Source of the DNA: Companilactobacillus farciminis KCTC 3681 = DSM 20184
Lineage (GTDB): Bacteria > Bacillota > Bacilli > Lactobacillales > Lactobacillaceae
Reading direction: 5' to 3'
Assembly: GCF_002706745.1 (NCBI RefSeq)
Contig: NZ_CP017702.1
Coordinates: 868,001-932,000 of the forward strand
DNA length: 64,000 nt
Shown here: one piece after another, positions 1-64,000 of the stretch
How positions within the stretch are numbered: position 1 is the first letter of the stretch
Layout of the letters: each line of letters starts with the position of its first letter
Made by a program: the position numbers and the translations under genes
Notes under the pieces: model-generated
Told to the model about the DNA's origin: nothing
Databases searched by the model: none
Seen by the model: only the letters and a program-made list of their open reading frames with translations

Positions 1-250
1 GATTATCCGCTAATAGGTTAATCAATATCTTGCCTGCACCAATAGTCTTAGTATTTAATTCGTACCAGTACATAATACGTTCTTTTAATAGCTTATCTTG
101 AAGTTCCTTTTCCGTTTCTGTACGAGTCCAGTATTTGCTATATGCTTGTCGGCTAACACCGACAACGCGCAGTAAAACGGTTATGGCTCCATGATTATTT
201 TGACTGACTTCCTTTATTGCCTGGTAAGCCAATCTATGTTGTTGTTTCAC
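1..250 (-). CDS. IS3-family transposase OrfB, N-terminal part only
   Basis: The GTG start at 250 overlaps the orfA stop (GTGA). The product begins VKQQHRLAYQAIKEVSQNNH and continues open to the window edge, about 83 residues. This is the HTH_21-like N-terminal segment that precedes the DDE integrase core in IS3 OrfB proteins; the catalytic residues lie outside the window. OrfB can also be reached by a -1 slip on the A7 run in orfA (minus strand, 280-274), which puts the ribosome in the OrfB frame, as is usual for making OrfAB transposase. The cut is at the window edge, so intactness cannot be judged. Confidence 0.85.
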   Translation of the reverse strand, partial: MKQQHRLAYQAIKEVSQNNHGAITVLLRVVGVSRQAYSKYWTRTETEKELQDKLLKERIMYWYELNTKTIGAGKILINLLADN

Positions 251-921
251 CCCCTGTGCTGAATTTCTTGCAATTTTTTTGCGAATTCCTCAATTAATTT
301 TTGGTCTTTTAATTGGGATTCCAATTCTCTGATTTTTAAATGCGCTTTATCTAATTCTGTTAAGTCATCTTTTGCTTTGTGATGGCCCCGGCCATCGATC
401 AAAGCTTTATAACCGCCGTCCTTGGATTTTAAAACCCAAGAACGAACTTGTTGATAAGATATGGAATACTTTTCTGCAGCTTCCTTATAAGTATGTTTGC
501 CCTTAACGACATACTCTACGATTTCGATACGTTCTTCAAAGGTTATCTTTTTTTTCATAATGGAATTCTTCTTTCTTGGTGAGCCATCCTTCAACAGTTT
601 TCCATTATTATACTTGAACACCCAGTCCGATACTTGAAAAGTATTTCTTAAACCATATTTATAGGCAATGGTTTCTAAAGAACCTTTACCTTCAAGATAG
701 TCTGTCACGACTTGTAATTTAAATTTATATGAATATTTTGTACGCTTTGTTATTTCCTTCAGGCCGTCGATTCCATATTGATCGAAGAGATGGACCCATC
801 TACGAAAAGTTTTATGAACAATATTATTTTTTCTGGCAAATGTTCTGAGTGGATAAGTTGACTCTTTGAATCCTAGCACTAAATCTAGCTTTTCTTGAAG
901 TGAGTGTTTACTTCTAGGCAT
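247..921 (-). CDS. IS3-family transposase OrfA (helix-turn-helix protein)
   Basis: 224 residues. Three successive helix-turn-helix segments lie roughly at residues 5-50, 60-105 and 120-165, followed by a C-terminal leucine-zipper-like coiled coil (about 185-220, with LESQLKDQKLIEEFAKKL). This layout is typical of the long OrfA of the IS150 subgroup, which binds the IS ends and joins OrfB by frameshifting. AAAGGA lies just ahead of the ATG at 921. The seven-A run near the 3' end (280-274) is read GCA AAA AAA, forming an A AAA AAA slippery heptamer. Confidence 0.85.
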   Translation of the reverse strand: MPRSKHSLQEKLDLVLGFKESTYPLRTFARKNNIVHKTFRRWVHLFDQYGIDGLKEITKRTKYSYKFKLQVVTDYLEGKGSLETIAYKYGLRNTFQVSDWVFKYNNGKLLKDGSPRKKNSIMKKKITFEERIEIVEYVVKGKHTYKEAAEKYSISYQQVRSWVLKSKDGGYKALIDGRGHHKAKDDLTELDKAHLKIRELESQLKDQKLIEEFAKKLQEIQHRG

Positions 922-1230
922 AGAAAAATCCTTTCATGAATATCAGATGAATTTATATTATTTCATCTGACAACCATAAAAGGATTATCGCAAGATGTTG
1001 TCTCTGATGCTTTTTTGTTTGCTCTAATGATGGAATAATGGGGTACAATTAGACAATAAATTAGGACATGAGTTATTTTTTGAAAAAAATTCAACTTTTT
1101 TGTAAAAAAGGGTTGCGCACCTCTATTCTAATTGGTAATATATATCTTGTTGTTGCGACAGAGCAACGGCGTCAATGGATTCAAGCCTTACAGCTTATCC
1201 AAGACGTCAAAAATTATTTTAAAAAAGTGC

Positions 1231-1259
1231 TTGACTTGCTCTTACATCTTCGATAAGAT
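1231..1259 (+). promoter_or_regulatory. rRNA operon promoter P1
   Basis: TTGACT (1231-1236), 17-bp spacer, TAAGAT (1254-1259). It is preceded by an A/T-rich tract (1211-1230, AAATTATTTTAAAAAA) that would act as an UP element. Confidence 0.8.
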
Positions 1260-1339
1260 AATTAAGTTGTCTGTTAGACATCACCTAACAAATTATCATT
1301 TACTTGATGATTTGTTAGAAAAATTATTTTAAAAAGTTC

Positions 1340-1368
1340 TTGACATTAAATTGTCAGCTTGATAAAAT
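1340..1368 (+). promoter_or_regulatory. rRNA operon promoter P2
   Basis: TTGACA (1340-1345), 17-bp spacer, TAAAAT (1363-1368), with an upstream A/T tract nearly identical to that of P1. Two tandem promoters 109 bp apart are common for rrn operons in this group. Confidence 0.85.
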
Positions 1369-1411
1369 AATTAAGTCGCTGATGAGCGTAAGCGCTTAAT
1401 CAGCTGGTAGA

Positions 1412-1430
1412 CCTTTGAAAACTGAACAAA
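1412..1430 (+). promoter_or_regulatory. rrn leader boxA-like antitermination site
   Basis: CCTTTGAAAACTGAACAAAG resembles the boxA element of rrn leaders. A similar CTTGAAAACTGGATA recurs in the 16S-23S spacer (3176-3190). The remaining leader (1369-1520) has no gene. Confidence 0.6.
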
Positions 1431-1521
1431 GTTTTAACACTAAATTGTGTAGGCCAACATTTATTTGTTGGATTTACAACGAAGTCAATTCGCTAGTATA
1501 ATTTTTTATGAGTCACAAACT

Positions 1522-6182
<4,661 letters not shown>

Positions 6183-6257
6183 TAAGAGTTTACAGCAGTT
6201 CGAAGTGTTTTAAATCATTGATATTAATATCTAGTTTTGAAGGTACGAGGCAAAATA

Positions 6258-6374
6258 GTGTGGTGGCGATAGTGAGAAGGATACACCTGTTCCCATGCCG
6301 AACACAGAAGTTAAGCTTCTCCGCGCCGAAAGTAGTTGGTGGGAAACTACCCGCGAGGATAGGGAGCTGCCACG
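6258..6374 (+). rRNA. rrf: 5S ribosomal RNA
   Basis: About 117 nt, with GTGTGGTGGCGATAG at the 5' end, the conserved CCCATGCCGAACACAGAAGT in the middle and a closing GCTGCCACGC. Ends are set by helix I pairing (GTGTGG/CCACGC). Confidence 0.95.
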
Positions 6375-6386
6375 CTGTTTTATTAT

Positions 6387-6459
6387 TCCGGATTAGCTCA
6401 GTTGGTAGAGCATCTGACTGTTAATCAGGGTGTCGTCAGTTCGAGTCTGACATCCGGAG
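6387..6459 (+). tRNA. tRNA-Asn (GTT)
   Basis: 73 nt. Acceptor TCCGGAT/ATCCGGA, discriminator G, D arm with GCTCAGTTGGTAGAGC, anticodon loop CTGTTAA. It lies 12 bp after the 5S gene as part of the rrn transcript. Confidence 0.97.
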
Positions 6460-6473
6460 TTTTTTTTTACCCT

Positions 6474-6564
6474 GGAGAGTTGTCCGAGTGGCTGAAGGAG
6501 CATGATTGGAAATCATGTATACGGGTATTGACCTGTATCAGGGGTTCAAATCCCCTACTCTCCG
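6474..6564 (+). tRNA. tRNA-Ser (GGA), prophage attachment gene
   Basis: 91-nt class II tRNA. Acceptor GGAGAGT/ACTCTCC, discriminator G, anticodon GGA, long variable arm, T arm GGGTTCAAATCCC. The last 13 bases are the first bases of the 14-bp attL core, so the prophage entered at its 3' end and left the gene intact. Confidence 0.97.
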
Positions 6565-6565
6565 T
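6552..6565. promoter_or_regulatory. attL core
   Basis: CCCCTACTCTCCGT, identical to 51849-51862. It covers the 3' T-stem strand and acceptor strand of tRNA-Ser. Confidence 0.92.
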
Positions 6566-6593
6566 TAGAGGTCAGGCAACGTTGTGCAGAGTA

Positions 6594-6701
6594 ATGCACC
6601 TAAATGAAAAAGAGCTGTTATATCAATGATATAGCGGCTCTTTTTTTGTATATTCATTTTTATCTTGTGCAACTGTATGAACTAAAATGCACCTAAATGA
6701 A
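6594..6701. repeat. 15-bp direct repeat in the attL arm
   Basis: ATGCACCTAAATGAA occurs at 6594-6608 and again at 6687-6701, between the attL core and the integrase gene. Such repeats are candidate integrase or excisionase arm sites. Confidence 0.6.
6607..6648 (+). terminator. Rho-independent terminator
   Basis: AAAAAGAGC...GCTCTTTTTTT hairpin with an inner TATAT/ATATA stem. Being near-symmetric with A and T runs, it can stop both the rrn-tRNA transcript and the leftward integrase transcript. Confidence 0.8.
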
Positions 6702-6708
6702 GTCTTTT

Positions 6709-6729
6709 GTTGTCACGATGTTGTCACGA
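6709..6729. repeat. Integrase arm-type repeats, left
   Basis: GTTGTCACGA at 6709-6718 and 6720-6729, spaced 11 bp. The same element recurs next to attR (51769-51790), as expected for arm-type integrase sites. Confidence 0.65.
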
Positions 6730-6741
6730 AATTCAGCAGCG

Positions 6742-7923
6742 TTATTTGTCTTTATCATCATTGCTTTTTTTAGATTTTTTATCTAAATTATTTAAAGCAT
6801 CTAAAATTTTATTATCAGATTTATCAGTAGCATGAAGGTAGATATTCATTGTTGTCGATAAGTCCTTATGTCCTAATCGCTTTTGCAAATCCTTAACAGT
6901 TAGATTAGGATTGTTATCAAGTAGCAATGTTCCATGTGTATGTCTGAATCCGTGAAGTGTTACGTTGTGATTTAAATCGATTGCATTATTTATTACTTTT
7001 TGCCATCTTCGTGGTGTATTGATGGAATAGTGATCATCAGTCGTAGTGCTGTAAAAAATATATTGGTTTTCCTGGTCCTTCAGGAAGACCTTTTTTTGTT
7101 GCAGCTTTTTCCAATTTTCTAGGACTGATACTGTTTCAGAATCAAGTATCAGGTTCCTGATATCTTCATTCTTAGTAGATTGAATGCTGTAGCCTTGATT
7201 ATCGATGAATACCAGGGCTTTATTGATCATAATCTTATTACCATTGAGGTCTTTCCACTTTAAAGGAAGGATTTCCTCACGTCTTAAACCAGTAAATGCT
7301 ATGAGTCTGAAGAAAGCATATTTTTCATAGTCGGATTTTCTAGCCATTTTTAAAAATCGTTCTTGTTCTTCAATAGTATAGAAATTTTTTCGATTTCTTT
7401 TCTTTTCAACCTCATCCATTCTGTTGCTACGCTTTGGAATAGATAAACGATCCATTGGATTTCTTGATATGTAATCACGTCTAATAGCTTCTTTAAACAC
7501 GCTATTAGTATAGTTGCATACAATTTTGTAATGAATCAGATTGGCTACCCAATTATCCAGGGCTCTTTGACAGTCATTCACATCAATATCTTTAATATAC
7601 TTTTCGCCAAAAAAGGGGATTATATGAAGTTCAAATACTTTTTTAGTTTTATAAAAAGTTGTTGGCTTAACTGTATTCATGTAACTACTAAGCCAAGCTT
7701 CATATATCTCTTGGAATTTAATATGGCCACCATGGCGGTCAAAGTCATTATTAAGTATTTCCTCCCTCAGATTGATGTAGGCAATCTCCGCTTCATTAGG
7801 TGTATAGAAACCACGTTTGGTAGTTGTGTGCTTGTCGTCGACCCTTATAGCAAATTTATATCTAGTTTGGCCATTCTTTAGAACATAGGGTTTTATTGTT
7901 TTTGAAACTCGCTTTTTAGGCAT
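6742..7923 (-). CDS. int: Tyrosine-recombinase integrase
   Basis: Site-specific recombinase that integrates and excises the prophage at tRNA-Ser. The start is placed at ATG 7923 (MPKKRVSKTIK), preceded by AAAGG nine bases upstream; a longer reading from TTG 7950 lacks a site. About 393 residues: an AP2-like arm-binding N-terminus (1-55), a SAM-like core-binding domain (about 60-165) and the catalytic domain with Arg in TGLRREE, HGFRHT, LGHKD and the nucleophile Tyr in MNIYLHAT. All catalytic residues are present. It faces attL with about 180 bp between, which holds arm-type repeats. Confidence 0.95.
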   Translation of the reverse strand: MPKKRVSKTIKPYVLKNGQTRYKFAIRVDDKHTTTKRGFYTPNEAEIAYINLREEILNNDFDRHGGHIKFQEIYEAWLSSYMNTVKPTTFYKTKKVFELHIIPFFGEKYIKDIDVNDCQRALDNWVANLIHYKIVCNYTNSVFKEAIRRDYISRNPMDRLSIPKRSNRMDEVEKKRNRKNFYTIEEQERFLKMARKSDYEKYAFFRLIAFTGLRREEILPLKWKDLNGNKIMINKALVFIDNQGYSIQSTKNEDIRNLILDSETVSVLENWKKLQQKKVFLKDQENQYIFYSTTTDDHYSINTPRRWQKVINNAIDLNHNVTLHGFRHTHGTLLLDNNPNLTVKDLQKRLGHKDLSTTMNIYLHATDKSDNKILDALNNLDKKSKKSNDDKDK

Positions 7924-8106
7924 AAAATGCAACCTTTCATAAAAACGCAAGAAATCACGTTTTTTTAATTTTATATGTATGTAATTGGTACACTTAAATA
8001 ATTAATTTTCGAGAAAACAGGGGATATTTTGAAAAATAGGGGCACATATGTTCTTTTGACGCTAAAAATAAAAAGCCAAGAAAGGCTTAAATATTTTTCA
8101 AATATC

Positions 8107-8135
8107 TTGATTTAATGAAATAAGGTAAGTATTAT
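8107..8135 (+). promoter_or_regulatory. Promoter for the small coiled-coil gene
   Basis: TTGATT (8107-8112), 17-bp spacer, TATTAT (8130-8135), ending 35 bp before the GTG start at 8171. It points rightward, against most of the lysogeny module. Confidence 0.65.
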
Positions 8136-8170
8136 TTACTTAGATTAAATATCGTTAGGAGATGAATAAA

Positions 8171-8326
8171 GTGAAAAAGTTGATACACGAAGTAATTAAT
8201 AATTATCACAATTTATCTCGTGAAGAAGAAAAGTTTAATAAAAAAGTAAATTCTGAATTAAAAGAAATGAATGAAAACCATCAAAAATTGAAGAAGGAGA
8301 ATGATAAGTGGTTTTCTAAGTTATAA
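8171..8326 (+). CDS. Small coiled-coil protein of unknown function
   Basis: 51 residues, too short for ordinary gene calling. AGGAG is nine bases upstream of GTG 8171 (MKKLIHEVINNYHNL); the ATG at 8162 abuts the AGGAG and is unlikely. The product is a highly charged helix with heptad spacing (LSREEEKFNKKVNSELKEMN...LKKENDKW). It has its own promoter and is the only rightward gene in the lysogeny module, so it may be a lysogenic-conversion gene. Its stop overlaps the stop of the leftward neighbour by six bases. No family recognised. Confidence 0.6.
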   Translation: MKKLIHEVINNYHNLSREEEKFNKKVNSELKEMNENHQKLKKENDKWFSKL

Positions 8327-9130
8327 GTATGCGGCGATGGGCTTAATTAGCTTATCGCCGTTATTTAATATACCTATACTTTGTAGCATAGTATCAGCAA
8401 AACTCGGCATTATACCACCGATTTTGCTTAAGTCACCACTAGCAAATTTATCCATACCACGATCATTAGTTAGTGCAGTATTTTCAACTATACCTATAAT
8501 TGTGATTTTTCTATTTGATCCAGATAACATTTGTATTTGGCCTTGATTCATTCTGAAATTATTTCTTTCTAGCATAGATAAAGAGCCATCTGTTTTTATC
8601 AGGTATGTATTAGGCATTATGCTTGAAAAAATTTCACCAAGTGTTTGAATGTTTTTAAAAGCAATCTTTGTATCTTTTATGGACTCAGAGGATTGATGTG
8701 TTAATTTCATGAATATTACATAAAGCTGTGGATTTAATCCAGCAAGAATATTGAAGTCAAAGAAATCAAAGCCAGAATTTATTTTAACAAATTCACCAGC
8801 ACCAGCTTTTTCTACGCTGGCAATCATCTTCTTTTCAATTAAATCATCAATTAACATATCAAGTTGATAATCGTTAAAAACGACGTTAACGAATTTTTGT
8901 TCTGATTCAGTTCTTGATTCTGAAGATGACTGACTTGCAGATAATTCAGCTTTTAGTACTGCACTAGCACCCAAACCACCATTTTTACTTTTTGAACTTT
9001 CATCAGTATTTGATGATGAATTTCCTCTTTGAATTGATTCCATTAAGCCATGATCTAATTGTGCTAATGTGGATGACATTTCTACATTGTCTAAATAGAT
9101 AATCTCTTTATGTTCACTATTATCGCTCAT
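8321..9130 (-). CDS. DUF6414-like protein
   Basis: About 269 residues from ATG 9130 (MSDNSEHKEIIYLDNVEMSS); AAGGGGG lies eight bases upstream. The IIYLDxxxxxSxLAQLxxG start is what I recall for DUF6414 proteins of phages and Firmicutes, of unknown function. A Ser-rich low-complexity stretch (about 35-75) separates this start from a folded C-terminal domain. It lies 22 bp after the lipoprotein gene and is probably co-transcribed. The position between int and cI suggests a lysogenic-conversion or exclusion role; this is inference. Confidence 0.6.
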   Translation of the reverse strand: MSDNSEHKEIIYLDNVEMSSTLAQLDHGLMESIQRGNSSSNTDESSKSKNGGLGASAVLKAELSASQSSSESRTESEQKFVNVVFNDYQLDMLIDDLIEKKMIASVEKAGAGEFVKINSGFDFFDFNILAGLNPQLYVIFMKLTHQSSESIKDTKIAFKNIQTLGEIFSSIMPNTYLIKTDGSLSMLERNNFRMNQGQIQMLSGSNRKITIIGIVENTALTNDRGMDKFASGDLSKIGGIMPSFADTMLQSIGILNNGDKLIKPIAAYL

Positions 9131-9152
9131 AATATAATCCCCCTTATGAAAT

Positions 9153-9749
9153 TTATTGTCCGTATCCATTGGAACCAGTGCTATTGCCATTCTCATCAAT
9201 ATAGCCTTGTTCCATTCCTGTTTGTAGCTGTTGTTCACCAAATGTTTTCATGTTCTCTGGCGTACTTTGCAATGCTTGTAAAGTAGACATGCCGTGGTCA
9301 GCTTTATAAGCGGCAGGGGACTCACCATATTTATTAACGAATCCTGTTAAAGTATTCTCATCATACGAGATACCACTGCTTACTTGTTGTTGTGTATTTT
9401 GATTATTTTGAGCAGGTTGCTGCTGGCTTTGCTGATTATTGGTATTTGCATCTGATGCTTGTTGAGATTGCTGAGAAGTCTGATTTTGAGCTTGTTGGCC
9501 ATTATTAGTTTGTTGTGAATCAGTTTGGTTTGATTCTTGTTGATTATCATTATCATTATTCTTTTGATCAGACTTATTAGAAGACTTTTTCTTTTTAGAA
9601 GGAGCCTTCTTTTTTGTGGTTTTCTTTTTGGCCACTGCTGTTGTCTTATCCTTTTTGTCAGTAGAAGAGCTTGCTGATTTGTTGATTGAACATGCTGCCA
9701 AGGATAGGGTAGTAGCTATTAAAATTGCTGAAGTAATTAATTTTTTCAT
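9153..9749 (-). CDS. Prophage lipoprotein, candidate superinfection exclusion
   Basis: 198 residues from ATG 9749, with GGGGGAT seven bases upstream. Signal peptide MKKLITSAILIATTLSLAAC with lipobox LAAC, so it is lipidated and exported. A Lys-rich stretch (about 33-60) and a long Gln/Asn/Ser-rich spacer (60-130) lead to a small C-terminal domain (SGISYDENTLTGFVNKYGES...). Phage lipoproteins between int and cI in lactic-acid-bacterial prophages (for example Ltp of TP-J34) block DNA entry of related phages. That function is inferred here from position and architecture. Confidence 0.7.
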   Translation of the reverse strand: MKKLITSAILIATTLSLAACSINKSASSSTDKKDKTTAVAKKKTTKKKAPSKKKKSSNKSDQKNNDNDNQQESNQTDSQQTNNGQQAQNQTSQQSQQASDANTNNQQSQQQPAQNNQNTQQQVSSGISYDENTLTGFVNKYGESPAAYKADHGMSTLQALQSTPENMKTFGEQQLQTGMEQGYIDENGNSTGSNGYGQ

Positions 9750-9793
9750 CTTGATATCCCCCATATCTTGAATTAAATTAAATTTTGAAATCA

Positions 9794-9832
9794 AAAAAAG
9801 AGGAGACCACATAATAAAATGTGACCTCCTCG
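9794..9832 (-). terminator. Terminator after the lipoprotein/MazF-like gap (leftward)
   Basis: On the minus strand, GAGGAGGTCACAT / ATGTGGTCTCCTC with a 6-nt loop, followed by TTTTTTT. It ends transcription of the gene at 9911-10870. Confidence 0.85.
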
Positions 9833-9854
9833 GGCATCAATGCCAGTCATATAA

Positions 9855-9872
9855 GATTCTATAAATAGAATC
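9855..9872. repeat. Perfect inverted repeat
   Basis: GATTCTAT-AA-ATAGAATC. It sits between the terminator and the MazF-like gene and may be a second hairpin or a binding site. Confidence 0.5.
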
Positions 9873-9910
9873 GGCGCTCCGCGCTGTAATCACATTATTA
9901 CATATTCTTT

Positions 9911-10870
9911 TTAATCATTCAAGTTTAGATAATTTTTTACTGATTTGTGAATCCTTGCCAAAGATTCTTCTGAAATGGTGACATTTTTAGATATAGTATA
10001 ATGGCTAACTTTGACAACTCTTAGTTTGCTCACGGTTGTAATGTTAGGAATAATTGCATAAGTGTTTTTTGAATATTTTTGAACCTTATCTATTAATCCT
10101 TGCATATTTTCTATATGCTCATTCAATGTCACACCACTTTCAATGCCATTGTAAAATTCTGTTAAATCAGAAATGGTTGAGGATAGTCTTTCGATATAGG
10201 ATTCACTACTGTGGGCTACTATTTCTTTTTCTCTGATATTGACTATCTCATTTATAAGTTCTTTTAGCTTAGTAGGATCTTTAAAATCAATATAATCTGC
10301 AAAATTAATTTGAAATTCATGCATGATATGCAAAAAACCATTTAATGAATCCTTGGCAAAGAATATAGATGCATTTTGTGAGGATTCATCAATCAATTTG
10401 TATGAAAGAATTTTAGGAGCAAGTTCTTTCATTCGAGCTTTTAGTGGTTCTATAACAGAATCTTTCTCTTGTTCAAAGTCAGACATTCTTTGCTGAGTTA
10501 GTTGATAAACTGATTTGAACAATTCGCTACCTAAGTCGAGATAATTAGAATGATCTTTTGATGATAGTGGAATTACGGTTAGTGATTTATTTTCACGTTT
10601 GTCATTTTTATTTAGAACAATTGCAAAATGATTACCACTAAGCTCGCTACCTACATTTGGCCCAAAGTTAACCATAACAACCGAACCATGTTTAAAGGTC
10701 GTATAGTATTTCGGCACGTTGTGTTCTTTTTCCCTTGCTAGCCAGTAACCATAAAATTCCATCCATTCACGCATGTAGTGCAACTTAAACATGCTATTAT
10801 GTGGAACTCCAAAATAAATATCATTAAACTGAGCAATGCTTGTAGCATTAGTTGCATAATAATTTTTCAA
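9911..10870 (-). CDS. PemK/MazF-like domain protein with helical C-terminal extension
   Basis: About 319 residues from TTG 10870, with AAAGGAGA eight bases upstream; the ATG at 10891 has no site. Residues about 60-115 (FKHGSVVMVNFGPNVG...NHFAIVLNK...LTVIPLSSKDH) match the MazF/PemK fold: the G-V/D-x-V motif near the start, the H/R-P/F-A-(I/V)-V-L strand and the T-V-I-P-L-(S/T)-S strand. The rest is mostly helical. No antitoxin gene is adjacent. Stand-alone proteins of this build occur in lysogeny modules of lactic phages; a toxin or exclusion function is possible but unproven. Confidence 0.65.
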   Translation of the reverse strand: MKNYYATNATSIAQFNDIYFGVPHNSMFKLHYMREWMEFYGYWLAREKEHNVPKYYTTFKHGSVVMVNFGPNVGSELSGNHFAIVLNKNDKRENKSLTVIPLSSKDHSNYLDLGSELFKSVYQLTQQRMSDFEQEKDSVIEPLKARMKELAPKILSYKLIDESSQNASIFFAKDSLNGFLHIMHEFQINFADYIDFKDPTKLKELINEIVNIREKEIVAHSSESYIERLSSTISDLTEFYNGIESGVTLNEHIENMQGLIDKVQKYSKNTYAIIPNITTVSKLRVVKVSHYTISKNVTISEESLARIHKSVKNYLNLND

Positions 10871-10950
10871 AAAATCATCTCCTTTAGTCATGCCACGGCA
10901 CGGCTTTTTTAAATCCCCAAAATTTGCTTCTTCTTAGCATCGTATAAAAT

Positions 10951-10967
10951 AAAAAGCCGTTTCCGGC
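10951..10967 (-). terminator. Short leftward terminator
   Basis: Minus strand GCCG-GAAA-CGGC followed by TTTTT, seven bases beyond the stop codon at 10974. Confidence 0.75.
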
Positions 10968-10973
10968 CATTAA

Positions 10974-11642
10974 TTAATTTAAATTTAAAGTGATGTCATA
11001 ACTGTGGTTAGCATTTTCATCTTCATAATCATCTGTATCGTAGTAAGCATCAAACTTAAGACGTAATGTCTTCATATCACTGATTTTACTTAGCTTTTCA
11101 ATAGGAAAGAGGATATCACCTTGTTTTGTAACACCCTTGGAGATTTCTCCCGCCCAATTTTCTTTATAACCTTTTACAGTGTCAAGAACAGCATCTACTT
11201 GTTGTCCATCACTGGTTACTAAAGTACCTTGATCAGGATAAGTCGTAATGTCTCTGTTAGCTGCGACACTCATATGAATGATAATATAGCCCTCAGCTTT
11301 AGTATTTGAGTCATCATCTGAAGTGTATGGATTCAATTTAAAGATAGATACCTTTGAGACTTTAATGTTGGCTGGTTGCCAAGAATTATCATTAAATGAA
11401 ACGTCATAAGATTTTTGATCTAAAATCTTGTGATTATCGTAATTGATATCCAAGGTATCTTTATTTGAAGATGATTTTGCACCTTTTTCTGTTTGTGTTG
11501 TAGTGTGTCCAGATGCCTTATTAGAAGTATCGTCATCAGATGAACTTCCGCCGCCACCAATCATTCCAAAAATAATAACAATTAAGACAACAACAATAAG
11601 CCAAAACCACCAAATTTTGTAGAACGGTTTATTATTTTTCAT
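10974..11642 (-). CDS. Membrane-anchored protein with exported domain (DUF4352-like fold)
   Basis: 222 residues. An N-terminal anchor (residues 9-28, WWFWLIVVVLIVIIFGMIGG) is followed by a Ser/Asp/Thr linker and a beta-rich domain (about 70-222, SWQPANIKVSKVSIFKL...LVTSDGQQVDA...TKQGDILFPIEK) reminiscent of DUF4352/DUF5067 cell-surface domains. It follows the small membrane protein gene with one base between stop and start, so they form one unit. Function unknown; surface location and lysogenic expression suit a host-modifying role. Confidence 0.6.
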   Translation of the reverse strand: MKNNKPFYKIWWFWLIVVVLIVIIFGMIGGGGSSSDDDTSNKASGHTTTQTEKGAKSSSNKDTLDINYDNHKILDQKSYDVSFNDNSWQPANIKVSKVSIFKLNPYTSDDDSNTKAEGYIIIHMSVAANRDITTYPDQGTLVTSDGQQVDAVLDTVKGYKENWAGEISKGVTKQGDILFPIEKLSKISDMKTLRLKFDAYYDTDDYEDENANHSYDITLNLN

Positions 11643-11643
11643 C

Positions 11644-12012
11644 CTAGTTCACCCCCTTAGCATTTTTTGATGGGTGATGTAGGAATACGAATACAGTTCC
11701 AACGATTAATACAACCATAGCAGGGAATGCCATAGCACCTGACAAGAAGAATAGAGCATTACCAATAATTCCTAGAACAGGTCCAACAATTGAAATATTG
11801 TGTTGTTTACTTTGAATTAGAGCAATAACATTAATAATTAAACCGATTGCGGCCATAACATAGAAGAATGTTCCTGCGCCGTTTGTCATACTTGTACCAT
11901 CAAATGCATCACTTGCAGCCGTACTAAAAATAACAGGCCATGAAACTGCAAACAAAACACAGTTAATAATATCTAGAATCCCAGTCCAGATGTTTATTTT
12001 TAGATTTTTCAT
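11644..12012 (-). CDS. Four-helix membrane protein of the lysogeny module
   Basis: About 122 residues from ATG 12012 (MKNLKINIWTGIL); AGGGGGGA lies nine bases upstream. Four predicted membrane segments: IWTGILDIINCVLFAVSWPV, GTFFYVMAAIGLIINVIALI, IVGPVLGIIGNALFFLSG and FPAMVVLIVGTVFVFLHH. I do not recognise a named family beyond small phage DUF4064-like proteins. It is paired with the anchored protein just downstream. Confidence 0.6.
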   Translation of the reverse strand: MKNLKINIWTGILDIINCVLFAVSWPVIFSTAASDAFDGTSMTNGAGTFFYVMAAIGLIINVIALIQSKQHNISIVGPVLGIIGNALFFLSGAMAFPAMVVLIVGTVFVFLHHPSKNAKGVN

Positions 12013-12100
12013 AATAAAAAAATCCCCCCTAAATATAATTTCAGCTTTTAACGTCATCAGATATTGGACCATTATTATCTTGATTTTAACCTAATTCATA

Positions 12101-12547
12101 TTAAATTTGAGTTTCAGAAGATTTATAAAAGTCCTGAATCTGCTCAGTTACAACTTTTTCAACAGATAGAGGAATAGAAAAATAGTTCATAAAATCAGCA
12201 GTGCTTGCATATCTTTCGGGTAAATCGTTTAAATAGTATGGCAATAAAAGCTTTACTGCCGTTTTATTAGCCCTTCCTTCAAATCCATTCATCGCCGGAC
12301 TAAAAAATATTTCGTTTCCAAATGAATCACCATTTAAAAAGTGTCCAATCTCATGAGCAAGCTGGAATATAACTAATCTCTGATTATGATAATTCATATT
12401 CAATATAATAAGTTTTCTTTTATAACTCAAACACGGTTTTAGATGTGAATCTATATGGACACATTCAACACCTAAGCCGTAGTTCATCGCTCTATTGAGC
12501 AAGTCTTTAAAAATATACTCTCTACTTTTTTCCACTCTTATCATCAT
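12101..12547 (-). CDS. ImmA/IrrE-type metalloprotease (cI-linked)
   Basis: 148 residues. Zinc-binding HEIGH motif in LAHEIGHFLNG (about residues 64-74), with a downstream Glu in NGFEGRANKTA as third ligand. In ICEBs1 and many Firmicutes prophages such proteases cleave the adjacent repressor after DNA damage, triggering excision. The gene overlaps the end of cI by 26 bases, which favours translational coupling. Confidence 0.85.
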   Translation of the reverse strand: MMIRVEKSREYIFKDLLNRAMNYGLGVECVHIDSHLKPCLSYKRKLIILNMNYHNQRLVIFQLAHEIGHFLNGDSFGNEIFFSPAMNGFEGRANKTAVKLLLPYYLNDLPERYASTADFMNYFSIPLSVEKVVTEQIQDFYKSSETQI

Positions 12548-12926
12548 CGTAATCTTTTAGTATTTTTCTGAAGATTTCCATGTAATCATCAGAAATGGGC
12601 TTTCCACCGTATGTTATTAAAGGATCTTTATCATTTTTCAAGTCGACTGGTTTACTATTTGAAATAACATCATCAATTTCAGAATATCCAGCTATTTTTA
12701 ATATTTCTGTAGCAGGTATTCTTAATCCATGAGCCATTCTTTTCAGAGTGTCTGGCTTTGGAATGTTTCGTTCACCACGTTCTATCAGTGACCAATAAGA
12801 TGGTGATATTGGTGGGTCATCTTGAGTCTTTGACTGATTTGAAACTTGTCGTAAGGAGTAACTATGTTTCTCACGTAATTCTCTTAACTTTTTTCCAAAT
12901 AATTCCTTGCTTACCTGATTGGGCAT
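12522..12926 (-). CDS. CI-like phage repressor (XRE family)
   Basis: 134 residues; AAGAGGTGAT just ahead of the ATG. N-terminal HTH_3 (about 8-65: FGKKLRELREKHSYSLRQVS...PSYWSLIERGERNIP...LKRMAHGLRIP). The C-terminal half is short, with no Ser/Lys autopeptidase domain, in keeping with removal by the coupled ImmA-like protease instead of self-cleavage. It diverges from the Cro-like gene across the operator region. Confidence 0.9.
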   Translation of the reverse strand: MPNQVSKELFGKKLRELREKHSYSLRQVSNQSKTQDDPPISPSYWSLIERGERNIPKPDTLKRMAHGLRIPATEILKIAGYSEIDDVISNSKPVDLKNDKDPLITYGGKPISDDYMEIFRKILKDYDDDKSGKK

Positions 12927-12956
12927 GATATCACCTCTTTTTTATTATTAGTACAA

Positions 12957-13019
12957 CAAAAGTATAACAAAAGTGAAACAATAAATATAAATTTGTGTGC
13001 AAAAGTCGTTGACAAAAGT
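12957..13019. promoter_or_regulatory. Lysis-lysogeny operators: CAAAAGT direct repeats
   Basis: CAAAAGT occurs at 12957-12963, 12968-12974 (11-bp step), 13000-13006 and 13013-13019 (13-bp step). The first pair overlaps the likely -10 of the leftward cI promoter (minus strand TATACT at 12966-12961). The second pair straddles the -35 of the rightward promoter. A third pair lies after the Cro-like gene (13281-13298). Confidence 0.7.
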
Positions 13020-13037
13020 TGTACAAGACATTATTAT
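13009..13037 (+). promoter_or_regulatory. Early rightward promoter PR
   Basis: TTGACA (13009-13014), 17-bp spacer, TATTAT (13032-13037), 29 bp before the TTG start of the Cro-like gene. Operator repeats overlap the -35. Confidence 0.85.
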
Positions 13038-13066
13038 GTAATTGTACTCGAAAGGAGGTACAAGAA

Positions 13067-13300
13067 TTGGCAACATATATAAAAGATAAAAATAAATTAA
13101 ATGAGATCTTAATTATTAATGGATTAACACAACAGGATTTGGCTTCTAAGGTGGGAATCAGCAGAAGTTACATGTCCTCGATTGCTAATGGACATAAGCC
13201 AGTGGGTACACGGACATCTAAGAGAATCTGTGAAGTGTTGAACGTGAAGTATAAGGATATTTTTGTACTTACATCGTCCACAAAAGTTTTACAAAAGTAA
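13067..13300 (+). CDS. Cro-like regulator (XRE family)
   Basis: 77 residues starting at TTG 13067 (MATYIKDKNKLNEILIINGL), nine bases after AAAGGAGG. The in-frame region further upstream lies inside the promoter and cannot be coding. HTH_3 covers about 10-65 (LTQQDLASKVGISRSYMSSIANGHKPVG...ICEVLNVKYKDIF). First gene of the rightward early transcript; probably the Cro or antagonist of the divergent CI. Confidence 0.85.
   Translation: MATYIKDKNKLNEILIINGLTQQDLASKVGISRSYMSSIANGHKPVGTRTSKRICEVLNVKYKDIFVLTSSTKVLQK
13281..13298. promoter_or_regulatory. Third pair of CAAAAGT operator repeats
   Basis: CAAAAGT at 13281-13287 and 13292-13298 (11-bp step), overlapping the 3' end of the Cro-like gene. 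A weak promoter (TTTACA 13288, CATATA 13311) may be controlled here. The rest of the 13301-13434 gap shows no gene. Confidence 0.6.
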
Positions 13301-13434
13301 TAAAGCTTTACATATAAAGAGTACAAAAAAGTCGATTAACACATCCATGTCTAATCGTTAACTCAAGTTTACTAATAAACGTATTCAGTTGTAGACAGGG
13401 TACGGAGACAAAAAACGAGAAGGGGATGATAACG

Positions 13435-13653
13435 GTGAAAAATGAAGAAATCGAGTTATTAAAAGAATTAAAGAATGAATTAATTAAAACTCGAAGAATG
13501 ATTTTCTTTATACATTGTCAAAATTATTACGATAAATATGGTATTTATCCTGATGCACTATATGAAGTTGATCCTGAAGAATTAAAAAAAGTCGGTATCA
13601 ATTTAGATACCGACAAAGATATTTACAACTATCAGAAGGAATCAAGAAAATGA
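13435..13653 (+). CDS. Small early protein, unknown
   Basis: 72 residues from GTG 13435, nine bases after AAGGGG; the ATG at 13426 touches that site and is less likely. Helical, charged N-terminus (MKNEEIELLKELKNELIKTRRMIFFI) and an acidic C-terminus with a DKYGIYPDALYEVDPEE segment. No family recognised. Confidence 0.6.
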   Translation: MKNEEIELLKELKNELIKTRRMIFFIHCQNYYDKYGIYPDALYEVDPEELKKVGINLDTDKDIYNYQKESRK

Positions 13654-13736
13654 AAACAAGTAAACCGAAAATTAATATTGATGTTCATTTAAATTCTTTA
13701 GATGAACAAAAAGGGTTGCTACTTCAGATTCTCTAA
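13650..13736 (+). CDS. 28-residue small protein
   Basis: ATG overlaps the stop of the preceding gene (ATGA), suggesting coupled translation. Product MKTSKPKINIDVHLNSLDEQ followed by KGLLLQIL. Too short to assign; accepted only because of the coupling and the tight gene packing. Confidence 0.4.
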   Translation: MKTSKPKINIDVHLNSLDEQKGLLLQIL

Positions 13737-13749
13737 GGAGGTAGTAGAG

Positions 13750-14139
13750 ATGATAGACCAAGGTGAAGAATACTTTATATTTTCATCAGCAAGAAGATTC
13801 AAAACATATGAGGACGCAAGTGATTTCCGAGATAAATATTTTCCTGGAGAGCCAGTTATGACACTTCTTTCACGTGAAAAGGCAGAGAAACTTCTTTTGT
13901 CTCGGAAAAAACAAAACCACGCTTTGGACGTAAACACTTTGGAACGAAACGTGAATGACGAAGGCGACCAAGTAAATTATGAGGTTGAGCAAGCTTCATC
14001 AAAACTATCCCATTTTCGCATGGTTCCTTGGAATGAAAAATTAAATCCAGTTGAACAAAACCGTGTGATTGTACGGTTCCATAGTTGGCCTGTGGCAGCC
14101 ATACTGCAATTGGTTCATTGGATATTCCGTCGGCATTAA
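13750..14139 (+). CDS. Small early protein, 3' half antisense to another gene
   Basis: 129 residues from ATG 13750, eight bases after AAGGAGG. The N-terminal half (GEEYFIFSSARRFKTYEDAS...YFPGEPVMTLLSREKAEKLL) reads like a genuine soluble phage protein. The last 50 or so residues look less natural and lie opposite the leftward gene 13856-14485. Either the two overlap convergently or the frame was extended when the leftward gene arrived. Function unknown. Confidence 0.55.
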   Translation: MIDQGEEYFIFSSARRFKTYEDASDFRDKYFPGEPVMTLLSREKAEKLLLSRKKQNHALDVNTLERNVNDEGDQVNYEVEQASSKLSHFRMVPWNEKLNPVEQNRVIVRFHSWPVAAILQLVHWIFRRH

Positions 14140-14485
14140 CGGGAGTAATTGATTCAGCCTTTATACCGTTTAAGTTATTCATGCTGTTAAATGTGAGATT
14201 TGTGTAATAAAAAACTTCATGAGTATTTAAAGTTACTCTGAGATCAAAAAAACTTACATCATCTTCTGAAGGATTAATAAGCCACACAGATAAACGCTGA
14301 GTACTTGATTTTTTATTAACTAGGGAAGTTCCATTATTTAGGCCAATTTCAGAGATTCGTTGAGTTTTTTCGTCAGCTCGCACAATTAGCTTTGAATGTT
14401 CCTGTTTCCAAGCTATAAAGCCAGCTATTGCAGTAATAATCGCAATCCATTGAGTAGATATTTGTTTTATAAGCCAATCAATCAT
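13856..14485 (-). CDS. Membrane-anchored protein, antisense within the early region
   Basis: 209 residues. An N-terminal membrane segment (about 9-25, STQWIAIITAIAGFIAW) is followed by a beta-rich domain (about 55-155: QRLSVWLINPSEDDVSFFDL...SNEPIAVWLPQ...GFVQLDLIFHSKE). It is the only leftward phage gene in the early region, which marks it as a moron. No clear ribosome site precedes ATG 14485; a short upstream frame (14478-14540) may couple translation. Its 3' 284 bases overlap the rightward gene. Confidence 0.55.
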   Translation of the reverse strand: MIDWLIKQISTQWIAIITAIAGFIAWKQEHSKLIVRADEKTQRISEIGLNNGTSLVNKKSSTQRLSVWLINPSEDDVSFFDLRVTLNTHEVFYYTNLTFNSMNNLNGIKAESITPVNADGISNEPIAVWLPQANYGTVQSHGFVQLDLIFHSKEPCENGIVLMKLAQPHNLLGRLRHSRFVPKCLRPKRGFVFSETKEVSLPFHVKEVS

Positions 14486-14540
14486 TTTTTACATCGTTAA
14501 ATGGGAAAAGGTTTAATTGTTTTATCTTAGTTAGATTCAT
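14478..14540 (-). CDS. Possible leader peptide for the antisense membrane gene
   Basis: 20 residues (MNLTKIKQLNLFPFNDVKND) with AAAGG 11 bases upstream. Its stop overlaps the next ATG by a few bases, an arrangement that could drive reinitiation at 14485. Confidence 0.3.
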   Translation of the reverse strand: MNLTKIKQLNLFPFNDVKND

Positions 14541-14616
14541 GTTATTCACTACCTTTCTTATTCAAATTATAGACGTTATGTCTGAATACGAAAGAGCCTT
14601 AAAGGAGGTGATTGTT

Positions 14617-15096
14617 TTGAACGATGTGGATATTTTCGCAGAGTTTTTAACAATGAAATATGAGAAAAATATAAGTCCTGGGCAATTAGCAAATGCCGCA
14701 GGCGTCAGTGAACGAAGTACATACGATTGGATGTATAACAAGCATATTCCAGACAAGTATTTGGATTCAATCACTTCATATTTTAAAGATGGATTCTTTA
14801 CTTACGCTGTAATTTGCTACAAATACAATTATCCGTTTATTGATTTTAGAAAGAGATACCGAAGTGATTCATTATCAATGATTCTTGCTTGCGTTAAAGA
14901 AGCTCACGAAAGTGATTTAGCTTTTAACGATTTGGAAGAAATCCTTAGTCAGGTTGAAGATGATGACACTGTTAGATATTCCAGGGATGTTAAAGAAGTA
15001 ACAGAGTCAGCGGCAATATCCTTTATAATCTCGATTCAATTGGGATATGAACGACACATGACACCAAAACTAGTAATGATTGAAGGTCGAAAATAA
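14617..15096 (+). CDS. Helix-turn-helix early regulator
   Basis: 159 residues starting at TTG 14617, eight bases after AAAGGAGG; a longer frame upstream has no site. HTH about residues 20-45 (SPGQLANAAGVSERSTYDWM). The rest is helical and unassigned. Its stop shares a base with the next start (TAATG). Confidence 0.6.
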   Translation: MNDVDIFAEFLTMKYEKNISPGQLANAAGVSERSTYDWMYNKHIPDKYLDSITSYFKDGFFTYAVICYKYNYPFIDFRKRYRSDSLSMILACVKEAHESDLAFNDLEEILSQVEDDDTVRYSRDVKEVTESAAISFIISIQLGYERHMTPKLVMIEGRK

Positions 15097-15278
15097 TGGC
15101 AAAAGCAAATGAATTCTTAACCGTCGATGAAGCTGCAGCATATGCATTGGTTAAGCGTAGAACCATCTACAACTGGTTACATCAAGGCTTGCCAAGTTAC
15201 AAGTTAGGCAGACGTCGTATTGATCCAGATGATTTAGATGAGTTCATCAGTAAGAAAAAACAAAATATTTTAATTTAA
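15096..15278 (+). CDS. Excisionase-family DNA-binding protein
   Basis: 60 residues. Winged-helix signature of the AlpA/excisionase-type HTH_17 family: FLTVDEAAAYALVKRRTIYN then LPSYKLGRRRIDPDDLDEFI. It could be the phage Xis or another early DNA-binding factor. Coupled to the preceding gene by TAATG. Confidence 0.75.
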   Translation: MAKANEFLTVDEAAAYALVKRRTIYNWLHQGLPSYKLGRRRIDPDDLDEFISKKKQNILI

Positions 15279-15290
15279 GGAGTTTTGATT

Positions 15291-15524
15291 ATGTTTGATC
15301 CAGAGGAATACAAGAGACAAAGAAAACTAGCAAAGAGCTCTTTCAAAATTGAACAGGTTCCAGAAAAGACACTATTACTAATCAAACAAGGGTTTTCAAA
15401 TATGGAAGAATCATTTGATACGCAAATACCTGAAGAACTCATTTACGAATGGTCTGAAGCTGATTTAAATGCAAGCTTGATTCGTTCAGAAAAGGATAAA
15501 TATACGTACAGATTCACATTTTAG
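15291..15524 (+). CDS. Small early protein, unknown
   Basis: 77 residues from ATG 15291 (MFDPEEYKRQRKLAKSSFKI), eight bases after AAGGAG. Charged, no membrane segment, no motif recognised. Confidence 0.6.
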   Translation: MFDPEEYKRQRKLAKSSFKIEQVPEKTLLLIKQGFSNMEESFDTQIPEELIYEWSEADLNASLIRSEKDKYTYRFTF

Positions 15525-15536
15525 GAGGTGATTTGA

Positions 15537-15713
15537 ATGATTACATCAGATATTATTTTTGGCTTTGGGATGTTTACCATCGTTGGTTTAGGTATTGGAT
15601 CAGTTGCCGAAGAAGAAGGCGGTTTTCTTAATTTATTTGATATTGATGATAAGAAACGTAAATCAGTTCAAAAGTTTGGCTCTAAGTCAAATCGTATTGG
15701 TGAGACTTTTTAG
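15537..15713 (+). CDS. Small protein with one hydrophobic segment
   Basis: 58 residues; AGGAGGTGATTTGA precedes ATG 15537. A hydrophobic Gly-rich N-terminus (IIFGFGMFTIVGLGIGSV) is followed by an acidic then basic tail. A terminator starts eight bases after its stop. Unassigned. Confidence 0.6.
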   Translation: MITSDIIFGFGMFTIVGLGIGSVAEEEGGFLNLFDIDDKKRKSVQKFGSKSNRIGETF

Positions 15714-15720
15714 AGCATTT

Positions 15721-15748
15721 ACCACACCATTTATGGTGTGGTTTTTTT
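15721..15748 (+). terminator. Early-region terminator at the IS junction
   Basis: ACCACACC-ATTTAT-GGTGTGGT followed by TTTTTTA. It lies exactly where the ISL3 transposase stop (15747) begins, so it ends the truncated early transcript or belongs to the IS end. Confidence 0.85.
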
Positions 15749-16997
15749 ATGCGATGATAAGTCTGATCCTCACAAAGAAGTTATGGAGATTCCGGAACCC
15801 ATAGCAGTTATGTTTAAGCTTTTTGATCTTTCCAATCAATCCTTCAAGAGGACCATTGGAATATGGCAATTCGCAGCTGTTGACTAGATATTTGTAGTTG
15901 TTCTTAAAAGTGGTTATAGCAGTATCCATTGAGCTCCCATTGTTTTTATATTCTTGCAATGTTTGCTTAAGCAATTCAGGGTCCTTAGATTTTATTGAAC
16001 GTAGAACGTTCTGGTAAGTCTGGTATACATCTTTGAATACTGGATCGGCATCAAGACCAATGTCTACAAGATTCTGTTGAGTCATATACTCGTTGATACC
16101 AAAGATATATCTAATGTTGGCTTGATCCAATTCATCATCAAATAAGTGGAACATCCGCCATTGGCTTTTAAGAGCTTTGTATTCACGAGACTTTTTGTCA
16201 CTGAGACTATTCAGTACAGACAAACGTGCTTTATCCAGCGCTCTTCCGACCAGTTGAACGATATGGAATCTATCAACGATTATCTTTGCGTTTGGGAATA
16301 ATCTTCTTATGACACCTTGATAATTGGCATTCAGGTCTATCGAGACTGATTCGACTTGTTGTCTCTCAGATAATGAATACTCTCTTTTAAAGTGTTCGAT
16401 TATCTTCATCGAAAGACGATTGGGCAAAAGGGTGATCATTTGGTGAGAGTCTGCATCGCAAGCTATAAAAGAAAACAAATGATTGGCAGACCTGAACTCA
16501 TCGATGCAGATATTCTTTGGTAGTAAACGTGCTCTTTTAGGTAATTGAAGTCTGCCATATATCTTTCTGGCGACTGTGCTAGCAGATATCCCCAGCATCA
16601 TAGCGATGGATTTGAAGGTAAAGGATTGTTTTGCCAAAAGTATGATCAGTTGATCTATTTGACGAGACATTGATTGATTCTTTTCTACCAGGTTAGTATG
16701 TGCTCCACAAGTCGTTTTACATGATCTACACAAATAGCGCTGCTTCCAGAGTTTCAAATGATATTCGGAACCGTTGAGGCTGCCTAAGCGGACATTGGTT
16801 TCTCTAGCTCCGTTCTTGATCAAGCAATCGAACCCGCAATTAGGACATTTCTTCAAGCGATACGATAATCTTCCTTCGATGACCTTGATATGGAGCTTTT
16901 GACTGCCACGGAATATCACTTTGTCATTTGAATTTAAGATATCGATATTTGTGTCTGTTATATTTAGAAGATTTAAGATAGAATTTAATTGGGGCAT
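15747..16997 (-). CDS. ISL3-family transposase
   Basis: 416 residues from ATG 16997; AAGGAGA seven bases upstream. N-terminal zinc-finger region (CPNCGFDCLIKNGAR, YLCRSCKTTCGAHT), an HTH (FKSIAMMLGISASTVARK), then the DDE_Tnp_ISL3 core with Asp in CIDEFR and SIDLNANYQG, DRFHIVQLV and the closing Glu in SNGPLEGLIGKIKKLKHNCYGFR. It looks full length and active. It transposed into the phage early region, facing leftward. The terminal repeats were not resolved by eye. Confidence 0.93.
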   Translation of the reverse strand: MPQLNSILNLLNITDTNIDILNSNDKVIFRGSQKLHIKVIEGRLSYRLKKCPNCGFDCLIKNGARETNVRLGSLNGSEYHLKLWKQRYLCRSCKTTCGAHTNLVEKNQSMSRQIDQLIILLAKQSFTFKSIAMMLGISASTVARKIYGRLQLPKRARLLPKNICIDEFRSANHLFSFIACDADSHQMITLLPNRLSMKIIEHFKREYSLSERQQVESVSIDLNANYQGVIRRLFPNAKIIVDRFHIVQLVGRALDKARLSVLNSLSDKKSREYKALKSQWRMFHLFDDELDQANIRYIFGINEYMTQQNLVDIGLDADPVFKDVYQTYQNVLRSIKSKDPELLKQTLQEYKNNGSSMDTAITTFKNNYKYLVNSCELPYSNGPLEGLIGKIKKLKHNCYGFRNLHNFFVRIRLIIA

Positions 16998-17087
16998 CAC
17001 AGTATCTCCTTTGTACGATTTGGTTTGGTTGCTTAAATCATAACATTGGACTGTGAGGTCCTTTTTGTATGCCCAAAAGAAGACAAT

Positions 17088-17119
17088 AAAAAACTGGCAT
17101 TGGCTTTCACCAATACCAG
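17088..17119 (-). terminator. Leftward terminator upstream of the transposase
   Basis: Minus strand CTGGTATTGG-TGAAAG-CCAATGCCAG then TTTTTT. It would block read-in transcription into the transposase gene. Confidence 0.75.
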
Positions 17120-17223
17120 AAAGTTTAGACCCAAAAGTTTTGGCACAAGCATCTTGATTCATTATTTGGCAAATCAGATAAGGTCACTACTGATACTTAT
17201 ACCAAACGAACACCTGAAGTCAT

Positions 17224-17257
17224 AAAAAAAGACTCACTATCCGCAAAATAGTGAGTC
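17224..17257 (-). terminator. Second leftward terminator
   Basis: Perfect GACTCACTAT/ATAGTGAGTC stem with a run of A before it on the plus strand (TTTTTTT on the minus strand). Together with the one at 17088 it insulates the IS; it may be phage or IS sequence. Confidence 0.8.
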
Positions 17258-17312
17258 GAAGGTATTACAAATATTTTATATAAAAATTATATCACGAAAA
17301 GGGGCTTTAAAC

Positions 17313-17435
17313 ATGCATGATTCAAATTATGATGCTCGATTAGCTGATGAAGATTCTGTTGTTGCTGAAAAGTCACTATATGAACGTAAGCAAGAAGAAT
17401 GGGACATCTTAGCAGATAAGGGAGAGGAGTTTTAG
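17313..17435 (+). CDS. 40-residue acidic phage protein
   Basis: AAAAGGGG precedes ATG 17313. Product MHDSNYDARLADEDSVVAEK then SLYERKQEEWDILADKGEEF. It ends two bases before the DUF1351 gene, so it is the first gene of the recombination operon downstream of the IS. Function unknown. Confidence 0.55.
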   Translation: MHDSNYDARLADEDSVVAEKSLYERKQEEWDILADKGEEF

Positions 17436-17437
17436 AC

Positions 17438-18367
17438 ATGTCTAACGAAGTTGAAACTGTTTCAAATGAATTTAGTGTCACATACAAGCCTTCAGAATTA
17501 AAAATCAATAACTTCGCTGAATTAAAGGCAAAAGTTCAAAACTTTTCTGATCAGTATAAAGACTTAGTTGCCACTGATGAAAGTTTGGCTGGCGCTAAGA
17601 GTGCTAAAGCAGAACTTAATAAATTGGTTAAGGCTATCGATACCGAGCGTAAGAGAATCAAGAAGGAATACAACGAGCCTTATAACGATTTCAAATTAAA
17701 CATAGATGACCTTCAAACTATATTGAAACAGACCATTGATCCAATCAGTGAACAAATTGCCAATATCGAAACCCAACAGCGTAATGAGCGAGCTAATAAA
17801 GTCAGGGAATTAATCAATGAGATGGCTCCTGAATATGGAATTAATCCGGATACTATTGAAATTGAGCACGAGTGGACTAATAAGACGATGAGCCAAACAA
17901 AGCTCATTAGAACGCTCAAAGATGGCTTTACTGCTCTGAAACATCAGCAAGAATCATTGGAACTAAATAAAAAATTAGTTGATGAACATTGCAAAACAAA
18001 AGGTATTGATTCGTCAGGCTGGTTAAGTCAAATTGACCAGGATACCGACATCAAACAACTTCTTATATCTATTGATAGGGCTGTTGAAGATAAAGCACGT
18101 AAAGAGCAGCAAAAGAAGAATGAGCAAGAGTATGAAGATGCCATTCGCAAATCTCAACAAACCAAAGTTGAAGATAAAACTGTTGATCAAGAGACTGGTG
18201 AAATTGTTGATGAAGAAGAGGCTATTGATGATGATGCACCAAGTCAATGGACAATGGCTTTTAGAGTTACAGGTGATTTTGACAAGCTCAAGTTACTTAA
18301 TGATTTCATTATTAAAAACAACATTAGTAACGAAATGATTGAGCCATTAAAAGAATTGGAGGATTAA
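17438..18367 (+). CDS. DUF1351 phage recombination-associated protein
   Basis: 309 residues. Coiled-coil N-terminal half (AELNKLVKAIDTERKRIKKE...) and the DUF1351 pattern ending with an acidic linker and a C-terminal domain (MAFRVTGDFDKLKLLNDFI). In lactobacillus and listeria siphophages this gene precedes the single-strand annealing/recombinase gene, as here. Confidence 0.8.
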   Translation: MSNEVETVSNEFSVTYKPSELKINNFAELKAKVQNFSDQYKDLVATDESLAGAKSAKAELNKLVKAIDTERKRIKKEYNEPYNDFKLNIDDLQTILKQTIDPISEQIANIETQQRNERANKVRELINEMAPEYGINPDTIEIEHEWTNKTMSQTKLIRTLKDGFTALKHQQESLELNKKLVDEHCKTKGIDSSGWLSQIDQDTDIKQLLISIDRAVEDKARKEQQKKNEQEYEDAIRKSQQTKVEDKTVDQETGEIVDEEEAIDDDAPSQWTMAFRVTGDFDKLKLLNDFIIKNNISNEMIEPLKELED

Positions 18368-18369
18368 TC

Positions 18370-19407
18370 ATGGAAATAACAATTGCTAAACGTGAAAAAA
18401 TTAAAATTCCTATTTTGGTTACAGGTGCATCAGGTTCTGGCAAAACGGCTAGTTCACTGATTATGGCCAAAGGAATCATTGAAAAGATGTTTCCGAAGTT
18501 GTCCGAAGAAGATCAATGGAAAAAGATTGCTGTCATTGATACAGAGCATGAAAGGGCTAAATATTATGCTGATACAGAATTAGCTGGAGTCCATATTGGT
18601 GAGTTTTATCACGCCAATTTTGAACCACCATACAATGACAAAGCCTTAATGCAGGGTGTTAATGAACTTAAAAAAATGGGTATTGAAGTTATTATTTTGG
18701 ATTCCCTATCACATCTCTGGAGTGGTAAAGGTGGCATTCAAGATATCGTCGATGATATTCAACGTAAAAATTCAAAAGCTCAAATGACAGCTTGGAATAA
18801 AGTAAAACCTAATATTAACAACATGTTGCATACGTTAACGGCTAATTCAATCTATATCATTAGCACAGCACGTAGCAAAACTGGCTATGACATGGAAAAA
18901 AATGATAAAGGAAAAGTTGTTCCCGTCAAGGTTGGATTACAGCCAGAAATACGAAGTGGATGGGAATATGAATTCGCTATTAATTTCAATATTAATCAGG
19001 ACCATACGGCCGAGGCTGTAAAAGACAATACAAATATGTTTGATGGTGTTGAGCCTATTACTAAAGAAACAGGATACAAAATTTACGAATGGTCATCAGA
19101 AGGCGTTGATCCTGAAGAAGAACGTCAAGCACTGATTGCTAAGGTTCAAGAGCTTTTTAATTTAGATGATGAAAATAAGAGAACTGTAGTAGGTTGGGAG
19201 AATCAATCCAATATTAAATTTGAACATTGGGATAAGAACCAATTGCGCTATGCTATTTCAAATCTTCATAAAATTGATTCAGTCGTTAAATTACCATCCA
19301 ATAAAGAACAGACAACACAATCATTTGAAGAGGTTCCTAGCAAGCAAAAAGAATCCGAAAAGATGGGCATGGCAGAACAATTTGAAAGAGCCACTCAAAA
19401 AGCATGA
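18370..19407 (+). CDS. RecA-like AAA ATPase (Sak4-type recombinase)
   Basis: 345 residues. Walker A GASGSGKT (about residues 18-25), Walker B VIILDSLSHLW (about 112-122). The phage nucleotide-binding fold resembles RecA and is known as Sak4, which works with phage SSB in recombination; an SSB gene lies 4 kb downstream. GGAGG precedes the ATG; two bases from the DUF1351 gene. The C-terminal 90 residues are variable and charged. Confidence 0.8.
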   Translation: MEITIAKREKIKIPILVTGASGSGKTASSLIMAKGIIEKMFPKLSEEDQWKKIAVIDTEHERAKYYADTELAGVHIGEFYHANFEPPYNDKALMQGVNELKKMGIEVIILDSLSHLWSGKGGIQDIVDDIQRKNSKAQMTAWNKVKPNINNMLHTLTANSIYIISTARSKTGYDMEKNDKGKVVPVKVGLQPEIRSGWEYEFAINFNINQDHTAEAVKDNTNMFDGVEPITKETGYKIYEWSSEGVDPEEERQALIAKVQELFNLDDENKRTVVGWENQSNIKFEHWDKNQLRYAISNLHKIDSVVKLPSNKEQTTQSFEEVPSKQKESEKMGMAEQFERATQKA

Positions 19408-20060
19408 GGACTTTTGCCAAGCTGCTAGGAATTCAAGGTAAGAAGGTTAGCTTGGAACTTGATGATGATTTAAATATTTTAAAAGTAACTAAGCTAGCTG
19501 CTAATAAAAGACCAACAGTTGAATTAAATATTGACGATGGACGTTCAATTAGCCCTGCTCAAAGAAAAAAGATTTATGCGATTATTGGCGATATTAGTAA
19601 ATGGAGTGGTTACTCTGTTGAGAAAGAAACACCTCAAGTCATGAAATGGACCTATTTAACCAATACGGGTGCTGACATGTTCAGCCTATCGAATTGTTCA
19701 ATGACACAGGCTAATAAGTATCTTAGTTGGTTGTTGGATTTCTGCTTTGAAAATGATGTTCCATTTAGGTCGAAGACCTGGGATATGTTGCCAAATGATT
19801 ACGCTATGCAATTAAGATGTTTGGAACATAGAAAGTGCTGTATTTGTGGTAAACACGCTGACATAGCCCATTATCAAGCTGTAGGGATGGGAAGAAACAG
19901 ACACCATATAGATCATAGTAAATTCTATTTTATGTCACTATGCCGAATACATCACACTGAGCAACACAAAATAGGAATTAAAACATTCCTTCAAAAGTAT
20001 CACATTAAACCAATCAAATTAGACAAAGAGGACCGCAAGAAATTGCATATAGGCGGTTAG
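19404..20060 (+). CDS. Putative HNHc nuclease (phage recombination module)
   Basis: 218 residues. Cys-rich nuclease part near the C-terminus: LEHRKCCICGKHADIAHYQA, GRNRHHIDHSKFY, LCRIHHTEQHKIG, giving the metal and His residues of this HNHc family, which in lactic phages follows the recombinase gene. ATG overlaps the ATPase stop (ATGA). Confidence 0.8.
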   Translation: MRTFAKLLGIQGKKVSLELDDDLNILKVTKLAANKRPTVELNIDDGRSISPAQRKKIYAIIGDISKWSGYSVEKETPQVMKWTYLTNTGADMFSLSNCSMTQANKYLSWLLDFCFENDVPFRSKTWDMLPNDYAMQLRCLEHRKCCICGKHADIAHYQAVGMGRNRHHIDHSKFYFMSLCRIHHTEQHKIGIKTFLQKYHIKPIKLDKEDRKKLHIGG

Positions 20061-20074
20061 AGGAGAATAAGACT

Positions 20075-20908
20075 TTGGCTGAAAAATATCAACGTGGATT
20101 CAAAGGAATCTGGATACCTGCTGATTTGTGGTTTGATAAGAATTTAAAAAATAAAAATGAATTAATTCTTTATCTCGAAATAGACAGTTTATCCACGAAG
20201 GAGCAAGCATGTTTCGCATCAAATAATTATCTTGCTGAATTCATGAATCTTTCTTCTGGCAGGGTTTCTCAATTGATCTCCAGTTTAGAAGAAAAAGGAT
20301 ATATTAAAACGCAAAAAATATATTCAAAGAAAAATCCTAAGCAAGTCGAAAAAAGATATATGTACCCAGTTAGAAAATTAAATAGGGGGGTAGTTAATAA
20401 ATTAAAGGACCCTACTAAGTTTTCTAAAGGGGGGTACTTAGAAAATGATAAGGGTAGTGTACTAGTTTTAGATAATAAAAAGCATAGTAATAAAAATATT
20501 GTCGAGCAAGCACGACCAACCCCACCTTACAAACAAGTAATCGATTATTTGAATCAAAAAGCAAACAAGCACTTTAGATACGCTGAGACCAGTAAGAAGC
20601 ACATACGTGCTCGCTGGAATGAAGGCTATCAATTGGACGATTTTAAGAAGGTCATTGATATAAAGTGTGTTGATTGGCTAGTTGATCCAAAAATGAATGA
20701 ATACCTGAGACCCTCAACCCTTTTCGGTGCTAAGTTTGAAAGCTATCTAAACAGTAAGCCCAGGAAGAAGAAAAACGGATATCAAAAGAGCCGTATTGAA
20801 ACGGCTACTAATTGGGATGAGGTTAAAGCTGAAGAAGTTCCAGAGAATTCACAAGAATTACAGGAAAGATTAGCAAAAATGAGAGGTAGAAAAAATGCTA
20901 CAAATTAA
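20075..20908 (+). CDS. Phage replication initiator (winged helix, Phg_2220_C-like)
   Basis: 277 residues, TTG start at 20075, nine bases after GAGGAG. N-terminal winged helix (about 15-95: NNYLAEFMNLSSGRVSQLIS...GYIKT) and a conserved C-terminal phage domain (about 150-235: QVIDYLNQKANKHFRYAETS...YLRPSTLFGAKFESYLN). Such proteins open the phage origin and load the host helicase. An origin within the gene is common but was not identified here. Confidence 0.85.
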   Translation: MAEKYQRGFKGIWIPADLWFDKNLKNKNELILYLEIDSLSTKEQACFASNNYLAEFMNLSSGRVSQLISSLEEKGYIKTQKIYSKKNPKQVEKRYMYPVRKLNRGVVNKLKDPTKFSKGGYLENDKGSVLVLDNKKHSNKNIVEQARPTPPYKQVIDYLNQKANKHFRYAETSKKHIRARWNEGYQLDDFKKVIDIKCVDWLVDPKMNEYLRPSTLFGAKFESYLNSKPRKKKNGYQKSRIETATNWDEVKAEEVPENSQELQERLAKMRGRKNATN

Positions 20909-21197
20909 TCGAAAAGAGGCGCCGTATAGGCGTTCTCAGTCATTGAGTTCAGACGAAAGACAAGCGATTATAAAGAAGGTATCGATAGATTCCGTCAAAT
21001 TTAACACTAAGATTCGTGAAATGGAACATGAATTTGAGAAAGATACCCAATTCAATAAAGAGCACAAAAATAGGGCTTATGGTCCAATCTTTATGAAAAA
21101 TCTTAGAGAAACAATTAGCAAGATGTATCTTCTGCAAGATTGCTACGATTCTGAAATTAGAAGACTGAGCGAGGTGAATAGCAATGATCAACTTTAA
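20895..21197 (+). CDS. Small helical phage protein, unknown
   Basis: 100 residues; GAGGTAGAAAAA precedes the ATG; overlaps the initiator gene by 14 bases. Charged and helical. No family recognised; the position suggests a replication accessory. Confidence 0.55.
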   Translation: MLQINRKEAPYRRSQSLSSDERQAIIKKVSIDSVKFNTKIREMEHEFEKDTQFNKEHKNRAYGPIFMKNLRETISKMYLLQDCYDSEIRRLSEVNSNDQL

Positions 21198-21396
21198 TTT
21201 AAGATCTCTTTTGATTCCTAGAAAAATGACTATTCAAAATTTAGCAGATGCTTCAGGTGTTGGATATTGGACCTTAGTTCATATGTCACAACTAACTTAC
21301 AAGTCAATCAAGTTCCAGGATGTTCAAAAGATTTGCGATGCCTTAGACATCACGCCAAATGAGCTATTTGGATATAAAGAGCGTGTTGCTCAATGA
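21184..21396 (+). CDS. XRE-type small regulator
   Basis: 70 residues; GAGGTGA six bases upstream. HTH_3 covering most of the protein (MTIQNLADASGVGYWTLVHM...VQKICDALDITPNELFG). Overlaps both neighbours. Probably a Cro-type accessory regulator of early genes. Confidence 0.7.
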   Translation: MINFNLRSLLIPRKMTIQNLADASGVGYWTLVHMSQLTYKSIKFQDVQKICDALDITPNELFGYKERVAQ

Positions 21397-21839
21397 AATT
21401 GAAATTAGTGATTGAAGGTAACCCCGTTTCAGCATCCAGACCAGGATTCAATTCAAAGAGTTTTAAGAGAAAAGCGTACACCAAAGGAAAATATCGAGTT
21501 TACAAAAACAATATTGAGATTCTGTATTGGGATAAGTACCACAACAAACAGCTATTTGAACGAGGAATACCACTAATAGCACATATACATTTTTATCGAC
21601 CAATTCAGAAGAGCCTGAGCAAAAAAGAACACGCTAGAAGAGCTAATCATGAAGTTAGACCAACGATTAAGCCAGACTTAGACAATTACACCAAGGGTGT
21701 TCTAGATGGCTTAAAACGTGCTTGGTTCGATGATGGCCAGATAACTGATTTTGATATTAGTAAAGATTATGACGAGCATCCAAGAGTTGAAGTAGAAATT
21801 GAAGAATGGAAATTTGAACAAGAGGAGAGATCAAGATGA
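21393..21839 (+). CDS. rusA: RusA-family Holliday junction resolvase
   Basis: 148 residues. RusA hallmarks: N-terminal strand LKLVIEGNPVSASRPG and the acidic catalytic segment RPTIKPDLDNYTKGVLDGLK followed by FDDGQITDFDISK. Cleaves branched DNA arising from phage recombination and replication. ATGA overlap with the preceding gene. Confidence 0.9.
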   Translation: MKLKLVIEGNPVSASRPGFNSKSFKRKAYTKGKYRVYKNNIEILYWDKYHNKQLFERGIPLIAHIHFYRPIQKSLSKKEHARRANHEVRPTIKPDLDNYTKGVLDGLKRAWFDDGQITDFDISKDYDEHPRVEVEIEEWKFEQEERSR

Positions 21840-21910
21840 GTGTAGTAATATTAACCTTCTTATTTGCATTAATTATAGGGAGCTTTTTTGACGGAGGGCA
21901 CAGAAGATGA
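21836..21910 (+). CDS. 24-residue membrane peptide
   Basis: ATG overlaps the rusA stop and its stop overlaps the antirepressor ATG, an unbroken chain of coupled starts. Product: one hydrophobic segment (VVILTFLFALIIGSFF) and a short DGGHRR tail. Confidence 0.45.
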   Translation: MSVVILTFLFALIIGSFFDGGHRR

Positions 21911-22668
21911 TGAATGAATTAATTCCAACCGAGAAAGATAAACAGGGAAATATCTTAGTGAGCGGTCGAGATTTACATAAATTTCTAGAAATTGGAAAAG
22001 ATTTCTCAAATTGGTTTAAGGATATGATCAAATATGGATTTGAGGAAGGAAAAGACTTTACGCCGTTTTTGGCGAAAAGCCATGGTGGCAGGCCTAGAAC
22101 CGAATACGCAATGACTTTAGACATGGCCAAAGAAATTTCAATGATTCAACGTAACGAAAAAGGCAAACAAGCACGCCAGTATTTCATCAAAATCGAAGAG
22201 ACTTATAAGCATGAAAAGCAATTAGGATATTCAACTAAGAACGTTGGTGGTTATCAAGTTCCTGATGATTACAGAGGAGCTCTACTTTTAGCCGCTGATC
22301 TTCAAGAGCAAGTTGATACTATGAAGCCCAAGGCTAGTTATTATGATCAGTTAATTGCTAATAAGTCATTGATGGTCACAACCGCTATTGCTAAAGATTA
22401 CGGAATGAGTGCCAAGGAATTTAACAAGGTGCTTCATAAGTTGAAAGTTCAATATAAGCTTGGTGGCCAATGGTTCTTATATTCAAAATATCATAACCGT
22501 GGTTGGACAAGTTCAGCTACTCGGATTGTTGACGGTACGCCTAGAATTACAACCAAATGGACACAAAAAGGCCGAGTGGGTCTATACAGACTACTTAAGA
22601 AGCATGACATTGTTCCTATGATTGAAAAATTAGATATTACTACTGTGACTATTGGAGGGCAACAATGA
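21907..22668 (+). CDS. Phage antirepressor (AntA/AntB + KilA-C domains)
   Basis: 253 residues; GGAGGG eight bases upstream. N-terminal AntA/AntB-type domain (about 8-95: VSGRDLHKFLEIGKDFSNWF...FTPFLAKS...MTLDMAKEISMIQRNEKGKQ). C-terminal KilAC/ANT domain (about 135-245: YYDQLIANKSLMVTTAIAKD...GMSAKEFNKVLHKLKVQYKL...WTQKGRVGLYRLL). Expected to oppose the CI-type repressor and promote lytic growth. Confidence 0.9.
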   Translation: MMNELIPTEKDKQGNILVSGRDLHKFLEIGKDFSNWFKDMIKYGFEEGKDFTPFLAKSHGGRPRTEYAMTLDMAKEISMIQRNEKGKQARQYFIKIEETYKHEKQLGYSTKNVGGYQVPDDYRGALLLAADLQEQVDTMKPKASYYDQLIANKSLMVTTAIAKDYGMSAKEFNKVLHKLKVQYKLGGQWFLYSKYHNRGWTSSATRIVDGTPRITTKWTQKGRVGLYRLLKKHDIVPMIEKLDITTVTIGGQQ

Positions 22669-22823
22669 TAAATATTGATAAAAAAAAGGCCAATTCAATT
22701 AAGAATTGGCATAATATAGTGATTGTAAATAATGATTCAGAGCCAATTGCCGTAATTTCAGACAATCAGATAATATTGAAAAGTGGTTATAAATATGAGA
22801 TTGATGTTGGATTAGACAATTAG
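22665..22823 (+). CDS. 52-residue phage protein, unknown
   Basis: ATG overlaps the antirepressor stop (ATGA). Small beta-rich sequence (WHNIVIVNNDSEPIAVIS, QIILKSGYKYEIDVGLDN). Unassigned. Confidence 0.5.
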   Translation: MINIDKKKANSIKNWHNIVIVNNDSEPIAVISDNQIILKSGYKYEIDVGLDN

Positions 22824-22844
22824 CCCAAATTATTAATATTGTGC

Positions 22845-22858
22845 AGAACGAAAGTTCT
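22845..22858. promoter_or_regulatory. GAAC-N4-GTTC palindrome (LexA/SOS-box-like)
   Basis: AGAAC-GAAA-GTTCT, matching the GAACnnnnGTTC core of Gram-positive LexA sites. It touches TTATAC (22858-22863), a possible -10, just upstream of a small XRE gene and ssb. It could instead be an operator of the XRE protein it precedes. Confidence 0.55.
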
Positions 22859-22878
22859 TATACAAAATGGAGTGTAAA

Positions 22879-23088
22879 ATGTACAAAAATAACTTAAAAA
22901 AAATACTCAAATCTAAAAATATTAATCAAAGTGAGTTATCAAGAATTGCCAATGTGCCACGGACAAATATAGTTTCTATTATTAACGGTAAAATAAAGAA
23001 TCCAACTATTGGATTGATGATTAAGATTGCTGATGCACTTAATATTAGTTTAGATGAATTTAGAGGTGATAATACAAATGATAAATAG
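22879..23088 (+). CDS. XRE-type small regulator
   Basis: 69 residues from ATG 22879 ([20 protein letters not shown]), after GGAGTG; ATG 22867 is in frame but has no site. HTH_3 through most of the length ([20 protein letters not shown]...[17 protein letters not shown]). Overlaps ssb by 11 bases. The palindrome at 22845 may be its operator. Confidence 0.75.
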
Positions 23089-23578
23089 AGTAGTTCTAGT
23101 AGGACGTCTGACACGTGATCCGGAGCTTCGATACACAGCTAATGGTGCAGCAGTTGCCAGTTTCACGATTGCCGTAAACAGACAATTTACTAATTCTCAA
23201 GGTGAACGTGAAACCGATTTTATCAATTGTGTCATTTGGAGAAAAGCTGCCGAGAATTTCACCAATTTCACTCACAAAGGTTCACTTGTAGGTATTGATG
23301 GACGACTTCAGACGCGTAACTATGAGAATCAGCAAGGACAGCGTGTATATGTCACTGAAGTAGTTGTTGAGAACTTCTCACTTTTGGAAAGTAGAAAAGG
23401 TGCAGAAAATCAGCAACAGAATTCCAGTAATACCAACGACTACAGCCATCAACCGCCGAAAAAAAGTAGAAACGATGCAGTAAACACAAAAAGTGATGTA
23501 GCAAATTCAAAGAGCGGTGATCCATTTTATAACAACAGCAAACCAATAGATATTTCAGATGACGATTTACCATTTTAA
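23078..23578 (+). CDS. ssb: Phage single-stranded DNA-binding protein
   Basis: 166 residues from ATG 23078 ([20 protein letters not shown]); AGAGGTGA seven bases upstream. OB-fold residues 1-105, then a Gln/Asn/Ser-rich linker, and the acidic tip DISDDDLPF that docks partner proteins. Partner of the Sak4-type recombinase and the replication module. Confidence 0.97.
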
Positions 23579-23592
23579 ATAAGGCGGTGTGA

Positions 23593-23744
23593 ATGATGAA
23601 AGAATGCTGGTACTGTAATCCAAAAGCAATTAAAATGGAACTGTAACCATTACTAAAAGAGGATTTTTAAAAATATTAGCCGATAAAGGACAATTTCTTT
23701 ACTCGAACCATTGTCCAATTTGTAAGAGGAAGTTTAGGAAATGA
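23593..23744 (+). pseudogene. Frameshifted small zinc-ribbon protein
   Basis: ATG 23593 opens MMKECWYCNPKAIKMEL then stops at 23646. The adjacent frame continues ITKRGFLKILADKGQFLYSN then HCPICKRKFRK to a stop at 23744. The two pieces carry one CxxC each (CWYC, CPIC), the signature of a four-Cys zinc ribbon. A single missing base near 23640 explains the break. It could be a real mutation, a sequencing error or a recoding site. Confidence 0.6.
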
Positions 23745-23791
23745 AACAAATGAAAAAAAGCAAAGCGGGAATTAATGAGGAGAAAAAGTGA
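23741..23791 (+). CDS. 16-residue possible peptide
   Basis: ATG overlaps the end of the broken zinc-ribbon gene; product MKQMKKSKAGINEEKK; its stop overlaps the next GTG start. No evidence beyond packing. Confidence 0.25.
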   Translation: MKQMKKSKAGINEEKK

Positions 23792-23997
23792 AACATATAA
23801 AAATATTTGAAGCTAGAAATCATCCAATGTTGATGAACGAAATAAAGCATTGGGCTTCAAAGACAGATGCAAAAATTATTTCGATTGATTCCGATGAAAA
23901 TTTATTAAATCGTGTAACTGCACGAGTTGTATATGAAATCAAAGAACCATTCTCATTTTGGAAGAAATTAAGACTGATCATACATGGAGGAATTTAA
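23788..23997 (+). CDS. Small phage protein, unknown
   Basis: 69 residues, GTG start at 23788 with AGGAG close upstream. Alpha/beta composition (MKHIKIFEARNHPMLMNEIK...KIISIDSDENLLNRVTARVV). The pattern resembles short early proteins of lactic phages; no function assigned. Confidence 0.55.
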   Translation: MKHIKIFEARNHPMLMNEIKHWASKTDAKIISIDSDENLLNRVTARVVYEIKEPFSFWKKLRLIIHGGI

Positions 23998-24034
23998 CTA
24001 TGGACGAATTGAAAAAAGGCAGGGAGACAAAAAA

Positions 24035-24259
24035 ATGAATTACGAAAAAATCTATAAGTTATACATAAGGTCAGCATTTAGCGATGAATGTCACAACATT
24101 GTTCGAGCAATTATTTATATTCAAAAGCATTTTTATGCCATGCCAAAAGAGTTTCGAAATGCTGACAGAGAGCTTAGTGATCAGACTAAGAACAGAATAA
24201 TTCAATCAATTCTGTGGGAGGACGAACTTGCTAACAGATTTAAATTGTGCCGTGTATGA
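24035..24259 (+). CDS. Small phage protein, unknown
   Basis: 74 residues from ATG 24035 (MNYEKIYKLYIRSAFSDECH) preceded by AGGGAGA. A longer in-frame reading starts without a site at 23984. Helical; unassigned. Confidence 0.5.
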   Translation: MNYEKIYKLYIRSAFSDECHNIVRAIIYIQKHFYAMPKEFRNADRELSDQTKNRIIQSILWEDELANRFKLCRV

Positions 24260-24413
24260 AATGCGTTGCAATAAGTATCCGTGTGTTGAAATTGCTGATG
24301 CTTTACATATTAGCGATGAAGATGTTGAGTTTATTGACAAGGCCAATCAAGAACATTTGGCAAAATTAGAAATGATTAGATTAGGAAGGTTAAATCTTAG
24401 CGATTTTAATTAG
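24228..24413 (+). CDS. Small HTH-like protein, paralogue 1 of 3
   Basis: 61 residues, TTG start at 24228 after GGGAGG. Core LNCAVYEMRCNKYPCVEIAD-ALHISDEDVEFID matches the two following genes (L.VYEMR.N.Y...EIADAL). The pattern (Y..VEIADALH.S...V) is that of a minimal helix-turn-helix. Confidence 0.6.
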   Translation: MLTDLNCAVYEMRCNKYPCVEIADALHISDEDVEFIDKANQEHLAKLEMIRLGRLNLSDFN

Positions 24414-24620
24414 ATGATGAAAATGACAGATGATAATTTAGCAGTCTATCAAATGCGTGAAAATAGATATAAGAATAAAGAAATAGCAGCTGCTATGCAT
24501 AAAGAGCTTTTTTATATAGAAGACATAATACGTCAAAATAACAGGATCGGTAAAAGGCTATATAGAGAAGACGATGAGTGGCAGCGATTGAATGCTAGAA
24601 GAAATAAGCAAAGGAGGTAG
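24414..24620 (+). CDS. Small HTH-like protein, paralogue 2 of 3
   Basis: 68 residues, starting directly after the previous stop. Core DDNLAVYQMRENRYKNKEIA-AAMHKELFYIEDI aligns with its neighbours, but the C-terminal part is basic (WQRLNARRNKQRR) instead of acidic. It has drifted furthest of the three. Confidence 0.55.
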   Translation: MMKMTDDNLAVYQMRENRYKNKEIAAAMHKELFYIEDIIRQNNRIGKRLYREDDEWQRLNARRNKQRR

Positions 24621-24624
24621 AGAT

Positions 24625-24810
24625 ATGATTCAAGATATTAACTTGCAAGTTTATGAAATGCGTAAAAATGGCTACACGTTTGTTGAAATAGCAGACGCAT
24701 TAAATTATAGCGACGAGGATATTATAAATATTGATGATATTAATCAGGCTAACTTAGATGTTCTTTCACGCTTGTCTGATGGAACTCTAACGTTTGGTGA
24801 TATTAATTAG
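24625..24810 (+). CDS. Small HTH-like protein, paralogue 3 of 3
   Basis: 61 residues from ATG 24625, seven bases after AAAGGAGG. Core INLQVYEMRKNGYTFVEIAD-ALNYSDEDIINIDDIN, closest to paralogue 1, which also ends in an L.(L/F)(S/G)D(F/I)N tail. Confidence 0.6.
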   Translation: MIQDINLQVYEMRKNGYTFVEIADALNYSDEDIINIDDINQANLDVLSRLSDGTLTFGDIN

Positions 24811-24821
24811 GAGGAATAATC

Positions 24822-25118
24822 ATGGATAATATGAGAATTTTAAAAGGATATAGCGAGCAAGAGCGCAAGGAGCTAGAAGAAGCCAATTCCAAAATTGTTA
24901 TGCCTAAAGTTTTCGATGAGTTTGCAACTCATTTTAATTTAACTAAACAGCAAGATGAACAAGGGCTAGATGGAGCACTAGAAGAGGTATATATGATGTA
25001 CATGCTTGGTCGAAGTGAATTTGATGATTTAGAAGAATATATGAGAGCACATGGAGATGAAGAGTTTTACTCAAAGTGTGTTGATGCATTAGTTAATGGC
25101 TATGAGGTGGAGAAATGA
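24822..25118 (+). CDS. Acidic phage protein, unknown
   Basis: 98 residues; GGAGGAATAATC precedes the ATG. Helical and acidic (YSEQERKELEEANSKIVMPK...GALEEVYMMYMLGRSEFDDL). No family recognised. Confidence 0.5.
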   Translation: MDNMRILKGYSEQERKELEEANSKIVMPKVFDEFATHFNLTKQQDEQGLDGALEEVYMMYMLGRSEFDDLEEYMRAHGDEEFYSKCVDALVNGYEVEK

Positions 25119-25354
25119 AAGCAAAAAAATTAGCACCAATTCCGATGGAGTCAGTACTAAATAGTCGGTGCAATATTCGAGATGAAATGGAAATTTTTAT
25201 AAGTGATGATGATAGACAATGGCTTTATGATCAGTACGAAATTCCTGACGATATAGTAGATGAAATTTTGAAATATGCTCATATTTAGGCTCCTGTTGAT
25301 GTTTTTAATAGAACCATTACGCCAGTAGTTTGGAAGGAAGAGGACGATGATTAA
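25115..25354 (+). pseudogene. Small phage protein interrupted by an amber codon
   Basis: ATG 25115 overlaps the preceding stop (ATGA). The frame reads MKAKKLAPIPMESVLNSRCN...ILKYAHI to TAG at 25286-25288. It then continues in the same frame, APVDVFNRTITPVVWKEEDDD, to TAA 25352-25354, which overlaps the next gene's ATG (25347) in the manner usual for this operon. The likeliest reading is a nonsense mutation in a 79-codon gene; a 57-residue product or suppression are alternatives. Confidence 0.55.
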
Positions 25355-25610
25355 AAAGTATACAACAACTGTTAAAGCAGAAGTATTCGATGGTAGTGAA
25401 GAAATGAGGTCACGCTATCCGATTAGATATTTCCCTAAAAGTGATTGGTTAAGTGAGCACTGGGTGCTAGATATTCCAATTCCATATGATAGTTTTCCAT
25501 ATCCAGCTAATCTGTTTAAAGGACAAGTTTTAGTAACACGTCCTGATGGAACAGTTGTAAATATGGACCCTTATGATTTTGGAAAGTTATTCCCAGAGGC
25601 TGAAAAATGA
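25347..25610 (+). CDS. Small phage protein, unknown
   Basis: 87 residues; GGAAGAGG upstream. Beta-rich (KYTTTVKAEVFDGSEEMRSR, EHWVLDIPIPYDSF, GQVLVTRPDGTVVNMDPYDF). Unassigned. The following 134 bases (25611-25744) hold no further gene. Confidence 0.5.
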   Translation: MIKKYTTTVKAEVFDGSEEMRSRYPIRYFPKSDWLSEHWVLDIPIPYDSFPYPANLFKGQVLVTRPDGTVVNMDPYDFGKLFPEAEK

Positions 25611-25744
25611 TTAAAACCAAGTAGCATTCATATCAATGCTTATTTGGATTATTAAGGCAAAATAAAAAAGCCACCCACAAAGTGAGCAGCTAATTAATTG
25701 GTTCCAGCAAATCAATTATATCATAAGTGGAGGCTGTATGTATC

Positions 25745-26197
25745 GTGGGATTACTATTACCAGATATTGATGAAGAAAAAACAATTAAGAATGTTAAAAA
25801 TTATTTTGAGCATGAATTTCCAAGATTAATTGCTCAATCTCACATGAGTCTCACGTATGTGCAGTCTCCAAGTTTTGATTGTATTGGGAGTGGAATTAAT
25901 ACAAGAAATACTCAAGAGGATAAAATTGTGGGTAAATTAGGTGCAAAGGAATATATCCAAATAACGATGAAACTTATTAGCAACTGTCCGCATGATTATA
26001 TGGTTATTTTGAAAAATTATTATATCCATAATATGACGAACATTGATTTGCAAGAATTATTAGGCTATGGACAAACGCGATGTAATGAGCTAAAGAATAT
26101 GGCTTTGCTATACTTTGCTGATGCTTTTATTGATTATTACGATTTGCATGTTTATATTCCAGAAAATAAAAAAAGCGATGTAATGCCGACGTATTAG
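25745..26197 (+). CDS. ArpU/RinA-type late transcriptional regulator
   Basis: 150 residues from GTG 25745 (MGLLLPDIDEEKTIKNVKNYFE), with GTGGAGG 11 bases upstream; GTG 25727 is an alternative. The start (DEEKTIKNVKNYFEHEF), central YIQITMKLISNCPHDYMVIL and HTH-like IHNMTNIDLQELLGYGQTRC fit the ArpU family, which activates late genes just before terminase in Firmicutes siphophages. Its last codons encode the first of four AGCGATG iterons. Confidence 0.8.
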   Translation: MGLLLPDIDEEKTIKNVKNYFEHEFPRLIAQSHMSLTYVQSPSFDCIGSGINTRNTQEDKIVGKLGAKEYIQITMKLISNCPHDYMVILKNYYIHNMTNIDLQELLGYGQTRCNELKNMALLYFADAFIDYYDLHVYIPENKKSDVMPTY

Positions 26198-26226
26198 CGA
26201 TGTTTTAGCGATGTTTTAGCGATGAA
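26174..26226 (+). repeat. Phased AGCGATG iterons at the end of the late-regulator gene
   Basis: AGCGATG at 26174, 26196, 26207 and 26218: steps of 22, 11 and 11 bp, i.e. whole helical turns. The last three form TTAGCGATGTT units. They end just upstream of a candidate late promoter, as expected for activator sites. Confidence 0.75.
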
Positions 26227-26232
26227 AGAGCG

Positions 26233-26262
26233 TTACACGAGCGACCACTTTACGTGTTATAT
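26233..26262 (+). promoter_or_regulatory. Candidate late promoter
   Basis: TTACAC (26233-26238), 18-bp spacer, TTATAT (26257-26262), immediately after the iterons. The weak -35 suits activation by the ArpU-like protein. It would transcribe the tRNA-like block and the packaging genes. Confidence 0.5.
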
Positions 26263-26354
26263 TAGTATTATCGAAAGATTAAGAGATATGCGGTTACTCT
26301 ACCACTTAAAAGGAGCTCATTTGTTAGAAGAGTTATGATAACGCTCTTCATTTC

Positions 26355-26464
26355 GTGAGAACACATGGGTGGGCTAAATTAAAAAAATAATTAGTATTTC
26401 CCTCAACAATATTTAAATGTTTTTCCTTCCAATTTAGCTTGAGGTTCGAATCCTCATTCTCACA
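26355..26464 (+). ncRNA. tRNA-like RNA A: acceptor and T arm with a long central helix
   Basis: Acceptor GTGAGAA (26355-26361) pairs perfectly with TTCTCAC (26457-26463), discriminator A. T arm TGAGG-TTCGAAT-CCTCA is perfect. The middle 78 nt do not give normal D and anticodon arms: a CAC-ATGG-GTG mini-hairpin and then an 8-bp helix GCTAAATT/AATTTAGC enclosing about 50 nt. No anticodon can be assigned. It could be a decayed class II tRNA, a tRNA with an insert, or a tRNA-like decoy. Confidence 0.55.
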
Positions 26465-26535
26465 TTGGCCGGCGGAAAACGGTCATAAAATATAAAAGAA
26501 AACGTTAATTGATTCTTTTGTAAAACAACAACGGT

Positions 26536-26602
26536 AGTCGGTGGCGCAAAGGGTAACGCTAAATACAAATGATGGTGTATGGTTCGATTCCATGCCTGAC
26601 TA
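26536..26602 (+). ncRNA. tRNA-like RNA B: truncated anticodon region
   Basis: 67 nt. T arm TATGG-TTCGATT-CCATG and acceptor AGTCGGT/CCTGACT (one mismatch, one wobble), discriminator A. The D stem is GGCG/CGCT with GG in the loop. Only 17 nt remain between D and T stems, too few for an anticodon arm plus variable loop. Probably a deletion derivative. Confidence 0.5.
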
Positions 26603-26645
26603 TATAGAAATCTGGTTACTCTACCAATTTAAAAAAGGAGCAAGC

Positions 26646-26687
26646 ATGGGAAGGACAACCCACTCAACCAAGGTCCACGACAGATAA
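26646..26687 (+). CDS. 13-codon frame with a strong ribosome site
   Basis: AAAAAAGGAGC five bases before ATG 26646; reads MGRTTHSTKVHDR then TAA. The same frame stays open for 30 more codons to a TAA at 26782, inside tRNA-like RNA C, so it may be a broken gene. Confidence 0.3.
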   Translation: MGRTTHSTKVHDR

Positions 26688-26761
26688 CAATCGTCTTGGC
26701 AGACGTTAAACAGCTGTTTTAACCCTCATATGATCAGTGATGATAAAGCTGGTCATGCTAT

Positions 26762-26899
26762 GTGGATGCATGGCTACTGTTAAGCAAAAAAACATCTCTT
26801 TATTTTTGGATAATCACTCAACAATTGTAGACATTCCTTTTTTTGAATACCAACTTGTTTCTAAGACTTAGCAATCCGGTTCGATTCCGGATATCCACA
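26762..26899 (+). ncRNA. tRNA-like RNA C: tRNA ends with about 50 nt of extra middle sequence
   Basis: 138 nt. Acceptor GTGGATG/TATCCAC (one wobble), discriminator A; perfect T arm TCCGG-TTCGATT-CCGGA; a recognisable but degenerate D arm (TGGC-TACTGTTAA-GCAA). The 106 nt between acceptor and T stem is about twice the class II length and holds no clear anticodon stem. A short insertion in the anticodon region or decay are both possible. Confidence 0.5.
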
Positions 26900-26907
26900 T
26901 TTTCACT

Positions 26908-26957
26908 AGTTTGATAGCTCAATCGGTTAGAGTATTTTAATTATAAATTATTTAAAA
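26908..26957 (+). pseudogene. Orphan 5' half of a tRNA
   Basis: AGTTTGA (acceptor), TA, a canonical D arm GCTC-AATCGGTTA-GAGT, then TTTTAA...TTAAAA as an anticodon-like stem. No T arm follows; instead the ribosome site and ATG of an HNH endonuclease appear. Its acceptor is the exact complement of TCAAACT at 27711-27717. Confidence 0.6.
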
Positions 26958-26970
26958 CGAAAGGGTTTGT

Positions 26971-27582
26971 ATGGAGAAATGGAAGTTTATAGAAAATTCA
27001 AAGGTGTTTCAAATCTCTTCTTTAGGTCATATTCGGTCGATTGACCATTATGTTAATAATAATGGAACTAAGACAATTAGAAGAGGTAGGTTATTAAAAC
27101 CATATAAGACAAAATTAGGTTACTTTGAAATAAACTTATATGAAAATAATAAAGTTAGGCACGAGTATATTCATCACTTGGTAGCAACGGCTTTTTGTAA
27201 TAATGACAATAATTATCAAGAAATACATCATATTGATTATAATAAATTTAATAATGAATATACCAATCTTTTGTGGTGTTCACGAGAATATAATCAAATT
27301 GATATGGTAGAGCATTATAATAAAAAGGTAATAGCTAATAAGTGCAAAACCTGTGGTAAGCATATTAGTAAGGGAGCTAGTTATTGTCGTAAATGCTTTT
27401 TAGAAAGCATTCAAAATAATTCAGAATACTCTTATAAAGAACTTAAAAAATTACTTTATAACTATAATGGAAATTTTACACAGGTTTCTAAGTTATATAA
27501 TGTATCTTCAACTACTATAAGAAGGATTTGTAAGAAACAAGGAATACCTTCAAAAAGCAAATTTTATAAAAGGGTTCAATAG
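26971..27582 (+). CDS. HNH homing endonuclease (NUMOD4-type)
   Basis: 203 residues; GAAAGGG five bases before ATG. N-terminal NUMOD4 motif (EKWKFIENSKVFQISSLGHI). HNH_3 core (about 65-115: YIHHLVATAFC...EIHHIDYNKFNNEYTNLLWC). Then a zinc ribbon CKTCGKHISKGASYCRKC and a C-terminal HTH (GNFTQVSKLYNVSSTTIRRI). Free-standing genes of this kind insert near conserved phage or tRNA genes by cutting uninserted copies. Its last codons are part of the next tRNA gene. Confidence 0.9.
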   Translation: MEKWKFIENSKVFQISSLGHIRSIDHYVNNNGTKTIRRGRLLKPYKTKLGYFEINLYENNKVRHEYIHHLVATAFCNNDNNYQEIHHIDYNKFNNEYTNLLWCSREYNQIDMVEHYNKKVIANKCKTCGKHISKGASYCRKCFLESIQNNSEYSYKELKKLLYNYNGNFTQVSKLYNVSSTTIRRICKKQGIPSKSKFYKRVQ

Positions 27583-27644
27583 CTCAATGGTAGATCATAC
27601 GGCTCATAACCGTGCGGTTGTAGGTTCGACACCTACTTGAACCA
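27573..27644 (+). tRNA. Phage tRNA with CAT anticodon (Met or Ile2)
   Basis: 72 nt. Acceptor GGTTCAA/TTGAACC, discriminator A; D arm GCTC...GATC with one mismatch; anticodon stem TACGG/CCGTG, loop CTCATAA; T arm GTAGG-TTCGACA-CCTAC. The first ten bases overlap the end of the HNH gene including its TAG stop. Elongator Met or lysidine-modified Ile cannot be told apart by eye. Confidence 0.85.
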
Positions 27645-27646
27645 TT

Positions 27647-27718
27647 ACAAGGATATTTCAATTGGTAGAATAGTGGTCTCCAAAACCATCAACGTAGGTT
27701 CAAATCCTAATCAAACTA
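27647..27718 (+). tRNA. tRNA-Trp (CCA)-like gene with unpaired acceptor stem
   Basis: Anticodon arm GTGGT-CTCCAAA-ACCAT and T arm GTAGG-TTCAAAT-CCTAA are those of tRNA-Trp; the D arm is TTTC-AATTGGTA-GAAT. The 5' strand ACAAGGA cannot pair with the 3' strand TCAAACT beyond three scattered positions. TCAAACT instead matches the orphan half at 26908. As it stands it is unlikely to be a functional tRNA. Confidence 0.65.
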
Positions 27719-27772
27719 TTAATTTTAGATCAGTCAATCATGGCTGATCTTTTTATTTTGGAGGAAAAGAAT

Positions 27773-27991
27773 ATGACATTTAGTAAAGCATTTGAAGAAG
27801 TTAAACATGGCAAGGCAATGCGATTACCACAATGGAATAAGGATGTATCTATTAAGGCTCAGTATCCGGATGAGCACAGTAAAATGACAGCACCGTATTT
27901 ATACGTTGAATCAAGATTTGGACGTGTCCCTTGGAAAGAAACAAATATTGAACTATTTAGCAACGATTGGGAAGTAGTTAATGATGGCTAA
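27773..27991 (+). CDS. tad2: DUF2829 / Tad2-like anti-Thoeris protein
   Basis: 72 residues from ATG 27773 (MTFSKAFEEVKHGKAMRLPQWNK), eight bases after GGAGG. The pattern MTFxxAxxxxKxGKxMRxxxWN...TAPYLYVESRFGRVPWKETN..LFSNDWEVV is that of DUF2829. Members of this family (Tad2) bind the cyclic ADP-ribose signal of Thoeris defence and so block it. The ligand-binding residues were not checked against a structure. It is expressed early in the late transcript, just before terminase. Confidence 0.8.
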   Translation: MTFSKAFEEVKHGKAMRLPQWNKDVSIKAQYPDEHSKMTAPYLYVESRFGRVPWKETNIELFSNDWEVVNDG

Positions 27992-28139
27992 GATGATTCG
28001 CACATCTTGTGGATTGATGACACCCATGGAAGCCAAAATGATTGGTGATGTTGATCGTGAACTGAAAAGAAATCCAATCAATAAAATTCATTCAAAACCT
28101 AATTTGATGGCTTCTAAATACACAAAAAAATCAAAATAA
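27984..28139 (+). CDS. 51-residue basic protein, unknown
   Basis: ATG overlaps the end of the Tad2-like gene. Product MAKMIRTSCGLMTPMEAKMI...NPINKIHSKPNLMASKYTKK, strongly basic. Unassigned. About 110 bases of A/T-rich non-coding sequence follow before terminase. Confidence 0.5.
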   Translation: MAKMIRTSCGLMTPMEAKMIGDVDRELKRNPINKIHSKPNLMASKYTKKSK

Positions 28140-28249
28140 TAATTAAAATAAATATCCATTTCATTTTACTCATCTCCTTTTAAAAAAGAGGATACAGCAA
28201 AAATGAAGTCTAAAGATTTTTCCATTTTTTAAGAAAGCAGGTGATGACG

Positions 28250-28834
28250 TTGGCTAAGTCTGAAATTGACAAATGGGTTACACCAGAAGGGTTGATACAG
28301 CTTGAAGGTTGGGCAAGGGATGGCTTAACCGATGAGCAAATAGCACATAATATTGGCATTGGAACTACAACTTTGTATCGTTGGGAAAATAAGAAGCGGG
28401 AGATTTGGGAGTCCCTAAAAAGGGGCAAATCCGTTGTTGATCGTGAGATTGAAAATGCTCTGTTCAAGCGTGCCAAGGGTTTCACGGCCATCGAGACACA
28501 ATATAAGGTAGTCCCGCTTGACGATGAATTAATTGATGTTAGAAGACGTGACTATGAAAACAAATGGAAGTTGAAGCACCCAGATGCATCTAAGCAGGAG
28601 ATTCAAGATGCTGCTATTAAAGGTGTAAAAACTACCAGACGTATCAAACTTGGTTTGGTTGAAAAAGATATTCCGCCTGATACGACTGCTGCTATATTCT
28701 GGTTAAAGAATCGTAAGCCTGATGAGTGGCGTGATAAGCATGAGACTGAGTTATCTGGTGGTTTAAACGTTCATAATCCATATGCCAATCTTACTGATGC
28801 TGAATTGAAGAAGATTGCTCATGAACAGAAGTGA
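28250..28834 (+). CDS. terS: Terminase small subunit
   Basis: About 194 residues; TTG 28250 lies eight bases after AAGCAGG (ATG 28244 is an alternative). N-terminal HTH (LEGWARDGLTDEQIAHNIGI-GTTTLYRWENK), a central helical oligomerisation region and a C-terminal segment DTTAAIFWLKNRKPDEWRDK typical of phage terminase small subunits. Recognises the packaging site and recruits TerL, whose gene overlaps. Confidence 0.88.
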   Translation: MAKSEIDKWVTPEGLIQLEGWARDGLTDEQIAHNIGIGTTTLYRWENKKREIWESLKRGKSVVDREIENALFKRAKGFTAIETQYKVVPLDDELIDVRRRDYENKWKLKHPDASKQEIQDAAIKGVKTTRRIKLGLVEKDIPPDTTAAIFWLKNRKPDEWRDKHETELSGGLNVHNPYANLTDAELKKIAHEQK

Positions 28835-30260
28835 TTGGATCAGACGTGGTGCAGAGATTGAACTGGCACGACGACATTTCTTTGATTTCTGTAAATTGCG
28901 AATGCCAGACTTCTATAAGCCAAATCGTAAGTATCTAGTTGATTTATGTAATGACTTGGAAAACTTTTTAACTAGTGATGATCAAGTGCTAGTAGTTAAT
29001 GAGCCACCACGTCATGGAAAGTCTTTGACAGCCACTAATTACGTTGAATGGTTACTTGGTAGGGATAGCACTGAAAGAATCATGACAGGCTCATATAATG
29101 AAACACTATCTACTGTGTTTTCCAAATCAGTTCGTAATACGATTCAAGAAGTTAAAGCTGATGACAGTGTTCTTGTTTATAATGATATTTTTCCAGATAC
29201 CCATATCAAGTATGGTGATGCTGCTATGAATATGTGGAGTCTTGAAGGCAGTCCGGTTAACAACTACCTTGCTACATCACCAAGTGGTACGGCCACTGGT
29301 TTTGGTGCTGATCTAATTATTATTGATGATGTTATCAAGTCAGCTCAAGAAGCTAATAACGCTAATCGATTAGATGATATTTATCATTGGTACATTGATA
29401 CAATGCTTTCACGTCTTGAAAAAGGTGGCAAAGTTTTAATCATCATGACACGGTGGGCCAGTGGCGATCTGGCTGGACGTGTGCTGACTGAGATGCCAAA
29501 AGCTGGATACAAGGTCAAACATATTAACATGAAGGCTCTACAAGATGATGGAACGATGTTGTGTGATGATGTCTTGTCACTTGCTGAATATAAGCAGAAA
29601 ACATCGGTAATGAGTCCTGAAATTGCAGCTGCTAACTACCAGCAAGAGCCAATTGACTTGAAGGGTACTTTATATCAGAAGTTCAATACATACACGAAAC
29701 AACCTGAGTTCAGTGGTATCTATGCTTATTGTGATACTGCCGATGAGGGTAGTGATTATCTTGTATCAATCGTATATGGAATATATCAACAAGAGCCTTA
29801 TATTCTTGATGTTGTCATGACTCAAGAGCCAATGGAAGTCACTGAATCTTTGGTGACTGAAAGCTATTACCGAAATAAGGTTAACCTTGCTAGAATTGAA
29901 TCTAACAATGGTGGTAAAGGATTTGCACGTCAGGTTGATACCAAATTAAAGAATGAGTATAAAACGAATCGTACTGTTATTAATTGGTTTCACAATGGTC
30001 AAAATAAGGATGCACGTATTCTATCTAATTCAAGTTGGGTAGAAGAACATATGCATTATCCTGAGGACTGGAAGTCACGTTTTCCAGTCTTTTTTGATGC
30101 AATCAAGAAGTATCAACGTGCTGGTAAGAATCTGCATGATGATGCTTCAGATGCTTTAACCGGTGTTGCTGAATCAGTTATGTCAATGGAAACTAATAAC
30201 CACAGTCAAAACAGAAAGCAACAAATTAAGAGTTTAAGAAGTCTAGGGCTAATTAACTAA
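28821..30260 (+). CDS. terL: Terminase large subunit
   Basis: 479 residues from ATG 28821 (MNRSDWIRRGAEIELARRHF). ATPase: Walker A NEPPRHGKS (about 60-68), Walker B LIIIDDVI (about 166-173), coupling TRWASGD. RNaseH-like nuclease: YCDTADEGSDYLV (about 305), a mid Glu in ARIESNNGGKG and the final Asp pair in NLHDDASDALTG. Full length and apparently active. Overlaps terS by 14 bases. Confidence 0.95.
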   Translation: MNRSDWIRRGAEIELARRHFFDFCKLRMPDFYKPNRKYLVDLCNDLENFLTSDDQVLVVNEPPRHGKSLTATNYVEWLLGRDSTERIMTGSYNETLSTVFSKSVRNTIQEVKADDSVLVYNDIFPDTHIKYGDAAMNMWSLEGSPVNNYLATSPSGTATGFGADLIIIDDVIKSAQEANNANRLDDIYHWYIDTMLSRLEKGGKVLIIMTRWASGDLAGRVLTEMPKAGYKVKHINMKALQDDGTMLCDDVLSLAEYKQKTSVMSPEIAAANYQQEPIDLKGTLYQKFNTYTKQPEFSGIYAYCDTADEGSDYLVSIVYGIYQQEPYILDVVMTQEPMEVTESLVTESYYRNKVNLARIESNNGGKGFARQVDTKLKNEYKTNRTVINWFHNGQNKDARILSNSSWVEEHMHYPEDWKSRFPVFFDAIKKYQRAGKNLHDDASDALTGVAESVMSMETNNHSQNRKQQIKSLRSLGLIN

Positions 30261-30275
30261 AAAGGAGTTGATGTT

Positions 30276-31931
30276 ATGGCGACAGATACAGATCCATATG
30301 CACTAGGACAATCAATCAACATGCTAAATGGCAGACGCTGGGTTGGTGGTTTACTCAAAGCTAACAAGCAATACACAATGCCAGCTGATGATTGGAATGA
30401 AATCAAGAGTGACCCCGAGAAAATTAAAGAAGTATTGCAGTATTTTATTACTCAACATTATCAATATCAATTGCCGAGAATATTAGAGCTTGAGCGTTAT
30501 TACAAAGGTGAGAATGATATTCACTTTGCTAATACAAATATCTCAAGTAGCAGAGCTGACAACCGTGTTACTTTCGGTTTTCCTAAGTTTATTACTAATA
30601 CACGTGTTGGTTATTCTGTCGGTAATCCTATCAAGTTTCAATACAATGAAGATGACGCTAGCGATGATGATTTAAAAAACGCTTTAGACAATTTTAATAG
30701 CCGAAATGATGAAAGTTATCATGAAAAAGTGATGAAGAAGAATCTGAGTATTACCGGTCGAGCCTATGAGCTAGAGTACGTCAAAGAAGGAACAAATGAT
30801 GTAGCAATTAGACCGATTGATCCAGCTAATGCATTTGTTGTTTATGATTCATCGATTGAACAGCATTCATTATTTGGAGTGAGATATTATCTCATTGAGT
30901 ACATGAATAAGCCAAAATATTATGCAGAAGTATATACAGATGATGCCATTTATTATTTCAATGATGGTGAAACCCCTGGAACTGATCTAGTATTTGATCA
31001 TGCTGATGAGCACTACTTCTTTGGCGTTCCATTGACTGAATATATCAATAATGACGAACGTATGGGCGACTGGGAAGCCTCACTTGATAAAATTGATGCC
31101 ATTGATAAAGCTGTATCGGAAATGGCCAATTCACAAGAAGACTTTGCTAATGCCATTCTGAAAATTATTGGCAATTTTGATATTAGTGATGCTGATGGAG
31201 AAGAACCAAAGCACCCACAAATTGACCGTAAGAATGCAATCATGTGGTTGCAACCTGATGTACAGCAAAATATTGGTGATAATGGCAACACTGTGATTCA
31301 GCCAGATGTTGGTTACGTTACTAAGGATTTGAATGTGGCCGAGTGGAAAGTATACGTTGACCTAATTCGTGCTCAAATTCATATGGACACAAATACTCCC
31401 GATACATCAGATGAAAACTTTTCTTCTAATTCATCAGGTGTTGCAATACTTTATAAGCTTTGGGGTAGTGATCAAGAGCGTGCTATTCAAGAAAGTTTAT
31501 ATACACGTGGTATTATGAGACGTCTTAGAATCTTAGGTAATTATTTAGAGGTTACTGGTCAAATAGCTCATGCAGAAGACGTAGAGAACTATCAAATTAT
31601 ATATACACCTAACTTACCTAAGAACGACCAAGAAACGCTTCAAAATGCTCAAATACTTGCTAATCTGGGTACTGAGTCAAATCAAACTATCCGTGAAATT
31701 GTTGAAAAGTATACAGGTGTATCACCAGAAACAGAGCAGAAACGTGTTGAAGATGAAAACAAGCAAGAGGTCGATAATGATCCAATGCAGAAAGTATTTA
31801 ATCGAGTTCAAACACCAAATCCAATTAATACGATTGAAAGTAGCAAGCCTGACCAAAGCAAGCCCGACCAAGATAATTTAAGCTCAACCATTTTAGATAA
31901 GATTAAAGGATTGTTTGGCGGTGGTAAGTAA
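30276..31931 (+). CDS. Portal protein (SPP1 gp6-like)
   Basis: 551 residues; AAAAGGAG before the ATG. SPP1 Gp6-type portal family: N-terminal YYKGENDIHF and VTFGFPKFITNTRVGYSVGN; stem region SQEDFANAILKIIGNF; C-terminal part with TSDENFSSNSSGVAILYKLW and a charged tail. Forms the dodecameric vertex through which DNA is packaged. Confidence 0.93.
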   Translation: MATDTDPYALGQSINMLNGRRWVGGLLKANKQYTMPADDWNEIKSDPEKIKEVLQYFITQHYQYQLPRILELERYYKGENDIHFANTNISSSRADNRVTFGFPKFITNTRVGYSVGNPIKFQYNEDDASDDDLKNALDNFNSRNDESYHEKVMKKNLSITGRAYELEYVKEGTNDVAIRPIDPANAFVVYDSSIEQHSLFGVRYYLIEYMNKPKYYAEVYTDDAIYYFNDGETPGTDLVFDHADEHYFFGVPLTEYINNDERMGDWEASLDKIDAIDKAVSEMANSQEDFANAILKIIGNFDISDADGEEPKHPQIDRKNAIMWLQPDVQQNIGDNGNTVIQPDVGYVTKDLNVAEWKVYVDLIRAQIHMDTNTPDTSDENFSSNSSGVAILYKLWGSDQERAIQESLYTRGIMRRLRILGNYLEVTGQIAHAEDVENYQIIYTPNLPKNDQETLQNAQILANLGTESNQTIREIVEKYTGVSPETEQKRVEDENKQEVDNDPMQKVFNRVQTPNPINTIESSKPDQSKPDQDNLSSTILDKIKGLFGGGK

Positions 31932-32902
31932 TGAAACTTACTGAAAAACAAGCCATAGCGATTGCCCAAGCTATTTATGGTAAGCAAGATGAGCGTGTGA
32001 AGCAGATTGAACAGCTTTATAAAAATACACAATCAAATGTTATTGATATGATTGCTGCCTTTATTGCTAACAATTCAAATTGGAATGGTAAAGCTAATCC
32101 TGATGAGATAGCCAACTTCTTATCCAATTTGAAAGACACGTTTAGTAATGCCGGTAAAGATGACCAGGCTACCATTAAGGCGGCGTTCAAAGGCAATCAG
32201 CTGAAAACCAACGGTGATGTGTTAATTGCTAAGATTACACAGGCATTTGTTAAACAGATGGTTGCTCAAAAGTTGCAGTTGAGCGTAAGCACGAAGAACA
32301 TCCCTGATGTAGTTAACTCAAAGAACTATAAAAGTGCACAGAAAAAAATCAATACTTATAATCGCCAATCAAAACGATCAATGAATATTGATTCTACATT
32401 GCAACGGACAGCACGCAATGCTGTGTTAGATCGTCACGTTGATTCTGATATGTTTAGCTCAATTAATAAGCAGACACTTCAAACTATTCGTAAGGTTCGG
32501 GATGTCGCCGAAAGAGCCGCTAAATCGCCAAAGGATTCTCTTAATTGGCAAAGGGAAGTAGCAGACATTTTGACCGGTGGCAATAAAGCTACTAATGGCC
32601 AAATGGGTAGAGCTGCTGGCATGATTCGAACCGCTACTGCACAGGCATTAAACAGGACAAGATTGGAAAAGCTAAAGAGTGACAAAGTTAAGAAATATAA
32701 GTTTGTGTCACTTGAAGCTCCTAATACCTGTCAGGATTGTGCCGATTTAGACGGAAATGTCTATGATGTTGCAGACGCAGAGGAAGGTGTTAACTTTCCG
32801 CTCATGCATTACAACTGCCAATGTACTGTGATTGAAGCCAATGAAGATGATGATTGGGATACTTCTAATCATGATGTTAGTGAAGAACTAGATAGCTTAT
32901 AA
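31931..32902 (+). CDS. Minor head protein (SPP1 gp7 family)
   Basis: 323 residues; ATG shares a base with the portal stop. C-terminal gp7/Mu F-like domain: LNRTRLEKLKSDKVKKYKFV, SLEAPNTCQDCADLDGNVYD, FPLMHYNCQCTVIEANED. The Cys/His pattern is that of phage head morphogenesis proteins. Followed directly by a terminator. Confidence 0.9.
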   Translation: MKLTEKQAIAIAQAIYGKQDERVKQIEQLYKNTQSNVIDMIAAFIANNSNWNGKANPDEIANFLSNLKDTFSNAGKDDQATIKAAFKGNQLKTNGDVLIAKITQAFVKQMVAQKLQLSVSTKNIPDVVNSKNYKSAQKKINTYNRQSKRSMNIDSTLQRTARNAVLDRHVDSDMFSSINKQTLQTIRKVRDVAERAAKSPKDSLNWQREVADILTGGNKATNGQMGRAAGMIRTATAQALNRTRLEKLKSDKVKKYKFVSLEAPNTCQDCADLDGNVYDVADAEEGVNFPLMHYNCQCTVIEANEDDDWDTSNHDVSEELDSL

Positions 32903-32927
32903 GCCATGCTAATGTATGGCTTTTTTT
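32902..32927 (+). terminator. Terminator inside the late operon
   Basis: AGCCAT...ATGGCT stem with an 8-nt loop, then TTTTTTT, just after the gp7-like stop. It would reduce or reset transcription before scaffold and capsid unless bypassed. The next 85 bases have no gene. Confidence 0.7.
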
Positions 32928-33011
32928 ATTGCCATTTTTGTCGGTTGCTGGCGTAAAAAAACAACTGATGAATAAAAGTTATACCACTTAAAAGTATGGA
33001 GGAATCTAAGT

Positions 33012-33683
33012 ATGAAATCACTATTACAAGAACCAATCAAACTAAATTTGCAATTCTTTTCTGAGGAAGGCGGAAACGGATCAGATAACGAGGGCAGCAA
33101 AGGCCCAGAAAATGAAAATTCTGACAACAGTTCCGATGAATCAGGCAAAGAGAATGATAAAGACAGTTCTGATGGTGAAGATGACGGCAAGATGTTCACT
33201 CGCTCTGAATTGCGAAAATTGATCGGTAGTGCTGTTAATGAATATAAGACTAGCAAACTACCTAATTTGTTAAGCGAAGCAGAACAAAAGGGCGCTGATA
33301 GAGCCAATATGACTAAAGATGAGCGTATCGAAGCTGATACAAAGGAACGTGAAGACAAACTTAATAAACGAGAAGCAGCCTTAAATATGCGAGATGCCTT
33401 ATCTGATACGTCAACAAAATTATCCGAGAATGGATTGCCTACAAGTTTTGCCAGTATGTTGAGCGATCTTGATGAGGATAAGCGTACAAAAAATGTCAAA
33501 GAATTTAAGAAGGCATTTAGTGAAGCTGTTCATAAGGGCGTTCTCGAAGCTACTAAGGGTGGAAAGACACCTCAAACTGGTGGTAGTGAACATACTGAAG
33601 ATATTGGCTCCAAATTTGCTGAAATGGCAAATAAGCAAGGTCAAGGATTGAACAATAATCCTTGGTCAAAATTAAGAAAATAG
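33012..33683 (+). CDS. Scaffolding protein (DUF4355)
   Basis: 223 residues; GGAGG before the ATG. Starts with EPIKLNLQFFSEEGG, typical of DUF4355, then an acidic Ser/Asp/Glu-rich region and a coiled-coil body (RIEADTKEREDKLNKREAAL). Gene position between gp7 and capsid supports an internal scaffold role. Confidence 0.85.
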   Translation: MKSLLQEPIKLNLQFFSEEGGNGSDNEGSKGPENENSDNSSDESGKENDKDSSDGEDDGKMFTRSELRKLIGSAVNEYKTSKLPNLLSEAEQKGADRANMTKDERIEADTKEREDKLNKREAALNMRDALSDTSTKLSENGLPTSFASMLSDLDEDKRTKNVKEFKKAFSEAVHKGVLEATKGGKTPQTGGSEHTEDIGSKFAEMANKQGQGLNNNPWSKLRK

Positions 33684-33694
33684 GAGGATAAACT

Positions 33695-34012
33695 ATGTTT
33701 TATGAAAAAAATGTTCATGTAGATGAACTCAATTTTTTAGATAGTGAGAAGTATGTAGCATTTTCCACTAAGGTAGATGCTACTACTCCAGGAGTGGTTA
33801 ATGGTGTACTACCTGCTGGCTCAATTGTTCCATCTAACGATGCGAAAGCTCACGCAGTTACTTTAAACGAGGTAGATGTGTCACATGGACCTGAATTAGT
33901 TTCAGGGATCGTTGATGGCTTCATTAATGCCAAACGTTTGCCAGTTGCACCAACTGCCGAAGCAGTGGCGGCGCTAAAACGAATTACATTTTCAAATTTA
34001 GAGGAGGCTTAA
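33695..34012 (+). CDS. Small head protein
   Basis: 105 residues; AGGAGG upstream. Beta-rich (KYVAFSTKVDATTPGVVNGV-LPAGSIVPSNDAKAHAVTLN). Genes of this size directly before major capsid protein E often encode head decoration or stabilisation proteins; assignment by position. Confidence 0.6.
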   Translation: MFYEKNVHVDELNFLDSEKYVAFSTKVDATTPGVVNGVLPAGSIVPSNDAKAHAVTLNEVDVSHGPELVSGIVDGFINAKRLPVAPTAEAVAALKRITFSNLEEA

Positions 34013-34016
34013 TTTA

Positions 34017-35045
34017 ATGCCAGAAATTTTAGATTTATTCAATCAAAGAGATGTGCTTTCATACGTTAATAATCGTCAATATCCTACATATTTAGGTGAT
34101 TCACTATTTCCATCAAGAAAAGTATTAAGTCTAGATGTTGAAATTCTTGAAGATAGATATACAACACCTGTAATAGCTCCAATGTCATCATTCGATAGTG
34201 AAGCACAAATTGGAAGCCGTGAAGCTGATAGACGTTATGCAGAACTAGGCTATATCAAACGTAAGATTCAACTTAAAGAAAAAGATTTGGTAGCACTTAG
34301 AAATCCAAGAAACCCACAAGAACAACAATACTTAACTCAATTGGTTTACAACGACACCGACCATATGGTAGAAGGTGTGCAAGCTCGTGTTGAATTAATG
34401 CGTATGCAATTACTTGCCAACGGTGTTGTTTTACCTGATGATGCTGATTCTAGCTGGAAGATTGATTACGGCTTACCTAAGGAACATCAAGTAACTGTTA
34501 CTAAGTCATGGGATGACCCATCAAGTGATCCAATTTCAGATATTAAAGCTTGGGTTAATACTTTGGATATCGTGCCAACTAGAGCTTTGACATCAAGAAA
34601 AGTGCTCCAAGCTTTGGAAGAAAATAGCTCAATCAAAGCACTATTTAAGAGCTTGGGTGTAATTCCATCTGATGGATCATTAAACCAAATTATGCAAAGC
34701 CTTGGATTACCCGTTATTGTTACTTATGACAGAAAGTACCGTGCACAAAGCGCAACAGGATCATATACTAAAGAACGATTCTTCCCAGAAGACAAATTTG
34801 TCATGTTTGATGATAATACTTTGGGTGAAACACTTTATGGACCAACTCCTGAAGAAAGCCGTCTTATGTCAGGAAACAGTAACGACATGATGGTTGGGAA
34901 TATCTTTGCCACAATGTATGAAGAAGGACATGATCCTGTGGGTACATGGACAAAGGCAGCTGCTACATCATTGCCAACTCTTGCTAGTCCTGATGAATTG
35001 TTCCAAGCACAAGTTCTATTATCTGGATCTACAAAGTCAAAATAG
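34017..35045 (+). CDS. Major capsid protein (gpE-like)
   Basis: 342 residues. Phage capsid E-type signature: RDVLSYVNNRQYPTYLGDSL-FPSRKVLSLDVEILEDRY, AQIGSREADRRYAELGYIKR, KDLVALRNPRNPQEQQYLTQ, later FFPEDKFVMFDDNTLGETLY. The 3' end carries AAAA (35039-35042) before TAG, a 6-nt spacer and a 7-bp hairpin (35049-35069). A -1 slip would therefore add a C-terminal tag (see 35039-35146). Confidence 0.92.
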   Translation: MPEILDLFNQRDVLSYVNNRQYPTYLGDSLFPSRKVLSLDVEILEDRYTTPVIAPMSSFDSEAQIGSREADRRYAELGYIKRKIQLKEKDLVALRNPRNPQEQQYLTQLVYNDTDHMVEGVQARVELMRMQLLANGVVLPDDADSSWKIDYGLPKEHQVTVTKSWDDPSSDPISDIKAWVNTLDIVPTRALTSRKVLQALEENSSIKALFKSLGVIPSDGSLNQIMQSLGLPVIVTYDRKYRAQSATGSYTKERFFPEDKFVMFDDNTLGETLYGPTPEESRLMSGNSNDMMVGNIFATMYEEGHDPVGTWTKAAATSLPTLASPDELFQAQVLLSGSTKSK

Positions 35046-35146
35046 ATCCGCCATCAAGTTCGGATGGCGATAAAACTAGTCCGGATAAACCAACTAACGT
35101 GAAGTCGGTAGCTACTACAGATGGTGCCATTATTTCAGCTGAGTAG
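35039..35146 (+). other. Probable -1 frameshift site and capsid C-terminal extension
   Basis: Zero-frame codons AAG TCA AAA TAG. The AAA can slip back one base on AAAA (35039-35042), giving ATA GAT CCG... and 34 further residues, with KPTNVKSVATTDGAIISAE at the end, to TAG 35144. CGCCATC/GATGGCG (35049-35055/35063-35069) forms the stimulatory stem 6 nt downstream; loop TTCGG could pair with CCGGA (35081-35085) as a pseudoknot. Capsid frameshifting is known in Lactobacillus phage A2 and Listeria phage PSA. Confidence 0.7.
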
Positions 35147-35157
35147 GGGGTGATTTA

Positions 35158-35514
35158 ATGGCTGATGAAGTTAAAATTGAAGATTCAATCCTTAAAGATT
35201 TCAAAACTTTAAAGCATATCAAGAATGATGAAATGGACGATATCTTTAAAATATATATCAATCAAGCTATGCAAGAAGTTGAATTGTATATTGGACAAGA
35301 TACCCTACCTGACGTTTTAAAAGGTATCATCACTCAAATGGCTGAAGCCAAGTTTACTAAAGCTGGTTCAGAAGGTACGGCATCTTCTAGTGAAGAGGGA
35401 TTATCTTATTCATTCAATGAGAATGATTTGAAGCCATTCTTCCCGGTACTTAATAGATATATTGATAATCTAAGAGGTAGCGGTGACCGTGGAAGGATAG
35501 TGACGTTCGATTGA
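35158..35514 (+). CDS. Head-tail connector protein (gp6/gp15-like)
   Basis: 118 residues; AGGGGGTGATTTA before the ATG. N-terminal helices DSILKDFKTLKHIKNDEMDD, KIYINQAMQEVELYIG fit the adaptor family that docks under the portal. First of four small head-completion genes with overlapping ends. Confidence 0.75.
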   Translation: MADEVKIEDSILKDFKTLKHIKNDEMDDIFKIYINQAMQEVELYIGQDTLPDVLKGIITQMAEAKFTKAGSEGTASSSEEGLSYSFNENDLKPFFPVLNRYIDNLRGSGDRGRIVTFD

Positions 35515-35834
35515 TGTTAAAAGATATTGTTTTGCTAACAAAAGATAATAGCAAGAATAAAGATCCTTTAAATCATGTTGCAAAGTATTCTGAGCAAGTC
35601 CTGCATTCTGCAAGGGTTACCGAGTTCAATGGAGCCACAGCTCAAAATAATGCGGTTGGTAAGCAGTATGACCATTCATATGTAATTAGATTGGAAGGTA
35701 TTCACAATGCCGATAAGGTAGCTTTTTTGGATGATTATCGTGCAAACAAGTCCAACGTTTTACAAATATCTCAGCTCAGAAGACATCATTTTAAAACTGA
35801 TATTTACTGTGGTGATACCGAGGTGAGAAGCTGA
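35514..35834 (+). CDS. Head closure protein
   Basis: 106 residues from ATG 35514, sharing a base with the previous stop. Small beta-barrel-like sequence (QVLHSARVTEFNGATAQNNA, HSYVIRLEGIHNADKVAFLD). Named from its slot in the adaptor - stopper - gp10 - tail terminator order of siphophages. Confidence 0.6.
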   Translation: MLKDIVLLTKDNSKNKDPLNHVAKYSEQVLHSARVTEFNGATAQNNAVGKQYDHSYVIRLEGIHNADKVAFLDDYRANKSNVLQISQLRRHHFKTDIYCGDTEVRS

Positions 35835-36313
35835 TGGCTTGGGATAATGAACATGTGCCAGTTGTTAGAGTTCAAGCCCAAGATAATTTCAGTGATGATT
35901 TAACTTCAATGGCTAAATTATTAAAAGATTCCGGCAATGAAGATTTAGCTAAGTTAGTCCTCCAGGATAAGGCAAGATTGAAGAAGAATATTCCTAAGGC
36001 AATCAACAAGATTGCTAATGATGAAGTTGACGGGGCTCAGAAGTTAATCAAAGAGCGCCAATATCACTCGAAATCTGGTTACGTAGGACATGGTAACTTG
36101 TGGAAGTCAGTAGCTAAGCATCCAAGTAGAGACGGTATGAAGTCAGATATCTATGCTAACGCTGAATCTATAGACGGATATGAGTACATTCAGGCATTTG
36201 AATACGGCTTGAAGAACAAGAACTATCCGGCCCATCATGTCATGCACGATTCGGGGATGGCTCTTGATGTAGACAAGTATTCAGATGAAATTATTAGAAA
36301 ATCGATAAAGTAG
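35834..36313 (+). CDS. HK97 gp10-type tail-completion protein
   Basis: 159 residues; GAGGTGAGAAGCTG upstream. ALP-rich helical N-terminal half (LAKLVLQDKARLKKNIPKAI-NKIANDEVDGAQKLIKERQY) and C-terminal strand pattern GYEYIQAFEYGLKNKNYPAHHVM typical of gp10 proteins. Confidence 0.7.
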   Translation: MAWDNEHVPVVRVQAQDNFSDDLTSMAKLLKDSGNEDLAKLVLQDKARLKKNIPKAINKIANDEVDGAQKLIKERQYHSKSGYVGHGNLWKSVAKHPSRDGMKSDIYANAESIDGYEYIQAFEYGLKNKNYPAHHVMHDSGMALDVDKYSDEIIRKSIK

Positions 36314-36321
36314 GTGATTAA

Positions 36322-36726
36322 TTGATTTCACCACAACATGACATGCTGCAATCAGCAATTAGAACGTTAGAGATTATCACGGATGCCCCTGTATTTGACT
36401 TAAATGCAGTTGACAGTAATGAATATCCTCAAATTATTGTTTCAAGTGGTCAAAATATTGATGCAGAGCGTGCTAAGAATGAACAGCGTTCTACATATAC
36501 GCTTTATGTTGACTACTTTGATGATGTTGATAACGATCATGGCTTGATGATGGATACATTATTTAGTATCCGTGAGTATCTCAAGTATTTGAGATTGTCC
36601 AATTACAATTGCCAATCTTATGCGTTTAATCAATCATCAGAAACAATTGATAATTCAACTTCTAAATCGCTGAGACATGTAACAATTACATTTGATTATC
36701 ACATTACAGAAAAATTAATTATTTAG
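36322..36726 (+). CDS. Tail terminator protein
   Basis: 134 residues, TTG start after GTAGGTGAT. Alpha/beta sequence (LQSAIRTLEIITDAPVFDLN, YPQIIVSSGQNIDAERAKNE, RSTYTLYVDYFDDV, HVTITFDYHITEKLII) matching the tail-terminator slot before the major tail protein. A terminator overlaps its stop. Confidence 0.65.
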   Translation: MISPQHDMLQSAIRTLEIITDAPVFDLNAVDSNEYPQIIVSSGQNIDAERAKNEQRSTYTLYVDYFDDVDNDHGLMMDTLFSIREYLKYLRLSNYNCQSYAFNQSSETIDNSTSKSLRHVTITFDYHITEKLII

Positions 36727-36757
36727 ACATTCATTTATAAAATGGGTGTCTTTTTTT
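36726..36757 (+). terminator. Terminator upstream of the major tail protein gene
   Basis: GACATTCATTT-ATA-AAATGGGTGTC (G-T wobbles) then TTTTTTT. Second terminator inside the late operon; no strong promoter is seen in the 29 bases before the next ATG. Confidence 0.7.
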
Positions 36758-36786
36758 ATGTAAATTATTAGAAAAGAGGAATTAAA

Positions 36787-37575
36787 ATGGTAGATACAGC
36801 AGTATCCAACAAGTTTAAAGCTGAAGTTCGTGGCCGTGATGCCGATAACATTATTTATCTTTACAAACGTATCAAGCACGAACCACTAACAAATAAGATT
36901 CATATTTTAGGACTCCAGGGTGCCACATCAGGAACTAATACACGTACATTACAATCTACAGCAACTAAGAGGGCCAATATTAAAGGTGTCGGCTCAATCA
37001 ACCAACAACGTACTGTAGATGTAATCTTTTCTGCTCCGGAAAAGAACAAGAAAGATTTGTATTGGGACTTATATGCAGCCTGGGAAAAGGGTGAATTAAT
37101 TGGTCTATGGAGAATGGATCTAAACACAATGCACGGTACTAAGCCGCATCGTAAGATTCAAGCACAATTCTCACAAAGTTTTGTTCCCAACCTTCCTAAC
37201 ACAGAAGCATTGGGTGGAACAATGACATCCAATCTCCAATTCGAAGTCAATGGTATGGAACGTGCAATCAATTCAGATGAAAATGCATTCGAGCTTGATG
37301 AAGAAGATCTTGATGATGGTATTTTGGATGACCTAGCCAAGTTCTATAACTTCTCACATGGTACTGATTTGGGTGTTGATGACAATGGTGACTTCGTTGA
37401 TAACACTGTTGACGATGACACCATTGAAGTACAAGACACAACTACTGGTGAGGACGTAATGGGCCCAGCTTATAAGCCTGTTGACGATGATGCAGGCAGT
37501 GAAAAAGCTCCAGAAGAACCGCAAAATGTTCAATCTAAGGCAACCGGGACAGGTGCAGATGTTTCATCTAGCTAA
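36787..37575 (+). CDS. Major tail protein
   Basis: 262 residues; AAAGAGG before the ATG. Tail-tube fold in the first about 165 residues (FKAEVRGRDADNIIYLYKRI, TRTLQSTATKRANIKGVGSI, RTVDVIFSAPEKNKKDLYWD, LYAAWEKGELIGLWRMDLN). An acidic linker follows, then a terminal tag EPQNVQSKATGTGADVSSS related to the tags of the frameshifted capsid and the next gene. Confidence 0.88.
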   Translation: MVDTAVSNKFKAEVRGRDADNIIYLYKRIKHEPLTNKIHILGLQGATSGTNTRTLQSTATKRANIKGVGSINQQRTVDVIFSAPEKNKKDLYWDLYAAWEKGELIGLWRMDLNTMHGTKPHRKIQAQFSQSFVPNLPNTEALGGTMTSNLQFEVNGMERAINSDENAFELDEEDLDDGILDDLAKFYNFSHGTDLGVDDNGDFVDNTVDDDTIEVQDTTTGEDVMGPAYKPVDDDAGSEKAPEEPQNVQSKATGTGADVSSS

Positions 37576-37601
37576 AAAATAATTAAAGGAAGTATTCAAA
37601 T

Positions 37602-37880
37602 ATGGCAGACAGAACTAATCAAACAGAAATTATTTACGACAAGACTGGCAAAAAAGTTGTTGAAGGAACTAAAGGCGACCTTTCTACAGCAATCGCTGGC
37701 CTAACCGGTGGTACTACTGTTGCTGACGGTGATTACAAGATTTCTTTTAAAGATGCAACAACCGGACTTGAATCAGAAAAAGTAGACGTTCCAGGATTCA
37801 CAGTTGAAAAAGCTCCAGACAAGCCAGCAGATGTGAAAGCAGACGCAACTAGTGACGGGGCAAATGTCTCAGCTGAATAG
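37602..37880 (+). CDS. Small virion-type protein with shared C-terminal tag
   Basis: 92 residues; AAAGGAAG upstream. Beta-rich body (TEIIYDKTGKKVVEGTKGDL, ADGDYKISFKDATTGLESEK) and C-terminus KPADVKADATSDGANVSAE. Position between tail tube and tail chaperone, and the tag, suggest a tail-tube decoration or Ig-like accessory protein. The 71 bases after it hold no gene. Confidence 0.55.
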   Translation: MADRTNQTEIIYDKTGKKVVEGTKGDLSTAIAGLTGGTTVADGDYKISFKDATTGLESEKVDVPGFTVEKAPDKPADVKADATSDGANVSAE

Positions 37881-37951
37881 CTAATTTAAAAGCATTCTCA
37901 CTTTCTTGAGTGGTGGCGGTTGGAATCAAATTCATTTTTAGGAGATTTAAA

Positions 37952-38416
37952 ATGCTAACTCTAAAAATCAAAGATACGGAAGTTGAACCAACATATAATT
38001 ATCGACTTTATAAAAATATTGCCGGTGACGATAAAGATAAACGAAAAGAAAACTTTTACAGCTTTTTAGATGGTCTTTTTAGCGATGACTCTATTACAAT
38101 TATTAATTTTTTTAAAGCAGTGGCTGGAAAGGACTTGTCTGAAGATGAAGTTGTTGATCAACTAGACGAAAATGGTCTATTTGATGATGTCCATAAAACT
38201 ACTGATGAAATTATTACGGGCTTAGCTACATCAGGTTTTTTAAAATCGGAAATCAAAGCTTGGAAGAAATACGGAGATCGTTTACTAGAGAGTATGAAAG
38301 CCAGTTTAAAGCTCAAGTCTATCAAGCAAGAGGACAAAGAAATGACTCAAATTCAAATCAATCAACTCGAAGAGAACAAGAAGAGTATCGAGAGTCGAAT
38401 GGATCTAATCAAGTAA
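37952..38416 (+). CDS. Tail assembly chaperone gpG
   Basis: 154 residues from ATG 37952 (MLTLKIKDTEVEPTYNYRLY), after TAGGAGATTTAAA. Small alpha-helical protein in the gpG position before tape measure. The slippery heptamer T TTA AAG (38305-38311) lies 105 bases before the stop, so a fraction of ribosomes make gpGT. Confidence 0.82.
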   Translation: MLTLKIKDTEVEPTYNYRLYKNIAGDDKDKRKENFYSFLDGLFSDDSITIINFFKAVAGKDLSEDEVVDQLDENGLFDDVHKTTDEIITGLATSGFLKSEIKAWKKYGDRLLESMKASLKLKSIKQEDKEMTQIQINQLEENKKSIESRMDLIK

Positions 38417-38760
38417 ATAACTTTGATTTAGATGAGCAGATTACTAGAGCAAGAAGAATAATTGGAATTACCAATATTGATGATTTTTGGAAGCTCACTC
38501 CTAATGAATTTGATGACCTGTGTAGAGGTGCCTTACTAGCTCAATACGACAATTTAACTAATCAGCGTGTATCTAATTCAATGGTTCGGCCAGTTGGTCT
38601 AATTGATGATATTCAAGGTCAAAGCCAGCAAATAGATACAGTATTGAGTCAAATTAAAGATTATGCGGAGAAGTTTGGCAAAGAATCCGACGATTCCGAA
38701 AGAAAGCAGATGGATGCAAAGGCATTCTACAAATTGGTTATGCAAAGGGGGCGAGAATAG
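37952..38760 (+). CDS. Tail assembly chaperone gpGT (-1 frameshift product)
   Basis: After AGT TTA AAG at 38303-38311 a -1 slip enters the frame AQVYQARGQRNDSNSNQSTR... and runs to TAG 38758, adding the T domain with LDEQITRARRIIGITNIDDF and WKLTPNEFDDLCRGALLAQY. The G/GT pair coats the tape measure during tail assembly. The downstream frame's only ATG (38260) lies upstream of the slip site with no ribosome site, supporting frameshifting. Confidence 0.85.
38305..38311 (+). promoter_or_regulatory. Programmed -1 slippery heptamer T TTA AAG
   Basis: Matches X XXY YYZ exactly in the gpG frame, and joins it to the gpT frame. Confidence 0.85.
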
Positions 38761-41700
38761 ATGTCGGATATTGTTGTTAATAAAATTATTAATTTCAAAG
38801 GTGCTGATCAACTAACCCCGATAGCTAATAAGGTCAAAGAGGCTATTGACGGTATCAAAGATAAAAAAGTAAAACTTGGTGCCACTCCTGAAGAACAGGG
38901 TATTACTTCGTTTGGACAAAAACTTCAAGGATTGCCTAAAGATGTTCGAACAACTCTAAAATCTATGGCTGAAAAGAACGGTTTTGATACGTTCGAAGGT
39001 TACATGAAGACCGTCCCTCGTGATAAGTACACTCAATTAAAAGCTAATGTTGAAAAGGGTGGATTCCAGGCATTTAAGAACGACTTGAATAGTCTGCCAC
39101 GTACCCAACAATCTAAGTTAAAGGCAATCGCTGAACGTGAAGGATTTACTACCTTTGAGCAGTACTATCAAAAGGTACCAAAAGAAGCAAGAACAAAACT
39201 TGATGCGATAGCTGACACCCACGATATTGAAGACTTTATTCGTGAGACTGAGAAAATTCCTAAACATCTTAATACAAAGGTTGATGCCGATGTTAATGGC
39301 GGTAATAGTGCATTAAGTAATTTCAGTAGTCATATCGATAAAGCAAAAGAGAAAACAAGCCAATTTAAATCAATTCTGGCGGGTAGTTTCGTTGGTAGCA
39401 TGATGACTACTGGACTTATGTCAATCGTTGGTGGTTTGAAGTCCGCAACTTCAGCGGCTATGGAATACGCCAATGCTCAGCAAACTATGAACGCTACTTG
39501 GAAGACTTTAACTGGTAGCGCCAAAGATGGTCAAAAAATGGTAGATATGACCAACAAGATGGCTATAGCTGCTAATAACTCTACTCATATGGTTGACCAG
39601 TTAAATCAAAAGTTCTATTCAGTCAATGATAGTGCTGAAACTACTAAGAAATTAACAACTTCAGTATTAACACTACAGGATGCATTCGGTAAAACTGATG
39701 ATGAAGTTGAGAACTTCGGAACTCAGTGGGGACAAATGGTTGCCAATGGGAAAGTATCCGCTCAAGATATGATGTCGTTCGTCAATGTCTTTCCTAAGTT
39801 GAGAATTGAACTGCTCAAGACCGAGCAGAAGATGACTGGTAACAAGAATCTAACGATGAAACAGCTGAACGACATGATCTCAGCCGGTAAGGTTTCATCA
39901 GATACCATGGATAAGGTATTGGAAGATACTGCAACCAAGTACGGCAAGGCTACTAAGAATTTTGGTGCCACAATAGCCGGAATGAAACGTACTATCCAAA
40001 GTCAAGTTCCTGTTTTGTTATCAGCGTTCACTGAACCATTTCTCAATGCTCAAAACCCAATTTACAAGACTGTATCTGATTGGGTAGCAGATAAACGCAC
40101 TAAGGACAAATTTAGCGACTTAGGTAAAACTATCTCTAATGGGATGTCTGATGCTATGAGTGCTCTCTCAGGTGGTACAGGTGGACAAAAGGACTTTGCT
40201 GCCAATTTAAATAGGGGTATTGATTCAGTTAATAAAGGATTCAAAGTATTCTTTGGATACATAACTGACCATGCTAAAGACTTGAAGACAGTTGGCGGTA
40301 GTCTAAATGAAATCCTAAAAGTATTTCTCAATGCTATCTGGAAAGATGTCGGTTCTATCATTACCACAATCGGTAGTAGTTTGGGACTGATGAAAGACAG
40401 CTCAAAAGATGCAAGTGATCCATTACATGCAGTTGCTGATGCCTTGAAGGGTATTGCAAAACACAAAACGGTCATCAAGGCTATTGCCGGTTATCTGGTA
40501 GCAATGAAAACATTCAAGATGGCCAAGGGTGCATTTGATCCACTACTAAAATTGGCAGGTATGCAGTCAAAAGGTGGCGGACTTCTTACAAAAGTTGTTG
40601 GTTCAGGTAAAAATGAAAAGAAAGTATTCAGATTCGGTACTGAAGGAATTGCAGCAACAAAGAAACAGTTATTAGGACTAAAAGATTTATTAGGTAAAGT
40701 GACTCAAGGCGGTAAATTCTCAAAAGTTAGTGCCGGTAATATGACAAAAGGCGCAAAGATTGGTACAGGGGTAACGACTGCCGCTGTTGCTGGTGTTGCT
40801 ACTATGGATGTAGTCGGTGCATTAAAAGCCAAGAATCCAGAGAAAAAATTTGAAGGATTTGGTAAAGCTGCCGGTGGAGCAATCGGTGGTGGAATAGGTT
40901 TCATGCTTGGTGGTCCAGCTGGTGAAGCTATCGGTGCTACATTAGGTCGTATGCTTGGAAAGTATGGTGGTAAAGCTGCTAAAAACTTCACTGACGGATG
41001 GAATAAAAAAGGCCGTGGTGCAAAACCACCAAAGGGAATTATCCAGAAGGCTGGCTATTATTCAAGAAAAGCTGGCGATGCTGTTGTTAATTGGACAAAG
41101 GGTATCGCTACTTGGATGGGTAAGCATAAAAAAGAAATACTTCTTACTTTGGCCAACCCGTTTTTAGGTATTGGTGCCTTTATTTTAAAGGATACCAAAG
41201 TCGGTAAAGATTTCCGAAAGTGGGCATCTAATGCAATAAAAAATGTTCAAAAGGGCTTCAAATCCTTTAATAAAAAAGCTGGAAAAATTGGCGGTGGCAT
41301 CTCTAAAGGCATCGTTAAAGGAATGAAAGGCTTTGGCAAGTTAGCGCTTTATGCGTTAGCTTTTCCTGTCGGTATTGGTGTAAAGATAACTAAACCACTT
41401 GTTAAGCCAATTAAAAAATCGATTTCTTCATTGGTTAAATCAATTAAGAAAGATTGGAATGGGTTAACAAAATGGCTCGGTAAAATCTTTAATCCAATAG
41501 CTAAAAACTGGCAAAAATCTTGGAAGAAAATTTCTAAAGCTATAGATATGAAGAAATTCTCCAAGGATATGTCTAATACTATGTCAGACATGTCTAAGTC
41601 TATTCAGAAATCATCAGATGATGTTGGCAAACAGATGTCTAACATGTCTAAGTCAGTCAAAAAGTCTAAATGGGCTAAGGATTTAAAAGAGAAATTCAAT

Positions 41701-43353
41701 GAAGCTCAAAAGAATGCAGGTTCTTGGAGTTCTGGCATGAACGACTGGTGGTCAGGATTTAGCTCTGGATTTTCAAAATCTTGGAACTCAATTTGGTCTG
41801 GCGTAGGTTCTTACTTTAGCAAAAAGTTTAGTGGATTATCTAAATGGTATAGCAATTTTTCAAGTGGTATGAAATCATGGTGGTCTGACTTTAGTTCTAA
41901 CTTCAAATCAGCTTGGCACTCAGTCTGGAAAGGAATATCTGACACATTCAAAAATATTTTTGATGGATTAAAGGATATTGCTAAAAATGCCTGGAATGGA
42001 ATCATTGGAATCGTTAATTCAGGTATTGGAGCTATCAACGGTGTTATCAAGATGTTCGGTGGAAAGAGCTTAGGAAAAATCAAGACTCTTGAAACTGGAT
42101 CTAATTACCATAGAGGTGGATTAGCAAAGATTAATGATGCTCACTCAAGTGTTTATCGTGAAATTGTTAAATTACCAAATGGACATATGTTCTCGCCTCA
42201 ACAAAGAAATGTTGTATTGCCATTGCCACAAGGTTCATCAGTTTTACCTGCTCAAGCAGCAAGACCATATGTCGAAACTGGTTTAATTCCTCACTACGAA
42301 AATGGTATTGGAGATAGTTTATCTAACTTCTTTGATATGGCCAAAAGCGGAATATCTGATGCGGCTAGTGGCGTAGGCTCTTGGGTATCTTCTAAGATGA
42401 AAGAAATTGGTGGAGATATCGAAAAAGGTATTAAATTTGCTAAGGACTTTATTAAAGACCCTGTTGGGAATTTATCTAAGGCATTCGAATCAGTCACAAA
42501 TGGTAAATTTGCTAAAGAAGAATTTTCAAGCAAAATGGGACCTGCTACTGGTCATGGAATTGTTAAAGCTGTCGCCGATAGGGTTAAGAGCTTGGCTGAA
42601 AGTTTTAAGAAACAACTTCAATCAGTCACAGTTTCTGGTAAAATGCCAGCCACTGCATATGGTCCAATGATTAAAGCTGCTGCTGCTTATATGCATCAAT
42701 CAATTACTGATTTTAACGTTGATATGATTGAAAGAATTATTGCCAACGAATCGGGTGGAAACCCTAGAGCTATTAATTTAACTGATAGAAATGCTATGGC
42801 AGGTACACCGTCAAAAGGTATTTTGCAGTATATTGATCCAACTTTTAATCATTATGCGATGCCTGGTCATCAAAATATTTATAGTCCATTTGATCAGTTG
42901 ATAGCTTTATTCAATGACGCTACGTGGCGTACTGATATGGGAATGGGCTATAACGGAAAATATGGCGAGTGGCGTGGGCAAGCTTCAGGACCTAGTGGTC
43001 CAAGATTAATGGCCAACGGTGGTCATGTATTTAATGCTACAAGTGCCATTATCGGTGAAGATGGTGATGAGTTTGCTATTAATCCATCTAAACCTTCCGC
43101 CATTCCACTTCTTGGCGATTTGATTGGTAGAATGGCAGACTTCCATCCAGAATTTAGAATGTCATCAAACATAACAAGTAATATTTCTTCAGACATTGGT
43201 AGAAAGCTGGATAGTGTTATCAATTTGCTTGGTTCAATCAATAGAAAGGACTTCCAACCAGAAGTCAATATTGCAAGAACTTCAAGCAACTTAAATCAAC
43301 AAAACAGACGTGACACTGATATTTATGCTTATCAGAGAGGGATGAGACAATAA
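38761..43353 (+). CDS. Tape measure protein with lytic transglycosylase domain
   Basis: 1530 residues; AAAGGGGGCG upstream. Residues 47-181 are five tandem 27-residue repeats (consensus GFxxFxxxxxxxPxxxxxxL). A TMP core with GMKRTIQSQVPVLLSAFTEP and hydrophobic Gly-rich stretches (about 680-730) follows. Trp-rich coiled segments cover about 975-1085. An SLT/lysozyme-like domain lies near 1300-1410 (MIERIIANESGGNPRAINLT...GILQYIDPTF), with Glu in ANESGG as likely catalyst. Sets tail length (roughly 0.23 micrometre by the usual 0.15 nm per residue) and digests peptidoglycan on entry. Confidence 0.93.
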   Translation: MSDIVVNKIINFKGADQLTPIANKVKEAIDGIKDKKVKLGATPEEQGITSFGQKLQGLPKDVRTTLKSMAEKNGFDTFEGYMKTVPRDKYTQLKANVEKGGFQAFKNDLNSLPRTQQSKLKAIAEREGFTTFEQYYQKVPKEARTKLDAIADTHDIEDFIRETEKIPKHLNTKVDADVNGGNSALSNFSSHIDKAKEKTSQFKSILAGSFVGSMMTTGLMSIVGGLKSATSAAMEYANAQQTMNATWKTLTGSAKDGQKMVDMTNKMAIAANNSTHMVDQLNQKFYSVNDSAETTKKLTTSVLTLQDAFGKTDDEVENFGTQWGQMVANGKVSAQDMMSFVNVFPKLRIELLKTEQKMTGNKNLTMKQLNDMISAGKVSSDTMDKVLEDTATKYGKATKNFGATIAGMKRTIQSQVPVLLSAFTEPFLNAQNPIYKTVSDWVADKRTKDKFSDLGKTISNGMSDAMSALSGGTGGQKDFAANLNRGIDSVNKGFKVFFGYITDHAKDLKTVGGSLNEILKVFLNAIWKDVGSIITTIGSSLGLMKDSSKDASDPLHAVADALKGIAKHKTVIKAIAGYLVAMKTFKMAKGAFDPLLKLAGMQSKGGGLLTKVVGSGKNEKKVFRFGTEGIAATKKQLLGLKDLLGKVTQGGKFSKVSAGNMTKGAKIGTGVTTAAVAGVATMDVVGALKAKNPEKKFEGFGKAAGGAIGGGIGFMLGGPAGEAIGATLGRMLGKYGGKAAKNFTDGWNKKGRGAKPPKGIIQKAGYYSRKAGDAVVNWTKGIATWMGKHKKEILLTLANPFLGIGAFILKDTKVGKDFRKWASNAIKNVQKGFKSFNKKAGKIGGGISKGIVKGMKGFGKLALYALAFPVGIGVKITKPLVKPIKKSISSLVKSIKKDWNGLTKWLGKIFNPIAKNWQKSWKKISKAIDMKKFSKDMSNTMSDMSKSIQKSSDDVGKQMSNMSKSVKKSKWAKDLKEKFNEAQKNAGSWSSGMNDWWSGFSSGFSKSWNSIWSGVGSYFSKKFSGLSKWYSNFSSGMKSWWSDFSSNFKSAWHSVWKGISDTFKNIFDGLKDIAKNAWNGIIGIVNSGIGAINGVIKMFGGKSLGKIKTLETGSNYHRGGLAKINDAHSSVYREIVKLPNGHMFSPQQRNVVLPLPQGSSVLPAQAARPYVETGLIPHYENGIGDSLSNFFDMAKSGISDAASGVGSWVSSKMKEIGGDIEKGIKFAKDFIKDPVGNLSKAFESVTNGKFAKEEFSSKMGPATGHGIVKAVADRVKSLAESFKKQLQSVTVSGKMPATAYGPMIKAAAAYMHQSITDFNVDMIERIIANESGGNPRAINLTDRNAMAGTPSKGILQYIDPTFNHYAMPGHQNIYSPFDQLIALFNDATWRTDMGMGYNGKYGEWRGQASGPSGPRLMANGGHVFNATSAIIGEDGDEFAINPSKPSAIPLLGDLIGRMADFHPEFRMSSNITSNISSDIGRKLDSVINLLGSINRKDFQPEVNIARTSSNLNQQNRRDTDIYAYQRGMRQ

Positions 43354-44276
43354 TGACAAATCAAGTATTTAAGGATGAATTGACTAATCCAAAGCCACAT
43401 GCATACGGATTCAGCCATGGGCGAGATAGTCTATCATCTTTACCTGAAGATCCAATTGAAGTGGCCATTAGTAGTGACGGTGTCAATTGGAAATCATATT
43501 ATGACGTTCAAGATTTGTTTGGGGTTCATTGCTATGATTGGGATGTTGCTCAAGCAAATCCTATTGATAACTTCCAGAAAATTAATACTAGAGATGGTCA
43601 ACATTTAACATCATCTAATTTTGATAGTAGAGATATCAATTCTACCTGGATGGTAGATGGAGAAAATGAAACAGAATTCAGAATGTTATATTCTGAATTG
43701 CATAATTTCTTTATGACTCGCAGTGGCTTTTGGATTGTATTCGGAAACGAACCGACTTTCAAATATCGGGTTAAAACTAAAGTATTTGCTCCAACGTATT
43801 TCAATGAACATCAAGCCAGCTTGATTATTACATTTAATAATTACACTGGAATGCGTGAGAGTGTTGGAACGTCACTAGAAATATTTAAAAATAAAAACTT
43901 CTTTTCATTTGGCATGGGAATACCTAATAAAGATATTTCCTTCGAGTCCAAAGAAAAGAAGTTTTCTATTTATAATCCTAGTTCTGTGAGAATTGACCCA
44001 TTAGGGCAAGATCACGTACTAAAAATTCACATTACAGGCGTTGGTTCGCCAACCCTTACCAATAAGACTACAGGAGAAGTATTTACCTATAATCGAGTTT
44101 TAAGTACAAATGATGAATTGATTCTTAATGGTGTTAATCCATATATTAATGGCCAACCCGATGGGATTAACAGCAATCATGGAACAATTTCACTTGCAAA
44201 AGGCGATAACGAGTTTGAAATTTCTGGCCTATCAAATTCAGATATCTCTTTTGAGTTTTACTTCATTTATTTCTAA
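43353..44276 (+). CDS. Distal tail protein (Dit)
   Basis: 307 residues, sharing a base with the tape measure stop. Sipho-tail family: DSLSSLPEDPIEVAISSDGV start, RDINSTWMVDGENETEFRML, GFWIVFGNEPTFKYRVKTKV, ending in a beta domain with a G-rich loop. Forms the hub ring joining tail tube and baseplate. Confidence 0.85.
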   Translation: MTNQVFKDELTNPKPHAYGFSHGRDSLSSLPEDPIEVAISSDGVNWKSYYDVQDLFGVHCYDWDVAQANPIDNFQKINTRDGQHLTSSNFDSRDINSTWMVDGENETEFRMLYSELHNFFMTRSGFWIVFGNEPTFKYRVKTKVFAPTYFNEHQASLIITFNNYTGMRESVGTSLEIFKNKNFFSFGMGIPNKDISFESKEKKFSIYNPSSVRIDPLGQDHVLKIHITGVGSPTLTNKTTGEVFTYNRVLSTNDELILNGVNPYINGQPDGINSNHGTISLAKGDNEFEISGLSNSDISFEFYFIYF

Positions 44277-46060
44277 TGGCTTTTAACGGACACAAAATTT
44301 ACATTCAATCATTTGATGGCCAGAAAGAAGAATGGTTGACGTGTCTAAATGAAGATTCTTTTCAAGTCGATTGGCAAGTGAGTTCTAGTTTTCAAGTGTC
44401 TTTCACTGCCTATCTTAATGATCATGACGGCGTGTCTTTCGATATGTTGGAAAATGATACGTATATCGTATTTGATGGCCAACGCTATCAAATCAAGCAG
44501 AGTGTACCTAAATACATTGATGACCTTGTTACTAAAGATGTCACTGCCACACATGAGATCTTCAATATTCAGAATTTCAGACAATTCAAGGTCAATAAGG
44601 GAAGTCAAAGCTATTCTATTGATTCAATGCTGAGTTTTATCTTTGGTAGTCAGTACAATACAAACGGTTTTACCTATCAAATCAATGGTAACTTCAACAA
44701 TGTTGATATCACCGATTGGGGTAATTGTTCCGGACTTGATGCAGTTCAGAAGGCTGTCGATTCTTATGGTGCCAAGTGGTATCCGGACGGTAAAACAGTC
44801 ATGATTTTTGATAGCAATAGTTATAAGAATATTAATAATAAACAATATATTTGGTCGCATAACACGAATGACATCGAATTATCTGTTGATTCTACTTCAA
44901 TTGTTAATGGTGCCATGCTTTACGGTGCTACGGTTGATGATGAACATAACACTACCGCTGATGGTGGTGTCTCATCTGATTCCACGGGTACTACTAGCGG
45001 TGGTGGAAGTACTTCAGCAGCTACCTCAACCGGTAACGCCAGAGGGACTATCTCAACGATGGAAGATGGCGGTGCTCCCGTTTATAGTTCACCAGTTGGA
45101 AATAGCTCTTTAACAGGTCAAAAACTGCCAAACGGCTCTAAATGGGCAGTTGATGAACAGGTTTCTATTGATGGCGTAATTTGGTATCGGGTTGGAATTA
45201 ATGCATGGATCAATTCGAAATATATGCCTTTTAATAAGTCTGACGATATCAAACCAGAAAGCCATGTTGTTGAGCAAACTTGGGGGCAAGGTACTATCAA
45301 AGCCGCTGACATAACAACTGGCAGTGGGGATGATGAAACTACCACAGCACCAACCTCAGCTAAGATATATGATTCCCCATATTCCGGACAACATGAGATT
45401 ACTGGTAGAGTTTTGGACAATGGTACACAGTGGAAAATCAATGGAACTGTATCAGATGGATACGGTGGGAAAACTTGGTACCAGGTTGCTACAAATGAAT
45501 GGGTATGTGCCGATGATATCAATTTCGATGGTGATACTGATGTTGAACCGACTGCAGTAGAAACTGCAACGGATGACACAGCTAAGACAGAAACAGACGA
45601 AGTTAAATACTACTTCGAGCCGTTTTTTTACTACAACGCTAAATCTAGTGCTAAACACGGTTTGATAATCGGTGAAGATATTACTAATGACCAAATTAAA
45701 GATGCAGCTGCGATGAAAAAATATGCTGATTCAGTTATGCAGACGGAGCCAATTGTTGAACTAACAATCAACGTGAGTTTTCAAGATGATACGTTGAAAT
45801 TAGGTGACACAAGCTATTTGAATGCAGAGCCTTTAGGAATTCAAACAATGATTACTTTGAATGGTGTGAGCGGTAATCCTTTAACAAACGATTCACCTAT
45901 GACATTGACTCTGGATAATTCAACAGTGTCCAGAACCAATATCAATTATGACATGTCGGACAAGATACGATTATCAAATCGGAATAACAGACTTCTTACT
46001 AAAGAAGTTCAAAAATTATCAGCAAAAATAAGAAAATTAGAAAGTCAGGAGGGAAGTTAA
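44276..46060 (+). CDS. Tail-associated lysin / baseplate hub (Tal) with inserted SLAP/SH3-like repeats
   Basis: 594 residues. N-terminal prophage-tail domain (about 1-210, gp27-like: FQVDWQVSSSFQVSFTAYLN, NGFTYQINGNFNNVDITDWG). Two wall-binding-like repeats come next (about 260-320, VYSSPVGNSSLTGQKLPNGS...WYRVGINAWINSKYM; about 360-420, KIYDSPYSGQHEITGRVLDN...WYQVATNEWVCADDI), joined by Ser/Thr/Gly linkers. The C-terminal part closes the hub fold (VELTINVSFQDDTLKLGDTS). No obvious peptidase motif. The insert is unusual for Tal. Confidence 0.8.
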   Translation: MAFNGHKIYIQSFDGQKEEWLTCLNEDSFQVDWQVSSSFQVSFTAYLNDHDGVSFDMLENDTYIVFDGQRYQIKQSVPKYIDDLVTKDVTATHEIFNIQNFRQFKVNKGSQSYSIDSMLSFIFGSQYNTNGFTYQINGNFNNVDITDWGNCSGLDAVQKAVDSYGAKWYPDGKTVMIFDSNSYKNINNKQYIWSHNTNDIELSVDSTSIVNGAMLYGATVDDEHNTTADGGVSSDSTGTTSGGGSTSAATSTGNARGTISTMEDGGAPVYSSPVGNSSLTGQKLPNGSKWAVDEQVSIDGVIWYRVGINAWINSKYMPFNKSDDIKPESHVVEQTWGQGTIKAADITTGSGDDETTTAPTSAKIYDSPYSGQHEITGRVLDNGTQWKINGTVSDGYGGKTWYQVATNEWVCADDINFDGDTDVEPTAVETATDDTAKTETDEVKYYFEPFFYYNAKSSAKHGLIIGEDITNDQIKDAAAMKKYADSVMQTEPIVELTINVSFQDDTLKLGDTSYLNAEPLGIQTMITLNGVSGNPLTNDSPMTLTLDNSTVSRTNINYDMSDKIRLSNRNNRLLTKEVQKLSAKIRKLESQEGS

Positions 46061-46779
46061 TGCAAAGATATGATGGAACAAGTCAATTTTATTCACCTGA
46101 TTTGTATCAAGATGTTCAATTGATTGAATATGGGCGACTGCCTAACAATCAAATAACACCGACATCTAAGACTGGTACTACTTACATCGACCAGGCTAAT
46201 AATCAAATTGTTGAAATTATTGGTAATGATCAAGCTGGTAGAACAGTAGTAAAGCATTACAAATTGATTGATTTGAAGCAAGTATTGAAATTTCCAAATC
46301 TACAAAACATTACCGGATTTGACGGCAATCAAGTTCATTTAGACCGACTAACTCAAGAATTAGTAGGGCCTTCGATGTTTCATTCAAACAGCTACAACAT
46401 TGAGACAGTCGAAAAGGCAATTAATTTATTGCTAAAGAATCAGGCAATTCAATCCGATAACGAAAATTCAATTATTAAATTTTTCAAACAATTAACTGAT
46501 GAACAATTATCTGAATTAACTCAGTCAATTTCTAAATTAATCGATGAAAGATATTATTCTAAGTCTGAAGTAGATGGGAAATTGAAGTATCTTCAACAAC
46601 AAATCAACAACCTGAACAATGCTGTTGAATACAAGCCAGATAGCAGCAGTCTTAATAGTGTATTTCCACCTTCATACACAGGAGATAAACAAGTGGATAT
46701 TAACGATGAAATTCAAGATGCAAGTATCGAGAATAAGATTGATTCACTTAAACAAAATTTAGAAAAGGAGAAAGATTAG
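46060..46779 (+). CDS. Baseplate/tail fibre protein, unknown subtype
   Basis: 239 residues; CAGGAGG upstream. N-terminal half beta-rich (RYDGTSQFYSPDLYQDVQLI, TYIDQANNQIVEIIGNDQAG), C-terminal coiled coils (DERYYSKSEVDGKLKYLQQQ). Placed between Tal and BppU, so a baseplate component. Confidence 0.6.
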   Translation: MQRYDGTSQFYSPDLYQDVQLIEYGRLPNNQITPTSKTGTTYIDQANNQIVEIIGNDQAGRTVVKHYKLIDLKQVLKFPNLQNITGFDGNQVHLDRLTQELVGPSMFHSNSYNIETVEKAINLLLKNQAIQSDNENSIIKFFKQLTDEQLSELTQSISKLIDERYYSKSEVDGKLKYLQQQINNLNNAVEYKPDSSSLNSVFPPSYTGDKQVDINDEIQDASIENKIDSLKQNLEKEKD

Positions 46780-47826
46780 ATGGCAGATACAGTTAATACG
46801 GATCCAACTAATCAGGAAGCCAATATCCCTGAATTACATATTCCTGTTGGAAGTCAATACAGTACTCTAAAAACCGACATTCCACTAGAACAACCAATGA
46901 TTTTCTACCTAGATGGTTCTAAGACATTCTATCTTCCACACGAAGATACAGACGATGAACATATTCATAATCTGCCTCAAGGTGTGGTTGATACACTAAC
47001 CAATAAACGAATCTTTCAAGAAATCAGTATCCGTCAAGGCCAATCAGGGATGCTTAAATCACCAATACTATTTTTGACTAAAAACGGCCCTGTGGACATG
47101 ACAAATTGTTTGATTCGATTTGAAGGTAATGACCATGCTGGAGCTGAAATATATGATGATGAGGGATTCAATCGTGTTCAAGCTAAACTTGGTCAAATCA
47201 TTTGGTCACCACCGGCTGAAGTGGCTCAAACACCTGGATATTATAAGAATTGTCACTTTGTAATTGAATCTCCAGACAGAACTAAAATTTATACAACTTT
47301 AGACTTCTCACTAAATGTCATTGCTAATGACGTGTCCTATCCACGAGCAATGGCTTTTTATGTGTCTGAATATCAGCGAGCTTTGTTTCATATCAAAGAA
47401 ATGCAGCTTTCAGCCGATCACCAATTAAATTATCTTCTTAATTCATATGCAGCAATCATTGCGGATAATTTGGCTTCAGTTCGTCAAAAAATGGAAGAAA
47501 TTTCTGATGAGCTGGATGAAAATTTAAAAACCGGCAACGATAAAATTGACGGCTATGTGGCAGATAACAAAGAGAAAATTGGTACTTTGAATAAATCCGT
47601 TGATGATGCTCAGACTCGAATGGATGGGTTAACTGAACAAATCAAAGGTTCAAATTTAGTAACCCATGATGGACTCTATTCAGATGTCCAATTTGGGATT
47701 AATACGGGGGATATTGTTTTGAATATGAATGATGTTATTTTAGATCCAGAGATTGAGAAAAAAATTGATGCTATGAGTAAAGCATTAGATTCTGATAATG
47801 GAGATGATTCAAATGGCGGCAAATAA
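46780..47826 (+). CDS. Baseplate upper protein BppU (DUF2479)
   Basis: 348 residues; AAAAGGAG upstream. BppU N-terminal domain (about 50-195: ISIRQGQSGMLKSPILFLTK, VDMTNCLIRFEGNDHAGAEI, YYKNCHFVIESPDRTKIYTT, LDFSLNVIAND), then long coiled coils. Links the baseplate to receptor-binding proteins, as in lactococcal TP901-1. Confidence 0.85.
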   Translation: MADTVNTDPTNQEANIPELHIPVGSQYSTLKTDIPLEQPMIFYLDGSKTFYLPHEDTDDEHIHNLPQGVVDTLTNKRIFQEISIRQGQSGMLKSPILFLTKNGPVDMTNCLIRFEGNDHAGAEIYDDEGFNRVQAKLGQIIWSPPAEVAQTPGYYKNCHFVIESPDRTKIYTTLDFSLNVIANDVSYPRAMAFYVSEYQRALFHIKEMQLSADHQLNYLLNSYAAIIADNLASVRQKMEEISDELDENLKTGNDKIDGYVADNKEKIGTLNKSVDDAQTRMDGLTEQIKGSNLVTHDGLYSDVQFGINTGDIVLNMNDVILDPEIEKKIDAMSKALDSDNGDDSNGGK

Positions 47827-48103
47827 TGATTTAGAGAAAGTTGCTGTATTAGTAACTAAGATGCCGATTGGTATCAAATATAAAAATGCTCAAGGCGAAT
47901 ACTCAACTGCACCGCTAGATCCAAAAGATAGCAAAATCGATGGAACCAATGCCTTTTTACCAGCAGATGCTGCACAAGGCGTGATTCAAAAGCAAATCGA
48001 TAAAATCGATACTTCAGATAAGATTGAGGATCCAGACATTTTAAAGAAAATCGAAACTATGACTGCTGCACTTGATTCTGATGCTGCAGCAACAACTAAT
48101 TAA
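47813..48103 (+). CDS. Small baseplate protein
   Basis: 96 residues from ATG 47813 (MAANNDLEKVAVLVTKMPIG), GGAG nine bases upstream, overlapping BppU by 14. Its start resembles that of the next gene (LTEVAGLVAQAVMGAKVKDK), hinting at a shared docking module. The C-terminus is helical. Confidence 0.5.
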   Translation: MAANNDLEKVAVLVTKMPIGIKYKNAQGEYSTAPLDPKDSKIDGTNAFLPADAAQGVIQKQIDKIDTSDKIEDPDILKKIETMTAALDSDAAATTN

Positions 48104-48118
48104 GAGGAGGGAAAATAA

Positions 48119-49321
48119 ATGGCAACAAATAAATTAACCGAAGTAGCTGGACTTGTCGCACAGGCCGTTATGGGTGCAAAAGTTAAAGATAAAGATGGTA
48201 ATGCTAAAACTGTAAAACCCACTGGGGATGATAATCTTTTAGATTTAACAGATATTGGTGCATTTGGTGGAGGGTCTGGTACTGGCGGCGGTGATAACCC
48301 GAATACTAATGGTATAAATTATATTCCCGGATTGCTTGATGATGGTACGTTGACTGGTCGGAAAGTTGAATGGACTGGTACTACATCTGCGTCAACAGTA
48401 ACTACTGCTAAATTTTCTGATGATTTAGGAACTACATTAAATTTGGCAGGAGATGGCTTACAGTTTGTACCATATATGAATAAAACACTGATAACTAGAG
48501 GAGTGGCTGGTAATAGTTCACTAGTGCCAATTCAATATGATAAGGATAATAAGGCTAATAGCGGGAATTTTGTCACTACTCAGTATTTGCCAATTTCTAT
48601 TAATAAAAAGGATTTGATCACAGGCAATGATCTGGTAGTTATATTTGATGGTATAGGTGAAAATGATGAATCTGCTACTGAATTAAAAAGTCCAGAGTTA
48701 CATATTAAATATAACTCTGGAGATAATTCTGTTGATATTAGTCAAGTTTCTGGGTATGCCTACGATAATTTAACTGATACCAAAACGGGTGAAAAGTATG
48801 ATTTGGGTGTATCAATGATTAATACTTTTTATACGCAAAAACCTGTTGCTCAATTACCACCATCAGTAGTTTTATTTTCTGGGAATGCTAATGGAGTCAT
48901 CAGTTTATCAGGCGTTGATCACTATTATTCAAATACCATGAAGGGTTTAGAGATAACTATTAACCCAAAAACAACAGGCGGATATGTTGCTTATAGTTGT
49001 ACAAATTTACCTTCCGTTATTAGAATTCCGAAGGAGAAACTAGTCATTGGAAATAAATACTATATTCCTACTACAGGGATGGCTGAAGTGGCATCAACAT
49101 TATACGATCCAACTGCGATGAGTCAGCATTATACTCCTGTTGCTGAAAATGTTGGTAGCCATCATTACCAAAGATACTTTAGAGGAATTAAAAATGGCTA
49201 TTTTGAGATTGGAACCAATTCGATAACATTCAATATGATTATTACTTTAGGATACAACGTGTTGAATTCTTGGAGCGATGAGGATTTTAAAGTAGAAATT
49301 TCTAGGGTAACGCCATATTAA
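48119..49321 (+). CDS. Receptor-binding / tail tip protein
   Basis: 400 residues; GAGGAGG upstream. A short N-terminal docking segment, a Gly-rich hinge (about 52-62, FGGGSGTGGGDNPN), then about 330 residues of beta structure ending in a jelly-roll-like head (ITINPKTTGGYVAYSCTNLP...FKVEISRVTPY). Position after BppU and before lysis genes, and lack of enzymatic motifs, fit a host-receptor-binding protein. Confidence 0.65.
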   Translation: MATNKLTEVAGLVAQAVMGAKVKDKDGNAKTVKPTGDDNLLDLTDIGAFGGGSGTGGGDNPNTNGINYIPGLLDDGTLTGRKVEWTGTTSASTVTTAKFSDDLGTTLNLAGDGLQFVPYMNKTLITRGVAGNSSLVPIQYDKDNKANSGNFVTTQYLPISINKKDLITGNDLVVIFDGIGENDESATELKSPELHIKYNSGDNSVDISQVSGYAYDNLTDTKTGEKYDLGVSMINTFYTQKPVAQLPPSVVLFSGNANGVISLSGVDHYYSNTMKGLEITINPKTTGGYVAYSCTNLPSVIRIPKEKLVIGNKYYIPTTGMAEVASTLYDPTAMSQHYTPVAENVGSHHYQRYFRGIKNGYFEIGTNSITFNMIITLGYNVLNSWSDEDFKVEISRVTPY

Positions 49322-49333
49322 GGAGGTATATAA

Positions 49334-49726
49334 ATGAAGATTGCTGTTAGATTAAACGAAGATAAAATTGTTATTAATACAAACAATACAAATGAAAAAG
49401 CTGCTAAAGAACAGGCAAAAAAAGAAGGTTGGACACTCGTTGAAAGTGATCCGGCCTTTTCTATTGAAACTGAATACTTATGGACAGTCAGAGAATCTGA
49501 TGGATTATTAGTCCATATTTCAACTGGTATGACGCCAGACGAAGAGAAAACACAGGCTAATGCATTATTGGGAAAGAATGTAGGAACCGCTTTGGCAGCA
49601 GCACAAGATGCAAATAAAAAGGCAGAGAATGCAGTGGCAGGATTAGCACAATTTGGTAAATTAGTTGCCCCTTTGTTAGACACTACACGGCCAAGTTCAA
49701 ATACAGATGACGGAGGTACTAAATAA
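49334..49726 (+). CDS. Tail accessory protein before XkdX
   Basis: 130 residues; AAGGAGG upstream. N-terminal strands MKIAVRLNEDKIVINTNNTN, then KKEGWTLVESDPAFSIETEY and an Ala-rich helix (TALAAAQDANKKAENAVAGL). Similar small proteins precede XkdX genes in lactic phages; unassigned. Confidence 0.5.
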   Translation: MKIAVRLNEDKIVINTNNTNEKAAKEQAKKEGWTLVESDPAFSIETEYLWTVRESDGLLVHISTGMTPDEEKTQANALLGKNVGTALAAAQDANKKAENAVAGLAQFGKLVAPLLDTTRPSSNTDDGGTK

Positions 49727-49875
49727 TGTTTGATTTTATTAAATTTATGTATTCAATTGGTGGATATCAAAATAAAGATGTCGGAGATTTCGTAGTTATC
49801 GGTAATATCGATGACAAACAATATAAAGAAATTACTGGCGAAGATTATAAGAGTGATAAAGAAGGAGTAGCCTAA
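49726..49875 (+). CDS. XkdX-family protein
   Basis: 49 residues, ATG sharing a base with the previous stop. MFDFIKFMYSIGGYQNKDVG-DFVVIGNIDDKQYKEITGEDYK is the XkdX pattern (small tail-associated protein of PBSX-like phages). A terminator stem overlaps its last codons. Confidence 0.85.
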   Translation: MFDFIKFMYSIGGYQNKDVGDFVVIGNIDDKQYKEITGEDYKSDKEGVA

Positions 49876-49891
49876 CGGCTACTCTTTTTTT
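49865..49891 (+). terminator. Terminator between structural and lysis genes
   Basis: GAGTAGCC-TAAC-GGCTACTC then TTTTTTT, overlapping the XkdX stop codon. Confidence 0.88.
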
Positions 49892-49915
49892 GCATTCAAG
49901 GAAAGAAGGCAAAAT

Positions 49916-50218
49916 ATGCCACCACATGCATTCTTAGGCTACTCACTTTCGGAGCTTGGAAGTATTTTCCTTTTGATAACTGGCTTTGGTGGGTGGTTTA
50001 TTTGGCTAGTCAATCATTTCATAACTAGGCCCCTTCAAGATTCAATTAATAATTTGGCAAATACGGTTCAAGATTTTAAAAATTCTTCAAAAGAAGAACA
50101 TAGAGAATTTAAAGAGCATTTTGAAAAGCTTGATAAAAAGCTAGAGGAGCACGAATTGAAATTGACTAAAGACAATGAGGAAATTAAAACTTTATTTAAT
50201 AGAAAAGAGGAAGGTTAA
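49916..50218 (+). CDS. Holin-like membrane protein with coiled coil
   Basis: 100 residues. One membrane segment near the N-terminus (LGSIFLLITGFGGWFIWLVN), then a charged coiled coil (DFKNSSKEEHREFKEHFEKL...). Genes like this sit just before phi-LC3 holins in lactobacillus phages; possibly a holin modulator. Confidence 0.65.
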   Translation: MPPHAFLGYSLSELGSIFLLITGFGGWFIWLVNHFITRPLQDSINNLANTVQDFKNSSKEEHREFKEHFEKLDKKLEEHELKLTKDNEEIKTLFNRKEEG

Positions 50219-50220
50219 TG

Positions 50221-50499
50221 ATGAAGAATAAATTAACATTAGATGTCCATTCAAAAGCGTGGTGGGTATCGTTAATTTCTTTAATATTAGTATTTGGCCA
50301 GCAAATTGGTCATTTGTTTGGCTGGGAAATCACTTCTGATCAAATCAATCAAATTATGGGAATAGTAAATACTATCTTATTAATTGGTGGTTCTCTTGGT
50401 TTAATTACTGACACATCAAAGGGTAATACGAATAGTAATACTCCCACAGAAGTACAAACACCAACTTATTCAAATTCAACAAATTTAAGGAGGAACTAG
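50221..50499 (+). CDS. Holin (phi-LC3 family)
   Basis: 92 residues from the second of two adjacent ATGs (50218/50221), which may give a dual start as in other holins. Pattern DVHSKAWWVSLISLILVFGQQ-IGHLFGWEITSDQINQIMGIV with two membrane segments and a polar Asn/Thr-rich tail matches phage_holin_1. Times lysis by making membrane holes. Confidence 0.8.
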   Translation: MKNKLTLDVHSKAWWVSLISLILVFGQQIGHLFGWEITSDQINQIMGIVNTILLIGGSLGLITDTSKGNTNSNTPTEVQTPTYSNSTNLRRN

Positions 50500-50500
50500 C

Positions 50501-51529
50501 ATGACTAAATATTTTGCAGACATTTCGAGCTATCAAAGAGATGATTTAGCATTCTTCCAAAATTTTGTAAATTCTGGTGTTCAAAGCGTTTTGATCAAAA
50601 CTACTCAAGGAAGCGCTAATGGATCTAACTATTTAAGTCCTAAAGCATTAACTCAAACTAGGAATGCAATTAAAGCTGGCATGAACGTCGGATTCTATCA
50701 TTATTTTCTAGCGATTAGTGTTACTGATGCAATCAATGAAGCAAAATTCTTTGAACAATCGGTTACTAATTTAGGTTATGGAAAAGATACACCGCTTTGC
50801 GTTGATGTTGAGGATCCATCATTAAATACGTCGGCAGTAGCAAGCTATGTTGATACTTTCATTAATTACCTTGAAACACAAGGTTATACAAATGTATTCC
50901 AATATAGTATGGCTAGTTGGTTCAACCAAGGTATTCTTGATGCTAATAAGTACCCGACTTGGGTAGCTAGCTATGGATCAAACGATTGTGGAGCAAGAGG
51001 TAACATTGTCGCTTGGCAGTACACATCAAGCTGGGGCGGTGGTTCTCAAGACATGAGCTATGATTGGGGAGTCTTTGATAAGCAACCAGCCAAAACTGAA
51101 GCAACCACACAACCTAAAGTTGAACCCCAAAAGCCTAAAGTAGAAAATGTTATCAAATTAACTGAACAAACACATCCAGTGGACAGATTAGGCATTGAAC
51201 GACCTGAAACGTATGAGGCAGGATCAACTTGGAAGAGTTCAGATATTAGATTGATAAATAATGAACCTCATTATCAAATTGCTACTGATATTTTTGTTCC
51301 TCTTTCAAAGACGACTTTTAAGGATTTTATTATCGTTAAATATATTGATGATTCACCGGCACCGGTCTTCAATAAGAAAGGAAAGCGTGTACAGAATGCG
51401 TCTGTCAGCACTACCAAATCTTTTAAAATTGATGGATTCAAGATTATTAACGGCATTCCGATGGCTAGAATAGCTACGGATGAATACATTCCGTTCGAGT
51501 ACACTTCTGGATCTGGTTTTAAAGGCTAG
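50501..51529 (+). CDS. Endolysin: GH25 lysozyme with C-terminal SLAP-like repeats
   Basis: 342 residues; AAGGAGG upstream. GH25 domain residues 1-190: Asp in YFADISSYQ and the catalytic DVEDPS; other marks are FYHYFLAIS and IVAWQYTSSWGGGSQDMSYD. Residues about 218-340 form two wall-binding repeats (THPVDRLGIERPETYEAGST...YQIATDIFVPL; VFNKKGKRVQNASVSTTKSF...ARIATDEYIPFEY) of the lactobacillar SLAP type. No signal peptide, so it needs the holin. Confidence 0.92.
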   Translation: MTKYFADISSYQRDDLAFFQNFVNSGVQSVLIKTTQGSANGSNYLSPKALTQTRNAIKAGMNVGFYHYFLAISVTDAINEAKFFEQSVTNLGYGKDTPLCVDVEDPSLNTSAVASYVDTFINYLETQGYTNVFQYSMASWFNQGILDANKYPTWVASYGSNDCGARGNIVAWQYTSSWGGGSQDMSYDWGVFDKQPAKTEATTQPKVEPQKPKVENVIKLTEQTHPVDRLGIERPETYEAGSTWKSSDIRLINNEPHYQIATDIFVPLSKTTFKDFIIVKYIDDSPAPVFNKKGKRVQNASVSTTKSFKIDGFKIINGIPMARIATDEYIPFEYTSGSGFKG

Positions 51530-51588
51530 ATAGAATTAATGTATACACTAATGCATAAAGTAAATAATAATCAAGATTCAGAACAATT

Positions 51589-51622
51589 AGCTCTCACTCA
51601 ATATTGGGTGAGAGCTTTTTTA
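51589..51622 (+). terminator. End-of-prophage terminator
   Basis: AGCTCTCAC..GTGAGAGCT stem followed by TTTTTTA. The following 220 bases to attR contain no gene, only integrase arm repeats. Confidence 0.9.
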
Positions 51623-51768
51623 TTTTGGAACTACTTATTATCTATTTGTTAAAGATGATAATGGATTGATTGAAGTCTAAATGTTAGAATAAATGAAATT
51701 GAGCCATTTCACTTAGAAAAATGAAAAACACAATATAATAGGAAGAAACAAACAAAAAATAACCTTTT

Positions 51769-51790
51769 GTTGTCATTGGTGTTGTCACGG
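51769..51790. repeat. Integrase arm-type repeats, right
   Basis: GTTGTCATTG (51769-51778) and GTTGTCACGG (51781-51790), spaced 12 bp and preceded by CCTTTT, matching the CTTTTGTTGTCACG block at 6704-6717. Confidence 0.6.
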
Positions 51791-51848
51791 TAATAAAAGT
51801 ACGCTATACTAGTTGTTGCAGTAAGCCGTTGGGCATTTCTTGTGGAGA

Positions 51849-51862
51849 CCCCTACTCTCCGT
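51849..51862. promoter_or_regulatory. attR core
   Basis: CCCCTACTCTCCGT, the second copy of the core. Directly followed by the former downstream flank of tRNA-Ser. Confidence 0.92.
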
Positions 51863-51869
51863 AAGCTTT

Positions 51870-51902
51870 ATGTCTTTGCAGTCGTTGCAGAGACATTTTT
51901 TA
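51870..51902 (+). terminator. Original terminator of the rrn-tRNA-Ser transcript
   Basis: ATGTCTTTGCA..TGCAGAGACAT stem then TTTTTT, eight bases beyond attR. Before integration it lay just after tRNA-Ser; the prophage supplies a replacement at 6607. Confidence 0.8.
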
Positions 51903-52004
51903 TCGGCTTGCTCCAGGGATTATAAACTTATCGATTATTTTTTATAAAATGTATACACTATTACAATGTATATGATATAATTAATACCGTTGAGTTGTTG
52001 ATAT

Positions 52005-52078
52005 GCGCCTATAGCGCAATTGGATAGAGTGTCTGACTACGAATCAGAAGGTTGTAGGTTCGACTCCTACTAGGCGCA
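52005..52078 (+). tRNA. tRNA-Arg (ACG)
   Basis: 74 nt. Acceptor GCGCCTA/TAGGCGC, discriminator A, anticodon loop CTACGAA, T arm GTAGG-TTCGACT-CCTAC. A TATAAT-like sequence (51972-51980 region, TGATATAAT) upstream may be its promoter. Confidence 0.97.
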
Positions 52079-52088
52079 CTACTTATTA

Positions 52089-52124
52089 AGACTTATGAGA
52101 TTAATCTCATAAGTCTTTTTTTGC
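52089..52124 (+). terminator. tRNA-Arg terminator
   Basis: AAGACTTATGAGATT/AATCTCATAAGTCTT then a T run, ten bases after the tRNA. Confidence 0.92.
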
Positions 52125-52143
52125 ATCAAAAAAATTATTACCG

Positions 52144-52173
52144 ACTAGATAACGTTTCTTATCGTTATCTAGT
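52144..52173. repeat. Inverted repeat between two terminators
   Basis: ACTAGATAACG-TTTCTTAT-CGTTATCTAGT. An 11-bp perfect stem; on the minus strand it is followed by a T-rich run after eight bases, so it may be a second leftward terminator. Confidence 0.6.
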
Positions 52174-52186
52174 AATTCAAGATCAA

Positions 52187-52232
52187 AAAAGGCCTCTATT
52201 TGGAGAATGATCACTCCAAATAGAGGTTTTTG
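52187..52232 (-). terminator. Bidirectional terminator after dapF
   Basis: CCTCTATTTGGAG / CTCCAAATAGAGG with A6 on one side and T5 on the other. Ends the leftward lysC-dapF transcript. Confidence 0.88.
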
Positions 52233-52270
52233 ATTTGTTGATATTAAAAATATTTCCACTAACCAAATAG

Positions 52271-53236
52271 TTACTTAGAAATACTATCAACAAAGGCTTG
52301 ATAGTTTTTTTGTTCACCAGTTTCAGTTACTTTCAAATTGCTTAAATCATTATTGTGTAGATCCTGTTCACTGAGTTGAATTTCGTGAGTGAAGGTAGCA
52401 TTGCCAATTAAATGCAATTCGCTGAGTTCCTTAATAGAATTTAGGTTGACGTGAGTTTTAACCATGCCACCAGGATTATAAACTGAAATATCCTGTGTTG
52501 GATCGAATTCATTGGCGTGAAGCAAGGCAAAAATCAAACTAGTAGCTGACATACCAGTTCCACAGGCATTTGTAAAGCCAACGCCACGTTCATAGGTCTG
52601 CACGAATAGCTCATTGGTATCTAGTATCTTAGCAAAACTGACGTTGACGCCTTCGGGGAAGTAAAGATTAGTGGAGTTTAGAGTCTTTCCTAGGGTTCCT
52701 AAGTCATCTTCATTGATTTCAGGTACGAAACTGATTAGATGAGGATTAGGAACAGCCACAGCAGAAAATGTTTGATCGAGTAAAAATTCAGGAACCTTTT
52801 GGTCGATCATTTCAGTCATTTGTTGATAGCTGAAAGGTAAGTCCGTGTTGTTAAAGGAGATAGGAGCAATTTCGACGCTAAAAGCAGGAACGCCTTTATA
52901 AAAGTCATCGGCTTTTGAAACGGACAAGGGAGCTTCAAGTGTTTCGACTTTGAATTCATCTAGTTGATATTTTTCGGATAAATAACGGCTGACTGTTCTT
53001 AGACCGTTACCACACATTTTGGCTTCGCTACCGTCAGCATTGATGACACGCATCTTTCCGAGACAATTTTCACTAGTGTCGACGACTAAGAGTCCATCTG
53101 CACCACCGAGTGTATTTTTGCATAAATTGATGGCTAGAGCTTTTAATTGGTCATCGGGTAGGGGAGTTTCTAATAAAGTTTGATCAAGGATGAAAAATTT
53201 GTTTTCTGAACCATGAACTTTGAGTAATTTTACCAA
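52271..53236 (-). CDS. dapF: Diaminopimelate epimerase
   Basis: 321 residues from TTG 53236 (MVKLLKVHGSENKFFILDQT), five bases after GAGGTGA; in-frame codons further upstream fall inside lysC. Catalytic Cys pair in AKMCGNGLRTVSRYL and FTNACGTGMSATSL; substrate Asn in HGSENKFF. Converts LL-DAP to meso-DAP for lysine and peptidoglycan. It starts 13 bases after lysC, forming a two-gene leftward unit. Confidence 0.95.
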   Translation of the reverse strand: MVKLLKVHGSENKFFILDQTLLETPLPDDQLKALAINLCKNTLGGADGLLVVDTSENCLGKMRVINADGSEAKMCGNGLRTVSRYLSEKYQLDEFKVETLEAPLSVSKADDFYKGVPAFSVEIAPISFNNTDLPFSYQQMTEMIDQKVPEFLLDQTFSAVAVPNPHLISFVPEINEDDLGTLGKTLNSTNLYFPEGVNVSFAKILDTNELFVQTYERGVGFTNACGTGMSATSLIFALLHANEFDPTQDISVYNPGGMVKTHVNLNSIKELSELHLIGNATFTHEIQLSEQDLHNNDLSNLKVTETGEQKNYQAFVDSISK

Positions 53237-53249
53237 CTTGTTCACCTCA

Positions 53250-54608
53250 TTAATTGAAGAATTTTTTGTAAATCTGTCTGACGGCTTCGTCGGCATCCGA
53301 TTCTTGAACGCCTAGCATAATGGAGATTCGTGATGCACCTTGGTTGATCATATGGATGGCGATATTGTTGTTAGTTAGTGAGTCGATAATTTTGCCAATC
53401 GTATTGACGTTGTGAGCAATGCTTTCGCCAACGACCATGATGATAGCATAGTCGTCAATCCATTCCAGGTAATCAGGTTGCAAGACTTCTTTGACATCGT
53501 GACAAAGGTTGCTGATAGTAGTTTTGTCCAGTTTGGTACGGTCGAAAATAACTGTTAAATCATCAATACCAGAAGGCATGTGTTCGTAAGAAATATTGTA
53601 TTTATAAAAGAGTTGCAAGAGTTTCAAAGTAAAGCCGACTTCTTTATTCAACAAATAGCGATGAATATAAAGGGCTGAAAAACGTTTGGAACAAGCAATC
53701 CCAGTGATTTCGTTTGAAGGATTGAATAAAAATTGTTCAGGAACGATCAAAGTCCCTTCAGCACTAGGGTTGTTGGTATTTTTAACATTGACTGGAACTT
53801 GTCCTTTGACCGCTGGAATGATGGCTTCATCTTGGAAGACTGAAAATCCCGCATAAGATAGTTCTCGCATTTCTCGATAGGACATCTTCTTGATTGCTTG
53901 TGGATGTTTGACAACGTGATTATTAGCAACGTAAATCGCATCAACATCAGTAAAGTTTTCGTACAAGTCTGCGTGCAATCCACGACTCAACATTGCTCCA
54001 GTGATATCAGAACCACCACGAGAGAAGGTAAAAATACTGCCATCTTGACTGTATCCAAAGAATCCTGGGAAGACTATGCGACTGTCTTCTGGTACATCAA
54101 AATTCTCTAAGTTGCGATAAGTATCTGGTGAAATATCGGCATCGTTTGGTTGTCCATGAACGATAATGCCAGCCTTTTTAGGATCAACGAAAACTGATTT
54201 AATGCCTTGGGAATTCAAAACTTCATTCAAAAGAATAGCATTGAGAAATTCACCGTGAGCTTTGAATGCTGCCATTAAATGTTCATTATCCGAATAATTT
54301 TCTTTAGCCAAATTGATTAATTTATCTTTTAGAAGTTTTATGACGGAATCATCAAGTTTAAAATAGTCGCTTATTTCGTGATATCTTGAGATAATCTCCT
54401 TGATAATATTAGTATGATCTTCATTTTCGATAACTTCATTAGCGTACTCGATTAACAAATCAGTAACTTTAGTATCGCCGTGGTATCGTTTTCCGGGAGC
54501 TGAAGTTACGATCACCTTTCGTTCTGAGTCATCTTTAATAATATTAATGACCTTTTCAAATTGTTCTCCGGTTGCGAGGGAACTGCCCCCAAACTTAACG
54601 ACCTTCAT
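53250..54608 (-). CDS. lysC: Aspartokinase
   Basis: 452 residues. Kinase domain KFGGSSLATGEQF (residues 4-16), VIVTSAPGKRYHGDTKVTD, FTFSRGGSDITGAMLSRGL, DVDAIYVANN. Two C-terminal ACT domains (about 305-450) with IAIHMINQGASRISIMLGVQ. Monofunctional, of the AK-III-like size class. Makes aspartyl phosphate for DAP, lysine and threonine. Unlike the divergent lysine operon, its leader has no riboswitch, so control is probably by feedback through the ACT domains. Confidence 0.95.
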   Translation of the reverse strand: MKVVKFGGSSLATGEQFEKVINIIKDDSERKVIVTSAPGKRYHGDTKVTDLLIEYANEVIENEDHTNIIKEIISRYHEISDYFKLDDSVIKLLKDKLINLAKENYSDNEHLMAAFKAHGEFLNAILLNEVLNSQGIKSVFVDPKKAGIIVHGQPNDADISPDTYRNLENFDVPEDSRIVFPGFFGYSQDGSIFTFSRGGSDITGAMLSRGLHADLYENFTDVDAIYVANNHVVKHPQAIKKMSYREMRELSYAGFSVFQDEAIIPAVKGQVPVNVKNTNNPSAEGTLIVPEQFLFNPSNEITGIACSKRFSALYIHRYLLNKEVGFTLKLLQLFYKYNISYEHMPSGIDDLTVIFDRTKLDKTTISNLCHDVKEVLQPDYLEWIDDYAIIMVVGESIAHNVNTIGKIIDSLTNNNIAIHMINQGASRISIMLGVQESDADEAVRQIYKKFFN

Positions 54609-54645
54609 AACTTACACCTCTAAAATTAAATAGTTTTTAATGATG

Positions 54646-54673
54646 AGTGTATCATTTTTCCCCATTATGACAA
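54646..54673 (-). promoter_or_regulatory. lysC-dapF promoter
   Basis: Minus strand TTGTCA (54673-54668), 16-bp spacer, TACACT (54651-54646), about 40 bases before the ATG; AGAGGTG is the ribosome site. Confidence 0.65.
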
Positions 54674-54720
54674 GAAAAAAATATTAATTATTAGAAATAT
54701 GAGAATATTTTTAATATCAC

Positions 54721-54747
54721 TTGACGTATTATGAGTGTTGTTATAAT
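54721..54747 (+). promoter_or_regulatory. Lysine operon promoter
   Basis: TTGACG (54721-54726) and a perfect TATAAT (54742-54747) with 15 bp between (16 if CTTGAC is used), just ahead of the riboswitch. Confidence 0.75.
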
Positions 54748-54756
54748 CTTATACCA

Positions 54757-54940
54757 ACAAAAGAGGTCGCAATCGACATGAGTAAATGAGGGAGCTTCTG
54801 TAAGAGCTATGAACTTATTGAAAGGGGAAGTTGCCGAAGCACTAAATTTTACAGGATTTAGCGAGCTGGGGCGTATTAGAAGATGATACGAACTGTCGTG
54901 ATCAAATAGTCGGTCACGTTGAGCTTATGACAAAATTGAT
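54757..54940 (+). ncRNA. Lysine riboswitch (L box)
   Basis: Conserved L-box blocks in order: AGAGGTCGCAATCGACATGA (54762), GAGGGAGCTTCTGTAAGAGC, ATTGAAAGGGGAAGTTGCCG (54819), AAGCACTAAATTTTACAGGA, TAGCGAGCTGGGGCG (about 54860), GTCGTGATC...GTCACGTTGAGC. About 180 nt, followed at once by an intrinsic terminator. Lysine binding favours the terminator and shuts the operon. Confidence 0.93.
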
Positions 54941-54954
54941 GCAGATTATTTATG

Positions 54955-54988
54955 GATCTCTTTGTTATTAAGCAAGGAGATCTTTTTT
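54955..54988 (+). terminator. Riboswitch-controlled terminator
   Basis: GATCTCTTTGTT-ATTA-AGCAAGGAGATC then TTTTTT, 24 bases before the lysA start. Confidence 0.9.
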
Positions 54989-55011
54989 ATTTGGTAAAAG
55001 GAGCAGTGATT

Positions 55012-56295
55012 ATGATAATAGATGATTTAAAGAGTGAAAATGGCCATTTGATGATTGGTGGCGTTGATAGTGTCGAGTTAGCAAAAAAATATGGAACTCC
55101 GCTTTATGTTTTTGATATTTCTCAAGTCCGTAGCCAAATAAGAAAATTTAAATCCGCGTTTGAAAAGAATAATTTAAAATATCAAATTAGTTATGCTAGT
55201 AAGGCTTTTGCTGTTAAAGCTATCTACCAAGTAATGAAACAAGAAGATGTTCATATCGACGTTGTTTCTGGTGGTGAATTGTATACCGCATTAAGTGCTG
55301 GCTTTCCAAGTGAAAAAATTAGTTTCCATGGCAACAACAAGTCTTACGATGAATTGTTGATGGCAGTCAAAGAACATGTCGGTGTGATCATGTTGGATAA
55401 TTTCCACGAAATCGACTTGTTATCACAGATTTTAAAACAAGAAAAAGCTACGACTAAAGTAATGTTGCGTTTGACACCAGGAATTTCCGCACACACGCAT
55501 AAATATGATCAAACCGGTCAAACTGATAGCAAATTTGGTTTCGATGTTGAATCTGGTCAAGCAGATAAGGCTATGAAATCAGTTTTGGATGATGAGAATA
55601 TGGAACTTACTGGTATCCACGCTCACATTGGTTCTCAAATCTTTGGAACACAAGGTTTCGTCATGTTAGCTAAGAAGATGATGGAAATTGCCAAGAAATT
55701 CCAAGCTGAATTTAATTATTGGCCTAAAGTTATCAATCTTGGCGGTGGCTTTGGAATTAGCTATAACGAAGATGATGATCCAATCACTGCTGACGAATTC
55801 ATTGGACAAATTGCTGATGAATTGAAGAAAACAAACAACGAAGTTCCAGAAATTTGGATCGAACCTGGTCGTTCAATCGTTGGACCTGCAGGTTATACAC
55901 TTTATACCGTTGGTTCAAGAAAAGATATTCCTAATCTAACTTCTTATTTATCAGTTGACGGTGGCATGGGCGACAATATCAGACCAGCCTTGTATCAAGC
56001 TAAATATGAAGCTGTTATCGCTAATAAGATGGATCAACCAAATGAACAAACGGTTCACATAGCTGGAAAGTATTGTGAATCAGGTGATATCTTGATTGAT
56101 CAACAACAATTGCCAAAAACAAAGCCGGGCGATATCTTGGCAATGTTAGATACAGGTGCTTACGGATATTCGATGGCAATGAATTACAATCGCAATCCTA
56201 GACCTGCAGTAGTTTTCGTTGAAGATGGTCAAGATAAGTTAGTCGTTAAAAGAGAAACTTATCAAGATTTAACTAGTTTAGATTTGGATTATTAA
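55012..56295 (+). CDS. lysA: Diaminopimelate decarboxylase
   Basis: 427 residues from ATG 55012 (MIIDDLKSENGHLMIGGVDS), eight bases after AAAAGGAG. An in-frame ATG at 54952 lies inside the terminator hairpin and is rejected. PLP Lys in YASKAFAVKAI, HGNNKS, GFGISY loop, EPGRSIVGPAG, CESGDIL and AYGYSMAMNYN. Makes L-lysine from meso-DAP. First gene of the operon. Confidence 0.96.
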   Translation: MIIDDLKSENGHLMIGGVDSVELAKKYGTPLYVFDISQVRSQIRKFKSAFEKNNLKYQISYASKAFAVKAIYQVMKQEDVHIDVVSGGELYTALSAGFPSEKISFHGNNKSYDELLMAVKEHVGVIMLDNFHEIDLLSQILKQEKATTKVMLRLTPGISAHTHKYDQTGQTDSKFGFDVESGQADKAMKSVLDDENMELTGIHAHIGSQIFGTQGFVMLAKKMMEIAKKFQAEFNYWPKVINLGGGFGISYNEDDDPITADEFIGQIADELKKTNNEVPEIWIEPGRSIVGPAGYTLYTVGSRKDIPNLTSYLSVDGGMGDNIRPALYQAKYEAVIANKMDQPNEQTVHIAGKYCESGDILIDQQQLPKTKPGDILAMLDTGAYGYSMAMNYNRNPRPAVVFVEDGQDKLVVKRETYQDLTSLDLDY

Positions 56296-56310
56296 TTGGA
56301 GGAAAGATTT

Positions 56311-57015
56311 ATGAAAAAAATGAGTGCAGAAGAAATTATTAATTATATAGGAAACTCTAAGAAAATTACCCCTGTTAAAGTTTATGTTCAAGGGGATGTT
56401 TCAAATGTGAATTTTCCTTCAGATGTCAAAGTTTTTAAGAGTAATGATTTAGCAATTTTAATCGGAGACTACAAAGCAATTGAACCAATTTTAAAAGATA
56501 ATGATTTTACTGATATTTATGTTGAAACAGCCGCTCAAAATTCAGCCGTACCAATGCTAGATATCAAACACATCAATGCTCGAATCGAACCCGGCGCTAT
56601 CATTCGTGATCAAGTTTCAATCGGTGAAAATGCCGTGATCATGATGGGCGCAGTTATTAATATCGGTGCAGAAATTGGCGACAAGAGCATGATCGATATG
56701 GGAGCTGTCCTTGGCGGTCGTGCCATTGTCGGTAAGAATTCTCACATCGGTGCTAATGCTGTTTTGGCTGGTGTCGTTGAACCTGCTTCTGCTCAACCAG
56801 TAAGAATTGGTGATAACGTTATTGTCGGCGCTAATGCAGTCGTTCTAGAAGGTGTTCAAGTTGGTGACAATGCGGTCGTCGGTGCTGGTGCTATCGTAAC
56901 TAAAGATGTTGCTGAAAATGAAGTTGTAGCCGGAGTTCCTGCTAAAGTTCTCAAAGTTAAAGATCAAAAAACAACTGATAAAACTAAAATTGAGAGTACT
57001 TTAAGGAAGTTATAA
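56311..57015 (+). CDS. dapH: Tetrahydrodipicolinate N-acetyltransferase
   Basis: 234 residues from ATG 56311 ([20 protein letters not shown]), after GGAGG. N-terminal DapH domain (1-85) and a left-handed beta-helix of hexapeptide repeats ([53 protein letters not shown]). Defines the acetylase branch of the DAP pathway (B. subtilis YkuQ type; also called dapD in lactobacilli). Confidence 0.94.
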
Positions 57016-57017
57016 TT

Positions 57018-58175
57018 ATGGCTTTGACAGAGGAGCAATTAATTCAAATAAGAAGACATTTGCATACTATTCCCGAGCTATCGATGCAAGAAGTGAAAAC
57101 ACATGCCTATCTTCTCGAAGTGATAAAGCAATTTGACAAGACTAATTTGGAAATTAAAGAGCTACCAGAACTACCAACTGCTCTGTTGGTGTTAGTCAAA
57201 GGATCAAATCCTAAGCGCAATCTTGGTTATCGTTGCGATATGGACGCTTTGCCAGTAACTGAAGAAAATGGTTTGGACTATGCTTCAAAAAATCCAGGCG
57301 TGATGCATGCTTGTGGTCACGACATTCATATGACAGTTGGATTAGGAATCTTAAATTATTTCAGTGAGCATCAACCACTTGATAATTTGGTTTTCTTTTT
57401 TCAACCAGCTGAAGAAGCCGATAGTGGCGGCAAGGTTGCTTATGATTTAGGAGCATTTACTGGAGATTTTCACGTTGATGAATTTTATGGTCTTCATGAC
57501 AATGCCCAACTAAAAACTGGTGTGATAGGTTGTCGCAATGGTACTTTATTTGCTGGAACGACTGAAGTAAACGTCACTATCAAAGGTAAGAGTGGTCATG
57601 CTGCTTATCCGCACTTGGCTAATGATGCTGTTGTAATTGCAGCCAATTTTATCCAACAAGTGCAAACAGTGATTTCTCGGAGTATCGACCCAGTAAAATG
57701 TGGCGTGATTACTTTTGGCAAGATGGAAGCTGGCGTGATTCGTAACGTTATCGCCGGTTCAGCTCGTTTAGAAGGTACGATCAGAGGTTTGACTCAAGAC
57801 ATGATTGAGTTTATCCGTCAACGTATCAGAGAAATTGCTGAAGGTTTAGAGAAGTCGTTTAATTGTGAAATTTCAGTGGAATACAATCAAGGTGGATATT
57901 ATCCAGTCGAAAATAATCCTGCTTTGACGAAACGTTTTATTAATTATATGAAGAATAATTCTCAAATTGATTTTGAAGAAACTGAGCCCAAAATGACTGG
58001 TGAAGATTTTGGCTACTTGATCAACAAGATTCCTGGAACAATGTTTTGGCTCGGTGTCGATAGTAAAGGTGCACTTCATTCAGCGGATTTCTTGCCACAT
58101 GAAGCTGCAATCAAAAAGGGGATTGATGCGATGGTCGGTTTCTTAAATTATCGTATGGATTTGGAGGAAGATTAG
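57018..58175 (+). CDS. dapL: N-acetyldiaminopimelate deacetylase
   Basis: 385 residues, M20 peptidase family. RRHLHTIPELSMQEVKTHAY, YRCDMDALPVTEENGLDY, HACGHDIHMTVGLGILNYF, FQPAEEADSGGK supply the metal ligands and general base; dimerisation domain about 175-285. Removes acetyl from N-acetyl-LL-DAP, as in B. subtilis YkuR. Two bases after dapH. Confidence 0.92.
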   Translation: MALTEEQLIQIRRHLHTIPELSMQEVKTHAYLLEVIKQFDKTNLEIKELPELPTALLVLVKGSNPKRNLGYRCDMDALPVTEENGLDYASKNPGVMHACGHDIHMTVGLGILNYFSEHQPLDNLVFFFQPAEEADSGGKVAYDLGAFTGDFHVDEFYGLHDNAQLKTGVIGCRNGTLFAGTTEVNVTIKGKSGHAAYPHLANDAVVIAANFIQQVQTVISRSIDPVKCGVITFGKMEAGVIRNVIAGSARLEGTIRGLTQDMIEFIRQRIREIAEGLEKSFNCEISVEYNQGGYYPVENNPALTKRFINYMKNNSQIDFEETEPKMTGEDFGYLINKIPGTMFWLGVDSKGALHSADFLPHEAAIKKGIDAMVGFLNYRMDLEED

Positions 58176-59045
58176 ATGTTTGAAAATGTTGATTTAATGA
58201 CAGCGATAATTACGCCGTTTGATGATAATGAAAAGATTGATTTTTCAGCCTTGAAAAAATTGACTGAACATCTACTAGCTACAGGCAGTAAAGGCTTTGT
58301 CGTTGGTGGCACGACTGGTGAAACGCCAACTTTGACTGAAGATGAAAAGTTGGAGCTTTATCAAAAGTTTGTTGAAATTGTTGACGGTCGTGTTCCTATC
58401 ATTGCTGGTGCCGGTAGTAACAATACTGCTCAGACGATTGATTTTATTAAGAAAATCAGTCAGATCAAGGGAATCGATATGGCCTTAGTTGTAGTGCCTT
58501 ACTATAACAAACCTAATCAACGTGGGATGAAAGCTCACTTTGAAACGATTGCCAAGAATTCGCCTTTGCCAATTATGATCTATAACATTCCTGGTCGAAC
58601 CGGTGTTTTGATGGAAAAAGAAACTGTTGTTGAATTGGCCAAGAATCCTAACATTCAAGGTGTAAAGCAATGCAATACGATGGAAGACTTAGAATATATC
58701 GTTGAACATGCACCAAAGGATTTTAACGTTTATAGTGGTGAGGACGCTCAAGCACTCTTTGCTAAAGTTGTCGGTGCTAATGGTGTTGTGTCAGTTGCTT
58801 CACATCTTTATGGAACAGAAATGAGCGAGATGTATCAAGCTTTGGAAGAAGGCAACTATCAAATTGCTGGCAAGATCCAACGTCAATTGACACCTAAGAT
58901 GGCTGCCTTGTTCATGTATCCTTCACCTTCACCGGTTAAGGCAGCTTTGAATCACGTTGGTTATCAAGTTGGTGGCTGTCGTTTGCCAATCTTAGCTTTG
59001 AATGAAGCAGAACAAACTAAGTTATTTAAAATTTTAGATCTTTAG
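58176..59045 (+). CDS. dapA: 4-hydroxy-tetrahydrodipicolinate synthase
   Basis: 289 residues, immediately after dapL. TIM-barrel lyase: [50 protein letters not shown] with catalytic Tyr, YNIPGRTGV and Schiff-base Lys in [12 protein letters not shown]. Condenses pyruvate with aspartate semialdehyde. Confidence 0.96.
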
Positions 59046-59054
59046 GAGTTTTTT

Positions 59055-59828
59055 ATGATAAAAGTTATTATTTCCGGCTTTTCTGGCTCGATGGGTCAAA
59101 AGGCTGTCAAAATGGTCGAAGATTCTGATAATTTACAATTAGTTGCTGGGTTCAACCCCATTGAGACCGATTTAAATCCTGAGAGTTATGGCCTTGATAA
59201 AAATGTGAAAATTTTTAATAAACTGACTGATATTGAAACGGATGCCGATATTTGGATCGACTTTTCCATTCCGAGTGCCGTTTTTGATAACACGAAATTT
59301 GCTATTGAACACAATATACGTCCAGTCATTGGAACTAGTGGAATGAGTGAAGAACAAACTGCTGAATTAAAGAAGTTAGCTGATCAAAAGCATCTTGGTG
59401 GTATTATTGCTTCTAACTTTGGATTATCAGCTGTCTTGATGATGAAATTTGCTCAAGTGGCAGCCAAGTATTTTGAAGAGTCAGAAATCGTTGAAAAGCA
59501 TCATGAAGATAAAATCGATGCACCTTCAGGAACCGCTTTAAATACTGCTAGATTAATCTATGAAGCAAGAGGTCATGACCAAGTTCAACACAGTAGTGAG
59601 GATCCATTGCAGACCCGTGGTGGCGATTATCACGGGACTAAGATTCATGCCTTACGTTTGCCAGGCTTTGTTGCCGATGAAGAAGTTATCTTCGGTGGGG
59701 TTGGCGAAACTTTGACTATCTCGCAAAGTACGACTGACCGTCAATCATTTATGACTGGTGTAAAGTTAGCTATCAATGAAGTGGTGAAATTGGATCACTT
59801 AGTAATCGGTCTCGAACAAATTATTTAG
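59055..59828 (+). CDS. dapB: 4-hydroxy-tetrahydrodipicolinate reductase
   Basis: 257 residues. NAD(P) motif ISGFSGSMGQKAVKMV, DFSIPSAVFDN, PVIGTSGMSEEQ, catalytic His/Lys in EIVEKHHEDKIDAPSGTALN. Second DAP-specific step, following dapA in gene order. Confidence 0.95.
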   Translation: MIKVIISGFSGSMGQKAVKMVEDSDNLQLVAGFNPIETDLNPESYGLDKNVKIFNKLTDIETDADIWIDFSIPSAVFDNTKFAIEHNIRPVIGTSGMSEEQTAELKKLADQKHLGGIIASNFGLSAVLMMKFAQVAAKYFEESEIVEKHHEDKIDAPSGTALNTARLIYEARGHDQVQHSSEDPLQTRGGDYHGTKIHALRLPGFVADEEVIFGGVGETLTISQSTTDRQSFMTGVKLAINEVVKLDHLVIGLEQII

Positions 59829-59919
59829 AAATTATTTCAAAAAATTACAAAAACTCTAATAATTTAGTGAGTTTTGTATTAGAATTAAACTACATTTAAT
59901 TTTTAAGGAGTGTTGAAGA

Positions 59920-61104
59920 ATGCCAGAATTAGATTCATCAGTAAAAAATGTAGTAAACGAAACGATTGCCCCAATGGGTAGATCAATGATCAGAGAATTT
60001 GCTGAAAAATTTGCAAAGATTCCTGGTCTAGTTAAATTAACTCTTGGCGAACCAAACTTTAATGTACCCGAACACGTTAAAGCAGCTGCCATTGAGAGTA
60101 TCAAGGAAAACGAATCTCATTATTCAGACCAAAAAGGTTTCTTGAGTCTTAGAGAAGCTATTTCAGGTTACTTGGATAAACAATTCGATCTTCAATACGA
60201 TCCTGAAACAGAAGTTGTCGTAACTATTGGTGCTACAGAAGCAATCTTTGATACTTTTGCCGCCATTATTAACCCCGGTGATAAGGTGATTATTCCTACA
60301 CCAACTTTTGCTCTATACATTCCGATTGTTAAGATCCTTGGTGGAATCCCAATTCAAGTTGATACAACTGCTGACGGTTTCCAATTGACTGGAAAACATT
60401 TGGCTAAAGTTATTGAAGAAGAAGGCGAAGATAAGGTTAAAGCCTTGATGCTAAACTTCCCAGGTAACCCAACTGGCTTTGTTTACTCAAAAGATCAATT
60501 GCAAGAACTCGTTGATGTGGTAAAAGACAAGAACATGTACGTTGTTTCCGATGAAATTTATGCTGAATTGACATACAGTCACAAGCATTTCTCAATGGCA
60601 AAACTTTTGCCAGGTAAAACAATTTTGATCAACGGTCTATCTAAGTCACATGCTATGACCGGTTACCGTATCGGTTACATTGCTGGACCAAAAGATTTTG
60701 TTGAACAAGCTAACAAGATGCATGCCTTTACCGTTACAGCTCCTTCTAACCCAGCTCAATTTGCTGCTGAAGAAGCTTTGAAGAATGGTATCGATGATCC
60801 AATCGCAATGAAGAAGATTTACCAAGAACGTCGTGATTACTTAGTTGATCAACTAAACGATATGGGTTATGAAACAATCTTGCCAGAAGGTGCTTTCTAC
60901 ACATTCTCCAAGATTCCTGAAAAATTCGGCTTGAGTTCAATTGAATTTGCCGATAAATTGGCCACTGAAGGTCTCGTTGGTGTAACACCAGGTGTTGCCT
61001 TTGGTAAAGGTGGCGAAGGTCATTTTAGAATTTCTTACGCCGCTTCAATGGAAGATATTCAAGAAGCTATGAAACGCTTGAGAAAGTTCACAGAGAGTTT
61101 ATAA
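59920..61104 (+). CDS. patA: N-acetyl-LL-diaminopimelate aminotransferase
   Basis: 394 residues; AAGGAGTG upstream. Class I PLP aminotransferase: LTLGEPNFNVPEHVKAAAI, NFPGNPTGFVYSKDQL, VSDEIYAELTYSHKHFSMA, PLP Lys in INGLSKSHAMTGYRIGYIAG. Operon position fits the acetyl-DAP transaminase (B. subtilis PatA). The 91 A/T-rich bases before it may hold a weak internal promoter, but none is convincing. Confidence 0.9.
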   Translation: MPELDSSVKNVVNETIAPMGRSMIREFAEKFAKIPGLVKLTLGEPNFNVPEHVKAAAIESIKENESHYSDQKGFLSLREAISGYLDKQFDLQYDPETEVVVTIGATEAIFDTFAAIINPGDKVIIPTPTFALYIPIVKILGGIPIQVDTTADGFQLTGKHLAKVIEEEGEDKVKALMLNFPGNPTGFVYSKDQLQELVDVVKDKNMYVVSDEIYAELTYSHKHFSMAKLLPGKTILINGLSKSHAMTGYRIGYIAGPKDFVEQANKMHAFTVTAPSNPAQFAAEEALKNGIDDPIAMKKIYQERRDYLVDQLNDMGYETILPEGAFYTFSKIPEKFGLSSIEFADKLATEGLVGVTPGVAFGKGGEGHFRISYAASMEDIQEAMKRLRKFTESL

Positions 61105-61128
61105 ATAATATTTAAGGGATGAAGATTT

Positions 61129-62190
61129 ATGAGTGATGAATATACAGTAGCAATTTTGGGTGCCACAGGTGCCGTTGGAACGCGTTTAATTCAACAATTA
61201 GAACAATCAACTATTCCTGTTTCAAAAGTAAAGTTATTAGCATCAAGTCGTTCAGCAGGAAAGGTTTTACAATTTAAGGGCCAAGATGTGACCGTTGAAG
61301 AAGCCAAACCCGAATCATTCGATGGTGTCGATTTAGTTTTGGCATCAGCTGGTGGAGCAGTTTCCAAGAAATTTTTACCAGAAGCTGTCAAACGTGGCGC
61401 TGTTTGTGTTGATAATACTAGTGCTTTTAGAATGGAAGAAGATGTTCCATTGGTCGTTCCAGAAGTGAACGAAGCTGCACTTTATAATCATCACGGCATT
61501 ATCGCCAATCCTAACTGTTCAACTATCCAAATGATGGTTGCACTAGAACCAATCAGAAAAGCTTTTGGTTTGAAGCAAATTATTGTTTCAACTTATCAAG
61601 CTGCCAGTGGTGCTGGTCAAAGTGCTCTAAACGAGTTGTATTCTGAAGCACAAGATTACTTAGATGGTAAAGACATGAAAGCCGACATTTTTCCAACGAA
61701 GGGCGATAAGGAGCATTATCCTTTAGCTTTCAACCTCTTACCACAAATCGATGTTTTGGAAGATAATCTTTATTCTCATGAAGAATGGAAGATGATCCAT
61801 GAAACTAAGAAGATCATGTTAGGCGATATGAATTCACCTAAGATCAAAGTCACAGCAACTTGTGTCAGAGTGCCAGTGCCAATTAGCCATGGTGAATCAA
61901 TTTATATTGAAGTTGAGGATAAGTCAGCTACAACTGAACAAATTCAACAATTGATCAAGGATGCCCCAGGAGCTGTCTTGCAAGATGATCCAAAGCATCA
62001 AGTTTATCCACAGCCTATCAATGCTGTAAATAGTCGTGATACTTTTGTTGGTCGTATTCGTCCAGATTTGGAAAATGATGGAGCTTTCAATATGTGGGTC
62101 GTTTCTGACAACTTATTGAAGGGTGCCGCTTGGAATACAGTTCAAATTGCTGAAAGACTAGTTGCCGACGATTTGGTTCGTGTAAAGTAA
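61129..62190 (+). CDS. asd: Aspartate-semialdehyde dehydrogenase
   Basis: 353 residues. NADP loop [42 protein letters not shown], catalytic Cys in [39 protein letters not shown]. Supplies the aspartate semialdehyde used by DapA. Last gene of the operon, ending at a terminator. Confidence 0.95.
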
Positions 62191-62198
62191 ATAAAATC

Positions 62199-62242
62199 AA
62201 TATGGGATGCAGAAATAAGCCTGCGTTCCATATTTTTTTTGC
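62199..62242 (+). terminator. Lysine operon terminator
   Basis: AATATGGGATGCAG / CTGCGTTCCATATT (14 pairs, three wobbles) then a T run. Confidence 0.9.
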
Positions 62243-62290
62243 TATTTCTGTTAAAATGTTAGGAGACATTTAATTTCAGGTGAGAAAAAA

Positions 62291-63598
62291 ATGAAGCGAA
62301 TAATGAATGTATTTAATGAGGGCGTTTTAGACCTGTTGGCTAACGCTGGAGTTGCGATTCCGTATTTTTTCTGTTTGACGTTATATAACCAAAACAAAAA
62401 TATTTTTGTCTTTGCGTTGCCATTTTTAATGCTCTATACTTTTAGAGCTTTGGGAATGCTATTGACGACTTTTATTACCTTGCCAGCTTCGACGATGCTA
62501 TCGATGTCGAATCTGTTTGGTGTGATTGGCTCGCTTTGCATGCTAGGAGCTAGCAATCCAGTTTTTGGTATTATTGGTGGGGTGTTCTTAGGTCTAGCTT
62601 CTAGTTGGATCTGGCCATATTATTTGACGGTTCGTTCTCGTGGCAAGATGGATAAAGAATTTAAATTCAATCGAATGCACACTTTGTCGATGGTTTTGAC
62701 GATTATCTTATTGTTGATTGTTGAACTAATTGCTACGAAGACTAAGTTGTTGAACTTGTCATTTATTTTGTTAGCTTTCTTATTCTTTACTGCGATGGTC
62801 GGTGGCATGAACGTTACGCACCGTTTGACCTTTTATCAAGGCTTAGAGAAGAAACCTAAGTTTAGAATCAATTCGTTTTTTAATTTGATCGTGTTAGCGA
62901 GTTTGGTCATGTTGTTATTCATCATTCGCTATACGCGTCTAAAAGAAGTTTCCAATACGATTGATTTAGCAATCAGCATTGCTGCTATCGTCTTGTTCTT
63001 GATCCTCGCATACTATCAATTAGGGGTTCATAAAAAGATGTTCCCAGTCAGTTTGGTTGCCATCAATCGTGGGGTGGTCATGAACTACGTAATGCTGTAT
63101 GCCATCTTCGACAGTACGATTCGCTTCAAATTCAATACTTTGATGTTAGTTTATACGCTTTATCTGGTCGGTTTTGAATTAGGACCAGCTTTGTTGAAAA
63201 AACGTCAAAATTGGCGTTATCCTTTATTGTTGCTAGGTTTAGTTTTGGCATTGTTTAATTACACATACTTTGTTGGCTTGTTCTTATTAGCCGTATTTGT
63301 CGGAACCGATAATCGAATTTTGAATGACGCACTTTATACTGATCCTGATTTAGATTCCGAACGAGCTTTCTTGATCAAGTATCAGTTGTCTTGTGTTGGA
63401 AATGTATCGCAACAATTGATCTACATGACGACAATTTATTTCATCAGTTACTTTACTGATATTAATGCTTTAGGATTCTTCAATAACATTTCCAACGGCC
63501 CAACTAATTCGACGCTTTATGGAGTACATCTATTTATTACTGCTATCGTCTTTATTTATGCGGCAGTCACATTTTATTTTGCTCGTGAAAAAGAATGA
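62291..63598 (+). CDS. Polytopic membrane protein, MFS-like, unknown substrate
   Basis: 435 residues; CAGGTGAGAAA before the ATG. About 12 hydrophobic segments, e.g. LANAGVAIPYFFCLTLY, FVFALPFLMLYTFRALGMLL, TLSMVLTIILLLIVELI, RYPLLLLGLVLALFNYTYF, VGLFLLAVFVG, VHLFITAIVFIYAAVTFYFA. No transporter signature motif stands out. It is separated from the lysine operon by a terminator, so a lysine role is not implied. Confidence 0.65.
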   Translation: MKRIMNVFNEGVLDLLANAGVAIPYFFCLTLYNQNKNIFVFALPFLMLYTFRALGMLLTTFITLPASTMLSMSNLFGVIGSLCMLGASNPVFGIIGGVFLGLASSWIWPYYLTVRSRGKMDKEFKFNRMHTLSMVLTIILLLIVELIATKTKLLNLSFILLAFLFFTAMVGGMNVTHRLTFYQGLEKKPKFRINSFFNLIVLASLVMLLFIIRYTRLKEVSNTIDLAISIAAIVLFLILAYYQLGVHKKMFPVSLVAINRGVVMNYVMLYAIFDSTIRFKFNTLMLVYTLYLVGFELGPALLKKRQNWRYPLLLLGLVLALFNYTYFVGLFLLAVFVGTDNRILNDALYTDPDLDSERAFLIKYQLSCVGNVSQQLIYMTTIYFISYFTDINALGFFNNISNGPTNSTLYGVHLFITAIVFIYAAVTFYFAREKE

Positions 63599-63739
63599 TT
63601 TGAATCATTACAACGCTATGAGATTTATTTTATTGAAAATAGTTGAGCATAGAGAAATTCAGTACTGTTAAGTAAATTTGAAAGTTATAACGGCTGTTTG
63701 TGAAGTCGTTTCAATGATATTTTTTAGAAAACAAAAATA

Positions 63740-63806
63740 AGACTACTATATATTGTATGCGTGTGTTATATAACACCTACATATGGTATTTGGTAGTCTT
63801 TTTTAT
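63740..63806 (+). terminator. Long hairpin terminator after the membrane protein gene
   Basis: AGACTAC...GTAGTCT closes a stem of about 20 pairs with wobbles (TATATATTGTATG opposite CATATGGTATTTG). The apical GTGTTATATAACAC is itself palindromic, and TTTTTTA follows. The gap 63599-63739 holds nothing else visible. Confidence 0.75.
63744..63792. promoter_or_regulatory. Possible NrdR-box pair
   Basis: ACTATATATTGTAT (63745) resembles the NrdR box ACACTATATATAGTGT, and ACATATGGTATT (63779) is a weaker match about 33 bp away, near the 31-32 bp usual for box pairs. It precedes an ATP-cone gene. The boxes overlap the hairpin arms, so the match may be incidental. Confidence 0.35.
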
Positions 63807-63858
63807 TATTTAAAATTTTATAAAATGGTTGTATAGATTAAAGATTGGGGAGATATAA

Positions 63859-64000
63859 ATGACCACGCAATTAACTCAATTGATAGAAATCCCAGTTGAA
63901 AAAAGAAGTGGCTTCAAGACTAAGTTTTATCCATATAAAATTGAATTTGTGCTAGATAAGTTGGACTTGTCTCGAGTTCAACAAGATAATTTGATTGAGA
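63859..64000 (+). CDS. ATP-cone protein, N-terminus only; possibly anaerobic ribonucleotide reductase
   Basis: 47 residues before the window ends; GGGGAGATATAA before the ATG. IPVEKRSGFKTKFYPYKIEF then VLDKLDLS follows the ATP-cone pattern (V.KRdG....F...KI...v.k.). ATP cones occur at the N-terminus of NrdD, class I alpha subunits and NrdR. NrdD is suggested by the box-like upstream sequence; this is inference. Confidence 0.5.
   Translation, partial: MTTQLTQLIEIPVEKRSGFKTKFYPYKIEFVLDKLDLSRVQQDNLIE

Follow-up and report, generated by a model that had tools for sequence, protein, structure and literature searches.

Frameshifts that extend phage capsid proteins have been summarised for A2, A118, A500, PSA, T3 and T7 (PMC5009743), in a source that views Ig-like domains as landing in or out of frame by chance. 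In Lactobacillus phage A2, a -1 shift ends both the major capsid and the major tail gene, and part of the product is extended at its C-terminus (PMC5009743, PMC7260188). Comparison of the sequences gives A2 the same layout as the capsid gene described here, from a prophage of Companilactobacillus farciminis. The two differ: in A2 the slip site C_CCA_AAA lies one codon ahead of the stop and the extension is an Ig-like domain of almost 90 residues, whereas the prophage has the tetramer site G_UCA_AAA_UAG, an extension of 34 residues and a capsid protein of another family (Phage_cap_E). In the records of the A2 relatives J-1 and PL-1, the major capsid protein is annotated in a large and a small form. 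Phage BH1 is 95.5% identical to A2 over the capsid-extension region, and published LC-MS data on phage proteins include peptides of its Ig-like ORF7 (PMC6950654).

Listeria phages A118 and A500 are also described as shifting by -1 in their capsid gene (PMC5009743). Like the shift proposed for the prophage, theirs lies at the stop codon (GGGAAAC TAA, with an ORF annotated as HeH/LEM in the -1 frame), and they differ from the prophage in having a canonical heptamer, a HeH payload, and another capsid family. Listeria phage PSA, too, extends its capsid protein by recoding (annotated as ribosomal slippage), with an extension that reads as HeH-like. A2 and PSA had been cited as precedents in an earlier interpretation made from the letters of this DNA (the sequence-only reading); both do extend their capsid proteins by frameshifting, but the PSA shift is +1 rather than -1, on a proline codon and with a pseudoknot (PMC5009743). 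In phage SPP1, a frameshift places a fibronectin type III domain on about one quarter of the tail subunits (gp17.1*), where it is dispensable (PMC8718954). SPP1 has a whole FN3 domain on the tail, whereas the prophage would have an fn3-like first hairpin only, on the head. The capsid family of the prophage, with a -1 tag at the stop, also occurs in Enterococcus phage phiEf11 and in Lactobacillus phages iLp84 and PLE3; their records show no frameshift there, and those of iLp84 and phiEf11 terminate the capsid protein at the zero-frame stop. The phiEf11 site is UCA_AAA_AAA_UAG; downstream, phiEf11 and iLp84 have hairpins in which GCCCC pairs with GGGGC.

We propose that some ribosomes slip by -1 at the stop codon of the prophage capsid gene, adding a C-terminal tag and yielding a second, longer capsid protein. 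On comparative sequence evidence this is very probable, and the programmed -1 frameshift put forward by the sequence-only reading is supported as the best reading of the locus. Capsid frameshifting is already known; its occurrence in the Phage_cap_E family and at a GTCAAAATAR site (an A_AAA tetramer with a hairpin) looks new. The literature that we found describes phage capsid and tail frameshift extensions for single phages, and a search covering titles and the starts of abstracts, with most subscription journals outside it, returned no description of a GTCAAAATAR site or of the shared tag.

Results

The capsid gene belongs to a prophage region of the 64-kb window (the whole stretch of DNA analysed), with an integrase at 6742-7950. 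It lies at 34017..35045 (+ strand) and encodes a zero-frame product of 342 residues that ends at TAG. This product is a Phage_cap_E protein by its match to PF03864 (E=1.2e-46; 159.7 bits against a cut-off of 22.9; profile positions 3-329 of 329) and also matches phrog_29, major head protein. Upstream, a head protein gene (phrog_909, E=8.6e-26) occupies 33695..34012 (+); the next gene after the capsid gene, at 35158..35514 (+), encodes a head-tail connector (PF05135) and lies 112 nt from the zero-frame stop and 11 nt from the -1 stop.

The -1 frame extension starts at ATA (35042-44) and spans 35042..35146 (+), that is 34 residues (IDPPSSSDGDKTSPDKPTNVKSVATTDGAIISAE) and a TAG stop at 35144-35146. 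At its C-terminus is the tag PTNVKSVATTDGAIISAE (35090..35143, +), which scores 49.3 bits on an 18-column and 42.5 bits on a 17-column profile. The same tag closes, in frame, a 92-residue protein encoded at 37602..37880 (+; phrog_341, E=6e-12), the match being strong (BLOSUM62 sum 59, self 91), and a weaker in-frame copy (BLOSUM62 sum 41; profile score 17.8) closes the major tail protein at 36787..37575 (+; phrog_238, E=1.5e-11). A 34-residue extension ending in a tag shared with two other proteins had been claimed before, and the claim is borne out. The tail-protein tag is clearer in the relative L104 than in this prophage, and all nine homologues of the 92-residue protein have, by reading, a tag-like end. 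The extension itself has no Pfam match at E<=0.1; it is not a complete Ig-like domain of the A2 type, nor does it match the full fn3 profile, and a tblastn search against phages with the extension alone (35 residues) gave no match.

Could the extension be a separate small gene with its own start? We give this little credence. A -1-frame start codon does stand ahead of the tag in two of 32 tagged contexts (L039 and L312; collected loci carry L numbers), with none in the other 30, but in this prophage the -1 frame opens at 34997 and offers no ATG, GTG or TTG before the tag. Among the ORFs listed for the region none is in the -1 frame; those that overlap it are one in the +1 frame and one of 33 codons on the minus strand.

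The capsid ORF ends in TCA AAA TAG (35037-35045), with the AAAA at 35039-35042, and the proposed shift site, G UCA AAA UAG, occupies 35036..35045 (+). A tRNA-Lys on A_AAA could re-pair with a cognate codon, moving from AAA at 35040-42 to AAA at 35039-41. GUCAAAA differs from the canonical X_XXZ_ZZN heptamer and fits the Z_ZZN tetramer alone, which is also accepted as a frameshift motif (PMC4066793). In E. coli, with a pseudoknot, A_AAA was the weakest among six tetramers clearly above background (PMC4066793); hence slipping at this site may be influenced by the fixed context and by having a stop codon in the A site.

A putative stimulatory hairpin of 7 bp with a 7-nt loop follows at 35049..35069 (+), its arms being CGCCATC (35049-35055) and GATGGCG (35063-35069). 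The spacer is 6 nt when counted from AAAA, TAG included, and 3 nt when counted from TAG, which puts the structure within the 5-8 nt expected after a shift site. The AAAA, TAG, spacer and stem of the sequence-only reading are thus all present, in the sequence and in the fold. Taken by itself, the prophage hairpin has only a modest folding advantage over shuffled sequences (z -1.77, with 10 of 200 shuffles doing as well); the case is made by comparison. In a gap-free alignment of 11 hairpins, which follow head-protein genes and belong to slip sites of five kinds (the gene before the L124 hairpin being a phrog_247 major head protein), 98.7% of cells are paired and three of the seven pairs are altered on both sides, in 5 cells. 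Among 500 shuffles, none equalled the alignment in pairing or in covariation score, 11 did in double-changed pairs and 15 in pair types, and slid versions gave 21-80% pairing. Most of the aligned sequences were picked for having a hairpin there (L087 and L124 fit the exact pattern CGCCATCN7GATGGCG), so that the pairing percentage is biased and the double changes are the better evidence. That pattern alone is too common in viral contigs (at least 120 stretches) to be informative; in the collected loci it has 252 matches on both strands, 27 of them just after an ORF stop with an open shifted frame, and those 27 are mostly unrelated by reading.

A possible pseudoknot (TTCGG with CCGGA) had also been suggested, and we find no support for it: TTCGG would take up a base that already belongs to the hairpin, the first of the 3' stem arm, and chance alone should give about 2.9 matches of 4 bp between the loop and the sequence downstream. 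L038 and L039 each have some 4-bp loop match by eye, differently placed.

Transcriptional slippage, which would yield a shifted message in place of ribosomal frameshifting, is quite improbable here. Long A runs could support polymerase slippage, and it is conceivable at the phiEf11-type site with its seven A residues; the prophage site, however, holds only AAAA, and the covarying hairpin is explained by a ribosomal signal and is unneeded for slippage by a polymerase.

Among 36 genomes of the same genus (its own included), four have this capsid gene, and all four have TCAAAATAG and the -1 tag, with two of the capsids only 65 and 67% identical to that of the prophage. At a Companilactobacillus halodurans locus, the capsid is 99% identical. 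Prophages L103 and L104 repeat the tagged trio of capsid, tail protein and 92-residue protein, the tail-protein tag of L103 being weak, as in this prophage. The L103 tail protein is 99% identical to that of this prophage and its capsid 65% identical, which suggests separate histories of the capsid and tail genes, with the tag retained.

We surveyed 100 loci of capsid relatives, giving 84 distinct capsid ends. After the stop, the tag is in the -1 frame in nine, in the +1 frame in one and in the zero frame in none; five of the nine have GTCAAAATAR and four the phiEf11-type TCAAAAAAATAG. The other 74 lack such a tag after the stop in any frame, and the tag is therefore dispensable to the capsid family; untagged ends L040, L085, L087 and L091 have, by reading, other -1 extensions. 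A distant capsid relative (L090, around 2300) has a strong +1-frame tag match after GGC TAA. UAG readthrough can occur in bacteria, and extension of the capsid protein by zero-frame readthrough would be an alternative, but the readthrough product, IRHQVRMAIKLVRINQLT, lacks the tag and no zero-frame tag follows the stop in these ends, making it the least probable of the alternatives.

The frameshift reading also holds that the -1 frame is truly coding. Against L038, the extension read in the -1 frame has pS 0.516 and pN 0.191 (Fisher p=9e-4 on rounded counts), and the same bases read in the zero frame give the reverse (pS 0.213, pN 0.278). There is little difference against L039 (pS 0.457, pN 0.348) or between L038 and L039 (0.416, 0.403), a small gap that may reflect saturation or relaxed constraint. 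Protein-level selection on the downstream frame is clear for the L038 pair, where the coding claim holds well, and weak for the two L039 pairs.

These data bear on whether the tag was formerly in frame and was put out of it by a recent mutation, the extension being a relic. The frame does change: phiEf11 (L094) and L104 have tail genes that carry the tag in frame, and in the L021 tail gene it lies out of frame. We nevertheless regard a relic as very unlikely: slip site, hairpin and -1 tag are common to capsid genes that are 65-67% identical, -1 tags also occur in phages of other genera, and synonymous substitutions dominate against L038. Relatives with the tag in frame had been named by the sequence-only reading as a finding that would speak against it; within the last 60 zero-frame residues, an in-frame tag was found in none of the 84 distinct capsid ends.

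The site is not confined to this capsid family. Phages iLp84 (L092) and Latilactobacillus phage TMW 1.591 P1 (L101) have an identical stop region, TCAAAATAACAGCCCC, both with the tag in -1; the L101 capsid gene is of another family and was found via the 92-residue protein, independently of the slip site. The available text of PMC10688831, on phage TMW 1.591 P1, has no occurrence of SDS-PAGE, frameshift or mass spectrometry. The broader pattern TCAAAATARNAGCCCC (which becomes TCAAAATAACAGCCCC when N is set to C and R to A) occurs in 109 stretches of viral contigs. Over all collected loci, it has 107 distinct contexts, with the tag in -1 in 28 and in +1 or the zero frame in none; 31 of the 107 lie at the end of an ORF of 100 aa or longer, and of these 31 the tag follows in 26. 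Totals vary with slightly different duplicate rules: 107 (28 tagged), 105 (27 tagged) and, once those close to the end of a contig are left out, 101 (25 tagged). TCAAAATAACAGCCCC has 24 distinct contexts, 20 of them tagged in -1, and all 18 that end an ORF of at least 100 aa are tagged. When the leading T is replaced (VCAAAATAACAGCCCC), 34 stretches give 19 distinct contexts, none ending such an ORF and none tagged. The profile for these main counts held 13 tags, some taken from matches of the same pattern; a control profile of 7 tags found before the pattern search, cut at 12 bits, gives the same counts (20/24, 0/19, 27/105).

The tagged contexts derive from 11 gene groups, and the counts are accordingly not independent. 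By BLASTP, the cassette ORFs together with the prophage-type sites form 11 groups plus one truncated ORF, seven of head and four of tail genes. Ten scanned representatives comprise head genes of phrog 840, 422 and 544 and of phrog 10 (three groups), and tail genes of phrog 238, 820, 88 and 158; the eleventh group is the capsid family of the prophage itself. Two phages (L256 and L280) each have two TCAAAATAACAGCCCC cassettes, on a head gene and a tail gene, with clearly different tags. Among the matches listed for TCAAAATAGANNCGCC in viral contigs, five of 96 distinct contexts lie where an ORF of 100 aa or longer ends; L388 and L400 have all 7 pairs and a payload, and the other three do not. 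Among those listed for AAAAATARAAGCCCC, two of 110 contexts are tagged, both phiEf11-type.

The base before TCA, left unspecified in the search pattern, is G in 27/27 tagged versus 18/78 untagged contexts (25/25 versus 17/76 in the other count), the frequency of third-position G in the tagged ORFs being 14.5%. Seven prophage-type sites (L001, L002, L038, L039, L369, L372 and L373) likewise have G; the phiEf11-type site, which has a run of seven A, has T instead. Another explanation of the invariant G is that the cassettes share descent, against which counts the variety of the preceding bases (AAG, TTG, GCG, GAG, CAG, GTG and others). Folding downstream of the site has a median z of -2.29 in tagged versus -0.86 in untagged contexts (p=0.0015), and of 0.07 upstream of it; six of 25 tagged contexts have no folding signal (z above -0.6).

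Four kinds of payload stand behind GTCAAAATAR-type sites: the fn3-like half-hairpin tag, HeH-like segments, Ig/Big_2, and fn3-like domains. The payloads of L040, L085, L087, L091 and L124 were called HeH- or Big_2-like by reading their translations. The extensions of L373 (Ish1 E=3.9e-4, HeH E=0.0045) and L369 (HeH E=0.025) are below the Pfam cut-offs. The L356 payload has a weak fn3 match (21.2 bits, cut-off 25) and aligns with the iLp84 tag over 18 residues; as this extension starts like the tag and runs on beyond the tag's end, the tag resembles the opening two strands of an fn3-like domain.

In L260 (4846-5370, minus strand), a tail-protein -1 extension has the tag, a domain like the 92-residue protein, and Big_2 (E=1.5e-13, above the Pfam cut-off) in a row. 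Pairwise, the extension domains of L260 (E=1e-11) and L305 (E=3e-9) match the 92-residue protein, and both follow the tag. Such fused forms are the main hint that the tag and the Ig-like protein may act together. The Enterococcus prophage tail gene of L021 (8500-9120) has the tag in -1 after GGGAAAG TAG and that of phiEf11 (L094:6400-6640) has it in frame; judged by their sequences, the two are a natural pair, frameshifted versus fused. A head gene (phrog_544) of Staphylococcus phage 187 (L102:3780-3930) ends in CCC TCG TAA, resembling the PSA-type +1 site, and is followed by a segment that reads as tag-like in +1.

Discussion

How might the two capsid proteins arise? Most ribosomes would halt at UAG and release the 342-residue protein. 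A minority would be held by the hairpin 6 nt downstream as the stop codon enters the A site, and would slip one base back on A_AAA, where tRNA-Lys re-pairs perfectly; we infer this slip, its rate, and its location in the P site rather than the A site. Slipped ribosomes would then read ATA GAT CCG and onward, adding the 34 residues, and the virion would have two capsid forms, with the tag presumably displayed on the surface of some subunits. Our analysis itself shows that the site is conserved, that the -1 frame is under selection when compared with one relative, and that the hairpin covaries.

Since this tag also occurs, in frame, on the tail protein and on the small Ig-like protein, its most likely role is one shared at the virion surface, either weak binding to the host surface or docking of a common accessory. 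Going further, we tentatively suggest, as a possibility that we would not yet favour, that GTCAAAATAR with its hairpin is a portable phage recoding cassette with its own kind of shift site (G_UCA_AAA_UAR, in which the A site holds a stop codon and a fixed G precedes UCA); the cassette would move between head and tail genes and between payloads. Under this view one virion might bear a single short tag in three settings: a minority of its head subunits, its tail subunits, and an accessory Ig-like protein, which the tag may keep attached to the particle.

The findings have some practical reach. A short exact signature, TCAAAATAACAGCCCC, now singles out tagged structural genes, and since it separates 20/24 tagged contexts from 0/19, such extensions can be found in genomes where they are not annotated. 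The invariant G before UCA, at a site with a weak tetramer, poses a question about decoding, and the layout offers a natural way to show a short peptide on part of a capsid.

Two other places in the same genome may be noted. In the window, at 37910-38760, a tail chaperone gene (phrog_183) ahead of the tape measure gene is overlapped by a -1-frame ORF (38260-38760), which we take to be the usual gpG-gpGT frameshift layout. Elsewhere (G000:C1:992330; L373:316-1670), a second capsid gene (PF05065, phrog_10) bears GTCAAAATAG and a hairpin of 7 bp, and its -1 extension of 55 residues is weakly similar to HeH/Ish1; L369 and L372 from the same genus resemble it.
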